Below are positions 1 through 61,282 of a stretch of 61,282 bases of DNA, piece by piece; position 1 is the stretch's first letter, and each line of letters opens with the position of its first letter. Source of the stretch: Pirellulales bacterium. GTDB taxonomy: Bacteria; Planctomycetota; Planctomycetia; Pirellulales; Pirellulaceae. Below the pieces are notes generated by a model. That model did not search any database. It had not been told where the DNA came from and saw only the letters and a list, made by a program, of their open reading frames with translations. The translations under genes were made by a program, and so were the position numbers. The stretch is from positions 1 through 61,282 of the forward strand of contig JAKUOW010000008.1 in assembly GCA_022451045.1 (NCBI GenBank). The letters are read 5' to 3'.

Positions 1-762
1 GTACTTGTATTTTCCCAATCCGATATCACGCGTTTCTTCGTGGACTTGACCCAGCGGATTGGCAGGCCATTGCCCCTAACCGAGCACGATGACCGAGTGT
101 TTCACGTGCGAAATGAAGGTTACAAGCTAGACGACCCAAAGGCGCGCGGTCCCAACACAGCAAAGAGGCTCAGCTTTCACACGGACCGGTGTGATGTCAT
201 TGCCTTTCTTTGCGTTAAACAAGCGGCTTCCGGCGGAGAAAACCAATTGGTCAGTTCGGGCGCCGTATACAACCACATATATAGAACGCGACCCGACTTA
301 TTGGCCGTGCTGATGGAGCCCTATTGCTACAAACGCCACTCGGTTGATACTGCAAACCCGCGTCCTTTCTGCATGCAGCCCATTTTTAGTTTTTGTGAAG
401 GCCGCTTCGCCGCAAGTTTCCTTCGCGTCTTAATAGACCGTGCGGACGCCGACCCGGATCTACCAAACCTGAGCGACACACAAAGGCAAGCACTCGACTA
501 TCTGGAAGAAACAGCTGAATTGCCTGAAATGCAGTTAGAGTTTCGTCAGCAACCTGGTGACATTTTATTGCTTAACAACTGGACGACCTTACACCGCCGA
601 TCCGCATTCGTGGATCATGATGATCCAGCTATGCGGCGACACTTACTGCGAATCTGGCTATCCGTTCCAAACAGCAGGCCACTGGATCCGATGTTCAAGG
701 ATAACTTCGGTGACACACGAGCTGGTGCAATCCGCGGTGGTTTCCCGATCTCCACTCAATAA
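1..762 (+). CDS. TauD/TfdA-family Fe(II)/2-oxoglutarate dioxygenase, 5' end outside window
   Basis: The reading frame is open from base 1, so the gene is truncated at its 5' end and the GTG at 40 is probably internal. Fe(II)/2-oxoglutarate dioxygenases of this family hydroxylate small molecules with 2-oxoglutarate as co-substrate. The facial triad is visible as HTD (His codon 178-180, Asp 184-186) and a distal His in the segment LHRRSAF (codon 592-594), followed by the expected downstream Arg in HLLRIWLS, which would bind 2-oxoglutarate. The sequence between them, NNWTTLHRRSAF, resembles the usual NNxxxLHGR motif of the family. The substrate cannot be read from the sequence. An AT-rich hairpin follows the stop codon. 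Confidence 0.85.
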   Translation, partial: VLVFSQSDITRFFVDLTQRIGRPLPLTEHDDRVFHVRNEGYKLDDPKARGPNTAKRLSFHTDRCDVIAFLCVKQAASGGENQLVSSGAVYNHIYRTRPDLLAVLMEPYCYKRHSVDTANPRPFCMQPIFSFCEGRFAASFLRVLIDRADADPDLPNLSDTQRQALDYLEETAELPEMQLEFRQQPGDILLLNNWTTLHRRSAFVDHDDPAMRRHLLRIWLSVPNSRPLDPMFKDNFGDTRAGAIRGGFPISTQ

Positions 763-839
763 CCTGAGCTGATCTTCAACCTATTAATTGGCGAGGAAAA
801 CCACGAAGGCTTATTGAACCGTGACATAAATCGGTCATA

Positions 840-866
840 AATAAAGAATCCTCGCTATTCTTTATT
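840..866 (+). terminator. AT-rich hairpin after dioxygenase gene
   Basis: A perfect 10-bp inverted repeat (AATAAAGAAT, 7-nt loop, ATTCTTTATT) ends in T-rich sequence between the dioxygenase stop and the ThuA gene start. It may end the upstream transcript. It could equally be a 5' UTR structure of the next gene, whose ATG is only 17 nt downstream. Confidence 0.4.
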
Positions 867-883
867 AAGGTATTGAAAACATT

Positions 884-1900
884 ATGCTCAAAACTGCCAC
901 CATCTCACTTATCGTTTTGATGATCGCAACAACCTTCGGTGCAAACCTCTCAGCTGCTGAGCACTGGGTGACTTACGAAGGCAAAAGTGGTCCCGGAAAA
1001 GGCAAGCATATTGTTTTTGTCAGCGGTGATGATGAATACCGCAGTGAAGAAGCCCTACCAATGCTCGCCAAGCTGATGGCTGTCCATCACGGGTTCAAGT
1101 GCACGGTATTGTTTGCCGTGGATGAAAAGACGGGCGAAATTGTCCCGAGTCATCAGACGAACATCCCGGGACTAGAAGCTTTGGAATCCGCTGATCTGGC
1201 TGTAGTATTCCTGCGATTTCGCAGCTTACCGGAAGATCAGATGAAGTACATTGTCGACTACACGAATTCCGGCAAACCGATCATCGGCATGCGTACCGCA
1301 ACCCACTCTTTCAATATCCGCAATGCGGAGGACAAGTACCGCAAATACACCTTTAACTTTGGTGATGAGTACAAGGGCGGTTGGGGACGACAGGTACTCG
1401 GTGAGACATGGGTTAACCATCATGGTGCTCATGGCCGAGAAAGCACCGGTGGCATTCCAGCCGAAGGTAAAGCAGATCATCCAATCCTGCGAGGAGTAAC
1501 CCAGATTTGGGGCGATACCGATGTCTATGGCATCCGCTCACTTACCGGAGACTCCGAACCGCTGGTATTGGGTCAGGTCTTAGCGGGCATGACGCCGGAT
1601 GCAAAACCAGTAGAAGGCAAGAAGAATGACCCGATGATGCCCGTCGCATGGACGAAAACTTACAAGGGTGACTCTGGTAACGTCGCACGGGGATTCAACA
1701 CGACGATGGGAGCTGCCACCGATTTAGTATCCGAAGGTACACGACGTATGATGGTCAATTCCATGTTCTGGGCCATGAAAATGGAAGCCGCCATCAAAGC
1801 CGCTCTGAATGTAAAGATCGTCGGAGCGTACAAACCCACGAAGTTTGGATTCGGCGGCTTCAAGAAAGGCGTTAAGCCTTCTGATCATAACCTTGAGTAG
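884..1900 (+). CDS. ThuA-like domain secreted protein
   Basis: The 338-residue product starts with a Sec signal peptide (hydrophobic residues about 7-19, likely cleavage near LSAA-EH at 25). The rest, from about residue 42 (HIVFVSGDDEYRSEE), matches the ThuA/trehalose-utilisation fold, a class I glutamine-amidotransferase-like fold. Planctomycetes encode many secreted members, often next to heme or DUF1501 proteins; the biochemical role of these is not established. Here it converges on a DUF1501 gene with only 18 bp between the stops. No catalytic residues can be assigned confidently. Seen: signal peptide and family-like N-terminal motif. Inferred: periplasmic, possibly carbohydrate-related role. 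Confidence 0.75.
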   Translation: MLKTATISLIVLMIATTFGANLSAAEHWVTYEGKSGPGKGKHIVFVSGDDEYRSEEALPMLAKLMAVHHGFKCTVLFAVDEKTGEIVPSHQTNIPGLEALESADLAVVFLRFRSLPEDQMKYIVDYTNSGKPIIGMRTATHSFNIRNAEDKYRKYTFNFGDEYKGGWGRQVLGETWVNHHGAHGRESTGGIPAEGKADHPILRGVTQIWGDTDVYGIRSLTGDSEPLVLGQVLAGMTPDAKPVEGKKNDPMMPVAWTKTYKGDSGNVARGFNTTMGAATDLVSEGTRRMMVNSMFWAMKMEAAIKAALNVKIVGAYKPTKFGFGGFKKGVKPSDHNLE

Positions 1901-1918
1901 TGTCGCGTCAGCCTAAGC

Positions 1919-3301
1919 CTAGCTGTACAGGTTATCGATAGGTCGGTGACCAGCGATGACATCCATTGCTTCGCGTGGAACATCCACGCGTAACCGAAGT
2001 TGTGGAATATCAATCAGTGTATCGAGAATCGTTGATACCAGATTCGGCGTTTGCACGAGATTTGAAAGTACCTCGCCACCATTACGCGTGGACTGGCCAT
2101 GAACTTTTCCACGTGGGATACCCGCACCATATAAAAGAAGTGGTGTAATTTGTCCCCAGTGATCGCGGCCTGCACGTGCATTGATGTTTGGCGTGCGTCC
2201 CATCTCGCCGGTGCATACAAGCATGATGTCATCCTGAAGCCCACGAGCTTCAACATCTTCGATGAATGCCGAAATCGCATGGTCAAACGGATTGCCAACA
2301 TAGTCCATTCCGCGAACCATTCCGCAATTGTTAATATCCGAGTGCATGTCCCAGACAAATGACGTCGTAATAGTGATAAACCCACAGCCGCGTTCTGCAA
2401 GGCGGCGAGCAAGGAGCATCAACTTACCAAGTGACTGGCTGTTGGCCTTGTAGTGGTTCTTGTTATTCTTGTCTTCCCATTGTTCAAAACGGGTCATGCC
2501 TGAAGTGTCATAACGAGCAACGGTCTTCGGATCTTCTTTGCTGAGATCAAATGCCTCGGCCACACCACCTGTCACAACGTCGAATGCCTGCCGCTGAAAA
2601 CGATCCAATCCGTCAGCTAAGCCTCCATCGAGCTTGCGCCTAATGCGGTCAAGTCCTGACAACAGCGACCGTCGGTCATCAAGACGGGTGCGATCTATGC
2701 ACAATTCCATGTCTTTTTGAAATTCGCCGCCAGTGCCCGGAACGAATGGTGCGAAACCTGAATTAAACGGGCCGGAGGATGCGAAGACACCAAAAGTATT
2801 GAATGGCCCTGGTTCGTTTTCATCTACGGCATTGGGGAATGCCGCGATGTTCGTTGGCATACCGTTTTCAGGATTATTAGTTCCGACAACACGTGAGAAG
2901 AAGCTGCCAATATTTGCGTTATGGGTGTCGGCGCTCACGATGGGCTGAATTTTATGCGCGTTACTGCCACTGCGATATGAACGAACGATGGTCGCCTTAT
3001 CCGCATGCTTTGCCAGTTTGGTCATCGTGCCGCCAAACGTCACTCCAGGCAGTGAGGTGGGAATTTCACCGGTCATCGAGTGGATGGAGCTCGGCGCAGT
3101 CATTTTTGGGTCATAGGTTTCGTACTGGCTTGGACCGCCATGTTGAAAGACAAAGATAACTGTCTTTCCTTTAAACAGCTTCCAAGGATCTTCTTCGCCG
3201 GTGGCCGCCATTACTTGTGGTAAGGTCAGCCCACCCAAGGCTAATCCGCCAACTTGCATGAAGGACCGTCGGCTCAAGTGATTATCACGAATTGAAAGCA
3301 T
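1919..3301 (-). CDS. DUF1501 domain protein, Tat-exported
   Basis: The 460-residue protein begins with a twin-arginine signal (LSRRSFMQVGGLALGG, residues about 9-24). The DUF1501 core follows, with the segment FQHGGPSQYETYDPK (about 53-67) and the late metal-site-like GRDHWGQ. DUF1501 belongs to the alkaline-phosphatase/sulfatase-like fold and is greatly expanded in planctomycetes, usually beside a DUF1549/DUF1553 cytochrome-type partner. No such partner is adjacent here. The gene converges on the ThuA gene and is divergent from the cysteine hydrolase gene across a 276-bp gap. The actual reaction is unknown. Confidence 0.85.
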   Translation of the reverse strand: MLSIRDNHLSRRSFMQVGGLALGGLTLPQVMAATGEEDPWKLFKGKTVIFVFQHGGPSQYETYDPKMTAPSSIHSMTGEIPTSLPGVTFGGTMTKLAKHADKATIVRSYRSGSNAHKIQPIVSADTHNANIGSFFSRVVGTNNPENGMPTNIAAFPNAVDENEPGPFNTFGVFASSGPFNSGFAPFVPGTGGEFQKDMELCIDRTRLDDRRSLLSGLDRIRRKLDGGLADGLDRFQRQAFDVVTGGVAEAFDLSKEDPKTVARYDTSGMTRFEQWEDKNNKNHYKANSQSLGKLMLLARRLAERGCGFITITTSFVWDMHSDINNCGMVRGMDYVGNPFDHAISAFIEDVEARGLQDDIMLVCTGEMGRTPNINARAGRDHWGQITPLLLYGAGIPRGKVHGQSTRNGGEVLSNLVQTPNLVSTILDTLIDIPQLRLRVDVPREAMDVIAGHRPIDNLYS

Positions 3302-3577
3302 CTAATTTCCTAAACCCTTGAAATATCATTACCCATCTATGGGGTATATCGGCCAAGTGGTGTTACATTAATCATAGCCCTTGGAATTCAGTCTCACCAA
3401 AGGCAATTCCGCTGAACAAGCGAAAATCGCTGGTATTTGGGAGTTTTTTAGGCATTTTGTAGTGCAAACGAGGGGCAAGTGATCCTGAGCTATTATGAGC
3501 TAGGTGTCATGCATTGTGCTTCTGACGCATTACTAAGCATCCTTCTTCACTGTTCTATCTAAGCTAAGGTCAGCTGC
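3302..3577. promoter_or_regulatory. Divergent intergenic region between DUF1501 and cysteine hydrolase genes
   Basis: This 276-bp gap separates two divergent start codons and must hold promoters for both directions. I see no RNA gene or open reading frame. The only structure noted is a short weak hairpin (TACCC...GGGTA near 3331-3347). Confidence 0.4.
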
Positions 3578-4294
3578 ATGACTAATTCACGCATCGACTC
3601 ACCGGAATCGCTCACCAATTGGATAATGCCCTGGCCAGCATTCGAGATCGACTGGTCCCGTACCGGTTTGATGATCATCGATTTACAAAACTACAGTTCA
3701 AACCCGGAGTGCGGAATCGCTGAAATGATCAGCAACCAATATCCGGATGTGGCAGACCACTATATACCTAGCATCCGGCAGGCTGTTGCAAACACACAAT
3801 CACTAATCGCCGCCTTTCGACAGGCTCAGCGAGAAGTCATATACACCCGGCACGGAGCATTATTGCCAGACGGTCGGGATATGATTCTACGCCGACAGAG
3901 GCGAGACACGGATGCGGTTCACCAAACCGAGCGGCCAGCTCTTTGGTCGAAAGGAAGTTTTGAGCATAACATTCTGCAAGTGTTACAACCTCAGCAGGAC
4001 GAGTTAGTTATCGACAAGAATGCGAGTAGTCCATTTAACGGAACCGGTATTGATCAGCTGCTACGGAATCTAAACCTCGACACACTAGTCATGGTGGGCA
4101 TGGCAACAGACATGTGCGTTGAGACGACTGCTCGTGACGCCGCCGACAGAGGATACAATGTGGTGGTGGTTGAAGACGCCACAGCAACTTTCTTTGCAGA
4201 GCATCATCAAGCCGCGCTTTCCAGCCTGGCACGCGTTTACACTAAAGTATGGGCTACCGAACAAGTCCTAGATCAACTAACAGGAAATTCATGA
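3578..4294 (+). CDS. Cysteine hydrolase, isochorismatase-like family
   Basis: The 238-residue cytoplasmic protein carries the family catalytic triad: Asp35 in LMIIDLQNY, Lys147 in VIDKNASS and Cys180 in GMATDMCVETTARDA. The cis-peptide region before Cys180 (VMVGMATD) is also typical. Members hydrolyse isochorismate, N-carbamoyl compounds or amides such as nicotinamide, peroxyureidoacrylate and biuret; the sequence does not identify the substrate. The stop codon overlaps the next start as ATGA at 4291-4294, so translation with the secreted esterase gene is probably coupled. Confidence 0.88.
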   Translation: MTNSRIDSPESLTNWIMPWPAFEIDWSRTGLMIIDLQNYSSNPECGIAEMISNQYPDVADHYIPSIRQAVANTQSLIAAFRQAQREVIYTRHGALLPDGRDMILRRQRRDTDAVHQTERPALWSKGSFEHNILQVLQPQQDELVIDKNASSPFNGTGIDQLLRNLNLDTLVMVGMATDMCVETTARDAADRGYNVVVVEDATATFFAEHHQAALSSLARVYTKVWATEQVLDQLTGNS

Positions 4295-5175
4295 AGTCTG
4301 TTTTTATGTTCCTCCTAATGGCCGCGTTGGTTTCATCACCGACGATTGTGACGGCCGAGCCTCAGATCACAGAGGTCGCCGGCGCGGAGTCTCACATTTA
4401 TAAGCGAGCAAGTGAGACGGATTTATATGTTCACCTCTTTTTCCCCGAGGGGCACAACAAACAAAAGGATCGCAGTCCCGCTGCCGTATTCTTCTTTGGT
4501 GGTGCATGGAACGGTGGCACCGTCAACCAATTCGTGCCGCATGCGAAGTACTTAGCATCTCGCGGCATGGTAGCAGCAGTCGCCGACTATCGAGTGAAGA
4601 CACGACAAAATACTACTCCGTTTGAATGTGTTGCAGATGGCAAGAGTGTTGTCCGATGGCTCCGTTCTAACAGTGCGGAGCTGGGTATCGATCCAAATCG
4701 GCTTGCTGCCGGTGGCGGATCTGCCGGTGGGCATGTCGCCGCGGCTACTGGAGTAATCGCCGGTCTTGATGAGCCAAGTGAAGATGGCTCGATAAGTAGC
4801 AAGCCAAATGCTCTGCTTTTGTTTAACCCGGTCTATGACAATGGCCCAGATGGATACGGGTATGAACGCGTGAAAGAACGCTACAAAGAAATCTCACCAC
4901 TACACAACATTTCGCAAGGAAATCCGCCAACCATTGTATTTATGGGAACAAATGATAATCTGATCCCTGTAAGCACTGCGGAAAAATATAAATCTGTTAT
5001 GGAATCTGCGGGCAATCGTTGTGAGCTTCGACTATACAAGGGTGAAGGCCATGGGTTCTTTAACCCCGGGCGAGGCAACGCCTGTTACGAAAAGACTGTT
5101 TACGAAATGGACCGGTTTCTCAGGAGTCTAAAGTACCTGCGTGGCAAACCTACGATCCAAATCCCTCCCAACTAG
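4291..5175 (+). CDS. Secreted alpha/beta-hydrolase (esterase/BD-FAE-like)
   Basis: I place the start at ATG 4291, which overlaps the previous stop as ATGA and has AGGAAA just upstream; this gives 294 residues beginning with a good signal peptide (1-22). The alpha/beta-hydrolase fold is clear: oxyanion-loop segment FFGGAWNGG (68-76), nucleophile elbow GGGSAGGH with Ser144, acid Asp222 in GTNDNLIP and His254 in GEGHGFF. It resembles the carboxylesterase/HSL-type lipase group that deacylates carbohydrates or small esters. With its neighbours it forms a three-gene set, suggesting a periplasmic degradation step. The substrate is unknown. Confidence 0.85.
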   Translation: MKSVFMFLLMAALVSSPTIVTAEPQITEVAGAESHIYKRASETDLYVHLFFPEGHNKQKDRSPAAVFFFGGAWNGGTVNQFVPHAKYLASRGMVAAVADYRVKTRQNTTPFECVADGKSVVRWLRSNSAELGIDPNRLAAGGGSAGGHVAAATGVIAGLDEPSEDGSISSKPNALLLFNPVYDNGPDGYGYERVKERYKEISPLHNISQGNPPTIVFMGTNDNLIPVSTAEKYKSVMESAGNRCELRLYKGEGHGFFNPGRGNACYEKTVYEMDRFLRSLKYLRGKPTIQIPPN

Positions 5176-5206
5176 TAGCAATATCGTCAATCAAGCGGAC
5201 CAAACT

Positions 5207-6793
5207 ATGAAGATCCTTTTTGCGACTCTCGTTCTTTCATTCAGCCTTTCCACATCGCTTCTTGCCGAGAAACAATTTGCCACTGGTCGTGTCTTTCATG
5301 ATGCAAACTCTAATGGTGTTTATGACACCGGTGAACGCTTGCTCAAAGGTGTCGGTGTCTCCAACGGCCGGGACGTAGTTGAGACCGATAGAAATGGTCG
5401 CTATCGAGTTTCTGTAACAGATGACACAATCGTTTTTGTCATTAAGCCGGAAGGATGGGCTTGCCCGCTCAACGAAAATCGCCTTCCTCGCTTCCATTAC
5501 ATCCACAAGCCGAATGGCTCGCCTGACCACTTCAGGTATCCCGGCGTCGCACCAACCGGACCACTTCCAGAATCCATCGACTTTCCCTTGTACAGCCAGC
5601 AGGAGCCAAAGCTGTTTAAGGCTGTCTTGTTTGCAGACCCACAACCTCGCAGTCAGACAGAAGTAGACTACGTTACACACGATATCGTTGAAGACCTGGT
5701 GGGCACCGATGCGTCGTTTGGAGTGACTCTTGGTGACATCACATTCGATGGCCTCGAGCTGTTTGAATCACAAAATGCGGCGATCGCGCTTTTGGGAATT
5801 CCGTGGTACAACATCATCGGCAATCACGATGTGAACCGTGAAGCAGAAACCGATGAACTGAGCGATGAGACTTTTGAGCGCGTATATGGGCCATCGTATT
5901 ACTCCTTCGACTATGGAAGGGTGCACTTTTTGGCGTTGGACAACATTTCGTGGTATCAGGACAAGGAGAACAATCGGCCCAGTTATAAAAACTCACTTGG
6001 AAAAGACCAGGTGGCGTTCATCCGCAATGACCTCGCTCGCGTTCCTCGCAACAAACTGGTTGTCCTGTTAATGCACATCCCGATCGAATCTATGGAGGAG
6101 CGTGAAGGTATATTTCGTTTGATTGAACGACGGCCATATACTTTTTCTGTCTCCGGCCATACTCACTACCATGAACATCGGTTCATTGGTGAAGAAGGTG
6201 GATGGCAAGGTGCAGAGCCGCATCACCACATGATCAATGTCACCGCTAGCGGTAGTTGGTGGGGTGGCATAAAAGACGAGCGGCAAATCCCGCACACGAC
6301 CATGAAGGATGGGGTGCCGAATGGTTACACGATTGTCACGTTTGACGGACAACGTTATTCGATCGACTACAAAGCCGCAAGTCTTCCGGCAGACCGACAG
6401 TTACACGTGTACGCACCGGATGAAGTTTCGCAGGATCAACTGGCTGACCTGAAAATCATTGCCAACATCTATAACGGCAATGAAAAGAGCAAGGTACAGC
6501 TAAATCTCAGCACTAAGGGTGAGAGCCTTGGCACTGTATCCATGGAGCAAAAGGCCGGTGTAGACCCTGTTTACCAGCAGGTTTATGACCGGGAAACTGC
6601 TGCGTTGGCCAAAATCAGCGATGGCGAGCGCTGGATGGCACTGCCTGCCCCTCGTACGACCGCACATCTTTGGCACTCGTCAGTGCCTGCGGATTTATCC
6701 GCTGGGACTTATTTAATTACCGTTCTCGTCGAGCTTGAAAATGGTAGCCAATATACGGCAGAGCGTGTTTTGCGAGTGACTGGCTCCAAGTAA
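5207..6793 (+). CDS. Secreted calcineurin-like metallophosphoesterase with SdrD-like N-terminal domain
   Basis: The start at ATG 5207 is preferred because it opens directly with a signal peptide (MKILFATLVLSFSLSTSLLA); an upstream in-frame GTG at 5141 would overlap the esterase gene and bury it. Domain order is signal, a beta-sandwich of SdrD/Cna-B type (about 25-95, with FHDANSNGVYDTGE resembling a Ca-binding loop), calcineurin-like catalytic domain (about 140-390) and a C-terminal beta domain. Metal-site motifs are ADPQ, GDIT, IGNHD near residue 204 and SGHTHYHEH near 317. The architecture matches the N- and C-terminal domains known to flank this phosphoesterase family. It lies 31 bp after the esterase gene. 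Confidence 0.88.
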   Translation: MKILFATLVLSFSLSTSLLAEKQFATGRVFHDANSNGVYDTGERLLKGVGVSNGRDVVETDRNGRYRVSVTDDTIVFVIKPEGWACPLNENRLPRFHYIHKPNGSPDHFRYPGVAPTGPLPESIDFPLYSQQEPKLFKAVLFADPQPRSQTEVDYVTHDIVEDLVGTDASFGVTLGDITFDGLELFESQNAAIALLGIPWYNIIGNHDVNREAETDELSDETFERVYGPSYYSFDYGRVHFLALDNISWYQDKENNRPSYKNSLGKDQVAFIRNDLARVPRNKLVVLLMHIPIESMEEREGIFRLIERRPYTFSVSGHTHYHEHRFIGEEGGWQGAEPHHHMINVTASGSWWGGIKDERQIPHTTMKDGVPNGYTIVTFDGQRYSIDYKAASLPADRQLHVYAPDEVSQDQLADLKIIANIYNGNEKSKVQLNLSTKGESLGTVSMEQKAGVDPVYQQVYDRETAALAKISDGERWMALPAPRTTAHLWHSSVPADLSAGTYLITVLVELENGSQYTAERVLRVTGSK

Positions 6794-6931
6794 CCTCGCC
6801 GCATCCTTACTCGTAGCTCGTATCATGTTCATGTCTTGAAGCGAATCTACGCGCATGTGGCATCGGATTCACGTAAAATACGTGCGTCGCATCAACTCTG
6901 AGCCGAACAAACCATCGCCGTTAAAAAGACC
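6794..6931 (+). promoter_or_regulatory. Gap before the PA14/PQQ gene
   Basis: This 138-bp gap holds the probable promoter of the long plus-strand gene series. A small palindrome CACGTA-AAA-TACGTG lies near 6871-6885 and includes a TAAAAT that could serve as a -10 element; a TTGAAG lies upstream at about 6835 but is too far away for a standard spacing. The call is weak. Confidence 0.25.
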
Positions 6932-9900
6932 ATGGATTCCAATTCAATTATCGCGTTTCTTCTGGATCGTCTCGGAGACGACTTGAGCGAGCAACAACTT
7001 GAGCTTCTTGAGACCGCAATTAAAGAACGGCCGAATCTATTCGCTGAAGCTGTCCGTGAAATGGAAGCTCAGCAAATTGAAGTCTTGGCTATTGAGCTTG
7101 AAGACGGCAGTATTGATGAGCTGCTTGAATGGCTCGATGTTTTTGTTAAGTCCCGCCCGTCGGCAAAGAACACTGGCTGGATCGTTTCTGTGCTCAGCGT
7201 GCTCGTTCTAATTGGCATCGGAGCTGCCGGGGCGATTTTTATACAAACACCAAAAGAAGATGGTGTCGATGCGATTGGCTCAACGAACCTTTCGACCAGT
7301 GATGATGAGGTTGATCCGGAGTCGGACGACCGAACTGCCGAGGTTGTGCAGACTGAAAACACCGAGCCGCAAGAAGAGGTGCCTTCGTCTGCGGAAGGGC
7401 ATCCAACGATACCTGCTATGGCCATCTCTCCTCCGTGGGAGCTGCTGGACGACAAGGCATCGCGAGGAGAATTTGACTGGGTTGAGCAGTTAAAGCAGCT
7501 GGCCATCCCGGACGTCTTTGACGGGATCACTGTCACTCCAGGTGCCGTGGACGGCGTCGTTCAATACTACGATCTATCTGGAAAATTTCGGTTGCCGGGA
7601 TTGCGGGACGATGGCACGTCACTGCGATTGCGGTTCTCCGATTTGCGGTCATTGAACATCGCTTTCGATAACCCGGACGAACATCTGGAGCTTGAATATG
7701 AATCGCCTCAGCTCAGGCTTTCATCGTATCGTCCGATCTCGCCACCTACGGCAGTAGAAGCGATGCCCGCAGGAATTGCACCAAGGCTGCGGCGCATGAT
7801 GGTGCAAGAACGCGTGGATCCGATCATACAGTTTGACTGGCAGGACGAGCCGATCATCGTTAATGACACCGAGATTGACTCTGACTTCTTCGCCGTGCGC
7901 TGGACAGGAATGATCAATATTCCCAAGGACGGCAAATACACATTTCATGCACAAGCCGATGACGGATTGCGTTTGTATATCAATAGTCAGGTCGTGATCG
8001 ACCGCTGGCAAGTTGGTGATGCCTTTGAAGCAAACGGTATGGTTGATCTTGAAGCAGGTCAAAAGCAAATCGTCGTCGAATTCTTCAGCGATCAGGGAAA
8101 CGCCAACATCCAGTTGGAGTGGGAAGCTCCTGAATTGGAAATGGTGCGTGAGCTGATTCCCGCAAGCGCCTTGCGAACAGATGAGACGCCTGATGCCGCT
8201 GAGGGGCTGACAGGGTTGTACCTGTACGGGGCAAACATCGCAGCCGACATGCCCGATCAGGTGAAAGTGCAAACGGTTGTCGACCAGTTCCTCTGGAATC
8301 GCACGTTTCGAAGCACATTAGACCTGCGGTATCAGGACGGGCACCTTGTCATCGCACGCGGTAATATTCCATTGGTTGCGTTACCGATGAAGTCGCCGCC
8401 CGGTGCAGTTACATTACAAACACAATCGCGGCTTCGGCACTTTGAACCAATTCGATTGCCCCCTTTGGACAATCTGACGTCACCGTTTGCAACAACAATC
8501 CCAGAAGCTCCAAGGAACAATGCGGCGAAGCGCGGCTGGAAGCTGCAATACACCGATGAGGCGACCAAGGCAACTATTAATAAGAATGCTGATGGCACGC
8601 TGAATGTGGTGCGTGAAGAAGGTGCTGGGCCATTTCGGGCTGAAACCGTCGTAAATCTCGATGGAACAACGGAGATCCTTGTCGAGATGAAGGATCTTCA
8701 GCCAAACACCGGTGTTGGATTCCTGCATCCGCAAAGCGATATGTGGCTCAGCTACTTTGCCACTGATGTTGGCGTCCAAAGCGTTATTTGCATCAATCCC
8801 GTCGATCGCACGCTTACAAACACCAAGTATCTTGACGGCATTCTGGCCGATGACTCTATCTGGTGGAAAGCGATTTACGCGGACAGCTATATCAATATCA
8901 GCTTTAGTAACGACGGTGAACGGAGGATCCCGCTACACCAGGAAACGCTTAATCCACAACTGCCACTACGGAATCAAACCAGCATTGCTGTTGTTGGATA
9001 TAACGGCCCCGGCACTCGTTCCGTAAAAATCGATTCCATTCTGGCAATCAACAAGAATGAGCTGGAGCAGCTCGCGTTTGCGTTACCTGTTAACGAAGTC
9101 CCGCCAATCCCGGAATTAGCCGAACGTAAGTCTACCGCCGCGAGTGCAGACGTGGCGATCGAGCCGCTGCTCGCCAAGCGCCCGGAGTCCATTCCGGCTT
9201 GGAAGTGGCAGCTGGCGTGTTATGCAAAGGTGCTACATAGCGAATCCACTCCACTCATGCGCCAGGACGCTGCGATCCGGTTGCTCAAGCACGCCGTCGA
9301 AACACACGACGACCATGATTTGCTTCGCCGTGCCTTACTCTACCTGCCGCAACGTATGATGCTTCGCCGAACAGATACTCTGGATCACTCCTGGTCGAAC
9401 TTACATCGCATGTTTGACCTATATGCTTCAAGGCTCTGGACCGAGTCACGTGTAGATGAATTAGAGAAGCTACTTTACGACTGGTATCGCATTGATGTCG
9501 GGCCTGGCGGTGCTGAATACAACAACTTACCCATTGCGCCGCCGCTTCTCACAATGCTTGTGCTGTTTGACATGTATCAAAAAGGTGAATGGTCTGAAAT
9601 CCACGAAATCGCTCGTGAATACGAGTTCCTGTCGATGTCGGAAACCGGCGCCCAGACGTTTAACCAGCCAGGGCATGTATGGCGTTTTGTCCGGTGGCTA
9701 CATGGGCTTGCTGCTGGCAATCTGGAAGGCGTCCCGGAAGTAGAAGACCTGCCACAATTGATGGATGAACATCGTGAAGTTGTAACAACCGACCGCGAGT
9801 CCGCTAGTTCTGTTAGTGAGTTGCGGCAAGCTATAGAATCTGATGACTGGAACACCGCGCTGGCAATGATGACTAATCGCGATGCACCCGAAGGAGTACT

Positions 9901-11557
9901 GCCGGTTGATTCTTCCCTGACTCTCTACCAAGATGCCTCGGTCTACTACGCAGACCAGGTTGCTCAAAATCAGGAGCTGGCCGATATCATTCGGACGCAA
10001 AACAGCGATCTCGCCATGTTGCGTCTGACACAAGCGCTAGATGCACAGAACAGTGAAGCGCTTGGGGCCGTAGCTATGCAATTCCCCGGCACAGATGGAG
10101 CAAATCGTGCTACTACGATGCTTGGTGACCAAGCACTTTCCGCTGGTCAGTTTGTTGAGGCGAGCCGGCTATACGCATTGGCCTTATCGCAACCTGGCGG
10201 CCAATCAAATGACCTGATGGCTAAGCAGATGCTCGCGATGGCGATGACCGGCCGACAATCAACATATGAGCTGAGCGGGCCGGTGGTTACTACAGCTGGT
10301 GAACAATCAGCCGCGGATTACACGGCTTTCATCGAAACGTTGGTAAAGGAAAACGCCGTCGTTACGCCAACAGCAGCGGCTGTACAGCACAATCCGAATG
10401 ACCGAACGATTACACGCTCACTCGAATTGACATTGCTGCCAAGTTTAAACGGGCACCCTCATCGAATCCGAGAATTCACCACGATAAAAGATGATAGCCT
10501 TCTTCTCATCCATGAACACGGTTGGTTAAAGGCCATTCATGCGGAAACCAACGCAGCACTTTGGGAAGTTAAAGGTGATGGCTATCAGCTGCCCACCGAA
10601 TACTCACGGCCACCACGGCCAGCTCTGACTGGTGATAAGATCTTCGTTCCAATGCTGTTCGAAAAACAATTCCAGTGGATGATGATCAATCGGACCAGTG
10701 GTGCTGTCGAATGGAAAAAACCCATTGATGGTATGCCCTTCGCCGACCCAATCGTGGTTGGGAAATCCATTTATGCCTTTGTGTTAAAGCCTGATCGAAC
10801 TAACTATGGGATTGTAGACCTCGTCGAGGTTGCTTCGACCGACGGTGAAATCCTATCCTCTAAGCGATTGCTCCAGTTTCAAATCTCCACGGAGTTATTC
10901 AAAACTTGTCAGGCTTATCTGGCCGAGAACGTAATCGTGCTGCACGCTAATCGAGCTGTTTATGGGGTTTCGACCACCGGTACCATGCTTTGGACACGTG
11001 TACTGCCAACTACCCCAAAGAATACTGATCTTGGAATTCATGATGAATTCGTCATCTCAAATCCCATCGTCTGGAATGAGAGCATTGTGGTTTCATCGCC
11101 TGGGTTTGCCGGTGTCACGCGTTTGGATCCACGTACTGGTCGCATACACTGGGTTCAGTGGCAGCCGAACCTCCGTGCAGTAGCCGGTGTCTCCGGTGAT
11201 AACGTGATCGTGACTACCACGCATGGCATCCTTGCGATTAACGCGGAAACTGGGAAGCCAAGCTGGTTCTATGGCTGCCGGACGCGGCCGGGGTCTGTTG
11301 GAGTCTCCGATGACTACGTTGTTGCCGCGATGCTCACACCGCCGACCGATGCAACGATTCCGCCATCGGATAAACATCGGGATGTTCGCTGGATCCATCC
11401 GAACTCAGGCCAATTGATTCACCGTTCGCCGATTGAAGGAAACGAAACGTACTTTGACGTGGAGCGATGCTTTGTCCACGGTGATCAGATCATTGCATTT
11501 TCCAATTTCAATGTAAGCGCCCGTAAAGTACAGGTGCTTCGCATTCACCCAAAATGA
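6932..11557 (+). CDS. Membrane-anchored PA14 + PQQ-propeller giant protein with anti-sigma-like N-terminus
   Basis: The 1541-residue protein starts with an acidic helical cytoplasmic segment (1-80, with LLDRLGDDLSEQQLELLE) of the kind found at the N-terminus of planctomycete anti-sigma/FecR-like proteins, then one transmembrane helix (82-105) and a low-complexity acidic linker (to about 150). A PA14 domain lies near 300-420 (WTGMINIPKDGKYTF and DDGLRLYINSQVVID are typical). The middle is helical/TPR-like, and about 1160-1541 reads as a PQQ-type beta-propeller with repeated DxxTGxxxW-like blades. PA14 usually binds carbohydrate; the propeller may be only a scaffold. Its stop overlaps the next start as ATGA. 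No sigma-factor gene is adjacent. Confidence 0.75.
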   Translation: MDSNSIIAFLLDRLGDDLSEQQLELLETAIKERPNLFAEAVREMEAQQIEVLAIELEDGSIDELLEWLDVFVKSRPSAKNTGWIVSVLSVLVLIGIGAAGAIFIQTPKEDGVDAIGSTNLSTSDDEVDPESDDRTAEVVQTENTEPQEEVPSSAEGHPTIPAMAISPPWELLDDKASRGEFDWVEQLKQLAIPDVFDGITVTPGAVDGVVQYYDLSGKFRLPGLRDDGTSLRLRFSDLRSLNIAFDNPDEHLELEYESPQLRLSSYRPISPPTAVEAMPAGIAPRLRRMMVQERVDPIIQFDWQDEPIIVNDTEIDSDFFAVRWTGMINIPKDGKYTFHAQADDGLRLYINSQVVIDRWQVGDAFEANGMVDLEAGQKQIVVEFFSDQGNANIQLEWEAPELEMVRELIPASALRTDETPDAAEGLTGLYLYGANIAADMPDQVKVQTVVDQFLWNRTFRSTLDLRYQDGHLVIARGNIPLVALPMKSPPGAVTLQTQSRLRHFEPIRLPPLDNLTSPFATTIPEAPRNNAAKRGWKLQYTDEATKATINKNADGTLNVVREEGAGPFRAETVVNLDGTTEILVEMKDLQPNTGVGFLHPQSDMWLSYFATDVGVQSVICINPVDRTLTNTKYLDGILADDSIWWKAIYADSYINISFSNDGERRIPLHQETLNPQLPLRNQTSIAVVGYNGPGTRSVKIDSILAINKNELEQLAFALPVNEVPPIPELAERKSTAASADVAIEPLLAKRPESIPAWKWQLACYAKVLHSESTPLMRQDAAIRLLKHAVETHDDHDLLRRALLYLPQRMMLRRTDTLDHSWSNLHRMFDLYASRLWTESRVDELEKLLYDWYRIDVGPGGAEYNNLPIAPPLLTMLVLFDMYQKGEWSEIHEIAREYEFLSMSETGAQTFNQPGHVWRFVRWLHGLAAGNLEGVPEVEDLPQLMDEHREVVTTDRESASSVSELRQAIESDDWNTALAMMTNRDAPEGVLPVDSSLTLYQDASVYYADQVAQNQELADIIRTQNSDLAMLRLTQALDAQNSEALGAVAMQFPGTDGANRATTMLGDQALSAGQFVEASRLYALALSQPGGQSNDLMAKQMLAMAMTGRQSTYELSGPVVTTAGEQSAADYTAFIETLVKENAVVTPTAAAVQHNPNDRTITRSLELTLLPSLNGHPHRIREFTTIKDDSLLLIHEHGWLKAIHAETNAALWEVKGDGYQLPTEYSRPPRPALTGDKIFVPMLFEKQFQWMMINRTSGAVEWKKPIDGMPFADPIVVGKSIYAFVLKPDRTNYGIVDLVEVASTDGEILSSKRLLQFQISTELFKTCQAYLAENVIVLHANRAVYGVSTTGTMLWTRVLPTTPKNTDLGIHDEFVISNPIVWNESIVVSSPGFAGVTRLDPRTGRIHWVQWQPNLRAVAGVSGDNVIVTTTHGILAINAETGKPSWFYGCRTRPGSVGVSDDYVVAAMLTPPTDATIPPSDKHRDVRWIHPNSGQLIHRSPIEGNETYFDVERCFVHGDQIIAFSNFNVSARKVQVLRIHPK

Positions 11558-13890
11558 TGAAACCTGTCATGTCCCGCATACTCTCACAAAATGTGAAAAC
11601 TGTTTCTCAAAAAGAACGCGCGGCTCAACTGGTGCTTTCTTGTGGCTTATTGTTGAGTCTGCTGTTGTTGTCATTTAGCTCTTCTGCGCTTGGTCAGGAT
11701 GACCCGTTGTTTCGTGTGGTCTTCAAGAACAACGAAGCCTTTGCCGGCAAAGCCATTCGAAACTGGGCTGGTCTTGGGAAGAATCCAGACCTTGATGGGC
11801 GTGCATTGACCGATCCGGCCAACCCCATCCGTTTTTTTCAGAACCTCACCATCAATGAAATCAAACCCTTAACAGCGCCTTACATCGAATTAACAAACGG
11901 GGATGTGCTGCCCGGTAAAGTGCTAGAGGTAGTGGAAGAAAGCCCACATATGAACACGCCGGAACACGCCGTCATATCTCTCGGTGGATCGGTACACAGT
12001 TGGCTGGCACAGGAAGGCACGGTGAGGATTCGATTCGACCGTATCCGTCGAATTGTTCTGGCTGAAACCACAAACGGCGATTTGCCACCGGGACAATTAG
12101 TCCTGATTGACGGCCGCGTTGTACCGTTCACTCGACATCGGTTTACCACTTCAGGCGTTCGCGTGTTGAATGATGAAACGAGCGAGAGTGCTGCCTGGAA
12201 CGAGGTAGCTGAATTCTATCCGGCAGCAGACAGCATCCTGACCTCCGAAGCAGCCCTCCTGGATGACCTACTTGCGCCGTGCCCGACTCCAGACAGTCGT
12301 CTGGGGCGAATCACGACGGACGATGGGGCCGTTCTTACGTTCCGTGAAGCGATGCTGGTCCCGGAGCGATCGGTCAACGGCATGCCGCACCACGGAGTCC
12401 AACCCACATGGGCGCTCGACGTCATTCGTGTCAATTTCGCTCAAATTGCCATGATCAGTTTTCGCGAGCACAATCAAATCGCACTGTCGATGCTGCCTGC
12501 TAGAACACTTACAGAAAGTAGTGCCACCGGATTTGTGTGGCGGTGGCAAAGAGACCGCTCCATTCGCAATCGCATACTGGCCAGTGGTACGGCGGTAGCC
12601 GATTTTGGGGTTGGAAGCCATTCATACAGCGAAATCTCTTTCGCACTGCCGATGGGTGCCACCACTTTTTCAGCATCCGTGGGTATTGATAAAAGCGTTG
12701 ATCGCGGTGGGTGTGTACAGGTGCGAATCCTGAGAGGTGCCGAACAAATTGACCAGAATCCCGCCTGGCAAAGCGGTTATCTGATCGGTAAACAAGAACC
12801 CGTCGCTGTCAGCGTACCTCTTACCGGCTTTCAACAAGTCGTGCTGGTCACAGATTACGGTCATGACGGTCGCCCGGCAGGGAGCGATCCGTTTGACATT
12901 CGGGACGAAGTAAACTGGATGATGCCGCTTGTCACAATTGACATGAATATTGCTCGCCAAAACGACTTGGCTCTTGAATACCGTGCGATGCAGCTTACAG
13001 GCTGGGAAATCGCAGAAGCGGACTTAAATCGTTTTCAGTTAGGCATGTGGTTCAATCCCGCTCAAGGTAGATGGATCACCTCATTGGAACCTAAGCAACA
13101 AGAAGCCTACGAAGCGAGCCAGGCCGTGCTAACGCTAGCCCGCAAGGTCACTGTGTCCGAAGAAGCAAACTGGATTCCAGTTTCATTGACCGGCAGTGGC
13201 ACTGGAGCTAATGCGCTCGTTGCCAGCGTTGATGTAAATGGCGAACCACTTACATCTGTGTCCAGCGGTGACGCTTCGGCAAGCGGTGCTGCCGCAACAT
13301 ATGCTGTTCGCGCATGGGATCTCAAGACGCTGGATGGGCAGGAAATCGATCTGACCATCAAGGTTAGTCTGCCGACGGCTGGTACATATCAAATGCGAGG
13401 TTTTTCATTCGATTCTCTCGGAGTGGTGCCTTATGTTGACACCGATAACGGGAGGCCACTTGCTCCAGCTATCGAATTGACTTCGCTCAACCCGACAGAG
13501 TTTACTGTGCCGGGCCGAGAGGAGATGCCGCCGGCTGATAAAGTGAACGACGAAACACCTTTAACGATAATGGCATTGCCCGTGGAGAAAGGGTACAGTT
13601 TTCCACCGGGAACCACGCTAACTTATGTACTTGATCCGGATTACACACGATTTCAAGCATTACTCGGAATGACGTCCGGCACATCAACAGTTGGCCCCAT
13701 CGAGATTCTCGTTGATGAAGAGGTCATTTGGTCTTCGTTGTCTGGAATTGGTGGCACAGGGCAATTTAGTTTGCTTACTCGGCCCTATCAGCTGGACCTT
13801 GAGTTACCAATGGGTGCATCTGCTATGCAAATCAAGACTGGTGGTGGAGGTGGGGCGGTTACTTTTGGGTACGCTGGATTCGTTAAGTGA
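11554..13890 (+). CDS. Secreted NPCBM-domain protein
   Basis: The 778-residue product has a long N-region followed by a hydrophobic signal (about 27-48, ending ALGQ). Residues about 342-470 fit the NPCBM/NEW2 carbohydrate-binding module: GVGSHSYSEISFALP and FSASVGIDKSVDRGG match its typical GxGxHxxSEixf and FxaxvGiD signatures. The N-terminal third contains repeated beta motifs with LTNGDVLPGKVLEV that look like a small beta-barrel or SH3-like fold. Start at 11554 overlaps the upstream stop (ATGA), so it is translationally coupled to the PA14/PQQ gene, and the two probably act together at the cell surface. Confidence 0.75.
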   Translation: MMKPVMSRILSQNVKTVSQKERAAQLVLSCGLLLSLLLLSFSSSALGQDDPLFRVVFKNNEAFAGKAIRNWAGLGKNPDLDGRALTDPANPIRFFQNLTINEIKPLTAPYIELTNGDVLPGKVLEVVEESPHMNTPEHAVISLGGSVHSWLAQEGTVRIRFDRIRRIVLAETTNGDLPPGQLVLIDGRVVPFTRHRFTTSGVRVLNDETSESAAWNEVAEFYPAADSILTSEAALLDDLLAPCPTPDSRLGRITTDDGAVLTFREAMLVPERSVNGMPHHGVQPTWALDVIRVNFAQIAMISFREHNQIALSMLPARTLTESSATGFVWRWQRDRSIRNRILASGTAVADFGVGSHSYSEISFALPMGATTFSASVGIDKSVDRGGCVQVRILRGAEQIDQNPAWQSGYLIGKQEPVAVSVPLTGFQQVVLVTDYGHDGRPAGSDPFDIRDEVNWMMPLVTIDMNIARQNDLALEYRAMQLTGWEIAEADLNRFQLGMWFNPAQGRWITSLEPKQQEAYEASQAVLTLARKVTVSEEANWIPVSLTGSGTGANALVASVDVNGEPLTSVSSGDASASGAAATYAVRAWDLKTLDGQEIDLTIKVSLPTAGTYQMRGFSFDSLGVVPYVDTDNGRPLAPAIELTSLNPTEFTVPGREEMPPADKVNDETPLTIMALPVEKGYSFPPGTTLTYVLDPDYTRFQALLGMTSGTSTVGPIEILVDEEVIWSSLSGIGGTGQFSLLTRPYQLDLELPMGASAMQIKTGGGGGAVTFGYAGFVK

Positions 13891-13969
13891 CCCTGTAGAG
13901 AGCGCATTCACATCTCAAACAACGTATAATTAAGAATTGATCTAAGAGATATCGCACCATTGCAACCAC

Positions 13970-13988
13970 CTCGATTTCGTAAATCGAG
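13970..13988 (+). other. Intergenic stem-loop
   Basis: CTCGATTT and AAATCGAG pair perfectly around a CGT loop, and with one bulged base the stem extends by three further pairs (CCA/TGG). It lies between the NPCBM gene and the squalene-cyclase-like gene. There is no T-tract, so it may be a factor-dependent terminator or a 5' UTR element. A TATAAT at 13925-13930 sits upstream of it without a convincing -35 partner. Confidence 0.4.
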
Positions 13989-14033
13989 TGGCCATCTCCC
14001 TATCCCAGTCTGCCTAAGGATCCCACCTTAAAT

Positions 14034-15155
14034 ATGGATCGACGTTCATTTATAGGTGCCAGTGGCACGCTGGCTCTTGCTGGCACCCCGGTCGTTTATG
14101 GCGAAGGTGAATGGGAAATCACCGCTGAAAGTGCCAAGAGCGTAGAAAGGGGCCTAGACTGGCTTGCTCGGAATCAGGGCACGAGTGGTAACTGGCAGAG
14201 CACCGACCTTGGACTGGTCGCTCTTGGTGCATTAGCGTTTCTTGCCGCAGGCCATGCTCCTGGCAGATCCCAGTATGGCGACACGGTCAGTCGGGCAATT
14301 AGTTATATCCTCACCAATGCCAAGCCGTCCGGACTGCTAAACATCTCATCCGAAGGGCGGGACATGTATAACCATGGGCTCGCTGTATTTGCACTCACTC
14401 AGGCATATGGTGCTGTGCCGGACAAGCGGCTCAGTGGTGCACTGGATCGCGGAATCAAGCTAATCTGTGATGTCCAGTGCAGTGACGGTGGCTGGGACTA
14501 TGTTGCACGACGAGGATCCCGCGGCCACGACCTATCATTGTCAGTCATGCAGGCCAAGGCACTCCGCGGAGCTACCGATATCGGACTCGACATTCCACCG
14601 CGCGTCATCGAGCTCTCCATTCAGTCTGTACGAAATTACTATCGAGCACTTGGTCCTCCTGACGGAAAGCGCTATGGGAACGACCCGCTCGCTGATCGGC
14701 CTGGTGCCTTTACATATAACGGCGGTCGTGTCACTACTGCGATGGCAGCAGCTGGCGCCGTCTGTTTACAGGAATTCGGTAAATACGACGACTTCCGAAT
14801 CCTGCGCAGCCTTGATCACGTTGCGAATGACATACAAAACAGCATGCAGGTTCGAGCTGGCTATGTTCCTTTTGACGCCTACACAATGTACTACGTCGCA
14901 CAGGGGCTTTATCAGGTCGGGCGTGATCGCTGGCGCAAGAATTACCCGTTAATCCGAGATGCTATTGTCCGGTCTCAATCCAAGTCAACCAGCCAATCAG
15001 TTGACGGTGCCTGGGAAGGTGGCCGCGTCAGCGGTGTTCCCGGAAAGCTGTTCGGCACTGCGACATCTGTCTTCGCATTGAGCATTCCAAACCGGTATCT
15101 GCCGATTCTCCAGGAAGGTGAATTTGGTGACGCCCAAAATGACGCAGCTCGCTAG
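14034..15155 (+). CDS. Squalene-cyclase/prenyltransferase-repeat protein with Tat-like signal
   Basis: The 373-residue protein begins MDRRSFIGASGTLALAG, a twin-arginine-type signal. The remainder is an alpha/alpha-toroid with QW-type repeats: NQGTSGNW (about 48-55), CSDGGWDY (about 149-156) and VDGAWEGG (about 323-330). Real squalene-hopene cyclases are about 630-720 residues and carry a DXDD catalytic motif, which I do not see, so a cyclase reaction is unlikely. Planctomycetes have many such export-directed toroid proteins of unknown role. It sits 15 bp ahead of the BatA-type gene and is probably the first gene of the MoxR/VWA operon. Confidence 0.78.
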   Translation: MDRRSFIGASGTLALAGTPVVYGEGEWEITAESAKSVERGLDWLARNQGTSGNWQSTDLGLVALGALAFLAAGHAPGRSQYGDTVSRAISYILTNAKPSGLLNISSEGRDMYNHGLAVFALTQAYGAVPDKRLSGALDRGIKLICDVQCSDGGWDYVARRGSRGHDLSLSVMQAKALRGATDIGLDIPPRVIELSIQSVRNYYRALGPPDGKRYGNDPLADRPGAFTYNGGRVTTAMAAAGAVCLQEFGKYDDFRILRSLDHVANDIQNSMQVRAGYVPFDAYTMYYVAQGLYQVGRDRWRKNYPLIRDAIVRSQSKSTSQSVDGAWEGGRVSGVPGKLFGTATSVFALSIPNRYLPILQEGEFGDAQNDAAR

Positions 15156-15170
15156 GAACACGGCCACCGC

Positions 15171-17639
15171 ATGAGTTTTCTGCAAATTTCATTCCTGACA
15201 GCAATGGCAGCTGCCGCCGGGCCAGCTGTGATTCATTTGTTGAATCGCAGACGCTACCGCACCAAGCAGTGGGCGGCAATGAACTTCCTGCGCGAGGCCC
15301 TGCGAAGAAATCGCAAGGCAATCGAGATGCGGGACCTCATTTTGCTGCTTCTACGAACCCTCATCGTCATATTCCTCGTCCTTGCCATGGCTCGTCCATA
15401 CTGGACGACCGGAGCAAATAGTGTTTACAGCGGCGAGCCGGTCCATGCGGTGCTGGTCATCGACAACAGTTTATCGATGGGCTACAGCGAACTCGATCCT
15501 TCCCTTTTAGATCAAGCAAAACAGAAAGCTCGCGAATTCATAAAAGACCTGCCAGCAGGTTCAGACGTTTCTATCGTTCCATTGTGTGATGTCAAAAAAT
15601 GGTACACGCGCGGTGCATTTGCAACTCGCGAAGACGCCTCCGAAGCACTCGATCGGATTGATGTTGTTGACCGAAGTGCATCGCTGTTGGTTGCTGCTGA
15701 AAAAGCTGCTGCTGAGTGCGAGGACGGCAGTGATATTAAAACCAAGCGGGTGATCATTTTTAGCGATATGCAGGAAGCCTCGGCGACGGGGTCCCTTGAT
15801 GATGCTTTTAAGGATCTTCCTTCTGTACAACTGGTTGCCATTCAGCCTGCGGAACCAGAAAATACCTGGGTTACCGATTTTTTCTTGCGTGATGGCATCG
15901 CGGATACCGAGAGCTCGGCAGTCTTTCATGGGGCAATTCAGTATCGCGGGCCGCAGCCGGCTATTCGGATTCAAGCCTCACTGTACATCAATGATGTAGC
16001 CGTCGAAGAACAATTTATCGATGTCAGCCGCGAGCAACCCTCCCAAGTTGTGTTCACACATCGGTTCGTCAGTGGTGGAACCTCTGACCAACCTGTCTTT
16101 AACCGAGCGGAGCTTAAGATCACCGCCGACCGACTGCAGGACGATGATGTGCGTTGCTGCGTGGTACCAGTGCTAACACGGATACCCGTGATGTTCGCTG
16201 ACCAGTGGGGCAGCCAAGAAGATCCGGACAGGAGCCGATATGGCGAGTCATTTCCATTTCGTGCATTGCTAACCTCGGTTGATGAAGAAGATGGTCCGCA
16301 GTTGGTCGACCCGATCCATCGCACACCAGACACAATCACCCGTGAAGATTTGCAAGACGCTCGCATGGCCGTAATCGCTGGCTCTGCGCCACCGCCAGAT
16401 GCTATTCAGGATCTGTTGCGAGAATACGTAGAGCAGGGCGGGCAACTCTTGATCGCCGGCGGCGCGGAGTTTGATCCCGCTGCCTGGAACGCTTCTGCCT
16501 GGCGTGATGGTGAAGGTCTGTTGCCAGCACCCCTTTCGGGCAATCTTCTAGGTGATCTGCCCGAACCCGGTGCCCCGGAGCCCAATGCTTTTCGTCTGGA
16601 TCCAAATACCTTTGACGATCCTTTGTACAAGCTTGAGCTCTCGGAAGAGGAGCAACGGGACATCATCTCCACGCCATCCTTCTATCTGGTAACAGAGGTG
16701 GATGAGGATGCGATTGATGGCTTTGCGGAAGCAGAGCTGGATCGTGTTTCGGCACTTGCCGAGAAAACAAAACTCATCGAAGAACGGCTGGGTCAGCTTG
16801 GTCAGCAACAAACGCTCTCCGACGAAGACAAGGCTGAACAGGCACGCTTGCTGCTTGAGTCACAAAGTCTTCAGGCAAATTGGCTTAATTGGGAAAACCC
16901 ACTGGCCCGGGATTTCAGCAGCTACACACCCGAACAACTCGTGGCTCTAAACACACCTCGCGTCCTTGGGCGATTTGACAACGGCAAGCCTTTCGCCGTC
17001 CAGCGTCAAATTGGCAAGGGGCACGTTTACATGATGGCTTCCGGTGTATTTCCGGTGTGGAACACGGTAGCCGTTGATTCCGGAGTATTAATCTTTAGTC
17101 GAGTTGTCAGACAGTTGTTGCTCCGGTCATTGCCCGATCGCACGATGGGGCCACTGGCAAGTATGGTGTTGCCCGTACCAGCAAGGCAACGCGGGGACAG
17201 CTTCGAAGTGGTTTACCCCGGTGAGAACACAGGTACGCCAATCGGAGTAGAGGGTGTCGGGACTTACCGTTACGGAGTTGTTCTTCGCTCGCCTACGTAT
17301 CGAGGGTTTTACGAAATCATACGAACGGCCGTCGAAGAGCAAGATGATGAGCCGCCCTTTTTACTCGCGTTTAATGGACCTGCTGCGGAGAGTCGCTTGG
17401 TTTACGTTAGCCAAGAAGACTTAATGGGCCGGATTAATTCCGAAAACACGCGCTGGGTAGGTGCAAACGATACGATTACACTCAGCGGACAATCATATGT
17501 CGGCACGGATTCTTGGCGATGGCTGTGGATCCTGATGATGCTCATGATGGCCATGGAAATGTGGTTGTTGCGACAACGCAAAAAGGTGGCCTCCGGCACC
17601 GGAGCGTCGACCGCTCTTTCAGCAGAAGGAGGCGCATAG
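15171..17639 (+). CDS. BatA-type membrane protein with VWA domain
   Basis: The 822-residue protein has the BatA (aerotolerance regulator) N-terminal domain with two membrane helices (about 3-25 and 56-78), including the characteristic AVIHLLNRRRYR. A von Willebrand A domain follows from about 91 with a DxSxS metal-site motif (VLVIDNSLSMGYS). A glutamine-amidotransferase-like segment lies near 400-460 and a final transmembrane helix near 783-802. Proteins of this type act with MoxR ATPases and DUF58 proteins, and both are encoded in this operon. The stop codon overlaps the next GTG start by one base. Confidence 0.85.
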   Translation: MSFLQISFLTAMAAAAGPAVIHLLNRRRYRTKQWAAMNFLREALRRNRKAIEMRDLILLLLRTLIVIFLVLAMARPYWTTGANSVYSGEPVHAVLVIDNSLSMGYSELDPSLLDQAKQKAREFIKDLPAGSDVSIVPLCDVKKWYTRGAFATREDASEALDRIDVVDRSASLLVAAEKAAAECEDGSDIKTKRVIIFSDMQEASATGSLDDAFKDLPSVQLVAIQPAEPENTWVTDFFLRDGIADTESSAVFHGAIQYRGPQPAIRIQASLYINDVAVEEQFIDVSREQPSQVVFTHRFVSGGTSDQPVFNRAELKITADRLQDDDVRCCVVPVLTRIPVMFADQWGSQEDPDRSRYGESFPFRALLTSVDEEDGPQLVDPIHRTPDTITREDLQDARMAVIAGSAPPPDAIQDLLREYVEQGGQLLIAGGAEFDPAAWNASAWRDGEGLLPAPLSGNLLGDLPEPGAPEPNAFRLDPNTFDDPLYKLELSEEEQRDIISTPSFYLVTEVDEDAIDGFAEAELDRVSALAEKTKLIEERLGQLGQQQTLSDEDKAEQARLLLESQSLQANWLNWENPLARDFSSYTPEQLVALNTPRVLGRFDNGKPFAVQRQIGKGHVYMMASGVFPVWNTVAVDSGVLIFSRVVRQLLLRSLPDRTMGPLASMVLPVPARQRGDSFEVVYPGENTGTPIGVEGVGTYRYGVVLRSPTYRGFYEIIRTAVEEQDDEPPFLLAFNGPAAESRLVYVSQEDLMGRINSENTRWVGANDTITLSGQSYVGTDSWRWLWILMMLMMAMEMWLLRQRKKVASGTGASTALSAEGGA

Positions 17640-20077
17640 TGAACTCCTTCATTAGCCGAATGGTGGGACTGGATTCCAGCGCCACGATTGAAAGTGTTGA
17701 GCTACGCTTTGCCGCTCCGTGGGCAGAAGGGCGCCCGGTTCTGGTCATATTGGCCTGTATCGCCGCGATCATCCTTGCGGTTTACTTCTACTACAAACTG
17801 CATGCCGAAGCTGGCCTCGTAAAACGCCCCAAGCGTCGGTTTTTCCTTTCCGTTCTGCGGTCTATTTTGATGGTGATCGTGGTTCTCGTTCTGGCTGAAC
17901 CTGTTATCTGGGTCGCGTATACACAAAACCACAAGCCACAACTATTAGTGCTGCTCGACGGCTCTGGCAGTATGAATACTCGCGATGAACTGCCTAATGA
18001 ACAAGTCACTGAAATGCGGACGCTGCTAACAGCGCCTGAATCCGGTGAAAGTCCAGATCCAACCACGCTTACTCGGGCCGAGCTGGTCAGGCTTGCAATG
18101 CAGGCTGGCCCTCTGGCGGATACTCTGGACGAAATAAAAGAAGATTTTGATTTACGGTTCTATCTCATGGACTCGCTGGATCAAGCCCGGTTATTGGAGA
18201 CCGAATCTGAGGAAGAAGAGGCGCCCGCAAGTAAAGATTTCGCTGAATTGCTCACATTTGATGCTGAAATTACCGCTCTTGGTGGTGCACTCGATGACCT
18301 TGCTTTGCGCCATGGTAGCCAGCGGATTGGCGGAACTGTTGTTGTCAGTGACTTCATTCAAAACGCTGGGGTTCCGGCATTAGACTCTATCGGAAGGCTG
18401 AATTCCGAAGTCTTTGCTATCGGCCTTGGCCCGGTAGATGCGGTAGACCTGCAAGTGCAACTCGAAGCGCCGCTGGTGCTTAAACAGGATGAGCTGACGG
18501 CAGTGACTGCAACCATTAAGCAGCAAGGTCTCGATGGCCAGGTTGTGCAGATTCAGCTTTTTGCACGCCGGCTTGGAGATGCGGGAGCCGAAGAAGAGCA
18601 GGTGCCCATCGGGACCCCCGTTGCGGCAACACTCGATCAACCAACCGTGACCGTGCCGATTCCGTTGCAGCCAGATGAATCGGGACGATTTGAGCTGATT
18701 GCAACCATCGAACCCGTTGCTGGCGAAGTAAACACCGACAACAACAGCGGTCGTCGTGAGGTCAATATTAAAGACGACTCACTGAAGCTCTACTTTGTTG
18801 AATATGAGCCGACATGGGAGTGGCGATTTGTAAAAGAGGTCTTTCACCGAGATCCTTTGATCGGACAGGACGGCTTTCGAACCTTTCTGCGGTCCGCGGA
18901 CTTCAAGGTTCGGCAAACAAACGATTTGTTCGTTGATCAGCTGGTCCGGCCTCGCCGCGAGTTTTTCTCAAACGATGTCATTCTGTTGAGTGACGTGCCT
19001 GCTGAGATGATGACCAAGGCCTTTCAGGACCTACTGATCGAGTACGTTGAGGAGTTTGGTGGTGGCCTGGTGGTCATTGCAGGCCCTCGATTTGGCTTGA
19101 GTTCGCTAGCACGGACACGGATTGGTGAAATGTTGCCGGTCGTCCTCGACCCGACCATTAAGCCTAAGGCTGGAGAGTTTGCACTGAATCTCTCGCCGAT
19201 CATTTCTGAATATCCGTTCATGCAGCTTGGCGGTAGCGATGCTGAAAACAATCTCGCCTGGAATAACATTGGCCCGTTACCATGGTATCAGCCAGTGTTG
19301 AGGGCCCATCCACTGGCTACGGTCCTGGCGACGCACCCAAGAGATCGTGCTGTTGATAACGAATCACTGCAGCCCTTGATTGCTTCAAGGCGCTATGGCA
19401 AAGGTGAGGTAATCTACCTTGGGTTCAATGAAACCTGGCGTCTGCGGAGAAAATACGGCGAACGGTTTTATCGGCAATTCTGGGGTCAGTTAATCTACCG
19501 ACTCGGACTTGGTCGCGTGCTGGGCGAGCAAAAGCGATTCTCACCTACAACCGATCGTTCAAGTTATCGCACGGGAGATCTCGTGCGATTTACCGTTGAG
19601 GCCTACAACGCTGACTTCGAACCGCTGGAGAATGAGCTGCTATCCGGAGAACTGTACATGGTGAATGAGGCAGGGCAGGAAACTTTTTTACAAGACATTG
19701 TGCTTCCATTGACCCGCGACAATCACGTCTTTGAGGCGACCACCATGGTTTATGAGCCTGGCCGTTATCGCCTGCTTATAGATGATCCCATTGCAAATGA
19801 TCAGTTTGAACTGGGCTTCGAAGTCACCTCCACATCGCGCGAAAACGAGCAGATTATTCGGAATGTAGGGCTTCAAACTCAATTGGCCAGTCAAACCGGT
19901 GGTAAGAAAGGTGAGTTGTACGAATTACCTCAAATTCTGCGGTCAATTGAGGCTAAAGATACAGAAGAACCCGCCGAACAACAGTTACCATTATGGAATA
20001 CTTGGTTGGTGCTCCTAATTCTATTGTTGTTAATGCACACAGAGTGGCTTGCGCGCAAACTCTTCAACCTGAGATAA
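17639..20077 (+). CDS. Second VWA membrane protein
   Basis: I choose the GTG at 17639, which follows AGGAGG by about six bases and overlaps the previous TAG by one base; a longer frame from 17513 would run inside the BatA gene. This gives 812 residues. Two membrane helices (about 29-48 and 61-84) precede a VWA domain with DGSGSMNTRD. Then come beta-sandwich regions, a glutamine-amidotransferase-like domain (around VVIAGPRFGLSS) and a C-terminal helix (WNTWLVLLILLLLMHTEWL). Both VWA proteins expose large domains on the same side of the membrane, so they may form a complex that the MoxR ATPase remodels. Confidence 0.83.
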   Translation: MNSFISRMVGLDSSATIESVELRFAAPWAEGRPVLVILACIAAIILAVYFYYKLHAEAGLVKRPKRRFFLSVLRSILMVIVVLVLAEPVIWVAYTQNHKPQLLVLLDGSGSMNTRDELPNEQVTEMRTLLTAPESGESPDPTTLTRAELVRLAMQAGPLADTLDEIKEDFDLRFYLMDSLDQARLLETESEEEEAPASKDFAELLTFDAEITALGGALDDLALRHGSQRIGGTVVVSDFIQNAGVPALDSIGRLNSEVFAIGLGPVDAVDLQVQLEAPLVLKQDELTAVTATIKQQGLDGQVVQIQLFARRLGDAGAEEEQVPIGTPVAATLDQPTVTVPIPLQPDESGRFELIATIEPVAGEVNTDNNSGRREVNIKDDSLKLYFVEYEPTWEWRFVKEVFHRDPLIGQDGFRTFLRSADFKVRQTNDLFVDQLVRPRREFFSNDVILLSDVPAEMMTKAFQDLLIEYVEEFGGGLVVIAGPRFGLSSLARTRIGEMLPVVLDPTIKPKAGEFALNLSPIISEYPFMQLGGSDAENNLAWNNIGPLPWYQPVLRAHPLATVLATHPRDRAVDNESLQPLIASRRYGKGEVIYLGFNETWRLRRKYGERFYRQFWGQLIYRLGLGRVLGEQKRFSPTTDRSSYRTGDLVRFTVEAYNADFEPLENELLSGELYMVNEAGQETFLQDIVLPLTRDNHVFEATTMVYEPGRYRLLIDDPIANDQFELGFEVTSTSRENEQIIRNVGLQTQLASQTGGKKGELYELPQILRSIEAKDTEEPAEQQLPLWNTWLVLLILLLLMHTEWLARKLFNLR

Positions 20078-20097
20078 AAACACTGGTCGAAATAAAA

Positions 20098-21750
20098 ATG
20101 GCAACAATCAACACACTACACCGAGGCGTTAACCGTGTACGGCGGTTTCGCTTCGTTGCGCGGGTTGGTAGTGGGTTGTCCGTGTTCCTCACTCTGGTTG
20201 TTTGGGCATTATTGTTGGTGTTCTTTTTAGACCTATTCCTAAACACCGATACGTTCGAGCGAGTGTTGCTTTTGGGCGTAGTGGTGATTGCCGCCTTATG
20301 GTCTCTAAGGAAGCACGTATTACCTGCCCTTGCACAGTCAGAGAGTCGGGTCTCAATGGCCGCGATGGTTGAGAGGCAGCAGGGAATTCCTTCGGATCTC
20401 GTAGCCACGATGCAATTTGCTGACAAGAAGAGAAATCAGTACGGTTCTGAAGAGCTGAGGGCAGCAATCGTAACGCAAACCGTCGAAGTCAGTGGACGGC
20501 TGAATTATCTGGAAGGCTTTTCACGGCCTGATCTCTGGAAGCGCTTTGGTGGTGCTGTCATTAGTGTGTTGCTGGTAGGGTTGCTGCTCGTCTGGCAAGG
20601 CGAATACGCTCAAATCTTCTTTAAACGCATGCTGTTTAACGAAGTCTCCTACCCGACAGCAACGAAGATTGCTGATATTGTCAGTCCAGGCAACAAGTCT
20701 GTGTATGGCAAGCCAATTCTCTTCCGAATTCAGGCAGGCGGCGTCATTCCCGAAGACGGTGAGATAACAATCGAAACCAAGGGTGGTACGCTCTCCCGAA
20801 TCAAGCTTGTGCCGGAAGAGCCCGGGAGCACGATGTTTGTTGGCCAGTTGGATATGGCCATCGATGATATTAACTACACCGTAGCTTTGGGTGACGCTGT
20901 TTCAGAAAAGCAGCAGCTTCAAATCATTCCAGTGCCCATTGTTGAAATGGAGCTTGATGTCAACATCCCGGAGTATGCCCGACATCGCTTCCATGAGGCC
21001 AGTGCGAACAGTCGTTCTCGCGTGGTATTAGAAGGCACAACCATAAAACCAAGAGTTGTGTCGAGCAAGAGCCTTAGCAATGTAACTCTGGCTGTAAACG
21101 ACCAGCCTGTCGAAGTTGAAGCGAAGGATGATGATAAAAACTGGGGTCTTGTATTGCCTAAGGAAGGCAACATTTTTGCCGACGCAAAGGCAAACCCTTT
21201 TGCTGATCTACAAGAGACTATTCACTACCGTGTCGAAGTAAAAGATCTGGACGGCATTGAGCTTGAACGGCCTATTGGCGGTGTGATTCAAGTGCGACCT
21301 GATTTGCCGCCAAGAATTGCGGCTGCCACTGTAATCGATTTAGCGCTACCAAGCGCCAAGCCACGGATTAAATATCGTGCCGTTGACGATTATGCGATCG
21401 GGGGTCTAAGTGCAAGAATCTTGATAGAACGAGATGGCGAAGAGCTACAAACAGAGACAATTTCCATCCCTTTGGGGGGCGAGGAAGAGGTTCTAATGGA
21501 CATTGACTCCAATGCACAGGTAGACCTTTCCAATTTCTCTCTAGAGATAGGTGATTCAGTTACGGTAACCTTAATAGTTAGAGATTATCGGGGAGACACG
21601 GAAGGCGAAGCCACCGAAGCTGATCCGTTGGTATTAGAAATTGCCAGCCGATCAGATTTTCTGGCTGCCATGCGCAAAGTGGACGCGCAAACCGATGAGA
21701 AACTCGACCAAATCATTCAAGCTCAATTAGGAATCGGAGACCGCAAATGA
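20098..21750 (+). CDS. Membrane protein resembling the N-terminal half of DUF4175 proteins
   Basis: The start at ATG 20098 is preferred over an in-frame ATG at 19993 that lies inside the preceding gene; this gives 550 residues. Two hydrophobic helices (about 26-47 and 56-74) are followed by a VERQQGIPSDLVATM segment and by large beta-rich extracytoplasmic regions, including PDLPPRIAAATVID and YRAVDDYAIGGLSA. From memory these match DUF4175 proteins, in which a membrane-anchored beta region leads into a coiled-coil and Gln/Pro-rich tail in one chain. Here the tail-like part is the next gene, whose start overlaps this stop as ATGA. Confidence 0.65.
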   Translation: MATINTLHRGVNRVRRFRFVARVGSGLSVFLTLVVWALLLVFFLDLFLNTDTFERVLLLGVVVIAALWSLRKHVLPALAQSESRVSMAAMVERQQGIPSDLVATMQFADKKRNQYGSEELRAAIVTQTVEVSGRLNYLEGFSRPDLWKRFGGAVISVLLVGLLLVWQGEYAQIFFKRMLFNEVSYPTATKIADIVSPGNKSVYGKPILFRIQAGGVIPEDGEITIETKGGTLSRIKLVPEEPGSTMFVGQLDMAIDDINYTVALGDAVSEKQQLQIIPVPIVEMELDVNIPEYARHRFHEASANSRSRVVLEGTTIKPRVVSSKSLSNVTLAVNDQPVEVEAKDDDKNWGLVLPKEGNIFADAKANPFADLQETIHYRVEVKDLDGIELERPIGGVIQVRPDLPPRIAAATVIDLALPSAKPRIKYRAVDDYAIGGLSARILIERDGEELQTETISIPLGGEEEVLMDIDSNAQVDLSNFSLEIGDSVTVTLIVRDYRGDTEGEATEADPLVLEIASRSDFLAAMRKVDAQTDEKLDQIIQAQLGIGDRK

Positions 21751-24700
21751 CGCGTCAGATTCTCGTTGCCATTCTTTCAGTTTCTTTGTTCGCAAACAGC
21801 GTAGCTCAGGCCCAAGAAACGAAGCCTGCAAACCGTACCGTTATTAACCAATACAAGGTCAATCAACAGCGGGCAAAAGATCTCACCGCGGATTTATTAA
21901 AGGTCCTGGTCGACACCCAACTTGAGCAACTCGAGGACAACCAGCTCACCGATCTACCGCTGTATGAAGACCTTACATCTATGCGAGGCCGGTTAGGTGA
22001 CCTGGCTATGCAGAAAATGCCTGTAGTAATTGACTTACTGATGCAGGCTGATGTAGCTAAGCCAAATGAGCGACAGGATTTAATGAAAACCGTTCACGTC
22101 AAAATGAAGGACGTGCTGCTTGACCTTCTTCGTGAACGGGAAAAACTGCGCCTGAGGCGACAGCATGCCGAGTTGATAGAGCGCATCACCGAAGTGGTTG
22201 TTAAACAGACAGATACAAGAGAAGACACGGTTGAACTATCAACAACAAACGAACAAGAGATTTTGGCTACCACGCGATCGCAACAAGATGTCTCGCTGTT
22301 AGTCACCTCCTTTGATAACACGCTACAGATCGTCGCTGACTGGAGTGGTGAGCTTGGGAAAATGGCCACGCAATGTGCAAAGATCATTGAGAATGAAGAT
22401 GTTCATAGTCTCCTTGCTAAAGCCGAGACGCAGCTTGGTGATACAGAGTTTTCAGATGCCGCGGGCACGCAAAAAGAAGTCATCGACGCGCTAGAACAAA
22501 TCCTGAGTAAAATCCGCCGCTTTGAAGATCCGGCGTGGATTAATGCCGACGCCAAGGAGGCAGCTGAGGATATTCTCACCGCTCAGGAAGAAATCAAAGA
22601 GAAAATAGAAAACGGTGACCTTAAAGACGAGGAAGAGTTGAACTCCATTGTGGAAGAGCAGTCGCTGATCCGCGAAAAACTTAATCGCCTTAAGAATGCT
22701 TTGGCCACAAACGAAGATGCTGTTGAATTAGCAGAACGTGCGGAAGATGCTGCTGCAGAAGCACGCGAAGCCGTTTTCGAAGGTGAAGAACAAGAAGCCG
22801 TTGAATTGCAGGAAGAAGTGATCGGCACACTCGCTGAGCTTCAGGAAGAGATCCTGGAAGAGATCGATGGTTTTAAACCGGAGCTGTCTTCGGAAGAATA
22901 CAACAAAATTGCCGAGGAAGTGGCCGAGGCACGCGAGAAGCTCGAAGAGGCCGAGGAGCTAAACACCGAAGCCACCAAGACTGCTGAAGAATCTGCTGAA
23001 GAAGCGGCTGTTACAGAAGCCCAGGCAGAAGAGTCGGTAAACGAAGCCGGTGAAAATGAAAATCTGCCGGAAGATGTTGCCAATGCTATCGAGAACGCGG
23101 CTGAAGAAGTTGCTGAAGCTACCGAAGAGCTCCAAGAGGGCTCCGAAGAAAGCGAAGACGCTTTAGATGAAGCGGGCGAAGCAATAAGCGAAGCGATTGG
23201 TGAAGCGGAAATTGCTGAAGAAGAGGCTAAGAAAAACGCTCTTGCCGCAAAAGTTGGCGAATTAAATCGAGCCGTAGAATCCCTCGAGCGAGCTGCTGCG
23301 AAAGCACGTGAGACCGCTGAGTCCCTAAATGAAGATGGCTCACCGACGGAAGACCAGGTGGCACAAGCACAGGACGATCTTAACAAGATCGAAGAAATCG
23401 CTAATGACGTAGCTGAAGGTATCAAGCCGCTCTCCGATGAAAACGTAGAAGGGTTGCAGGAGGCTGCTAACGAAGCAAGCGAGTTATCAGAAAACCTTCC
23501 CATGGCCGCTGGCGACGAAGAAAAAGAAAGCGATGCCGCCAAACAGGCAGAAGCCGTGGCCGAAAACCTGGAAAGCGCCGCGAACGAGCTACGTGAAGAG
23601 CTGCTGGCTACCGCAGAAGAATTGGTCAACGAAGTTCAAGAACAGTTGGATGAAGTTACCGACCTTAAATCCGACGTTGCGATGGCTAATAACCCGGAAA
23701 CGCCGGCTACAGCAGAGCAGATCGAAGATCTGGCGGATCGTGCTCTCGAAGAGATTCCGAGTGTAGGTGAAGCACTGCAAGAAGCTGCTGATGCCGCTGA
23801 AGCTGCTGAAGCACAAGCTGACCAACCAGCAGAGAACGCTACACCACCGGAAGACGGCGACGAGCCGCAGGATGGTGGCGATGAACCGCCCACCGGTGAC
23901 GAACCAGCCGAGCCAAACAATGAGCCGGGCGACGAACCCGCTGATGAACCCACGGACGAGCCGGCCGATGGAGACGAGCCGGCCGATGATATGCCCGTGG
24001 AAGACGGTGAAGGCAAGCCCGTAGACCCTGAAACCCAAAAAGCTCGACAACTACTTCGTGCTGAAGTGCTTGCTGATATCAAAGAAGAAATTCTGGAAGA
24101 TGAGTTGGCTGCGGCTGAGGCATTGAAAGCGCTGGCTGAGCAGGGACAGGAGTCCGCTGAACAAATCGCCGAAGCGAGGGAAGCCGTTGCAGAGGAACAG
24201 GCCGAAGCTGCTGCAAATGCGCCAATGAATGGTGATATGAACGAAGGCCAGCCAATGGAAGATCCACACCCATCGGAAGCTGAAGAACAATTGCTTGATG
24301 CCGTTATTGATCAGGCAGAGGCTCTGGCGGGCATCGGTGAATTAGTGGAAGCTCTCACCGATCAGGAAGAGATTGCCAATCAGCCGATTAAGGATGCTGC
24401 TCAACTGGCGGCAACGCTGGCACCAATGGACACGCCAATGGATGCTGGTGATGCTGAGCCGGCAGAAGGTGATGCTCCGGAATCCGGCGATCAGCCGATG
24501 GCTAACACACCTCCTGCGCCACTGCCTACTCCAGATGCCGGAAACTTCGTGCCAACATCGCCACTGGAAACAGCTCAAATGATGGCAGGCAAAGAACTGC
24601 CATTGCCTACTGATCCAGCACAGCTGGCTGAAAACGGCTTGCCAATGAATGGTGAGTCCAACGGTGAGGCTCCAGAGGGGCCGGAGCAGGCAAACGGGCC

Positions 24701-25091
24701 TCCAATGCCCGGTCAGCAGCCAATGGAAGGTGGTCAACCCGGTCAGGGACAGTCCCAACAGGCATCAGAACAGGAACCAAATGATATGTCCACGTTTGCC
24801 AGCTCCCAAGCAAAGGGAGGCGGCACAAGTAAGGGTAAAATTGGTACGAGCGAAAACGAAGGGCCTCAGGAAGGAACGCCTGAAGTCGTTCAAGCTCAAA
24901 CCGATGCTGACTCAACCGTCCCTGGTGGAAGAAACGGTGACGCCAGCCTAAAAGGATTGCCACAAGAGAAGAGTGCATTCTTTACATCTCTACCTAAATC
25001 CGCTCGGGAAGCGATCAACTCTCGTCAGAATAAGGCACTGCCACGAGGGTATGAGGAACTCCTGAGAAAGTACTTTAAGAACATTAAGTAA
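21747..25091 (+). CDS. Secreted giant acidic coiled-coil protein (DUF4175 C-terminal-like)
   Basis: The 1114-residue product begins with a signal peptide (MTRQILVAILSVSLFANSVAQAQ). Residues about 60-690 are dominated by Ala/Glu heptad-like sequence, implying long coiled coils. About 700-770 is a Pro/Asp/Glu repeat (units such as GDEPADEPTDEP), then another short coiled coil and a Pro/Met/Gly/Gln-rich region to about 1060. The last residues, LPRGYEELLRKYFKNIK, resemble the short helical end of DUF4175-like proteins. It is coupled by ATGA overlap to the membrane gene before it and followed at 6 bp by moxR. Large open frames on its opposite strand are composition artefacts. Confidence 0.75.
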   Translation: MTRQILVAILSVSLFANSVAQAQETKPANRTVINQYKVNQQRAKDLTADLLKVLVDTQLEQLEDNQLTDLPLYEDLTSMRGRLGDLAMQKMPVVIDLLMQADVAKPNERQDLMKTVHVKMKDVLLDLLREREKLRLRRQHAELIERITEVVVKQTDTREDTVELSTTNEQEILATTRSQQDVSLLVTSFDNTLQIVADWSGELGKMATQCAKIIENEDVHSLLAKAETQLGDTEFSDAAGTQKEVIDALEQILSKIRRFEDPAWINADAKEAAEDILTAQEEIKEKIENGDLKDEEELNSIVEEQSLIREKLNRLKNALATNEDAVELAERAEDAAAEAREAVFEGEEQEAVELQEEVIGTLAELQEEILEEIDGFKPELSSEEYNKIAEEVAEAREKLEEAEELNTEATKTAEESAEEAAVTEAQAEESVNEAGENENLPEDVANAIENAAEEVAEATEELQEGSEESEDALDEAGEAISEAIGEAEIAEEEAKKNALAAKVGELNRAVESLERAAAKARETAESLNEDGSPTEDQVAQAQDDLNKIEEIANDVAEGIKPLSDENVEGLQEAANEASELSENLPMAAGDEEKESDAAKQAEAVAENLESAANELREELLATAEELVNEVQEQLDEVTDLKSDVAMANNPETPATAEQIEDLADRALEEIPSVGEALQEAADAAEAAEAQADQPAENATPPEDGDEPQDGGDEPPTGDEPAEPNNEPGDEPADEPTDEPADGDEPADDMPVEDGEGKPVDPETQKARQLLRAEVLADIKEEILEDELAAAEALKALAEQGQESAEQIAEAREAVAEEQAEAAANAPMNGDMNEGQPMEDPHPSEAEEQLLDAVIDQAEALAGIGELVEALTDQEEIANQPIKDAAQLAATLAPMDTPMDAGDAEPAEGDAPESGDQPMANTPPAPLPTPDAGNFVPTSPLETAQMMAGKELPLPTDPAQLAENGLPMNGESNGEAPEGPEQANGPPMPGQQPMEGGQPGQGQSQQASEQEPNDMSTFASSQAKGGGTSKGKIGTSENEGPQEGTPEVVQAQTDADSTVPGGRNGDASLKGLPQEKSAFFTSLPKSAREAINSRQNKALPRGYEELLRKYFKNIK

Positions 25092-25097
25092 AAGAAC

Positions 25098-26147
25098 ATG
25101 AACGACACTCCAAGCACCCCTGAATCTTCAGATGAAGCTGCTGCTGTTCAGCAATGGGCTGACAAGTTTAATAACCTCCGCGACGAGCTACGAAAAGTGA
25201 TCGTGGGTCAGGATGACGTCATCGAGCAGATCCTTATTGCAATGGTTGCTCGGGGTCACGCTTTGCTAGAAGGCGTTCCAGGTCTGGCAAAGACGCTCAT
25301 GGTGCATTCCATTGCAAATGCGCTTTCGTTATCCTTTCATCGCATTCAGTTTACGCCTGACCTTATGCCATCGGATATCACCGGTACGGATGTGCTGCAG
25401 GAAGATCCTGTAACGAAGGAGCGGTCTTACAACTTTGTAAAGGGCCCTATCTTTGCCAACATGGTTCTCGGTGATGAAATCAACCGAACTCCGCCCAAAA
25501 CACAGGCATCCATGCTTGAGTCCATGCAGGAACGGATGGTGTCCGCCGGCGGCAACACCTATGAGCTTCCGAAGCCATTCTTTGTGCTCGCTACTCAGAA
25601 CCCTCTTGAGCAGGAAGGTACTTATCCGCTGCCTGAAGCACAACTAGACCGATTCCTGCTGTTCATCAAGGTTGGTTATCCAACCGCGAGTGAAGAATGG
25701 GATATCGCACGCAAAGTGACCAGCGGCGAACTGGGCGACATTTCGCCAGTCGTTTCCGCTGAAGATATCATCTCTGCACAAAAACTTGTTCAAAGCATGC
25801 CAATCTGCGATCAGGTTTTGGGATACGCACATGCACTTGTTAGAGCAACTCGCCCGGGAGAGCCGGAAGCACCGGAATTCGTAAACCAGTGGGTTAGCTG
25901 GGGTGCCGGTCCTCGAGGTGTTCTGTCATTGATCAGTTGTGCCAAATCTCGGGCGCTACTTAATGGCCGCTATCACGCCAGCGTGGAAGATGTACAGGCA
26001 ATTATGGCACCGGCACTCGCTCATCGGATCGCACCTAACTACTCCGGCATGGCCTCTGGCATCACTTCTCATCGCATTATTGAAATGTTGCTCGAAGAGA
26101 TTGCATCGGATCAGGCTTTTGAGCCACCACAGGCTGTGACTGTCTAG
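25098..26147 (+). CDS. MoxR-family AAA+ ATPase
   Basis: The 349-residue protein has the MoxR-type Walker A GVPGLAKT (near 59-66), Walker B region GDEINRTPPKTQ (near 125), sensor 1 in FVLATQNPLEQEGTYPLPEAQ, and a C-terminal lid domain ending AHRIAPNYSG. MoxR proteins work as chaperone-like remodelers that mature or insert metal cofactors or assemble complexes with VWA-domain partners. The genes for two VWA proteins and a DUF58 protein surround it, so these are the obvious clients. Confidence 0.92.
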   Translation: MNDTPSTPESSDEAAAVQQWADKFNNLRDELRKVIVGQDDVIEQILIAMVARGHALLEGVPGLAKTLMVHSIANALSLSFHRIQFTPDLMPSDITGTDVLQEDPVTKERSYNFVKGPIFANMVLGDEINRTPPKTQASMLESMQERMVSAGGNTYELPKPFFVLATQNPLEQEGTYPLPEAQLDRFLLFIKVGYPTASEEWDIARKVTSGELGDISPVVSAEDIISAQKLVQSMPICDQVLGYAHALVRATRPGEPEAPEFVNQWVSWGAGPRGVLSLISCAKSRALLNGRYHASVEDVQAIMAPALAHRIAPNYSGMASGITSHRIIEMLLEEIASDQAFEPPQAVTV

Positions 26148-26181
26148 CGTGAACCTTGGTAAAAAGAATTAGAGGTTTGCG

Positions 26182-27084
26182 ATGGCCCAGCCAGTCTTAA
26201 GTAAATACATCAAGCCGGATGTGTTAACACGCCTAAACCAATTTAAGGTCTTGCCCCGTGAGCTTGTTGAAGGCTCCTTAGCCGGTGCTCATAAGTCGCC
26301 GTTCCATGGCTATGCGGTAGAGTTTGCCAGTCACAGAGAGTACGTCCCCGGGGATGATCTGCGTCACCTCGACTGGAAGGTTTACTTCCGGCAAGAGCGA
26401 CACATGATTAAACAATACGAAATGGAAACGAACTTCGTATGCCACCTCGTGTTGGACATCTCGGCTTCGATGCGTTACGGCGATGATGATGCACAGAAGT
26501 TGCTCTACGCGTCGAGGATGGCCACTACGCTCGGTTATCTCGTAGTCGAACAATCCGACAAAGTTTCACTTACGCTGTTTGACAACGAAATCCGGGCATC
26601 TCTGACCCCATCAAATAATATGGGTCAGATCATCCGAATGACAGAGTCCATCGATGATGCTCGCGCGGTGAACAAGACAGAAATCGCACCTATCCTGAGA
26701 GAGGTTGCAAGTCAGATTGGACGACGAAGTATCGTTGTTATTTTTAGTGACTTCTTTGTTGATCTTGATGATCTTGAAGACTCTATACGACGGCTGAGAT
26801 ACAACAACCATGAAGTTGTCCTCTTTCAGGTTATGCACCATGACGAATTGCATTTTGATATAGATGGCATGGTGCGGTTTATCGGCCTGGAAGACGCTGA
26901 CCAGTATCTGACGCGACCACGTGATATTCGTGATGGTTACCTGGAAGCCATGAACCGATTTAACGAATCGCTCGAACAGATTTGTGATCACAATGGTTGC
27001 GAACGGATTCTGTGTGACACCGATAATAATCTTGGTGAAACATTTGCACTGTATCTGCAGCGGCGCATGGCTGCTCGACGATAA
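26182..27084 (+). CDS. DUF58 family protein
   Basis: The 300-residue protein contains the DUF58 hallmark REYVPGDDLRHLDWK (residues about 53-67) followed by a VWA-like fold with LVLDISASMRYGD as the metal-site loop. It has no signal peptide or transmembrane helix, so it is cytoplasmic. DUF58 proteins are almost always encoded immediately after moxR and are thought to bridge the ATPase and the membrane VWA proteins. It is the last gene of the plus-strand operon; its stop is 24 bp from the convergent gyrB stop. Confidence 0.9.
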   Translation: MAQPVLSKYIKPDVLTRLNQFKVLPRELVEGSLAGAHKSPFHGYAVEFASHREYVPGDDLRHLDWKVYFRQERHMIKQYEMETNFVCHLVLDISASMRYGDDDAQKLLYASRMATTLGYLVVEQSDKVSLTLFDNEIRASLTPSNNMGQIIRMTESIDDARAVNKTEIAPILREVASQIGRRSIVVIFSDFFVDLDDLEDSIRRLRYNNHEVVLFQVMHHDELHFDIDGMVRFIGLEDADQYLTRPRDIRDGYLEAMNRFNESLEQICDHNGCERILCDTDNNLGETFALYLQRRMAARR

Positions 27085-27091
27085 AGACGAT

Positions 27092-27107
27092 CTCTGTGGC
27101 TGCAGAG
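27092..27107. terminator. Short hairpin between convergent genes
   Basis: CTCTG and CAGAG pair around a 6-nt loop between the DUF58 and gyrB stop codons and could weakly terminate both transcripts. With a 5-bp stem and no long T-run the assignment is low confidence. Confidence 0.3.
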
Positions 27108-27108
27108 T

Positions 27109-29610
27109 TTATACGTCGAGGTTTTGAATGTCGAGAGCGTGTTTTTCTATAAACTCTCGCCGCGGTTCTACTTTGTCGCCCATCAAAATGCTAAACATCT
27201 GACTTGCCGCGCCGAGATCGTCCATAGTTACTTTGATTAGTGTCCTGTTTTCGGGGTCCAGAGTTGTCTCTCGCAGTTCCTCAGCATTCATTTCGCCGAG
27301 ACCCTTAAAACGGGTGATCTGGAGGCCTTTTTCACCAGCTGCCCTGACGGCTCCGAGAAGACCGCGAAGATCTTCAATGTTCGTGACGTTGTCGCCTTTT
27401 GCAAGTGTGTATCGAGGCTCTTGCTCTCCTGTGCGTTCTTGAGTGATAAGTGACTGAATATCAAATCCAAATTCGGCGAGATCAGTCAAGCCACCGTTGA
27501 TGGTCCTTACCTCATGTAGTTCTGGTACCTGAACAACTGGTAATGTTGGGGCCGCTGGGGTGTGATCTTCCGCTTCTTCCCCCTCTTCGTTTTTTTCATT
27601 TGCGGGCTCTTCGGGTGGAGCGGGACTATGTTCCGCCACGAAGGCATCCACGTCTTCACGTTTAACGAACCAGTGATTAAGGCTCTCGTGTGTCACGCGA
27701 AACACTGGCAGCTTGGATGTTTCCAGATCCATTCTTTCAGCGTGTGCTTTAAGGTTTACCCCGCGTCGTTCCAGAGCCACGATAGATTCTTCCATCGATG
27801 CCAATAGTCGGCATAAGTGTTCTAATTCTTCGCCGGTTATTTGCTGCCCATCACCAGGGTTGAAGGTTGCATCGGAAAGACCTTTTTCCAGTAGTTGGCC
27901 CTTCATTTCCTCTTCGGTTTGCACGTAATGGACTTTACGGCCTTGTCTCACGCGAAACAGTGGTGGCTGCGCAAGATAAACATGTCCCTGTTCAACGAGT
28001 TGATTCATTTGACGGTAGAAGAAACAAAGCAGCAGGGTGCGAATATGTGATCCATCAACATCAGCATCCGTCATGATGATTGTCTTGCCATAGCGTCTCT
28101 TGGATGTATCCTGTTCCTCGCCAATTCCACATCCAATGGCATTGATCATACTCTGCACTTCTTCATTCGCGAGTACTTTATCTTCTCGCGACTTGTAGGC
28201 ATTAATAATCTTTCCACGCAGCGGCAAGATGGCCTGAAATTCACGCATGCGGCCACCTTCGGCCGATCCACCAGCAGAGTCACCTTCCACCAGGTACAGT
28301 TCGCATCGTTCCATTTCATTACTGATACAGTCTCTTAGCTTGCCTGGTAATGCATTTCCACCCAGTGCGCTCTTACGCTTCCGCAGCAAGTCACGAGCTT
28401 TTCTCGCAGCCAACCTGGCTTCCATTGCGATAATTCCCTTATTCACAATGATGCGTGCGATTTTTGGGTTTTGGTCGAGGTATTTTGTAAGTGAATCACC
28501 GCAAATGGAGTTAACTGCGGTATCGACCTCGCGATTGCCAAGCTTTGTTTTTGTCTGACCCTCGAATTGTGGGTGAGCTACCTTCACGGAAATTACAGCT
28601 GTTATACCTTCACGGAAATCTGATCCGTCTGGTGTATTATCGTTGTTCTTCAACAGGTTATTGCTCAAAGCATACTGATTTAGTATCCGTGTCAGTGCTC
28701 GCTTAAACCCTGTTTCGTGAGTTCCACCTTCAATCGTATGAATGTTATTTACGTAAGAGTGAAGGTTTTCCGTAAACTCGTTGGTGTATTGAAATGCCAG
28801 CTCATATCCTATTGCCGGCTCATCAGCGTTATCTTCATCCACATATTCACCTGTAACGTAGAACACGTCTGGCTGTAGATCATCGCTAGCACGGTTCAGG
28901 TGTTTAACGAATTCGATGATACCGTCTTCGTAACAGAATTCTTCTTCCAAACCACTGCGGTCGTCTCGGAAAATAATGGTGACACCCTTGTTCAGAAAAG
29001 CTAATTCCTGAAGTCGCTTTACCAGAATATCCGAAACGTATTTTGTAGATTCAAATATTTCACTGTCCGGCTTGAAGGTTGTTTTTGTACCGGTCTGATC
29101 AGTTGCTTCACCTTTGGTCACATCACCAGTTGCTTCACCACGCTCATACTCCTGGCGATAGACAAACCCATCGCGTGATACCTCAACTTCACACCACTGC
29201 GACAGGAAATTAACAACTGTTACACCAACACCATGCAGTCCACCGGATGTTTGGTAAGCACCTTTTTCAAACTTACCGCCAAACTTCAGAACGGTCATAA
29301 CGCCTTCAAGGGTCGAAACCGTGCGGCCCATTTCGGCTGTAAGCTCTTTATGCTCTTCAACAGGGATACCACGACCGTTATCTTCAACCGTCACACTACC
29401 ATCGTTATTAATAACCACGGTGACATGCGATGCAAAATCAGCCATCGCTTCATCAATGGAATTATCCACAACCTCGTAAACCAGGTGATGCAAACCACGA
29501 CTAAATGTGTCACCGATATACATACCGGGACGCTTTCGCACATGGTCTCTATCAGACAGATGTTGTAGATCATCAGCACTGTATTCGGATTGTTGCTTTT
29601 CCTTGGCCAT
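27109..29610 (-). CDS. gyrB: DNA gyrase subunit B
   Basis: The 833-residue protein is full length. It has the GHKL ATPase domain (NSIDEAMADF, EDNGRGIPVE, GGLHGVGVTVVN), the transducer domain, and the TOPRIM nuclease domain with EGDSAGGSAEGG and DADVDGSHIRT, which with GyrA cuts and religates DNA to introduce negative supercoils. About residues 640-720 hold an acidic and proline-rich insertion of the kind placed in some GyrB proteins near the TOPRIM end. It ends the minus-strand dnaA-dnaN-dciA-gyrB series, 26 bp after dciA, and lies on the origin-proximal side. Confidence 0.97.
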   Translation of the reverse strand: MAKEKQQSEYSADDLQHLSDRDHVRKRPGMYIGDTFSRGLHHLVYEVVDNSIDEAMADFASHVTVVINNDGSVTVEDNGRGIPVEEHKELTAEMGRTVSTLEGVMTVLKFGGKFEKGAYQTSGGLHGVGVTVVNFLSQWCEVEVSRDGFVYRQEYERGEATGDVTKGEATDQTGTKTTFKPDSEIFESTKYVSDILVKRLQELAFLNKGVTIIFRDDRSGLEEEFCYEDGIIEFVKHLNRASDDLQPDVFYVTGEYVDEDNADEPAIGYELAFQYTNEFTENLHSYVNNIHTIEGGTHETGFKRALTRILNQYALSNNLLKNNDNTPDGSDFREGITAVISVKVAHPQFEGQTKTKLGNREVDTAVNSICGDSLTKYLDQNPKIARIIVNKGIIAMEARLAARKARDLLRKRKSALGGNALPGKLRDCISNEMERCELYLVEGDSAGGSAEGGRMREFQAILPLRGKIINAYKSREDKVLANEEVQSMINAIGCGIGEEQDTSKRRYGKTIIMTDADVDGSHIRTLLLCFFYRQMNQLVEQGHVYLAQPPLFRVRQGRKVHYVQTEEEMKGQLLEKGLSDATFNPGDGQQITGEELEHLCRLLASMEESIVALERRGVNLKAHAERMDLETSKLPVFRVTHESLNHWFVKREDVDAFVAEHSPAPPEEPANEKNEEGEEAEDHTPAAPTLPVVQVPELHEVRTINGGLTDLAEFGFDIQSLITQERTGEQEPRYTLAKGDNVTNIEDLRGLLGAVRAAGEKGLQITRFKGLGEMNAEELRETTLDPENRTLIKVTMDDLGAASQMFSILMGDKVEPRREFIEKHALDIQNLDV

Positions 29611-29636
29611 TCTCGTCTTTCCGATAAGCTATTAAT

Positions 29637-30002
29637 CTACGATCGTAAATCAACCACTCTAAATCGTATGTCCCGGATATTAAGTCCCGGAAGTTTCTCG
29701 TTGAGTTCTTTAACTAAGTTGTGTTTTCTGAACATGAGTTCCTGCATGGCAGCAGAATTTTGAACTGCTATATCTAACACGCCACGTTTGATTGCTCCTG
29801 TTTTCGTCATGCTTCTCATCGCTGACCCGGCTATTTCATCCCACTTTTCCTGCAGGTCCGCGTTTCCTTTTATCTGGGCATAACCCGTTCTGGCCAGAAG
29901 TGTGTTTACCACGCTCTGTATAGAGCGGGGTAGTCGCGAGGAACGCTGCCGATTCTTAATATCAGCAAGGATCTCCTCCTCTGACTCCTGGTATTCATAC
30001 AT
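29637..30002 (-). CDS. dciA: DciA-like (DUF721) replication protein
   Basis: The 121-residue protein fits the DUF721/DciA family: an N-terminal helical segment, then the KH-like core with KWDEIAGSAMRSMTK (near 49-63), a GVLDIAVQNSAAMQEL stretch (near 70-85) and an NIRDIRFRVVDL end. DciA is the helicase-operating factor of bacteria that lack DnaC/DnaI, acting on DnaB at the origin. The gene sits 6 bp after dnaN and 26 bp before gyrB, the place where recF commonly occurs. Naming as DciA is from fold-level features and neighbourhood. Confidence 0.7.
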   Translation of the reverse strand: MYEYQESEEEILADIKNRQRSSRLPRSIQSVVNTLLARTGYAQIKGNADLQEKWDEIAGSAMRSMTKTGAIKRGVLDIAVQNSAAMQELMFRKHNLVKELNEKLPGLNIRDIRFRVVDLRS

Positions 30003-30008
30003 TACTGA

Positions 30009-31124
30009 TTACCGATCCCTTGCCAGTGGCATGACGATATAGTTGTATCCGTCCTCTGTCGTAAAGAGCACGGCACTTTCATTTCCTTGCACACTAATAG
30101 TGAAGGCACTTTCATTGTCCAGTGTCTTAAGAAAGTCTGCTACGTAGCGATGATCCATGCTAATCGTCAGCGGATCACCGTCGTATGCCACTGGTAACTC
30201 TGTTTTGGCTTCCCCCTTTTGAGCTGTCAGCCCGTGCATCTTTAGAGTGCCACTATTGAAGGAAAAATCAATTCCACGACTTTCATCACTCGTCATGATG
30301 GATGCCTGTCGCAGTTTGGAATAAACCGGTCCTACGGTGAGATTGATTTCCGACGGATCAGCAAAATTAGGGAATACTTCCTTCCATTTAGGGAAACGGC
30401 CTTCTACCAGGCCTGTTGTTATCATTGCCGTAGAAGTTCTTACCAATAGATGACCGTCTGATAGCGATACAGTTACCTCTTCTTCCGGATTACCCAGTGC
30501 ACGATCGATCAATCCCATCGATTTAGATGGAACAATCGTGTTAGATGCCCCCAAGTCGACTGTGCCAACAACCTCAACAGGGCCTTCCATCTTTGCGAGA
30601 CGCCGCCCATCCGTCCCTACAGCCACTAGATTTGATGAATTCATTTCGAGCAGTACGCCGCCAAGTGCATATCGACTGCTTTCATTGTCCGTTGCATACA
30701 GGGTGCGGCGAATCAACTCTTTAAGCAGCTTGGCTGGCAATTTCAGGAATGACTCGGATTCAGATCCATTTACGTCTGGATATTCATCTGGATTCTGAAA
30801 AGCCATGTTAAACAAGCTACTCTCACCAGTGATATCCACTGAGCTTTCGCTGACAGCCACAGAGAGCTTCTCATCCGTACTCTCCCGCAAGATATTACCA
30901 AACTCGGAAACAGGTAGAACAGCGCTTCCTGGGGCTTCTACGTCGATATCATCAACGCTCAAGCGGATGCCTATCTCCGTATCGGTTGCCATCAATACAA
31001 CTTGGTCGGCGGACGCAGAGATTTTTACACATTGCAGAATAGGTTTAGGGCTGCGGCTCGGTGCAACGGTAGCTACGGTCTGAAAAGCAGCGAGAAGCGT
31101 CTCTCGGTTAAAAGTCAGTTTCAT
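30009..31124 (-). CDS. dnaN: DNA polymerase III beta clamp
   Basis: The 371-residue sliding clamp starts at ATG 31124 (MKLTFNRETLL); five extra codons upstream (TTG at 31139) are unlikely to be used. The start is typical of DnaN, and the chain shows the three-domain clamp pattern with DNESSRYALGGVLLEM in domain 2, ATDGRRLAKMEG, and the C-terminal YNYIVMPLARDR, matching the usual YxYvvMPmR ending. It tethers the polymerase to DNA. It lies between the putative origin and dciA, co-oriented with dnaA. Confidence 0.95.
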   Translation of the reverse strand: MKLTFNRETLLAAFQTVATVAPSRSPKPILQCVKISASADQVVLMATDTEIGIRLSVDDIDVEAPGSAVLPVSEFGNILRESTDEKLSVAVSESSVDITGESSLFNMAFQNPDEYPDVNGSESESFLKLPAKLLKELIRRTLYATDNESSRYALGGVLLEMNSSNLVAVGTDGRRLAKMEGPVEVVGTVDLGASNTIVPSKSMGLIDRALGNPEEEVTVSLSDGHLLVRTSTAMITTGLVEGRFPKWKEVFPNFADPSEINLTVGPVYSKLRQASIMTSDESRGIDFSFNSGTLKMHGLTAQKGEAKTELPVAYDGDPLTISMDHRYVADFLKTLDNESAFTISVQGNESAVLFTTEDGYNYIVMPLARDR

Positions 31125-31210
31125 AATTCTTACTTTCAAATTGTCAGAGCCATACTTGGTTCGCTATGGCATGAAAACTGGATTGGGTACTTATTACTTA
31201 TTTTTAAATT

Positions 31211-31225
31211 AAGTAGTAGTAGTAA
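31211..31225 (-). promoter_or_regulatory. DnaA-trio run in oriC
   Basis: On the plus strand AAG TAG TAG TAG TAA occurs without interruption; on the minus strand this reads TTACTACTACTACTT. DnaA-trios are 3'-[G/A]A[T/A]-5' steps that the initiator filament binds on the melted strand. The run borders AT-rich DNA (31191-31210) on the dnaN side and a GC-rich block on the dnaA side. Confidence 0.68.
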
Positions 31226-31236
31226 GGCGGTTGCGG
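31226..31236. other. GC-rich block of the putative unwinding system
   Basis: The plus strand reads GGCGGTTGCGG in otherwise AT-rich surroundings, separating the DnaA-trios from the nearest box-like site. This is the expected position of the GC cluster in the basal unwinding system. Confidence 0.5.
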
Positions 31237-31239
31237 AAT

Positions 31240-31248
31240 TGTCCATAA
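31240..31248 (-). promoter_or_regulatory. DnaA box-like site nearest the trios
   Basis: The minus strand reads TTATGGACA, one mismatch from TTATNCACA (C to G at position 6). Position and orientation relative to the trios match the known arrangement. Confidence 0.5.
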
Positions 31249-31368
31249 AGTGGTTTAGACACGCGAAAAAGCCTTAAAAACCAGAACGAGATATTACAAA
31301 GACCCTAGCGGAAAACATCTCGATAAGACGTCGGCGATTCGTCCATTAACCGTCATCAAATCAGCTAG

Positions 31369-31377
31369 TTATAGACC
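31369..31377 (+). promoter_or_regulatory. DnaA box-like site TTATAGACC
   Basis: Matches the proposed local consensus TTATRGACA except for the last base. It belongs to a set of TAGAC-containing sites concentrated between dnaA and dnaN. Confidence 0.35.
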
Positions 31378-31408
31378 GACTGTCGAACCAGCGAAAATAT
31401 GGCCAAAC

Positions 31409-31417
31409 TCATAGACA
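31409..31417 (+). promoter_or_regulatory. DnaA box-like site TCATAGACA
   Basis: Matches TTATRGACA with one mismatch (position 2). A related TGTTAGACA lies at 31430-31438, a GTTTAGACA at 31253-31261, and a canonical-like GTATTCACA on the minus strand at 31459-31467. Confidence 0.35.
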
Positions 31418-31473
31418 GTAATCTACGTCTGTTAGACAGGTTTTCCACTATTATTGTTTGTGAATACCGTTGT

Positions 31474-32622
31474 TCATTCCTCCTGTGTACTACTACTTTG
31501 TTGTATAGGTGAATTAGGAAAGCGATCCTCAATGATCGATGTAAGCTCCTGGTAAGTTGTGGTAATAAATGCATCTGAATTAAGCCGCAGCCGCGTCTTC
31601 TCACAAGCATTCATAACGGTTGAATGGTCTCGTCCACCGAAGTACTTTCCGATGGCGGTATAGCTTTCAGCAGTAAACGTCCGGCAGAGCATCATCGCTA
31701 TTCCGCGAGCGCGGGAGAGATACTGCCGTCGTGATTTTCCTTTAAGATCGCCCATCCTTACATTTAGGCGTTTTCCCACAATAGATGTGATATCCCGGCA
31801 GGTGGGGAGCTGGTTAAGGTACTCGCCCTTTAAATATTCTCGGATTAACACCCTCGTTATCTGAGATCCGGAGAGTTCAGCTGTCGTCTGAAGGCGTATC
31901 AGGGCCCTTCGCAGTTGCGGCACGGTTTTAATTGGAGACGGGCAGCCAGCTTCACCTCGAATCAAAAGCTTGCCCAGTGTTGTATCAAGCTCTATCCCTC
32001 GCTGTGCTGCAAGTTCATCAAGCAGAAAGAGCATAGACTCCTCGCTCGGCGCGCAAAGCGGCAGTTGTAACCCACCAAACAGACGGCTTACAAGCGTTTC
32101 TTCCAGACCATGTGCCTGTGCTAGTGTGCTGGGCAATGTACAGACGACGAATTGTCCCTGACGAACCATGCTGTCTATTAGCTGGGCGAGTTGAGATTGA
32201 GCTGAAGCACGATGGTTGAGCATTTGCAAGTCATCGATAACCAGCAGCCCTAGCTTCATAAACTGTCGCCGGAATCGATACGTGTTATGGCTGCGAACAG
32301 CGTTTGTGTAACCTCTAAGGAAGTCAGCACCGGTGGTTATAAGCACGTTTTCGTCTGGATAGCGACGCTTCCAACAATCAGCAATACCATAAGCTAGGAG
32401 AGTCTTGCCAACACTTCCAGCACCAGTAATGACCAGTGGATTGCAGAATGGCTGCCGGTCCAGTACAGCATCAAACGCAGTCAAGACCGTTTGAGATTGT
32501 TCATCTCCAACATATAGCTGGGGTCCATGATCTGGCGCAAGATCGGCCTCTTTTGATCTCACAGCGGCTGATTTCTCGCCTGTGGCATCCTTGAGCGATA
32601 TGGTAAAGATTCCATTTACCAC
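31474..32622 (-). CDS. dnaA: Chromosomal replication initiator DnaA, short form without domain I
   Basis: The 382-residue protein (GTG start at 32622; no ATG exists upstream before a stop) has an AAA+ domain with Walker A GAGSVGKT, Walker B LLVIDDLQML and the Arg-finger segment LVSRLFGGL, and a domain IV with the signature GGRDHSTVMNACEKT. Only about 36 residues precede the AAA+ domain, against roughly 130 in E. coli, so domains I and II (helicase and regulator contact) are missing. In the DNA-reading helix, positions equal to E. coli Thr435 and His439 are Ser and Asn. DnaA opens the origin in an ATP-dependent filament. It is transcribed toward oriC and dnaN. Confidence 0.9.
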   Translation of the reverse strand: MVNGIFTISLKDATGEKSAAVRSKEADLAPDHGPQLYVGDEQSQTVLTAFDAVLDRQPFCNPLVITGAGSVGKTLLAYGIADCWKRRYPDENVLITTGADFLRGYTNAVRSHNTYRFRRQFMKLGLLVIDDLQMLNHRASAQSQLAQLIDSMVRQGQFVVCTLPSTLAQAHGLEETLVSRLFGGLQLPLCAPSEESMLFLLDELAAQRGIELDTTLGKLLIRGEAGCPSPIKTVPQLRRALIRLQTTAELSGSQITRVLIREYLKGEYLNQLPTCRDITSIVGKRLNVRMGDLKGKSRRQYLSRARGIAMMLCRTFTAESYTAIGKYFGGRDHSTVMNACEKTRLRLNSDAFITTTYQELTSIIEDRFPNSPIQQSSSTQEE

Positions 32623-32815
32623 AGCGGGTCCGTCCTGATCAAAAAAGTTGATTGAGCTGAGGGCAAAAAAACCTAAAAACCACTGAAAAAGCAGTTGTTT
32701 TCAAGTAAAAACAGGGCAGCGATAAGCATAGGATTCGCCCCGGAATTAACACCCACTATTATAGGGTTTTTCAGCGTTAATGACGACCCGACAGAGCCCA
32801 AAACTACAGGGTTTG

Positions 32816-33973
32816 TTATCGCCGTAAGTGCTTGATAACACTAGAGATACGCTCACAGGCGGAGTCAATCTCATCTGCCGTGTTAAACCGCCCAAAACTG
32901 AACCTAACAGCACCTTCTATAACCTCTGATGAGAGCCCCATAGAAATCAGTGTAGGTGATGGTTCACTGGAACCGCTTGCACACGCAGAGCCCGTGCTAC
33001 AACAGATATCAGCAGCATCTAAAGCCATTTGAATAGCTTGACGATCCAGCCCTTGAAAAGAAAGGCAGGATGTATGTGGCACACGTGACACGTCAGCCCC
33101 GATTACCTGGACATCTGGAATGTCTGATGTGATTTGTGTCTCAAATCGATCCCGTAGTGCACATAGCGACTGTCTATAGCCCTGAGCACCCTTCCCGCAA
33201 CATAACTCAAGGGTTTTCGCCAGTGCCACAGCCATAAATACGCTTTCTGTGCCGGCACGGAAACCCTGCTGTTGAAATCCACCCGTGATTTGAGGGTACA
33301 AATCGGCACCGTGACGCACGAGCAAGGCCCCGACACCAACAGGTCCGTGTAGTTTATGAGCAGAAATGGTGGCAGACGTAACAGGCGTCGTCCCAAAGCC
33401 CCATTCTGTCTTACCGACAGCCTGTACAGCATCAGTGTGGAGTGGGGCGCCAGCTTGCCGACAGATTTCTGAAATCTGCGTTAGTGGCTGTATAATCCCA
33501 GTTTCATTATTGGCATGAATAACACTTACCGCCGCCGTATCACCATCGACCACACTCTCCAAATGGTCTAAATCGATAGTGCCGTTTGATAGGCTGTTTA
33601 CGCGAACCACTGAGTGTCCAGCAGCAGCCAAAAACTGTACACACTGGTCGACACTCGGGTGCTCCTGAGAAGAGATGACAACCCGGGCACCCGAGCCGAT
33701 CTTGTTTGCCAGCAACCCGCGCAGAGCAAGATTGTTTGCCTCAGTTGCCCCGCTTGTAACCACGACATGGTCAGCGTGGATATCGGAACAGTTCAAACCA
33801 AATAGCTTTGCAATAGACTCACGAGCCGACTCAAGAGTGCGTCGCGCCATCCGTCCCGCTTGATGTTGGCTACCGGCATTTGCATGCTGTTTCTCTAGCT
33901 CAAGAGAAATTGAGGCAGCAACAGCTGGATCCAAAGGGGTGGTGGCATTGTTATCGAGGTATATCACAGACAA
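32816..33973 (-). CDS. iscS: Cysteine desulfurase (NifS/IscS-like)
   Basis: The 385-residue PLP enzyme has the N-terminal YLDNNATTPLDP, the PLP-lysine segment SAHKLHGPVGVG and the mobile catalytic Cys loop TGSACASGSSEPS. It releases sulfur from L-cysteine as a protein persulfide for Fe-S cluster or tRNA thiolation. The length and loop fit the IscS/NifS class rather than SufS. No IscU or other Fe-S assembly gene is adjacent. The gene precedes dnaA on the same strand with a 193-bp gap; scpB diverges upstream. Confidence 0.92.
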   Translation of the reverse strand: MSVIYLDNNATTPLDPAVAASISLELEKQHANAGSQHQAGRMARRTLESARESIAKLFGLNCSDIHADHVVVTSGATEANNLALRGLLANKIGSGARVVISSQEHPSVDQCVQFLAAAGHSVVRVNSLSNGTIDLDHLESVVDGDTAAVSVIHANNETGIIQPLTQISEICRQAGAPLHTDAVQAVGKTEWGFGTTPVTSATISAHKLHGPVGVGALLVRHGADLYPQITGGFQQQGFRAGTESVFMAVALAKTLELCCGKGAQGYRQSLCALRDRFETQITSDIPDVQVIGADVSRVPHTSCLSFQGLDRQAIQMALDAADICCSTGSACASGSSEPSPTLISMGLSSEVIEGAVRFSFGRFNTADEIDSACERISSVIKHLRR

Positions 33974-34208
33974 CTGATGATTAGAGTGAGACTTACGAAA
34001 CAGCCTTTCATACTACTTCACATGTGCTGTCAGTGATAACGCACAATTTGTCACACGTCGGAAATATCAGAAAACATGTGAAGATAACGTTAAACACCAG
34101 TAGACAGCGGTAGACCCGCATCAGAACAAAATGTATTATCCGGCATTAAATTTACTTGTTCGTTGGAGGAGGACACCCCAGGGGTGAACCCGGGCTTGGG
34201 CTAGCAGG
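33974..34208. promoter_or_regulatory. Divergent region between iscS and scpB
   Basis: This 235-bp gap contains a perfect 9-bp inverted repeat TTCACATGT (34017-34025) and ACATGTGAA (34074-34082), which could be a regulator site, and a GGAGGAGG followed by a small CACCCC/GGGGTG stem at about 34174-34186. The GGAGGAGG is too far (about 37 nt) from the scpB ATG to be its ribosome site. I see no RNA gene. Confidence 0.35.
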
Positions 34209-35207
34209 ATGCGAAGCGCATTTAACCACATTCGACCGGTATATTTGTCGAAGGTACAGTCGTCGACAATGCTGCGCCGCCGCCACACACGGATGCGGTT
34301 TCCAGTCGTCACGACCGAACAGATTGTGGTTATGCCGGAATCAGAATTGGCCAAGCGACAACGAGTCGAAGGCACGCTCTTTCTAGGAAGAGAGCCGATG
34401 CCAAGCAGAAAGCTGGCACAGTTCGCCGACTTGAAAGACAGTAACGAAGCGCGAACAATAGTACGCCACTTAAATGAACAGTACGATCAAACAGGCCGCG
34501 CATTTCGCGTTGAGGAAGTTGGTGGCGGGTTTCAGCTAATGACCCGCCCGGTGTTTTCCCAATGGTTGCGGCGGTTTGAACATATCCCTAATCCAAAACG
34601 GCTTTCTTCCCCGGCAATGGAGACTCTATCGGTGATCGCATATGAACAACCTGCTACGCGAGCAGACGTGGAAGCCATTCGCGGCGTTGGGTGCGGTGAA
34701 GTGCTGCGCCAACTCATGGAACGCGATATGGTTAAAATCGCTGGCCGTAGCGAAGACCTTGGTCGACCATACCTATATGCCACGACGCGCAAGTTTTTGC
34801 AGGCATTTGGGCTGACCAGCCTTGAAGAATTGCCGGAGATTAAACGGAGCCAAATCCTCATGAATGCCAGTGACAATAAAGACGAGGAATTAACAAGTGA
34901 GATTGATGAAATTGAATCGCTAGATGAAGAGCAGGACGCCGACCTGGATGATGACACAGCCAACGACCCAGATGAGAGCGATGGCTTTGACGAAGACGAC
35001 CTCGAAGAACTAGAGGACGATGACTGGGATGACGAGGATGATGACGAGGATGAGGAGGAGGATGATGACGATGATGATGACGAGGATGATGACGAGGATG
35101 ATGATTCCAGCTGGGAAGAAGTAGAAGACGACGACGAAGATGACGAGTCAGGCTGGGAAGATGACTATGACGATCTGGAAGACGACAGTGAAGACTCCGA
35201 CGACTAG
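34209..35207 (+). CDS. scpB: Segregation and condensation protein B with acidic tail
   Basis: The 332-residue protein has the ScpB winged-helix pair: RVEGTLFLGREPMPSRKLAQ (near 52-71) and the family hallmark SVIAYEQPATRADVEAIRG (near 141-159) followed by RGVGCGEVLRQLMERD and GRPYLYATTRKFLQAFGL. ScpB binds the kleisin ScpA to regulate SMC. After about residue 235 the chain is an almost uninterrupted Asp/Glu-rich tail of about 100 residues, made of GAY/GAR codons. The start is uncertain: ATG 34209 has no good ribosome site and an in-frame TGA lies just upstream; in-frame ATGs further in are possible. scpA is not in the window. Confidence 0.85.
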   Translation: MRSAFNHIRPVYLSKVQSSTMLRRRHTRMRFPVVTTEQIVVMPESELAKRQRVEGTLFLGREPMPSRKLAQFADLKDSNEARTIVRHLNEQYDQTGRAFRVEEVGGGFQLMTRPVFSQWLRRFEHIPNPKRLSSPAMETLSVIAYEQPATRADVEAIRGVGCGEVLRQLMERDMVKIAGRSEDLGRPYLYATTRKFLQAFGLTSLEELPEIKRSQILMNASDNKDEELTSEIDEIESLDEEQDADLDDDTANDPDESDGFDEDDLEELEDDDWDDEDDDEDEEEDDDDDDDEDDDEDDDSSWEEVEDDDEDDESGWEDDYDDLEDDSEDSDD

Positions 35208-35228
35208 GATCGTTGTGACGAGTAGCCG

Positions 35229-36512
35229 CTACTCACGTAACTGAAACAATTTCTTAAGTGCGTCCAGCAAACCATGCTCAAGGCCCTTGCTGGCGTCATC
35301 GCGCAGAGATTCAAGCGGCGGATGAAGTAATTTATTGACCAGCCGGTCAAAAGAGACCTCGAGTTCCTTCTTGCCTTGTTCGCCAAGCTCGCCAAGTACT
35401 TCCAGCTTATTGAGAAGCCTTGCCAGTTCATCCTGTTTGATAGAGTCAGCCTGTTCCCTCAGCTGTTTCACCCAAGGAATGGTCGTCCGATGGGTTAGCT
35501 CAGCCATGAACTTGGCAGTTTCGGCTTCCACGATTTCCTGTGCTTTTGGTAACTCTCGCTGCCGCGCCCTTTGGTTTTTGTCGCAAACAGCCTGTAAATC
35601 ATCAATGGAGTACAGATAAACACCAAGTTCGTCACCAATCGCGGGCTCGAAGTCACGGGGAACAGCGAGGTCCAAGACAAATAACGGCCGTTGAAAGCGC
35701 TTCTGGGAAATATCCTTGTAGTGGTCTATGGTTACGATTGGTTTATTGGCGCCGGTTGTTGAGACGACCAGATCAGCTTTAATCAACAGCGGATCCAGCA
35801 TTTCCCACGGTTGAGCCTTGCCAGCTGTCCGGCTTGCCAGATCTTCAGCGCGCTCGATACTTCTGTTCACGATATGTATATCGGTGGCATTTAAGTCGAT
35901 AAGGTACTGGAGCGTCTCTTCACCCATCTCTCCGGCACCGATGACCAAAATGGTCTTATCATCAAAGCGTTCGAAAAATTGGCTGGCAAAATCAGCGACC
36001 GCCACGCTTGGAATGCTGATCCGTCGTTTATGTAAGGCCGTTTCCGTCGCAATTCGTTTTGCGACGCGGAGTGCAGCCTGAAACGACGCATGCGTTAGAG
36101 GGCCGGTGAAATCGCCATCATTAGCCATTTCATATGCCTGTTTGACCTGAGATAGGATCTGAGCCTCACCAACAACCATGCTGTCTAGGCTTGCGGCGGT
36201 GGTAAATAAATGACGAATGGCCTCTTCACCGGAAAGCTGGCGAAGCTCCGAAGCGATATCAGTGGGGTTTAGCCCATGATAGGCTGCGAAAAAGTCCACA
36301 ACTTCTTCATGCGATGGACACACAGCAGACTTTTCCGATGCTGTGTAAAGTTCTACCCGGTTACATGTTGATAGCAACACGGCTTCGATTCCAGGGTGCG
36401 TCTTTTGGAATCGATCGAGTGCGTCGGGCACTTGATTCGGCTGAAATGCCAGCCGCTCGCGGAATTCAATATCCGTGGTGTGATGATTACAGCCAATTAC
36501 CTGAACTTTCAT
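35229..36512 (-). CDS. hemA: Glutamyl-tRNA reductase
   Basis: The 427-residue enzyme converts glutamyl-tRNA to glutamate-1-semialdehyde, the first step of C5 heme synthesis. The catalytic Cys50 lies in LLSTCNRVELY, and the NADPH fold shows VIGAGEMGEETLQYL. The C-terminal helical dimerisation domain is present. Start ATG 36512 overlaps the stop of the upstream cytochrome-assembly-type gene by 4 nt, so the two are coupled. Confidence 0.95.
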   Translation of the reverse strand: MKVQVIGCNHHTTDIEFRERLAFQPNQVPDALDRFQKTHPGIEAVLLSTCNRVELYTASEKSAVCPSHEEVVDFFAAYHGLNPTDIASELRQLSGEEAIRHLFTTAASLDSMVVGEAQILSQVKQAYEMANDGDFTGPLTHASFQAALRVAKRIATETALHKRRISIPSVAVADFASQFFERFDDKTILVIGAGEMGEETLQYLIDLNATDIHIVNRSIERAEDLASRTAGKAQPWEMLDPLLIKADLVVSTTGANKPIVTIDHYKDISQKRFQRPLFVLDLAVPRDFEPAIGDELGVYLYSIDDLQAVCDKNQRARQRELPKAQEIVEAETAKFMAELTHRTTIPWVKQLREQADSIKQDELARLLNKLEVLGELGEQGKKELEVSFDRLVNKLLHPPLESLRDDASKGLEHGLLDALKKLFQLRE

Positions 36513-37408
36513 GTGTCGGCCTCCTGTTGAGAGACTTCCACACCACTTGTCGCGGTGGTGTTGCTGGCGTGATCGCCGAGGATCACAAACATCAGCACAA
36601 AAGCGAGGAATACAAAGCTTGCTATGGTCAGGTATGCAATTTTCTGACCCTGTCTGGCCGGCCGATAAACATATTCAAATATTGACGTCGCGATTAGCCA
36701 CAAAAATAAAGCAGCAGAGGAAATAATGGCGGCATTTGTCCATGGGATGCCTGCTTCACTCCCGGAGTGCCGCTGCACGTTGATGATGATCCCAGAGAGC
36801 AATCCGATTGCAAGCAAGGCTGTGGACAGCCACAGAGTACGTCGATTGCAATTTTGCAGCCATTCGAGGCTGGGCAGCCGAAAGCCTGCGCGTGGGGGCA
36901 GTTTGTGTTTCAGCCTGTATGCCTGTATCAGGTACATAATGCCCGCCACAAACCCTAGTGCCACGGAAATGGTACCAGCGAGCAATGAAAAACCATGTAT
37001 CGCCGACCATGTTGTGGTATTTGTTTTGTCAAAGCCGGTAGCGTCATCGGCGGCCATGGCGATCAGGATCAAGGCTAGGATTACCGGCAAGAAAAATACA
37101 CCAAAAGCATTTTCCGGGCGACGCAGGGCGATGGCGAGGTAAATGACGGCCAATCCAAGCGAGACGATAAGGCACCATTGCTGCCAGCTGGCGATAGGGG
37201 TGCCACCATCGGCGGCCTTCATTTTTAGCCATATAAACGTGCCATGGGCAAATAAGCCGGCAATGGTGATTAGAACGATGATGGCCCATCGCACGGGAAC
37301 TCGAAAGAAGATACGCGAAACTTCAAGGATCATCGTGATCGCATAGCTAAATGCAAAACACGACAAAGAAATTCGCGACATCCAGTCAGCGCCTAATAAG
37401 CTGAACAT
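36509..37408 (-). CDS. HemX/CcsA-like cytochrome c assembly membrane protein
   Basis: The 299-residue protein has about eight predicted transmembrane helices, for example MILEVSRIF/WAIIVLITIAGLFAHG, LIVSLGLAVIYLAIAL-type segments and GTISVALGFVAGIMYLIQAY. It matches the HemX/CcsA family, in which HemX is linked to heme synthesis control and CcsA to heme delivery in cytochrome c maturation. The WWD heme-binding motif of full CcsA is not seen, and the gene order next to hemA supports a HemX-like role. It overlaps hemA by 4 nt. Confidence 0.75.
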   Translation of the reverse strand: MFSLLGADWMSRISLSCFAFSYAITMILEVSRIFFRVPVRWAIIVLITIAGLFAHGTFIWLKMKAADGGTPIASWQQWCLIVSLGLAVIYLAIALRRPENAFGVFFLPVILALILIAMAADDATGFDKTNTTTWSAIHGFSLLAGTISVALGFVAGIMYLIQAYRLKHKLPPRAGFRLPSLEWLQNCNRRTLWLSTALLAIGLLSGIIINVQRHSGSEAGIPWTNAAIISSAALFLWLIATSIFEYVYRPARQGQKIAYLTIASFVFLAFVLMFVILGDHASNTTATSGVEVSQQEADT

Positions 37409-37593
37409 GGCTTTCCGTGCTTAGGTGTGATTATGGGTACAAACGATGATTGCTGGCGCATTAATGCCAGCCATTCTTATTCTAGTTATGGACTTAGAGG
37501 ATGTCAGTGGTCTTCTCCGGCCAAAGAATACCAATGCATGACCACGGAAGAACTTGGCAAGCACCGTAAAAGGCCATGGCTGAGAATTGTCAC

Positions 37594-38655
37594 CTATTCC
37601 AGGCCGTAATCGCGGATCTTCTTATGCAATGTGTTTCGGTTGATCCCGAGTTTCGCTGCTGCACGGGTTTGAACACCATCGCAGGCCTTTAGGACCTGCT
37701 CGATTAGTTCCTTTTCAACCCGATCTACAACCTTGCCGTGCAGGTTCTCCTCCTCCTCGGCACTACTAGCCAGTCCTTCTTGGACGACCAGATTAGCAAG
37801 TGTATCCAGATCTGCCTTAATAGCTGTTGATCCCGATGTAACCGCTTCGGCAATCGCACTGGTGTCGGTCACCGCAGGAGGCAGCAGCTCCATTGTAAAC
37901 TCGTCGCCCGTGGCCATTACGACAGCCCGTTCTACGTAATTTTGAAGCTCCCGGACATTGCCGGGCCAATGATAATTCTGTAGCGCATGGACCACGTCAC
38001 GCTGGATATGAACAACGTATCTATCGTTGATTTCGTTGTAGTGATTTAAGAAGAACGTTACTAACTCCGGTATATCATCGCGGCGCTCGCGTAGCGGCGG
38101 AATGACAACTGGGACCACATTAAGACGCCAGTAAACGTCTTCTCTGAAAAGCCCTTCGCGAACCAGATCCATGAGGTCACGGTTGCTGGCCGCAAGGATC
38201 CGTGTGTCCACTTCGATGGTTTGGGTATCGCCAACACGCTCCAACTGACGCTCTTGCAGGACACGCAACAACTTTACTTGTAGCTGTAAGGTGGTGGAGT
38301 TGATTTCGTCCAGAAAAATTGTGCCCATGTGAGCGGCCTCAAATCGGCCGGTACGATTGTTAACAGCTCCGGTAAAGGAGCCTCGCACATGCCCAAACAG
38401 TTCACTCTCAAGCAGGTTCTCACTGAGAGCACCACAATTGACTTTTACGAATGGACCACTTTTTCGATTACTGAGCTGATGGATGGCATTTGCAATCAGC
38501 TCTTTTCCCGTGCCGGTTTCACCTAGGAGCAAGACCGAGGCATCACTTTTTGCAACTTGGCGCGTAAGCTGATAGACCCTTTTCATCGGTTCGCTTGAAC
38601 CAATAATCCCGGGCAGAGAGCCGGAGTCATTCGGTGGAGACAGATCGGCATTCAT
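37594..38655 (-). CDS. Sigma-54-dependent activator lacking a receiver domain
   Basis: The 353-residue protein consists of a central AAA+ domain with GETGTGKE (Walker A), GSFTGA (a Ser variant of the GAFTGA loop that contacts sigma-54), GTIFLDEI (Walker B) and a PGNVRELQN segment. A Fis-type helix-turn-helix follows with AAAKLGINRNTLHKKI near the C-terminus. No receiver or PAS domain precedes the AAA+ domain; only about 15 residues do. Such activators open promoters with -24/-12 elements and are usually controlled by a partner protein. It lies upstream of hemX-hemA on the same strand, 185 bp away; targets are unknown. Confidence 0.9.
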   Translation of the reverse strand: MNADLSPPNDSGSLPGIIGSSEPMKRVYQLTRQVAKSDASVLLLGETGTGKELIANAIHQLSNRKSGPFVKVNCGALSENLLESELFGHVRGSFTGAVNNRTGRFEAAHMGTIFLDEINSTTLQLQVKLLRVLQERQLERVGDTQTIEVDTRILAASNRDLMDLVREGLFREDVYWRLNVVPVVIPPLRERRDDIPELVTFFLNHYNEINDRYVVHIQRDVVHALQNYHWPGNVRELQNYVERAVVMATGDEFTMELLPPAVTDTSAIAEAVTSGSTAIKADLDTLANLVVQEGLASSAEEEENLHGKVVDRVEKELIEQVLKACDGVQTRAAAKLGINRNTLHKKIRDYGLE

Positions 38656-38775
38656 GATCAGTGGAGGCTAGTCATCATCCTTATGACTAAATCAATAACA
38701 GTCCATGGCACTGATTATTGATAACTGGGCAAAAGCATCAACCTGCAAAGTGCAACAATCTATGAAACGAGGTGC

Positions 38776-41115
38776 TTATTCTCCTGAATCACTGCTCGTT
38801 TCAGGCTGTGCGCTGACTCGAGCTTCCATTGCATCGAGAATAAAGCCAAGTATATCAATCGTTGCGTCGTCTAGTCCAAGGCTTCGGTTGTACAAGTCAT
38901 ATTGGGCTAGTACTTCTGGTCTCGTTAACAACGTACCATGCTTGTCAATGTTTTCCTTGAACGCCTTGGCCGCAGTTTTACGGAGGCTGATATCCACACC
39001 CGGATTGCTTGCTAATAATACCAATGCTTTCTGAGCCACGGGACTCGGAATATGTTGTAAGGCCTCCGCAGCTGCCGACGAAATGTTGGGTGTGAACAAG
39101 GCCTCACTTATGTACTTCGTGTGCCGCTGGAGGTTATAGAATTCGTACTTGCTATCGCCAAGAACCATCGTGGCCCATCTGATGGCTCGCTCGGACTGCT
39201 CAAATCGCTCGTTGATTGTAATCCCCTGATACTGTGCTGTTTGCAGGAAGCGGCGAGCGTGGCGAAGCAGTGAGTCCACGCTGTTCGGTGAAGCGATACA
39301 AAAAGTGGCGTCATCACGCTTGGCAATCCTTGCGCCCGCACCATCTTTTGGGTTATCTGAAACGATGGCAATTGGAATCTCAGCAGTTCGCGGTTGGCTG
39401 CGTAGCAATTGCACGACATCCTGAATGGGAGGATTTTGGATCGTTTCGCCAACGAGAATGAACTCGTAGTCCGAACTCCTAAGGGCACTAAACACTAAGT
39501 CCCTTCCGGTAGTTGCCCGATCACCGCTGTAACCCATTTGTCCCAGCAATCCAATCCAAAACTGGCTCTTTGTTCCCGTTACATCTCCGGTCAACACCTT
39601 TCGAACTCCTGCCGTGGAAATGAAATAGGCGAGACTCTCTCCAACAAAAGTAGAGCCGGCAAAGGGTTGCTGCGGGTCAAGCTTAAGGATTGTTTCGGTA
39701 GCAGCCAGCCGCAATCGACGATTCGGGTGCTGGGCAATCTCGACGAGCAGGGAAGGCTGCCCATTCACACCGGCGACCAATTCCGTCGAGCCGATGTCGC
39801 CGAGAATCTCTGTTGCGGCAATCGCAGCGGGAAATCGCCTATCCGCAAGGCTGCTTTCAAGTACCTCAACGATAAACTCCACTCCATGACTCGCCGCATC
39901 CGCCCCCGGACTGCCATCGGCCATATCCAATGCGTTATCCAGACCGTTGGTTACTTTGGTTTCTTCTAACAACGAACGGTAATGCATTAACCGATATTCT
40001 TCGTTTTCCGGATCAAGCTTGTAGAGGTCCGCAGCCACCTGTGCAACATCGATAAGGCTGCCAACGCGGACGTCGTATGATTGCATAGTGATAGATTGAG
40101 CAGCGTTATCCCATTTCCAGACGGCGATCTTCATGTTTTCATCGGGAAGAGCATCGATGTTTCCCTCAAGGTAGTAATCCAGCCGCGTCCGCAGATATTC
40201 TTCGGCATCCTGATTCGTTGGAAGTGAACCGACAAGCCGCACGAGTGCTTTTCGAGCAGCTTGCCCAACGACAGTTTGATCGTCGTTCACAATTGCATGT
40301 GAAAGCAGTGCAGCGGCGATTCGCGTCTCCCTCAAGTAGCTCAGCACTTCGATGACGTTTGCTACCTGAGCTTCGTGGCTTGAACCAAGATACCCAACAA
40401 GTGGGTCTCTGGTATGACTGCCCATAATAACCAGAGCTCGACGAATGGTCTGGAAGCGATCTTCCAAGGTGGGGTCTTTAAACATGTCCGCTAATGCAAT
40501 GGCCGAGGGAGTCCCTTTCCGTCGCAGTTCTTTGATGGCAAGTTGTTGTTCAGATGGCTTGTCGCTTTCCAAAAGAGTAAGGATCTGGTCGAGATTGGAT
40601 GTGTCGTCATATCGCTGCCTGATCGCCTGACGAATGATGCTACTTAATTGTGCACCCTCTGGCTGTAGATCTTCTTCTATGGCTAACTCGTGAAGCACGA
40701 CGGCATCCAACACATCTGTTAGCGGCGCTAGCTGTGTTGCATCGAAATTACCGTCGATAAGCGTCCGCATGAATTTTCTGGCAACGTCTTCACGGCCTAG
40801 TTGAACGCAGGTTCGTATGGCTTCAGCCAGCGGCTGGGGCTCGGTAGGGTTTTGATCAAGCAAGATTTTAATTGCCAGATCTGTTTCTTGAGCGGGTGCG
40901 TCGGCTGAATTCGCCGGGCCTGGATTGGGTGCGGCAGCAGGTGTCCCACCAGCATTTGGGGGCGCTCCAAATGGGTTATTTGGCTGGGCAATAGCCGCGG
41001 AGCTCAGGAAAAAAATCCCAAAAAAAACAGTCGCCAGGCGCGAAAAAAGCGCACGTTTCGGTGTACACGCACGGCATTGCAAGATCGCATTAGATCGATA
41101 ACCCATTAATCTCAC
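38776..41115 (-). CDS. Secreted HEAT-repeat protein with pseudo-receiver-like domain
   Basis: The 779-residue protein has an N-terminal hydrophobic export signal (about 28-43, ending AIAQ), then a Pro/Asn-rich linker and helical HEAT-like repeats (from about 175, for example EQQLAIKELRRKGTPSAIALADMF and TRDPLVGYLGSSHEAQVANV). Around 530-640 the sequence EFILVGETIQNPPIQDV...IPIAIVSDN resembles a response-regulator receiver fold but lacks the phospho-acceptor Asp, which would be expected where VGE occurs. More HEAT-type helices follow. The role is unknown; HEAT arrays normally bind proteins or nucleic acid. Confidence 0.6.
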   Translation of the reverse strand: MRLMGYRSNAILQCRACTPKRALFSRLATVFFGIFFLSSAAIAQPNNPFGAPPNAGGTPAAAPNPGPANSADAPAQETDLAIKILLDQNPTEPQPLAEAIRTCVQLGREDVARKFMRTLIDGNFDATQLAPLTDVLDAVVLHELAIEEDLQPEGAQLSSIIRQAIRQRYDDTSNLDQILTLLESDKPSEQQLAIKELRRKGTPSAIALADMFKDPTLEDRFQTIRRALVIMGSHTRDPLVGYLGSSHEAQVANVIEVLSYLRETRIAAALLSHAIVNDDQTVVGQAARKALVRLVGSLPTNQDAEEYLRTRLDYYLEGNIDALPDENMKIAVWKWDNAAQSITMQSYDVRVGSLIDVAQVAADLYKLDPENEEYRLMHYRSLLEETKVTNGLDNALDMADGSPGADAASHGVEFIVEVLESSLADRRFPAAIAATEILGDIGSTELVAGVNGQPSLLVEIAQHPNRRLRLAATETILKLDPQQPFAGSTFVGESLAYFISTAGVRKVLTGDVTGTKSQFWIGLLGQMGYSGDRATTGRDLVFSALRSSDYEFILVGETIQNPPIQDVVQLLRSQPRTAEIPIAIVSDNPKDGAGARIAKRDDATFCIASPNSVDSLLRHARRFLQTAQYQGITINERFEQSERAIRWATMVLGDSKYEFYNLQRHTKYISEALFTPNISSAAAEALQHIPSPVAQKALVLLASNPGVDISLRKTAAKAFKENIDKHGTLLTRPEVLAQYDLYNRSLGLDDATIDILGFILDAMEARVSAQPETSSDSGE

Positions 41116-41169
41116 CTCAAGTCCCCTAGTTTAACATGCCACTTGGCAGCTGGGTCGCATTAGGCATCG

Positions 41170-41194
41170 TAAGTGCTTAATAGACAAGCACTTA
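41170..41194. terminator. 9-bp stem-loop after argH
   Basis: TAAGTGCTT (41170-41178) and AAGCACTTA (41186-41194) pair perfectly around 7 nt, 20 bp past the argH stop and ahead of the HEAT gene on the minus strand. There is no T-tract, so termination by this element alone is uncertain. Confidence 0.45.
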
Positions 41195-41214
41195 AGCCCG
41201 TAGAGGCCTGATTG

Positions 41215-42609
41215 TTAAGATAACCCTAGACGGCTTTTCCACTGCTCTATCTGGGCTTTTACCTGCTCTGGAGCTGTCGAACCATAGCTCTTAAAGGCTC
41301 CAACAGCATTTTTAACACCCAGTACCCCTAGTACATTATCGTCCAACTTGGGGTCAAGCTTCGCAAACTCCTCGATAGGAAGTTCAGCTAATTGAACACC
41401 TCTTTTGGCGGCCTCGCCAACTAAGGAGCCGACCATGTGGTGAGCGGACCTCTGTGGAATGCCAAGCTGTATCAAGTATTCCATTAATGAAGTCGCATCG
41501 AGATATCCTTCTTCGATTCGAGCATTGATGGATTGAGTCTTTAATGTTGCACCGGCGACAAGGGGCGCCGCGATCTCAAGGCACGCAATGACCGTGTCGA
41601 CGATATCAAACAGAGCCGGCTTATCTTCCTGAAGGTCACGGTTGTAGGCGAGGGGTAAGCCTTTAACGAGGACTAGCAAAGTTTGTAGGTTACCGATAGA
41701 GCGAGCAGTTTTGCCTCGAATAAGCTCCAGCACATCTGGGTTCACCTTTTGAGGCATAATCGATGAGCCTGTACAGAATTCATGCGGCAAATCGATAAAG
41801 TCAAATTCAACGGTTTTCCAGAGTATCCACTCTTCCGCCCACGTACTTAGATGTGTGGAGATTACAGATAGCGCAAAAGCGGCTTCAAGCACGAAGTCGC
41901 GATCACTGGAAATGTCAATGCTGTTGGCAGCAACCAGCTCGAATCCCAATCGTTTAGCGACATTTTCGCGGTCAATTGGAATGGAAGTGCCGGCCAGCGC
42001 CGCTGCTCCTAGGCTGAGCGTGTTTACTCGTTTTCGACAATCAGCAATTCGCTCTCGATCTCGCTGAAACTTCTCCGTGTAAGCAAGCCAATAGTGATTG
42101 GCCAGTACGGGCTGTGCCCGTTGGAGATGCGTATAGGCTGGTAGGATCGTATCCGCGTCCTGAGCGCAACGCCCAACGAAAGACTTCTGTAAGCTTGAAA
42201 GAGCCTGATCAATATGATCGAGTGCGTCACGCAACCACAATCGCAAATCTGTACTAACCTGGTCGTTTCGGCTGCGGCCCGTATGCAGCTTTCGCCCAAC
42301 ATCTCCGAGCTTATCAATCAATTCCTGTTCGATGTGCATGTGGATATCTTCGAGCGATATCGAGGTGGCGAATTCGCCGTCATCGATCGTCTGCTTAATT
42401 TCTAACAGCGTCGCTTCGATGCTGGCAGCTTCGTCGCCGGTGAGTACACCCACGTCAGCAAGCATATTGGCATGAGCAATGGAGCCTTGAATGTCGTGCG
42501 CATACAAACGCTGGTCGAAGCTCACGCTTTCGGTGAACTGCTCAACACGTTTATCAGCGGCGGAGTCAAATACTCCGGATCTTGAAGGGGAGGCCACGGT
42601 ATTACTCAT
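41215..42609 (-). CDS. argH: Argininosuccinate lyase
   Basis: The 464-residue enzyme splits argininosuccinate to arginine and fumarate. It carries the fumarase/aspartase-superfamily signature GSSIMPQKVNPDVLE around the catalytic Ser loop, plus HTGRSRNDQVSTDLRLW and YTHLQRAQPV, which are the ArgH-specific motifs. Length is normal. It lies 102 bp after carB on the same strand; both feed arginine and pyrimidine metabolism. Confidence 0.96.
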   Translation of the reverse strand: MSNTVASPSRSGVFDSAADKRVEQFTESVSFDQRLYAHDIQGSIAHANMLADVGVLTGDEAASIEATLLEIKQTIDDGEFATSISLEDIHMHIEQELIDKLGDVGRKLHTGRSRNDQVSTDLRLWLRDALDHIDQALSSLQKSFVGRCAQDADTILPAYTHLQRAQPVLANHYWLAYTEKFQRDRERIADCRKRVNTLSLGAAALAGTSIPIDRENVAKRLGFELVAANSIDISSDRDFVLEAAFALSVISTHLSTWAEEWILWKTVEFDFIDLPHEFCTGSSIMPQKVNPDVLELIRGKTARSIGNLQTLLVLVKGLPLAYNRDLQEDKPALFDIVDTVIACLEIAAPLVAGATLKTQSINARIEEGYLDATSLMEYLIQLGIPQRSAHHMVGSLVGEAAKRGVQLAELPIEEFAKLDPKLDDNVLGVLGVKNAVGAFKSYGSTAPEQVKAQIEQWKSRLGLS

Positions 42610-42711
42610 TCACGAAGTGATTACGAATCAGGTGATGAAACACCCATGAACGGTTTATGCTATTTAGCAGCAGCCGGTTTATTCAAGTGAGGAAATTCAC
42701 AAATGGTCTTG

Positions 42712-45700
42712 TTACAGTCGTTCTTGTAGTGACTGAACAGCCATTTCTTCTTCACAAAGAGCTTCCATTGCTTTTACAGCTGCTTCTGCGGCCTGAATCG
42801 TGGTGATACACGAAACGCCGTGGTGGACGGCTGCAGCACGAATTTTTCCTTCATCCGTTCTGGCGCCCTTACCGTTGGGCGTGTTAAGCACCAGTGATAC
42901 CTCACCATCAATCAGATGATCGATAAGGTTTGGATGGCCTTCCGCAATCTTCTTGACACGCTGCACAGGGATTCCGGTCTCTTCGATCCGACGGGCAGTT
43001 CCTTCTGTTGCCATCAAGTTGAAATTCATTGCATGAAGCCGTTGTGCCAAGTCAGTAATCGTGTCTTTGTGACGCTGTGTTACGCTTAGGAAGATATTGC
43101 CTTCTTTAGGCAGAATCACTCCAGCCGCCAATTGGCTCTTGGCAAAAGCGATGGAGAATCGTTCGCTAACACCCATTACTTCACCCGTACTGCGCATTTC
43201 CGGGCCAAGGATAATGTCCACGCCGACGAACTTACGGAAGGGGAAGACACTTTCTTTGACGCTTACGTGCGATGGAATGGGCGCTTTTTCAATTCCAAGC
43301 TCATCCAGAGTTTGACCGGCCATGACCTGTGTCGCGATGCGGGCAACGGGCAATCCCGTTGCCTTTGCAACAAATGGCACTGTCCGGCTGGCACGAGGAT
43401 TTACTTCCAGAACATAGACATTCATCTGACCGTCTTCTTTTTTGACGGCGTATTGAACATTCATAAGCCCGATGACTTTAAGATCCATCGCTAATGCAAC
43501 GGTTGCTTCCCGGATGGCTTCTACAACCGGCCCGGGAAGGCTGTAGGGCGGAATAGCACATGCGGAGTCGCCGGAATGCACGCCAGCCTCTTCAATGTGC
43601 TCCATGATGCCCGACACGACGACGCGCTCGCCATCACAAATTGCGTCGACATCCACTTCTGTCGCATCTTCGAGGAACCGGTCGATCAAAACAGGCTGAC
43701 CTTGGGCAACAACAAATGCTTCAGCGACGTAACGGTCAAACTGAGCAGAGTCATAACATATTTCCATAGCTCGGCCACCGAGCACAAAGCTCGGACGCAC
43801 CAGTGAAGGGAAGCCGATTTTGGTTGCTTCCATTCGTGCCTGATCCATATTCCGTGCAATTCCGTTGGCAGGCTGACGCAACTCCAATCGTTCTAGAAGC
43901 TGTTGGAATTTTTCACGGTCTTCTGCCGCCTCAATCGTATCGACACTTGTTCCGATAATGGGGACACCAGCATTTTGTAATCCGCGAGCCAGATTAAGAG
44001 GTGTCTGGCCTCCGAATTGAACTATAACGCCGTCAGGCTGGACGCGATCGCAAATGTTTAGCACATCTTCGGTGGTGAGTGGCTCAAAGAAGAGCAGGTC
44101 ACTGGTGTCGTAGTCGGTGCTTACGGTTTCCGGGTTTGAGTTGACCATGATCGACTCAATTCCCATATCACGCAGTGCAAAGCTGGCGTGGCAACAGCAA
44201 TAGTCGAACTCGATACCCTGTCCGATACGATTTGGGCCACCACCTAAGATCATGATTCTTCGTTGATCGGGATCTTTTGCCGGAGTTTCGTCCTCATCTT
44301 CATAGGTGGAGTAGTAATACGGCGTGTATGCTTCAAACTCTGCAGCGCAGGTATCAACCGACTTAAAAGTAGCCGCGATGCCCTGATCCAAACGCCACTT
44401 GCGAATGTCTATCTCTGTCTTGCCAAGTAATGTTGCCAGTTGGCGATCAGAAAAACCAAACCGCTTGGCCGTACGCAATAGATCGTAGTCCACCGAATCA
44501 ATGTCGCCTTTTTCCCGCAACACATCTTCCGTCTCTACGATTTCCCGCAGGTGATCCAAGAACCAGTAGTCGATCCCCGTGATGTTGTAGATTTCCTCAT
44601 TTGAAAAGCCCTGCTTCATGGCATATCGCAAGTGCCACACGCGTTCGGAATTCGGTGTGGAAAGTTTTGCACGGATGTCATCTTCCGATGGCTGCAGTTC
44701 TGTTCCCCAGAGATCCTTGCCATCACACCCAAAGCCAAAGCTCCCGACTTCCAGCCCACGCAGGGCCTTTTGAAAGGATTCCTTAAAGGTACGTCCGATG
44801 GCCATCGTTTCGCCGACACTCTTCATTTGAGTGGTGAGCGTGGCATCTGCTTCGGGGAACTTCTCAAATGCAAATCTTGGGATCTTGGTGACAACGTAGT
44901 CGATCGTTGGTTCGAAACAAGCGAGTGTTTCACGAGTAATATCGTTTGCCAGTTCGTGCAGGCGATAGCCGACGGCGAGCTTGGCGGCAATTTTTGCGAT
45001 GGGGAAGCCGGTTGCTTTACTTGCCAGAGCACTCGATCGGCTTACACGCGGATTCATCTCGATGACGATCATCCGACCATCGGTGGGATTGATAGCGAAT
45101 TGGATATTGGAACCACCGGTTTCAACGCCGATTTCCCGGATGACTGCCAGACTGGCGTCACGCATTCGTTGATATTCTTTATCCGTTAACGTCTGAGCCG
45201 GTGCGACGGTGATCGAGTCACCCGTGTGGACTCCCATGGGGTCGAAGTTCTCAATGGCACAAATAATGACGACGTTGTCATCCATATCCCGCATCACTTC
45301 CATTTCATACTCTTTCCATCCGATGATGGATTCTTCGAGCAAGACTTCAGTGACGGGAGACTGATCTAGTCCCGAACGGACGAGAGCATCGAATTCCTCG
45401 CGGTTGTATGCAATGGCTGAACCTGAGCCACCCATAGTAAAGCTGGGCCGAACGACCATTGGCAATCCAAGCTTTTGAAGAACTTCACGTGCTTCTTCGA
45501 TGGTGTTGACCGTTTCACCGGTACAAACATCCAAGCCGATTTTTTCCATGGCCTTTTTGAAGCGGTCACGATCTTCGGCTTTGTCGATTACATCAGCAAT
45601 CGCACCGATCATTTCGACTCCGTACTTTTCCAGTACGCCGTTGGATGAAAGGTCCATCGCCACATTCAGCCCGGTTTGTCCGCCGAGAGTGGGAAGCAGG

Positions 45701-45954
45701 GCGCAGGGGCGCTCCTTTTCGATGACCTTTGCCACGATTTCCCAGGTGAGTGGTTCGATATAGGTACTATCAGCCTGACTAGGGTCAGTCATGATCGTGG
45801 CCGGATTGGAATTAACCAATACAACCTCGTAACCTTCTTCACGAAGTGCCTTACAGGCTTGTGTTCCAGAATAGTCAAATTCACAGGCCTGACCGATAAC
45901 AATCGGCCCGGACCCAATGAGCAGGATCTTTTTTATGTCGTCGCGACGCGGCAA
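42712..45954 (-). CDS. carB: Carbamoyl-phosphate synthase large subunit
   Basis: The 1080-residue enzyme is full length. It has the N-terminal ATP-grasp ([34 protein letters not shown]), an oligomerisation region, the second ATP-grasp ([35 protein letters not shown]) and the C-terminal MGS-like regulatory domain that binds nucleotide effectors. Carbamoyl phosphate feeds pyrimidine and arginine synthesis, and argH lies downstream while dihydroorotase lies further upstream. carA is not in the window. Confidence 0.97.
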
Positions 45955-46042
45955 CTCGCTAATCCCCTATGCAAGGTGGTCATGGGTACGTGTACAAAAT
46001 TTCCCCAATTTAACCCACTAAGTCCGGTTCTTACAAGGAGGT

Positions 46043-46073
46043 AGCCCGCAGTTATGTCACATAACTGCGGGCT
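46043..46073. terminator. 14-bp perfect stem-loop between DUF1501 and carB
   Basis: AGCCCGCAGTTATG and CATAACTGCGGGCT pair perfectly around a TCA loop. The element is in the 221-bp gap after the second DUF1501 stop and upstream of carB, on the minus-strand transcript. The GC-rich base with long stem suggests a transcription terminator of the DUF1501 unit, although no T-run follows on either strand. It could also be an operator or a carB leader structure. Confidence 0.55.
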
Positions 46074-46175
46074 AGTTTGAAATAAGAGTGAGCAATACCC
46101 TTACACACTGCGCGCAGGGGTTCAGATACGGACGTCGTAATGACATCTGACTCAAGAATTAATGACGTCTAGTGA

Positions 46176-47645
46176 TTAACCAAACAGAGCCGTTACAGGA
46201 TCAGCTTTGACCAACTCACGAGGTTGGTTCAGGTGGTTAAAGACAATCGACTGAGGGTTGATACCAATCGAGTGGTACATGGTAGCCAACAGTTCTATCG
46301 GATGAACCGGATCACGCAACGGAGCTGAGCCCGTTTTGTCGGATTCACCGTAGACGCTTCCACGCTTAATACCGGCACCCGCCATCAGAGCGGTGTAGCA
46401 GTATGGCCAGTGGTCACGACCATCATCACTGTTGCTGTTACCAGAAGTACTGACACCACGCTGCGGGCTTCTACCAAACTCGCCGATTGCAACAACGAGC
46501 GTGTCTTCGAGCATGCCGCGTTGATCCATATCTTCGATGAGAGCAGAAACACCACCATCAAGCATTGGTGCAGATTGATTCTTCATTCGGCTGGTCAGTC
46601 CGGTATGGACATCCCATGAATGGTTGTCGGAGTTGGCGACTTTTGGCCAAACGACTTCAACAACGCGTGTACCGGCTTCGACCAGACGTCGAGCAAGTAG
46701 GCAGCATTGTCCGAATGTATTGCGACCATAGCGGTCACGTACAGCATTGGTTTCCTTGTTCAGGTCAAATGCGTCACGAGCGCGGCCGGAACTAATTAGG
46801 TTCAACGCCGATTCGTAGTACTTATTGAGATCGTACTTGGAAGTGGCTTTGTCGATGCCAGGCATTCCAGCGTTGATTAGCTCACGCAGTCTTGCACGAC
46901 GATCCAGACGATTCGTGTGCACTTCAGGTCGTAACTTCAGATCGTCGATGTTGATGCGATCCATCTTGTTCATGTCCATATCTCCACCCGGCGGGAAGAG
47001 ATAGTAAGGATCATAGGCACGACCGAGGAATCCGGCAGTACCGGATTTGTTTACGACATTACTTTCCTGTAGCGGTCGCGGCATCATCACGAACGGCAGC
47101 ATCGGTACTTCCGGTGGCTTGATGCGAGTAATGTTGGAACCGAAGTTAGGGAAGTCTTTTGGAGTTGGTGGCTCCAGTTGACCGGACGGGCTCACCTTGT
47201 CAGCGGTGTATCCAGTATGGATTTGGTAGATAGCAGCTGTATGGTTGAACAGACCAACTGGCGTGTAGCTCATCGAACGGATCAGTGAGAACTTGTCAGC
47301 TTGCTGGCTAATCTTTGGCAGCGTTTCAACGAAGTCCATTCCAGGCACTTTACTGTTGATGCGATTAAATACGCTGCGAACGTTATCAGGTACGTTGTCT
47401 TTCGGATCCCACAAATCCAGGTGACTTGGGCCACCCTGAAGGTAAAGCAGGATGATGCTCTTGGCTTTATTCCAGCCAGGGCCACCAATAGCGGACTCAT
47501 TTGCCTGAGCAGACTTTGCCTGCATCATTTGGCCAAGGGTCATGCCCAACATGCCGGATCCACCAACACGCAGGATGTCACGACGATTTACACCAAGACC
47601 ACTATCACAAAGGTCTTTACCTTTTTGTCCGGGAATACGTAGCAC
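46176..47645 (-). CDS. DUF1501 domain protein, Tat-exported (second copy)
   Basis: The 489-residue protein has a twin-arginine signal ([20 protein letters not shown] near 19-38) and the DUF1501 core with [15 protein letters not shown] (near 69-83) and GRDHWPYC late in the chain. It differs clearly from the first copy in the window, so it is a paralogue and not a recent duplicate. Family members adopt the alkaline-phosphatase-like fold, but the substrate is unknown. It is monocistronic: a hairpin follows and a 303-bp gap precedes it. Confidence 0.88.
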
Positions 47646-47948
47646 GATTACTAGCTCCGTTGATTTTAAAGGTCAGCGTCAAATGGAGGCCGACGTGTTT
47701 ATCTATCTACTTATATGTACATTTGTGAGGGCAAAAGCCCCATATAAACAGTATATGTTCAATTTCTTCGTCGGGTCAATTCGAGTCTGAAGAATATCCA
47801 ACTCTTACTATCTCTTTATATCGTCCAGATAGCAGCTTTTCTGTGAATCAAGCGGAAACTTAACTGTACGGATTGGCCTTGTATGCAAGGCGGATTATTC
47901 AGTAAAAGCCATCTAACAACGGCGTTCCAGCTTATTTCAAGGTGAAAA
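47646..47948. promoter_or_regulatory. Divergent gap between DUF1501 and small secreted protein gene
   Basis: This 303-bp region separates two divergent starts. It holds only minor structure: GGGC-AAAA-GCCC at 47729-47740 and CCTTG-TATG-CAAGG near 47877-47890. Upstream of the small gene, AAGGTG lies five bases before the ATG at 47949. I see no gene or large repeat. Confidence 0.4.
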
Positions 47949-48245
47949 ATGAACCGGAAAGAATTCCTGGCGATCAGTACGATTGCGTTACTTGGCGCTG
48001 AATCAGTATGCGCAGCCGACAAACCCAGCTTGTACGAACAATTACGGTTGGGGCTGAGAGTGCAGCGCCCTCAGGATCTGGGGATTATTAAGAAGGTTGT
48101 CGAGTTGACCGACAGTGGCCGGCTACCTTATTCAATAGTCTTGGGAACGTTTCAATGGGCTCGCAAGAAGCATGCGAAGTATCCGTTTCCGTATTTCTAC
48201 AAGGCACTGCAAATCCGAGCCAAAAAAATCGGCGTCGATATATAG
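47949..48245 (+). CDS. Small hypothetical protein with signal peptide
   Basis: The 98-residue product starts with a Sec-like signal (MNRKEFLAISTIALLGAESVCAA, about 23 residues). The mature part is a basic helical segment rich in Lys and Arg (QWARKKHAKYPFPYFYKALQIRAKKIGVDI). An AAGGTG ribosome site is well spaced and a hairpin with a T-rich end follows, which supports a real gene. I do not recognise the family; it lies divergent to the second DUF1501 gene. Confidence 0.55.
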   Translation: MNRKEFLAISTIALLGAESVCAADKPSLYEQLRLGLRVQRPQDLGIIKKVVELTDSGRLPYSIVLGTFQWARKKHAKYPFPYFYKALQIRAKKIGVDI

Positions 48246-48247
48246 GC

Positions 48248-48274
48248 GGAAGCCACTCCCGCTTCCAATATTTT
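48248..48274 (+). terminator. Terminator-like hairpin
   Basis: GGAAGC and GCTTCC pair around 7 nt, then AATATTTT follows. It lies just after the small secreted gene and would also be downstream of the convergent dihydroorotase gene. Confidence 0.5.
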
Positions 48275-48316
48275 CGTCGCCCGAAGCTATGGCAACCGCT
48301 GTGTCCGTGCAGACAC

Positions 48317-49639
48317 TTATGCCCAGTAACCGCCGCGTGTGTGGTCAAACTGCACTTCGCTACCATAGCGCGACTCATCTACCTGGCCCTCGCGATACAC
48401 CGTATGTCCCATGCACCAAGTCCGTACAGCCCAGCCCTGCAGCGTCTCTCCGTGCCAAGGCGTCCAGCCACTCTTGGTCAGCTGATCTTCGTTGTGCACG
48501 GTCTGCTTCAATGTCATATCCACTAGCACCAGATCGGCATCGTATCCGACTTCGATTCGTCCCTTATCAACCATATCCCAAGTGCGAGCCGGTGCATCAC
48601 ACATCCATCCAGCCACTTGCTCCAGTGTGCAATTCCCTTGGTTGACTTGATTAAGAATCAAGGCCAGCGAGTTTTCCACAGCGGGCAACCCAGACGGACT
48701 TTGTGGATAAGGCTGCTGCTTTTCTTCAAGCGTGTGCGGTGCGTGGTCAGTAGCAATCACTTGAATCTTGTTGTCCAGCAGCGCTTGCCACAACTGTGTG
48801 TTATCCTCTTTGGCCTTAATCGACGGATTCATCTGTATCAGAGATCCGAGACGATCATAATCATCCACATTGAAGAACAAATGATGAGGGCAGGCCTCAG
48901 CCGTTAATAGCCCGCGATGATCCTGAAACAGTTCCACCTCCGCTCCCGTTGAAACATGCAGGACGTGGAACCGGTGATTGTGCCGATGTGAAAGATCCAC
49001 TGCCCGTTTGGTCGCAATGTATGCAGCTTCGTAATCCCGAATACGGGAATGGTCATGAATATCTGTTGTTCCTGCAAACCGTTCTTTGTTGGCTCTCACT
49101 GTGGTTTCGTCTTCGCAATGAGCGGTGATTGGCAAAGTCGTTTCGGCAAAGATCCGCTCGAGCGCTGCTTGTTCATCCACGAGCAGATTACCAGTGCTTG
49201 ATCCGATGAAGATCTTGATCCCGGGCGTTCGTTGCGCCGCAGCAAGTTCCTCGACGTTGTCAGGCGTAGCACCTATATAGAAACCGTAATTTACAAAACT
49301 GCGAGTGCTTGCCATTTCAAGCTTGTCGTGCAGCGCGTCCACCGTGATTGTGTTGGGTTTTGTGTTTGGCATTTCGAGAAAGGTCGTTACGCCACCTTTA
49401 GCGCAGGCTCGTGATGCATGAGCCAGGTCTTCTTTGTGAGTCAGGCCCGGCTCGCGGAAGTGTACCTGATCGTCAACGATTCCGGGCAGCAGATGCAGGC
49501 CGGTTGCGTCCACGACTTCGTCGGCTTCTGTTTGGATAGCCGCATCGATGTCGACAATTTTTGTGCCATCGGTCAGTACTGACACTTCGGCGATTCCAGA
49601 AGGCAATACAACGGTTGCGTTTTTAATGAGCGTTTTCAA
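48317..49639 (-). CDS. pyrC: Dihydroorotase
   Basis: The 440-residue amidohydrolase closes carbamoyl aspartate to dihydroorotate in pyrimidine synthesis. Metal-ligand motifs are VHFREPG (HxR near residue 60) and [14 protein letters not shown] (catalytic Asp near 306). ENSLALIL and the length are typical of type I dihydroorotase. It fits a pyrimidine theme with carB in the same window. The gene lies 27 bp after the molybdoenzyme gene on the same strand. Confidence 0.93.
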
Positions 49640-49666
49640 TTTTCATCCCTTTTTTGTCTAAACGCA

Positions 49667-50362
49667 CTAGATATCGACATCTGTCGTAAAAGACTCTGGC
49701 ACATCACCGTCGAACCGCTCCTCCGCCCAGGGGTCCCCGTGATTGTGATAGCCGACCCGTTCCCAGTAACCCGGTCGGTCCTCCGCAATGATTTCGATAC
49801 CGCAAATCCACTTCGCGCTCTTCCACGCGTACAATTTTGGCACAATGGCCCTCACCGGCCCGCCGTGATCCGGTGTGATGGGTTCTCCATCATGTATATC
49901 ACTTAACAACGCATCCTCACTGAGGAATTCTTCCAGAGGCAGATTTGTCGTCCAGTGATTGTCATATGCATGCAACACCACGAAACCGGTATCAACCGAT
50001 AAACCGGCGAGTTGCAGAAGATGTTTTGTAGAGACACCTTCCCAAATATTACCGAGCCTCGACCATTGGGTAACACAATGAAAATCGGCAAACACACGAC
50101 TGCGTGGCAATGAACGAAACTCATCGAGCGAGAGTTCGTAGGGAGTGTCAACGAGGCCAAACACACGTAGGCGCCAAGCATCCAAATCGATGTCCGGAGT
50201 ACCAGTAGCATCCAGCACAGGCCACTTCCTAGTCCGCGTTTGATTGGGCGGCAACCGATCATCGCGAAGCGTGTCCGGACTGATAATTACGTCGTCAGCA
50301 ATATCGGTGTGCTGCGGTGCGTTGTCAGATTGATATTTAGAGTCCATGCCAAAAACCCGCAT
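49667..50362 (-). CDS. Sulfite-oxidase-like molybdopterin oxidoreductase (YuiH-type)
   Basis: The 231-residue protein has the sulfite-oxidase fold without a heme domain. The molybdenum-ligand Cys lies in FHCVTQWSRLGNIWEG, and YGTP-type and PVRAIVPKLYAWKSAKW segments match the cofactor-binding domain. There is no signal peptide, so it is probably cytoplasmic. The substrate cannot be told. It is 36 bp after the PhoD-like gene and 27 bp before pyrC, so the three may be co-transcribed. Confidence 0.85.
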   Translation of the reverse strand: MRVFGMDSKYQSDNAPQHTDIADDVIISPDTLRDDRLPPNQTRTRKWPVLDATGTPDIDLDAWRLRVFGLVDTPYELSLDEFRSLPRSRVFADFHCVTQWSRLGNIWEGVSTKHLLQLAGLSVDTGFVVLHAYDNHWTTNLPLEEFLSEDALLSDIHDGEPITPDHGGPVRAIVPKLYAWKSAKWICGIEIIAEDRPGYWERVGYHNHGDPWAEERFDGDVPESFTTDVDI

Positions 50363-50398
50363 TTTCCGCGCGATGTCTGTCTCTTTTAATAAGCCTGA

Positions 50399-53089
50399 TT
50401 ACCCATCGAGCGGAAGTGTCTTGATTACCTGTGCAAAGGCCTGGTCACCTTTGACTGTCGTCATCACGATACTTTCACCGGCCGCCACATCGACCAGCCC
50501 CTTAATCGGGAGTGTTCCGTCGGAATTACTACGAATGCCTCGAAGTGGTTGCCCATCAAGCAATTGGAACCGAACGTCGGCTAGAGGGATTACTTTAATT
50601 TTGGGCAGTAGGCATGTGATAGGACGCCCCGTTTTTTCACGGGTTGTATTCAATGATCCGCCACCACGCGGGGCATTGGTTGGCGCGTCAATCAAATTCC
50701 GCACTCGAAACTGGATCGCACCGTCACCAGTCGGATCCAGATGCATCTCCAAAAAATTCCAGTATTGTGGGCCAGTACGTTTTTCTAAATCGGGTGACTG
50801 GAACTCGCGGTGATAAAGTGCATGCACCGTTAGTGGCCGCTCATCGTGATCTACCATGGTGCGACCAAAACCGGGTTTTACCTGTCGGCCGCCAGTTCGT
50901 CCGATTGGGCCGAATGAGCATTCAATCAAATTGTGGTCTGTGTTGGTCATGATGCAGCCGTTGTGCACATCGCCGTAAACGCTGACGACGCCGTCGCGAG
51001 TTGCAAGTAGTTCGATGACACGATCGCACCCAGCTTTAACCCATCCTGCGTAATCGGCAACGACTCGATTTCGCTGTAGCTTGGGGGAAGGCTCCCAAAC
51101 GGTATGCATCCCGTTTAAGCCCGTTAGCAGGATCATGGGCGACGTGTCCGTGGTGATTACTTGTTGCAGCCATGCAAATTGTGCTTCGCCTAATAAACTG
51201 CGGGTCGGATCAGTTCGATCATAAATATCCCGATCACCACCCCAACCTTCCGTCGCCCAGATGTGTGTATCCTGACTGCTCCGCCACAACCGGGCGTCGA
51301 TCATCATCAGGGTGAAGTCCTGGTTGGGCATCTTCCATGCAGCCCAGCGTTTTGGATTTTCAGTGGCCGACGGATTCTCTTCACCACGAACCAGGTGCTG
51401 AACAATCTGGAAGTTACGGCCCATATAAGCCGGGTCCTGTCCAAGGTCATCGCGATTACGGATTGCGATTTGTTCGGGCCCCTTCACGTCATCCATTCCA
51501 TAATCATGGTCGCCGGGATTCAGGACGTTCCAGTGGCGCATGACCTGCCAACGGGACGTCGGCCCGGCAATCGCGGTCATGATCTGCAGGTAGGCGTCGT
51601 CGACACTGGTCGTGTAGAGCAATAACTCCAGATACCAGATATCGTCTTCCCAGACCATGATTTGAAAGTTGTAATCGTCCAGATGTTCGTATGCCGAAAG
51701 TGCCGGCTGGTCGTGGACCCAGTTTTCCTGGAACTTTCCGGCATTGCCGCCGTCGAACTGACCATGTATCGCATGACAGCTTAAGCCACACAGCCGATAT
51801 GGCGCAGAGAGCTGTGGCAGCTTGCCGACGTAGTCCTTTTGGCCAAGGTATCCACTTCTTGGATCGTGAGTGACGTTTTCACCGTCTTTCCAGATCGTGT
51901 AATACAAATCTGTTTCACCAGGGTTAGCCGGAAGCGTGACGTCTACGATACTCGTGGCTCGGCGAAAATCGTTTGTAATAATCGGCGCAGAACCGGCAGC
52001 CGGGACTGCTTCCCACCCATCGGCCGGCTTTTCTTCTGTGCTAATTCGGATTTCTGTCTCATCACCGTTGTCACGCATAACAGTTACGAATCGACACGCC
52101 CAATTGCCGTTATCGTCCTGATGCAGTGTGTGTCCAAGCGGAATGGCCAGCCGCAGTGGATTTAACTCCACGTTGAGAGGTGTATTATCAAACGGTATCA
52201 AATCGAGCTGAGTTACTTTAAAGTCGAGCAATCCGCGGGAGACAAGACCAAAGTAGCCGTGCGTAAACAGATCTTGCTGCACGTCGTCACAAGTAACAGT
52301 GACCGCTTCGTCCCCGATCCGCAATTCCGCGGTTACACTTGCTGAGACAGCATCTTCAGGACGTACCGTAAGCTGGATGACGACCTGATCACCGGCCTTT
52401 AGTTGTGGGCATTTGGACTCACTGCTAGCCGTGGCAGTGGTTGGTGTATCTTTTGCATGATCGTAAACACCAAACGTCTGGTTGTCGCGCACGGCAGCGA
52501 ACCAACACGCATCTCCGCGTTTTGCACCGCCCGTCCAGCTTTCCATAGTCGTGTGGGCCCCAAAACAAATACCCATCACAGCTTGTCCGGGGCTGGTATC
52601 AAAACCAGGAGTTTCCGTTGGCAAAGCGAGAACTTCGAATCTCGCGATAATGCTGTAGGCACCGGTAAGCTGCCAATCTCTGCGCCAAATCATGCCATAA
52701 GGGGGCAGGGTTATATACTCGGCGTCCATGACGCCATTGTTTCGGTTGTGTGTTCGGTAGTGATATGGAAAACCGGTGGCACGTGCCCTGTCACCCCGAG
52801 TTCTTACACGTCGCCGCAGTGAATTATCTTGGACCTTCCAATACCCCGGATTGAGTGATTCCCACATGTCGCCGTGATAGAAAGTATCGTTTCGTTTGAA
52901 ATCATCAACAACGATTACCTCAGGCTCCTCCTGAGCGGTCGTGTCAGCACCCGCACCTACCAAGGCACTCGTCCCGGCGACAAGAGTCCCTGTACTAAAG
53001 GAGCGACGATCTAACTGAAGCTGTCGGCTGCTATCGAGGCCGGCTGCTTTCAGTTTGTCGCAATTGTTTGATGGAATGCGTCGGGCCAT
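50399..53089 (-). CDS. Tat-exported PhoD-like alkaline phosphatase with N-terminal beta-sandwich
   Basis: The 896-residue protein has a twin-arginine signal (LDRRSFSTGTLVAGTSAL, about 26-43). A laminin-G-like beta-sandwich region follows (about 60-300) with repeated aromatic beta strands. The C-terminal half matches PhoD-like metallophosphatases: NPGDHDYGMDDV resembles the WDDHE metal motif, MMIDARLWRSS the DTR loop, and SVYGDVHNG the SGDxH motif. PhoD enzymes hydrolyse phosphodiesters or phosphomonoesters outside the cell. The LamG-type domain may bind a polymer. Confidence 0.75.
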   Translation of the reverse strand: MARRIPSNNCDKLKAAGLDSSRQLQLDRRSFSTGTLVAGTSALVGAGADTTAQEEPEVIVVDDFKRNDTFYHGDMWESLNPGYWKVQDNSLRRRVRTRGDRARATGFPYHYRTHNRNNGVMDAEYITLPPYGMIWRRDWQLTGAYSIIARFEVLALPTETPGFDTSPGQAVMGICFGAHTTMESWTGGAKRGDACWFAAVRDNQTFGVYDHAKDTPTTATASSESKCPQLKAGDQVVIQLTVRPEDAVSASVTAELRIGDEAVTVTCDDVQQDLFTHGYFGLVSRGLLDFKVTQLDLIPFDNTPLNVELNPLRLAIPLGHTLHQDDNGNWACRFVTVMRDNGDETEIRISTEEKPADGWEAVPAAGSAPIITNDFRRATSIVDVTLPANPGETDLYYTIWKDGENVTHDPRSGYLGQKDYVGKLPQLSAPYRLCGLSCHAIHGQFDGGNAGKFQENWVHDQPALSAYEHLDDYNFQIMVWEDDIWYLELLLYTTSVDDAYLQIMTAIAGPTSRWQVMRHWNVLNPGDHDYGMDDVKGPEQIAIRNRDDLGQDPAYMGRNFQIVQHLVRGEENPSATENPKRWAAWKMPNQDFTLMMIDARLWRSSQDTHIWATEGWGGDRDIYDRTDPTRSLLGEAQFAWLQQVITTDTSPMILLTGLNGMHTVWEPSPKLQRNRVVADYAGWVKAGCDRVIELLATRDGVVSVYGDVHNGCIMTNTDHNLIECSFGPIGRTGGRQVKPGFGRTMVDHDERPLTVHALYHREFQSPDLEKRTGPQYWNFLEMHLDPTGDGAIQFRVRNLIDAPTNAPRGGGSLNTTREKTGRPITCLLPKIKVIPLADVRFQLLDGQPLRGIRSNSDGTLPIKGLVDVAAGESIVMTTVKGDQAFAQVIKTLPLDG

Positions 53090-53150
53090 TAATTGCTTGA
53101 TCAGATAAACGCGGGGTTATTTGTTTCAACCTGTGATTATACGGTTGAAA

Positions 53151-53657
53151 TCAGTGATCTGTTGTTTCGAAAAGGTATTTGGTGAGCTGGTCTGCCATTT
53201 CACCCATCGCAACAATCTTTGATCCGCAGACAGCAACCCGACGTATTGGGTCAAAACCGATGACCAATGAGCCCGATTCAGGTTGTTTGGGCAGGAATCT
53301 CAATGCATACGTACACTGAGTGTCTCTGTCGTTGGCAACGGGTTGTTCCCATTGGTAACTGACATCGACGCTGAGCATATACCGGGCATGTACAAGCCCT
53401 TTCCAATTCGTGATGTTGGTTTTTTTGGAGACAGGCCAATCCCGCTGCATCAGCTGAACCGATTCCAGCACATTGCTATTATCCTCATCAAATTCCAATA
53501 GCTCGACAGCCTCAGCGTTGGTGACCAGATGCGCTTGATTCGGACCAAGCCAGTTGAGTACTTGCAGCGACTTGTTGTATTGATAGACCCAGGCAAAAAT
53601 ACCGGCGGCGAGAGCGACGCCAAAAATGAACGCGACTAAGAGTTTATCCCTGTTCAT
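53151..53657 (-). CDS. Small membrane-anchored protein of unknown function
   Basis: The start at ATG 53657 (MNRDKLLVAF) is chosen because a longer frame from 53768 would overlap the rhomboid gene; this gives 168 residues. A single N-terminal transmembrane helix (about 7-24) is followed by a periplasmic domain with YALRFLPKQPESGSLVIGFDP. I do not recognise the family. It lies 40 bp after the rhomboid gene on the same strand. Confidence 0.6.
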   Translation of the reverse strand: MNRDKLLVAFIFGVALAAGIFAWVYQYNKSLQVLNWLGPNQAHLVTNAEAVELLEFDEDNSNVLESVQLMQRDWPVSKKTNITNWKGLVHARYMLSVDVSYQWEQPVANDRDTQCTYALRFLPKQPESGSLVIGFDPIRRVAVCGSKIVAMGEMADQLTKYLFETTDH

Positions 53658-53697
53658 CTCAGAACTCCCTGATGGCACCGAGCCGACCGGCGATCGA

Positions 53698-54666
53698 CTA
53701 CCGGCTACGGTGGATCCTGGCGAAAGCGATTCCGGCGACCAACCCGCCAAGGTGGCACCAGTTTGCAACGTTCAAACTGGGGACCACAAACCCTATCGCC
53801 ATCCAAGCCAGCATGAAAAAGAAGATTTCATCCCGTAGCCCAAGCCCGCTACGCTGATCATATTTCGATTTGAACCAGGCGAACCCCAGCAAGGCATAAA
53901 CGACTCCCGACATTCCTACAAACGGCGAGAGCGATTCATCAAGGAAAAGAACCGGAACGAGCACCTGCGCAAGATTGCTAAACACAGCGCTAAAGAGAAC
54001 GAGCAGTCCGATTATCGGAGTGCCAAATCGATGTTCGAGAATACGGCCCAGCTGATAGAGCCAAAGCATGTTGAAAAGGATATGTAACAACCCTCCTTTA
54101 TTGTGAACAAAAATAGGTGTGACCAGCCGCCAGACTTGACCCTTCTTGATGTCTGAAAAGGCATCGCTCAGACGCACCGACGTGTCGTTACTCTTAATGC
54201 TTGGCCCACCCTTGAACCGGAGCATGCTCTCAATTGAACCCCGTTCGCCATAGTTTTGCTCACCACCAACGAAGCCCACGACATGCACCGCGATGCAGAT
54301 GATCAGTAGCATGCGAATTAGCGGGAAGTTGAATTGAGACGGCACCTGCGCAGCCCACTGTTGCTTTACATCCTGTTCAAGCTTGCGCAATTCTTTTTGG
54401 ATTGCCTCATGTTCGAGGCGAGTTTTAAGGCGCAATTCGACGGCCTGCTTAACCGCATCTACATAAATTGCATCGTCTGGCGATGTCAGGAATTGCTGGA
54501 GGTGTGCACGTGCGTCTACGAGCCGATCCTCGTCGAGCACCCAAACGGTAGTTTCCTCACCTTCAGCATCCGCATCGGTGACGCGAGCATCGATCCCTTC
54601 AACTTCCAAAAAGGAAGCGAAACGAGTAGCTTGGTCCGGGTCAGTAAAGGAGCCGATCAGACGCAT
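53698..54666 (-). CDS. glpG: GlpG-type rhomboid intramembrane serine protease
   Basis: The start at ATG 54666 (MRLIGSFTDPDQATRF) begins directly with the cytoplasmic NRho domain found in GlpG; a GTG at 54708 gives 14 extra residues of doubtful reality. The chain is 322 residues. The membrane part has FVHNKGGLLHILFNMLWLYQ (loop and helix 2), catalytic Ser in VGMSGVVYALLGFAW and His in WCHLGGLVAGIAFA. Rhomboids cut transmembrane substrates. The gene diverges from parA. Confidence 0.9.
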   Translation of the reverse strand: MRLIGSFTDPDQATRFASFLEVEGIDARVTDADAEGEETTVWVLDEDRLVDARAHLQQFLTSPDDAIYVDAVKQAVELRLKTRLEHEAIQKELRKLEQDVKQQWAAQVPSQFNFPLIRMLLIICIAVHVVGFVGGEQNYGERGSIESMLRFKGGPSIKSNDTSVRLSDAFSDIKKGQVWRLVTPIFVHNKGGLLHILFNMLWLYQLGRILEHRFGTPIIGLLVLFSAVFSNLAQVLVPVLFLDESLSPFVGMSGVVYALLGFAWFKSKYDQRSGLGLRDEIFFFMLAWMAIGFVVPSLNVANWCHLGGLVAGIAFARIHRSR

Positions 54667-54890
54667 TAGTGGTGTCTCATCTCTGGTTAGTAAAAGCTGA
54701 TTTTGCACAATAGCTGCGCAAGTGGTGGAATATTCGTTTTAACCTAAATACCCACGGTCACGAAGGGTGCATAGATGTTTTACCTGCTTACTCGTCTGGC
54801 TCTCACATTCGATTCCGGACTATAATCCCTCGCCTGACTTGCCAGCGCGTATGGTAAGCAAGCGTACTGCAGACACAATCGGGATTTCAA
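54667..54890. promoter_or_regulatory. Divergent gap between glpG and parA
   Basis: This 224-bp stretch must carry promoters for both genes; the parA ATG has only a poor upstream GGGATT-like ribosome site. I see no strong inverted repeat or RNA gene. Confidence 0.3.
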
Positions 54891-55721
54891 ATGCGCAAGA
54901 TCGCGGTCATCAATCAGAAAGGCGGAGTAGGGAAGACCACAACGTCGGTTAATCTTGCTGCAGCATTGAGCGGGCATGGTCATCGTGCGTTGATACTGGA
55001 TCTGGACCCTCAGGCTCATGCATCGCTGCATTTGGGAATCCACCTCGGTGAAGACGACGCGTCGGTGTATGACGTGATGACTCAACGGTCGAGCGTGGCA
55101 GATGCCATGATCAGAATTACACCGAAACTAGCGTTACTGCCGGCGAATATAAATCTTGCCGCAGCCGAGATGGAATTGGCCAGTGAGGTTGGCCGAGAGT
55201 TCATTCTTCGTGATGCCCTAGACCGCTCCTACCTGGATTTGTATGACTACATCATTGTCGACTGTCCACCGTCATTGGGACTGTTGACTCTCAACGCGTT
55301 AACAGCGGTTGACGACATTCTGTTGCCGATGCAGCCGCACTACCTGGCATTGCACGGCTTGAGCCAGTTGCTACAAACGACAGATTTAGTGGCGAAGCGA
55401 CTTAATACGGACCTGCGACTTGCAGCGGTGCTGCTTACCATGTCAGAGCCAAATACACGGTTGTGTGCAGAAGTGGAATCCGATGTAAGCGAATTCCTGC
55501 AAACGGCCTCGGCCGTAGAATCGCCTTGGCAGCATGCCCGCCTGTTGGACACAAGGATACGCAAGAATATCAAGCTTGCCGAAGCACCAAGCTTTGGCCA
55601 GACGATTTTTCAGTATGCGCCGGATTCTAACGGTGCTTGTGATTACGATCGAGCGGCGAAAGAGATTGACGCGCTGGCGCGAGTGGATTCCGAAAGCAAT
55701 TGGTGTTCAGACGCAGCCTAA
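54891..55721 (+). CDS. parA: ParA/Soj-family partitioning ATPase
   Basis: The 276-residue protein begins MRKIAVINQKGGVGKTTTSV, with the deviant Walker A (KGGVGKTT, 10-17) of Soj/ParA proteins, a Walker A' region LDLDPQAHASLHLG and the Walker B YIIVDCPPSLG. ParA binds DNA nonspecifically as ATP dimer and moves ParB-bound origin regions. No parB or parS array is adjacent, so it is an orphan here. It is followed by aroB, convergent, with a 1-bp gap. Confidence 0.9.
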   Translation: MRKIAVINQKGGVGKTTTSVNLAAALSGHGHRALILDLDPQAHASLHLGIHLGEDDASVYDVMTQRSSVADAMIRITPKLALLPANINLAAAEMELASEVGREFILRDALDRSYLDLYDYIIVDCPPSLGLLTLNALTAVDDILLPMQPHYLALHGLSQLLQTTDLVAKRLNTDLRLAAVLLTMSEPNTRLCAEVESDVSEFLQTASAVESPWQHARLLDTRIRKNIKLAEAPSFGQTIFQYAPDSNGACDYDRAAKEIDALARVDSESNWCSDAA

Positions 55722-55722
55722 T

Positions 55723-56835
55723 CTACTCCGACGGCTGCATGGCATCACGTACATCCTGTTCGTCGACATCTCCAACCAATTCGACGTGACCAAGTCTGGT
55801 TGGCAGCACGAATCGCATCTTTCCATGCTCTGCTTTCTTATCATTTCGCATGATTGCAATCAGAGCATCATGATCAAGATCCGGCATGGCTACGGGCAAG
55901 CCGGCTTTTTCCAACAATCGCTGCTGGCGAGCAGTGACTTCACGATCAATTCTTCCCATTGCGGCAGCAAGGCGAGAGGCACAGAGCATTCCAATTGAAA
56001 CCGCTTCCCCGTGCAGGTAATGTCCGTAACCTGTGACCGACTCGATGGCATGGCAAAACGTGTGCCCATAGTTAAGCACAGCCCGCAGCCCAGTTGTTTC
56101 ACGCTCGTCTTCCTGAACGACGTAAGCCTTAAGTTCGCAACAACGCTTGATCACCTGCTGCATGATGTCTGATTCACGCTGCATAATGTTCTCAATGTTG
56201 TTTTCAAGCATTGCGAAAAATTCGTCATCGAGAATGACGCCATACTTAATGACTTCAGCCAATCCGGCGGAGAATTCCCGCGACGGTAAAGTCCTGAGGG
56301 TCTGCGTGTCAATTAGTACACCTAATGGTTGCCAGAACGCACCAACCATGTTTTTAGCCTTGGGCAGGTTGATTCCCGTTTTGCCGCCGACGCTGCTATC
56401 TACCTGTGCCAGCAGTGTCGTTGGCACCTGCACGAATCGGATGCCGCGACCGTAACTTGCAGCAGCGAAGCCAGCCAGGTCGCCGATTACACCACCACCG
56501 ACAGCGACAATGAGCGTTTTGCGATCAGCGCCGACTTCCAGAAGTGATTGCCAAAGCGTGGAGAGCCAGTCAACCGACTTGCTTTCTTCACCGGCATCGA
56601 CGACTAGGAAATACGCCTCCCGCACGCTTGCACGGCTTACTTCATTGCTGAGCAATCGAAAAATCGTTCCGGCATAAAGCTCGCTTACATTGGAATCCGA
56701 AATGACCACCACGTGTGATACATCGTCGAACTCAGAGATGTATTTGTCGATGTCTACGAGGATTCCGGCACCGATGGATATATCGTAGCTGCGTTCGCTA
56801 AGCGCTACATGTACGGTTTCAAGCTGTGAGGTCAC
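55723..56835 (-). CDS. aroB: 3-dehydroquinate synthase
   Basis: The 370-residue enzyme makes 3-dehydroquinate from DAHP in the shikimate pathway. It has GGGVIGDLAGFAA, VPTTLLAQVDSSVGGKTGIN, GLAEVIKYGVI and NYGHTFCHAIES, which hold the NAD and metal-binding residues. Length is normal. A 73-residue gene precedes it on the same strand at 29 bp. Confidence 0.95.
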   Translation of the reverse strand: MTSQLETVHVALSERSYDISIGAGILVDIDKYISEFDDVSHVVVISDSNVSELYAGTIFRLLSNEVSRASVREAYFLVVDAGEESKSVDWLSTLWQSLLEVGADRKTLIVAVGGGVIGDLAGFAAASYGRGIRFVQVPTTLLAQVDSSVGGKTGINLPKAKNMVGAFWQPLGVLIDTQTLRTLPSREFSAGLAEVIKYGVILDDEFFAMLENNIENIMQRESDIMQQVIKRCCELKAYVVQEDERETTGLRAVLNYGHTFCHAIESVTGYGHYLHGEAVSIGMLCASRLAAAMGRIDREVTARQQRLLEKAGLPVAMPDLDHDALIAIMRNDKKAEHGKMRFVLPTRLGHVELVGDVDEQDVRDAMQPSE

Positions 56836-56864
56836 AGTACCGGTGCCTTTCCAATCGCTACGGG

Positions 56865-57086
56865 TTAGCCGACGCGGTCGTAGTCTTCATCGGTCACGGT
56901 GATTTGTCGACAGAAACCGGTGTGGATGCGGATGTACTCGATGCTAGCGCATTCTTCGGCGCTTGCATGAAGAGCCTTTTCAAGCTCCAGCTTTGTACCC
57001 GTTTCCAATCCGCCGTATTCGGCTGGCCATACGGTTCGTTCTTCAAAGACGAGTGCTTCACGATATGGATCAAACTGATCAGCCAC
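56865..57086 (-). CDS. Small protein encoded upstream of aroB
   Basis: The GTG start at 57086 follows AGGAGG by eight bases, a strong ribosome site. The 73-residue acidic soluble protein starts MADQFDPYREALVFEERTVW. Competing frames on either strand (for example 56826-57134 plus) have no comparable start. I do not recognise a named domain, but the sequence has normal codon-like composition and close spacing to aroB (29 bp), so it may be co-transcribed with it. Confidence 0.6.
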   Translation of the reverse strand: MADQFDPYREALVFEERTVWPAEYGGLETGTKLELEKALHASAEECASIEYIRIHTGFCRQITVTDEDYDRVG

Positions 57087-57266
57087 CTCAAGGGCCTCCT
57101 GATATGTAATGAACTAACGAAGGCTTCAATATAACAACAGAGACGCATGTTGTTAGGTGCTTGTTATCTGAGAGAGCATGCTAGCGTAGCTATGTAATTG
57201 CACGGCCAACCCGATGCTACGGCAACCGTGGGTGTCGGCGTAGCCGAATCCGCAGAGCCTATCGTG

Positions 57267-57278
57267 TAATACGTATTA
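57267..57278. promoter_or_regulatory. Palindrome TAATACGTATTA
   Basis: A perfect 12-bp palindrome, one of two with the same ATACGTAT core upstream of the barrel gene. It may be a dimeric regulator site. Confidence 0.4.
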
Positions 57279-57290
57279 TCCTAACGTCGT

Positions 57291-57367
57291 CCGGTTATGC
57301 CGGTTATGCCGGCCATGTTGGATGTGCCAGCTGCCCCAGTCCGCTTGGTCCGGTCATGCCGGTCGTA
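57291..57367 (+). repeat. CCGGYYATG short repeats
   Basis: Units CCGGTTATG, CCGGTTATG and CCGGCCATG lie in tandem at 57291-57317, with CCGGTCATG and CCGGTCGTA at 57350-57367. They sit between the two ACGTAT palindromes. No function is known to me. Confidence 0.55.
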
Positions 57368-57387
57368 ACACCCGCAATCAGTTTGAA

Positions 57388-57399
57388 CTATACGTATAG
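57388..57399. promoter_or_regulatory. Palindrome CTATACGTATAG
   Basis: The second perfect 12-bp palindrome with an ATACGTAT core, 121 bp from the first (start to start). Confidence 0.4.
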
Positions 57400-57501
57400 C
57401 CGGATTATGAGAATTTATCCCTACAACCAGTGTCGATGTAGCTACTCGGACGACGTGTTTTGTCACGGATAGCGTACGTCCACAACGAGGGCAAAAGACA
57501 C

Positions 57502-57517
57502 ACTCCGAAAACGGAGT
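57502..57517 (+). other. Stem-loop touching the ribosome site of the barrel gene
   Basis: ACTCCG and CGGAGT pair around AAAA and end directly at AAGGGG, the ribosome site (57518-57523). It may stabilise the mRNA or modulate initiation. Confidence 0.45.
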
Positions 57518-57527
57518 AAGGGGATAA

Positions 57528-58850
57528 ATGGTCATGAAGCGCCGTGCTAATATTTTCACATCAATGAGCCTGGTCGTCGCAGCAACATTTTTCAACAGTG
57601 CGAGCGTGAAAGCTGATGAACCAGCTCTATTTAACCCATACCTTGAAAACCACCGGCCGATTGAATCCGTGGAAACAGACTGGGTCGCTCGCCAGAACCA
57701 ACAGCTGCAGCGAATACCATCAAATCCCGTCGGTACAGGTGTGCTGCAAACGGCAAACGGACGAAAATCTTTACCGCCTCAGCCGGAGCAGCCCAACTTT
57801 GACCCAACACGAAATAACGACATCGATGTGAGACGAATCGATACTACACGACGTGACATATTACGTGGCCAACGACCGACCGGCGGCGAAACATCTGCTC
57901 TTTCAGTGGGATTACGTGGCTTGGTTATGAACCGTGACCGTGCCGCTAATCAACTGCTGGCAACGGCCACAAATGGCTCCACTCTTTCAACACGGGATGC
58001 AGCACAGGGCGCCGGGGGCGGGTTTGAGATTTCTCTTACGCGTCACTGGAAAGACCAGGACCTCTCAGATCGCATAACATACTGGGGCCTGTTCTCTGAC
58101 GGTGAGTCAGCAAGTATTAGTGATGCTGCTGGTTTGTCCTCACCCCTCGACTACAGCACACTGAGCTATGCCGGCTATAACACGCCGATGTCAAACTTCG
58201 GGACGGGTTTGGTGTTCATGCGTCTTGATCGCTCGTTTGAATATCACAACATCGAGTGGAATATCATTAGTGCACGAACGGAAACCGAGGGCCTTAGCGT
58301 GAGCTGGATGGCCGGCGCCCGATACTTCAAGGTTCACGAAGGCCTATCGTTACACATGGATACAGAGGACAACAATTTCACAGGCTCGACCAATGAAGTC
58401 AGTTACTTATTGGGTACGACTAATCATCTTGTTGGTTTTCAGGTTGGGGCAGAGGCTGCTGTTATGCCAATCGGTGAATGGAAATTGGGAGCAGCGGCGA
58501 AAGCGGGCATTTACGGTAATGCCATTGATAAGCACACCAGCCTTGAGGGCCCGGCGGGCTACGCATTTATCGACGAAGATGGGAATCCCAATGATGGGCG
58601 TCGCTACAACTACAATCCATACAAAGGCGATGTCTCCATGCTAGGTGAGCTGGATATCAACATGTCTATGCCAATTCGCGAGTCCGCAACAGTGCAAATC
58701 GGTTACCGAGCGGTATTCGTTTCAGGCCTCGCTCTTGCCAGCGACCAGATACCGGCAAGTTTCGGTAGCGTAACGGAAGCTCAGGCAATTGACAGCGGCG
58801 GTAGCATGATTCTTCCCGGTGCTTTCGCAGGTTTGACCTGGAAGTTTTAA
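57528..58850 (+). CDS. BBP7-like outer-membrane beta-barrel protein
   Basis: The 440-residue protein has a signal peptide (hydrophobic core about 11-22, end near SVKA), then a Pro/Arg/Asn-rich linker to about 120, and alternating amphipathic strands (for example RHWKDQDLSDRITYWGLFS, VSWMAGARYFKVHEGL) ending GLTWKF. The C-terminal Phe fits outer-membrane barrel recognition. The pattern matches BBP7-type proteins common in planctomycetes. Start is ATG 57528 or 57534; the ribosome site AAGGGG is 4 or 10 nt away. Channel or structural role is inferred. Confidence 0.8.
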   Translation: MVMKRRANIFTSMSLVVAATFFNSASVKADEPALFNPYLENHRPIESVETDWVARQNQQLQRIPSNPVGTGVLQTANGRKSLPPQPEQPNFDPTRNNDIDVRRIDTTRRDILRGQRPTGGETSALSVGLRGLVMNRDRAANQLLATATNGSTLSTRDAAQGAGGGFEISLTRHWKDQDLSDRITYWGLFSDGESASISDAAGLSSPLDYSTLSYAGYNTPMSNFGTGLVFMRLDRSFEYHNIEWNIISARTETEGLSVSWMAGARYFKVHEGLSLHMDTEDNNFTGSTNEVSYLLGTTNHLVGFQVGAEAAVMPIGEWKLGAAAKAGIYGNAIDKHTSLEGPAGYAFIDEDGNPNDGRRYNYNPYKGDVSMLGELDINMSMPIRESATVQIGYRAVFVSGLALASDQIPASFGSVTEAQAIDSGGSMILPGAFAGLTWKF

Positions 58851-58876
58851 GCACGGAGTACGAACCCAAAGGTCTA

Positions 58877-59812
58877 CTAACCGGTGTCCGGCATAAACGT
58901 TGGCATGTTGATTCCATCGTAAGGCTGGTAATCGCCAAGCACCTGAGCAAAGTGTAGCTCACAATTCCGTGCGCCAATTGAATACATACGCTGCACGAGG
59001 TTTTCAGCGTCGACGGGGATCAGGAATACGGCCATCTTGCCTGCAAATGCATTGAGCCTGTGAATGCGCAGGCTTTCGGCTACGGACTCATTGTCGGACA
59101 CCCCGGGGCCAATCATGGTGCAACCGGGGTGAGCGCATGAGCCGAGAAACCCAAGTAATTCTCCGCTGTCGGAACACTCGTAGACAGAGAAACCCCAGTA
59201 TCCAAGTTCATTCGCAATCATGAACTTGTAATCCTGCTCTCGAGTAATCCCGGAAACATGCTTTTCAAGAGCTGCTAACTGCTGCACATCCTCCAACCGC
59301 CCGTCGCGCACACAGGCATCCCCGTCAGACGTGACATCCAAGCCACTTTCGGGCACCTCGATGAACATATCCTGGTACGCTTGTCGTGGCACAAATCCAG
59401 CCTTGTTGTATAGCGAAAAGGAATCGAGATTAATGGCGCTTTGAGTTAGCCGCAGTGGTTTATCTTCCTGCTGCGAGAAGTCGATAATCCAGTCGAGCAG
59501 TTTCTTGCCTGTGCCGCTGCCCCAGTGATTCGGGTGCACGGTCATGATTCCAAGCGATATGTGAAGCGGGCGCGGGTGGTAAAAGCACGAACCCATAATG
59601 CGTTTAGAGTTATTGCACTCTGCGACAATGCAGCATCCGGGATCCAGCGATTCATAGGCTTCAAAGAAAACGTCCGCAACGTGTGGGCCGCCCTGAAACA
59701 ATTGGCCGCGGCCGTGGATCTGGTACCAGTGATTAATGGATATGTAGATGAGCTCAGCGATTTCCCATCGGTCCGCCTCCGTGGCGTGACGAATTGTGAA
59801 TCCAGGCGGCAT
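58877..59812 (-). CDS. Double GNAT-family acetyltransferase
   Basis: The 311-residue protein has an N-terminal GNAT domain (about 5-155) with HWGSGTGKKLLDW as the acetyl-CoA-binding motif, and a second, weaker GNAT-like half (about 165-300) with the C-terminal CELHFAQVLGDYQP. Enzymes of this type acetylate small molecules or proteins; the substrate is unknown. It is 48 bp after an acidic-protein gene on the same strand. Confidence 0.8.
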   Translation of the reverse strand: MPPGFTIRHATEADRWEIAELIYISINHWYQIHGRGQLFQGGPHVADVFFEAYESLDPGCCIVAECNNSKRIMGSCFYHPRPLHISLGIMTVHPNHWGSGTGKKLLDWIIDFSQQEDKPLRLTQSAINLDSFSLYNKAGFVPRQAYQDMFIEVPESGLDVTSDGDACVRDGRLEDVQQLAALEKHVSGITREQDYKFMIANELGYWGFSVYECSDSGELLGFLGSCAHPGCTMIGPGVSDNESVAESLRIHRLNAFAGKMAVFLIPVDAENLVQRMYSIGARNCELHFAQVLGDYQPYDGINMPTFMPDTG

Positions 59813-59860
59813 AATGCACTCCCAGGTGGTTTGGCTTTTATCGTTTACCAGCGACCACGA

Positions 59861-61282
59861 CTAGAACGGAGCGCCAGTGTCCATCGATGGAGCAGTAGCA
59901 AGTTGCTTCAGTGCATCCAGATTACTCAAAACTGCTTCCAGCTTAACATGTTCCCATTGTGCACTCTTGTGTCGAAGGATGCCCAGCTTGAACATATCGA
60001 ATGCTTCGGCGAGATCCTCCGGCAAATCTGCCAAGTCACGAAACGGTTGCACCGGCGTTTCATCGGCAGTTGCCATCCCAAATTCCGCTTCGACTTCCCG
60101 AGGCACGGCATCCATGCCGGTTGTTGATGACGCTGCGGTCGGCGTCTTCTCGCTTCCATCACCAAAATCTGGTCCGTCGTAAACGGGTCCGGTTGATCCT
60201 TGATAGCCTTGACTGTCTGATTCTTTGTAAGGTCTGCCGCCGTCACGCCCAATCGCTGGTGCCAGATAATCTTCGTCGATCACCGAATGCGTGATATCTC
60301 CTTCTTTTGGTTTCTGCGATGCATCAGCACCGGTTGCTTCCCAGCGTTGCTCGCGCATTTGAGAAACCGACCACTTATTTTGGACCGCGCCCTCTAGCCA
60401 CAGCTCCGCGTCATCCCAATCGATGGTTGCGTGGAAGTGACTCCAGTACAGGCCGCCGAATTCCTGGTGCAACTGGCCAAAGCGAGCAAACACACGTCGC
60501 AGCCGTCCAACATGCTGTCCACTGACACCGCCAACACGCTGTGCCCAGGTGTCGTCAGAGTATTCCGTTACAGGAGCATCATCGGCGATGAGCGCTTCAC
60601 GCCATTGTTGAATGATGGCTCCTTTCTCCCAGTTGGTGGTACTGATCAAGCTGTTCCACCGCTGCTCGAATGGCTTGGACGTGTTGTTTAGCTTTTCCAG
60701 CACGGCCGGATCCAGTTCGACATCGTCTGATTCAGGGGACGATATGGGTGATTCACTCGACACGTCATCGAGGGAGCTATCAACACTCTGTTCGCTTGCC
60801 GTAGACGGCTCATCGACCGACTGTGCCTGTGCTATGGGTTCCAATTCGGAAGCCGCTAGTGCGTCCTCCTCAGCAGACGCGATCACATCGTCCATGACAT
60901 CTCCCGTGATGTCTTCTGTAACACTTTCAGGGTTTTCCGATTCGGTCGTTGCTGTTGGAATCTCTGAGTTGAATTCTTCCGTGGCGTCGACCGATTCCAA
61001 TTCTGTGTTTGAATCTGCATCGCCACCATCTAATTCCATAGTGGACGATTCTTCGATCGGTTCAGACGATTCGTCGGAATGGAGCAGAGCTTCGATACGG
61101 TTAACCGGCATCGCCGGAGACTCCAGCTTATCATCTCGCTCTTGGGAGTTAGTTTCTACGAGAACTTCGGATACCTCTTGAGATTCAACCTCGTCAGACG
61201 GCACTGTTTCAGAGGATTCTGCGTCGGCTTGCAGCGAGTCCTCGTTTTTTTCTTCTTCTGCAAAAAAATCGTCGAAAAGTCC
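59861..61282 (-). CDS. Acidic, Ser/Glu-rich protein with conserved-looking C-terminal domain, 5' end outside window
   Basis: The frame stays open to the right edge (GLFDDFFAEEEKNED lies beyond the GTG at 61204), so the true start is outside. The visible N-terminal part is a long acidic low-complexity region (Glu/Ser/Asp). A structured region around SKPFEQRWNSLISTTNWEKG and VGGVSGQHVGRLRRVFARFG has a helix-turn-helix-like feel and is rich in Trp. I do not recognise the family. It may be a nucleoid- or partition-related protein, but that is only a guess. Confidence 0.55.
   Translation of the reverse strand, partial: GLFDDFFAEEEKNEDSLQADAESSETVPSDEVESQEVSEVLVETNSQERDDKLESPAMPVNRIEALLHSDESSEPIEESSTMELDGGDADSNTELESVDATEEFNSEIPTATTESENPESVTEDITGDVMDDVIASAEEDALAASELEPIAQAQSVDEPSTASEQSVDSSLDDVSSESPISSPESDDVELDPAVLEKLNNTSKPFEQRWNSLISTTNWEKGAIIQQWREALIADDAPVTEYSDDTWAQRVGGVSGQHVGRLRRVFARFGQLHQEFGGLYWSHFHATIDWDDAELWLEGAVQNKWSVSQMREQRWEATGADASQKPKEGDITHSVIDEDYLAPAIGRDGGRPYKESDSQGYQGSTGPVYDGPDFGDGSEKTPTAASSTTGMDAVPREVEAEFGMATADETPVQPFRDLADLPEDLAEAFDMFKLGILRHKSAQWEHVKLEAVLSNLDALKQLATAPSMDTGAPF

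Follow-up and report, generated by a model that had tools for sequence, protein, structure and literature searches.

The 355-bp gap between dnaA and dnaN described here is very probably the chromosome origin of a marine Pirellulales bacterium, and the segment at approximately 31186-31248 its strand-opening module. Read on the minus strand, the gap presents in order a divergent DnaA box, TTATGGACA (31248-31240), a GC-rich spacer, ATTCCGCAACCGCC (31239-31226), the trio run TTACTACTACTACTT (31225-31211) and then AATTTAAAAATAAGTAATAAG. The original prediction had likened this order and polarity to the Bacillus-type basal unwinding system (BUS), and the agreement holds, in position as well. The letters and coordinates that it gave for the box, the GC block and the trio run are exact on the minus strand; its GC block (31236-31226) is indeed present, but represents only the 3′ part of the 14-nt spacer.

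We propose that DnaA, presumably the short DnaA encoded beside the gap, would bind the divergent box on duplex DNA via its C-terminal domain. A filament of AAA+ domains would grow from the box across the GC-rich spacer and engage the 3′-GAT-5′ trios carried by the strand opposite TTACTACTACTACTT, an engagement that would melt the adjoining AT-rich DNA. The helicase may be loaded at this melted DNA, probably with the help of DciA, which is encoded two genes away.

Genes and sequence elements of the dnaA-dnaN gap

The window, i.e., the whole stretch of 61,282 nucleotides that was analysed, belongs to a genome of 4,591,267 bases in 398 contigs. On the minus strand, dnaA is followed by the gap, dnaN, dciA and gyrB, and the features of the locus are the following.

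31474-32622, minus strand: short dnaA, encoding the AAA+ and box-binding domains (Pfam Bac_DnaA and Bac_DnaA_C) without domain I
31119-31473, minus strand: dnaA-dnaN gap, proposed oriC; the homologous gap lies at the skew-inferred origin in four complete genomes of the same family
30009-31118, minus strand: dnaN, sliding clamp
29637-30002, minus strand: dciA, helicase operator (PF05258; role from PMC5109545)
27109-29610, minus strand: gyrB
31240-31248, minus strand: divergent DnaA box TTATGGACA, with two mismatches to TTATCCACA; position conserved order-wide as N3T[CTG][GA]ACA
31226-31239, minus strand: GC-rich 14-nt spacer ATTCCGCAACCGCC
31211-31225, minus strand: five DnaA-trios, TTACTACTACTACTT (TTA CTA CTA CTA CTT); the 15-mer occurs a single time in its own 4.59-Mb genome
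31186-31215, minus strand: AT-rich, least stable duplex (lowest nearest-neighbour stability), proposed DNA unwinding element
31441-31449, plus strand: predicted accessory box-like site TTTTCCACT; TTTTCCAC is strongly enriched in gaps of the order
31340-31348, minus strand: weak, putative second box-like site of the TGGAC type, TAATGGACG (sequence read directly; TGATGGACA in the sister species)

The strand opposite TTACTACTACTACTT reads 3′-AAT GAT GAT GAT GAA-5′ and thus consists of five trio units, three of them 3′-GAT-5′, all of which fit the published form 3′-[G/A]A[T/A]-5′ (PMC7561715, PMC8287927). The run and the dnaN start codon are about 100 nt apart. According to nearest-neighbour stability, no 25-mer in the gap is less stable than 31191-31215, and at the printed precision this holds for the entire window as well; the segment overlaps the last trios.

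A chance trinucleotide repeat next to a chance box match would be in line with two of our results. Taken by itself, the box TTATGGACA is no more than chance would give, since about 1.2 boxes with two mismatches are expected per shuffled gap, and the loose published rule (at least three NTN) is satisfied by 15% of shuffled gaps. However, only this site in the 61-kb window satisfies a stricter rule that demands a box (≤2 mismatches), a spacer (≤16) and four or more [CT]T[AT] trios, and 1000 dinucleotide-shuffled gaps yielded no match to it. The combination of box, spacer and trios is not due to chance. Given also the whole-genome search and the order-wide conservation on the sense strand reported below, the latter of which already refutes a coincidence, we assign this explanation practically no probability.

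Two open frames elsewhere in the window were noted for their composition. A long plus-strand frame at 21698-25088 shows a very high AT skew of about +0.3 with a strongly A-rich coding strand, and the product of the frame at 34209-35207 carries a very acidic, Asp/Glu-rich C-terminal tail of about 100 residues.

Conservation across Pirellulales

The DnaA of the sister species Rhodopirellula sp. SAT12 is approximately 96% identical to that of the window. Within the region compared between the two, the longest identical stretch is 31179-31230, while 18 of 219 positions differ in the dnaA-side part of the gap (31249-31473). The SAT12 box, TTGTGGACA, has three mismatches to TTATCCACA in comparison to two in the window.

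For a broader view, the dnaA-dnaN gaps of 28 Pirellulales genomes from different genera were sampled, which overall cannot be aligned by eye. A best match to TACTACTACT with at most two mismatches was found on the sense strand in 23 of the 28 gaps and on the antisense strand in none, with 2.7 expected from dinucleotide shuffles; with at most one mismatch, the numbers were 14 and zero, with an expectation of 0.16. By the strict score, a good trio match was absent in five of the 28 gaps. Trio words ranked very high among the words enriched in the gaps, as did TTTTCCAC, TATCGAC and TTATCCAC. A second strongly enriched element in many Pirellulales gaps, (ACAG)GTTTTCCAC, has its window copy on the plus strand at 31436-31449 and is probably an accessory DnaA site.

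Mostly 13-20 nt upstream of the trios, the Pirellulales gaps carry a box-like element, N3T[CTG][GA]ACA. Examples from relatives are TTATCGACA, which stands at the position of the window box, TTATCAACA, TTGTCGACA and TTACTGACA. This element outscores the rest of its own gap (combined p of about 3e-6), in a test that is partly in-sample because the consensus was derived from the same gaps and that is weakened rather than helped by a few trio anchors misplaced by the script. Across 23 genomes, the mean GC content is 64% in the spacer, 47% in the gap and 22% in the 25 nt past the trios, and these 25 nt are GC-poorer than the gap in each of the 23. The original prediction had named conservation of the spacing between trios and box in close relatives as a check, and this check, when run, spoke in its favour: the trio run and its distance to the box-like element are kept across Pirellulales.

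In all gaps examined, the conserved element precedes dnaN, as would be expected if it served dnaN as a promoter or leader, or were a regulatory DnaA site, and did not belong to any unwinding module. Nevertheless, the trios lie anywhere between about 48 and 250 nt from dnaN across the gaps, while their distance to the box is confined to a narrow range. In each of the 23 genomes scored, the trios are furthermore followed by unstable DNA, and the locus coincides with the origin deduced from nucleotide skew (see below). We therefore regard a purely regulatory role as improbable.

We also searched 297 whole genomes of Pirellulales for the proposed unwinding module using the strict pattern TTATC[AG]ACA-(11-20 nt)-TA[CT]T[AG]CT[AG]CT. 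The pattern matched in 10 of the 297 genomes, at one place each, a number that does not represent the frequency of the module because the pattern is deliberately strict and fails to match even the window's own TTATGGACA. All ten places are situated between the short dnaA and dnaN, and a reversed control pattern yielded one match. The ten matching genomes were all outside the set in which the motif had been seen, and hence constitute a held-out sample. In a phylum-wide survey of dnaN flanks, a comparable run was present in a few distant genomes only (e.g., L178 and L201), and we therefore make no claim beyond Pirellulales. In L201, which belongs to another planctomycete group, the similar run AACTACTACTAATTATTTAAATAATAAAG lies 61 nt before dnaN; the adjoining DnaA has no sensor-II Arg and has RHH for RDH.

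Probable origin location and the two DnaA proteins

Nucleotide skew, which had been suggested as a check on the origin, was assessed in complete genomes of relatives by sampling twenty 20-kb stretches per genome and averaging the third-codon-position GC skew over the two coding strands, with a resolution of about 5% of the chromosome. In four complete genomes of the same family (G028, G006, G036 and G011), the best origin position was 0.00, 0.97, 0.00 and 0.00 of the chromosome, respectively, with permutation p values between <0.004 and 0.03. The short dnaA is found within the first few hundred bases of these four records, so that the skew-inferred origin lies at or near the homologous dnaA-dnaN gap and the suggested location is supported in relatives. 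No skew signal was obtained from G041 and G059, which belong to other families.

The window itself has its cumulative GC-skew maximum at 26-27 kb, coincident with a change in gene orientation. There is no minimum at 31.2 kb, and the strand-corrected values across the 61 kb lack an origin-like switch. Since the skew follows gene orientation and shows no switch after strand correction, it is uninformative here. The missing minimum would agree with a true origin elsewhere, for instance at the second, full-length dnaA, in which case the gap would be a mere relic of a dnaA operon; that the long DnaA is nearer to canonical DnaA by score (332 bits vs 195 for the short one) points in the same direction. 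In the four complete same-family genomes, however, the skew favours the short over the long dnaA, the latter obtaining a negative or poor score as origin, and no trio run with at most one mismatch was detected near 17 long dnaA genes. An origin away from the gap is thus very unlikely in our judgement.

The window contains a further group of three DnaA-box matches, one of them exact, within 200 bp (48672-48869), 17 kb from dnaA. This cluster at 48.67-48.87 kb was rejected as an alternative origin, as it is located inside the open reading frame 48319-49642 and is not accompanied by any trio run.

Two DnaA homologues are encoded in nearly every Pirellulales genome examined. In most genomes, the short DnaA adjoining dnaN leaves no room for domain I, and among solved structures its best relative is B. 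subtilis DnaA as bound in the BUS complex (8btg). The RDH motif that reads the box is kept in 32 of 32 short DnaAs. Among the same 32 proteins, the arginine finger R264 is conserved in 30 and, of the residues that contact the trios, R202 in 28, E228 in 25 and K222 in 29 (as K or R); the sensor-II Arg remains in five only, Pro being the commonest residue at this position. The short DnaA of the window has R at positions 202, 222 and 264, but Q at 228, T for I190 and Pro in place of the sensor-II Arg, three replacements that speak against the proposed mechanism. Among the alignable dnaN-adjacent DnaAs of other planctomycete groups, the sensor-II Arg is retained in 18 of 19. The residue comparison therefore indicates that the dnaN-side DnaA of Pirellulales is the derived one, and that a more canonical DnaA is encoded at another locus, which lacks a trio run in its vicinity. 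Domains III-IV of B. subtilis DnaA alone separate strands (PMC10721633), which makes the short DnaA a plausible opener.

The module might also function with its trios engaged by the full-length DnaA, either alone or together with the short one. The long protein possesses domain I and has kept R202, K222, E228, the arginine finger and the sensor-II Arg in 17 of 17 cases, with position 190 as the exception among the AAA+ and trio-contact residues tested; the frequent loss of the sensor-II Arg in the short DnaA would also fit. On the other hand, the Asp of RDH is kept in none of the 17 long DnaAs (replaced by Ser in 11 and Ala in three) and in all of the short ones, and the gene linked to the origin is the short dnaA. 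We consider such an engagement a possibility of some weight, although we lean against it. It is with more doubt than conviction that we suggest a division of labour, in which the divergent box is read by the short DnaA, a protein that lacks domain I and in most cases the sensor-II Arg, and the full-length DnaA, whose AAA+ residues and domain I are intact and whose box-reading Asp is replaced, joins for the trio filament or for helicase recruitment. The DnaA pair with complementary losses was noted at 31474-32622 of the window and at G000:C239:2101-3511 (L044).

Comparison with known unwinding systems

A published survey predicted a BUS in 85% of 2070 origins and described the system as widespread (PMC8287927). 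Therefore, a planctomycete BUS is expected in kind, and it may already be listed, unremarked, in the supplementary table of that survey. In the main text of the open-access papers searched, we found none that joins DnaA-trio and planctomycete terms, nor a description of an order-wide DnaA pair with complementary losses. This pair and the divergent box are the unusual parts of the system. Little is understood of how planctomycetes replicate and divide, and the module provides them with a candidate origin whose location is precise and which is open to study on a single 60-bp fragment. Trio-based opening would moreover extend to bacteria in which the initiator is divergent and shortened, and which therefore offer a test of which parts of DnaA this opening needs.

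By the published sequence criteria, the window module is a member of the BUS family, if barely so with regard to its box. The box has exactly the two mismatches to TTATCCACA that are allowed, one fewer than in SAT12, and the 14 nt between box and first trio fall into the permitted range of 0-16 bp. At least three trios of the form 3′-NAN-5′, preferably 3′-GAT-5′, are called for on the proper strand, where five are present, followed by the AT-rich unstable DNA at 31191-31215. Its position within an origin is derived solely from the skew of the four complete same-family genomes. No second box with two or fewer mismatches adjoins 31240-31248; a tandem co-oriented box is the most frequent arrangement (57% in the survey) without being obligatory, and single-box modules occur as well (PMC8287927).

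The closest parallel is the BUS of B. subtilis oriC with boxes #6/#7 and DnaA-trios (PMC6669920, PMC8287927, PMC10721633), where the box is likewise separated by a short stretch of GC-rich sequence from a minimum of three 3′-[G/A]A[T/A]-5′ trios, with AT-rich DNA beyond them, all on one strand next to dnaA. In contrast to B. subtilis, the box has diverged here (TTATGGACA, and TTATCGACA or TTATCAACA in relatives), the spacer measures 14 nt, a clear second co-oriented box is missing, the initiator lacks domain I and the sensor-II Arg, and a second DnaA exists. The oriC2 of Clostridioides difficile (PMC7561715) similarly carries its trio run, CTACTACTATTACTACTA, between a GC cluster and the unwinding element in the dnaA-dnaN gap. 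However, that origin is bipartite, with several canonical boxes and a canonical full-length DnaA, and its unwinding was demonstrated experimentally. The dnaA-dnaN gaps of Erysipelotrichaceae (L003, L006-L011 and L013) likewise combine a TTATCCACA-type box, a GC-rich spacer and TTAATAATAAT-type trios just upstream of dnaN, but differ from the Pirellulales module in a mostly canonical box, a compact gap of about 150 bp and a DnaA with canonical sensor II.
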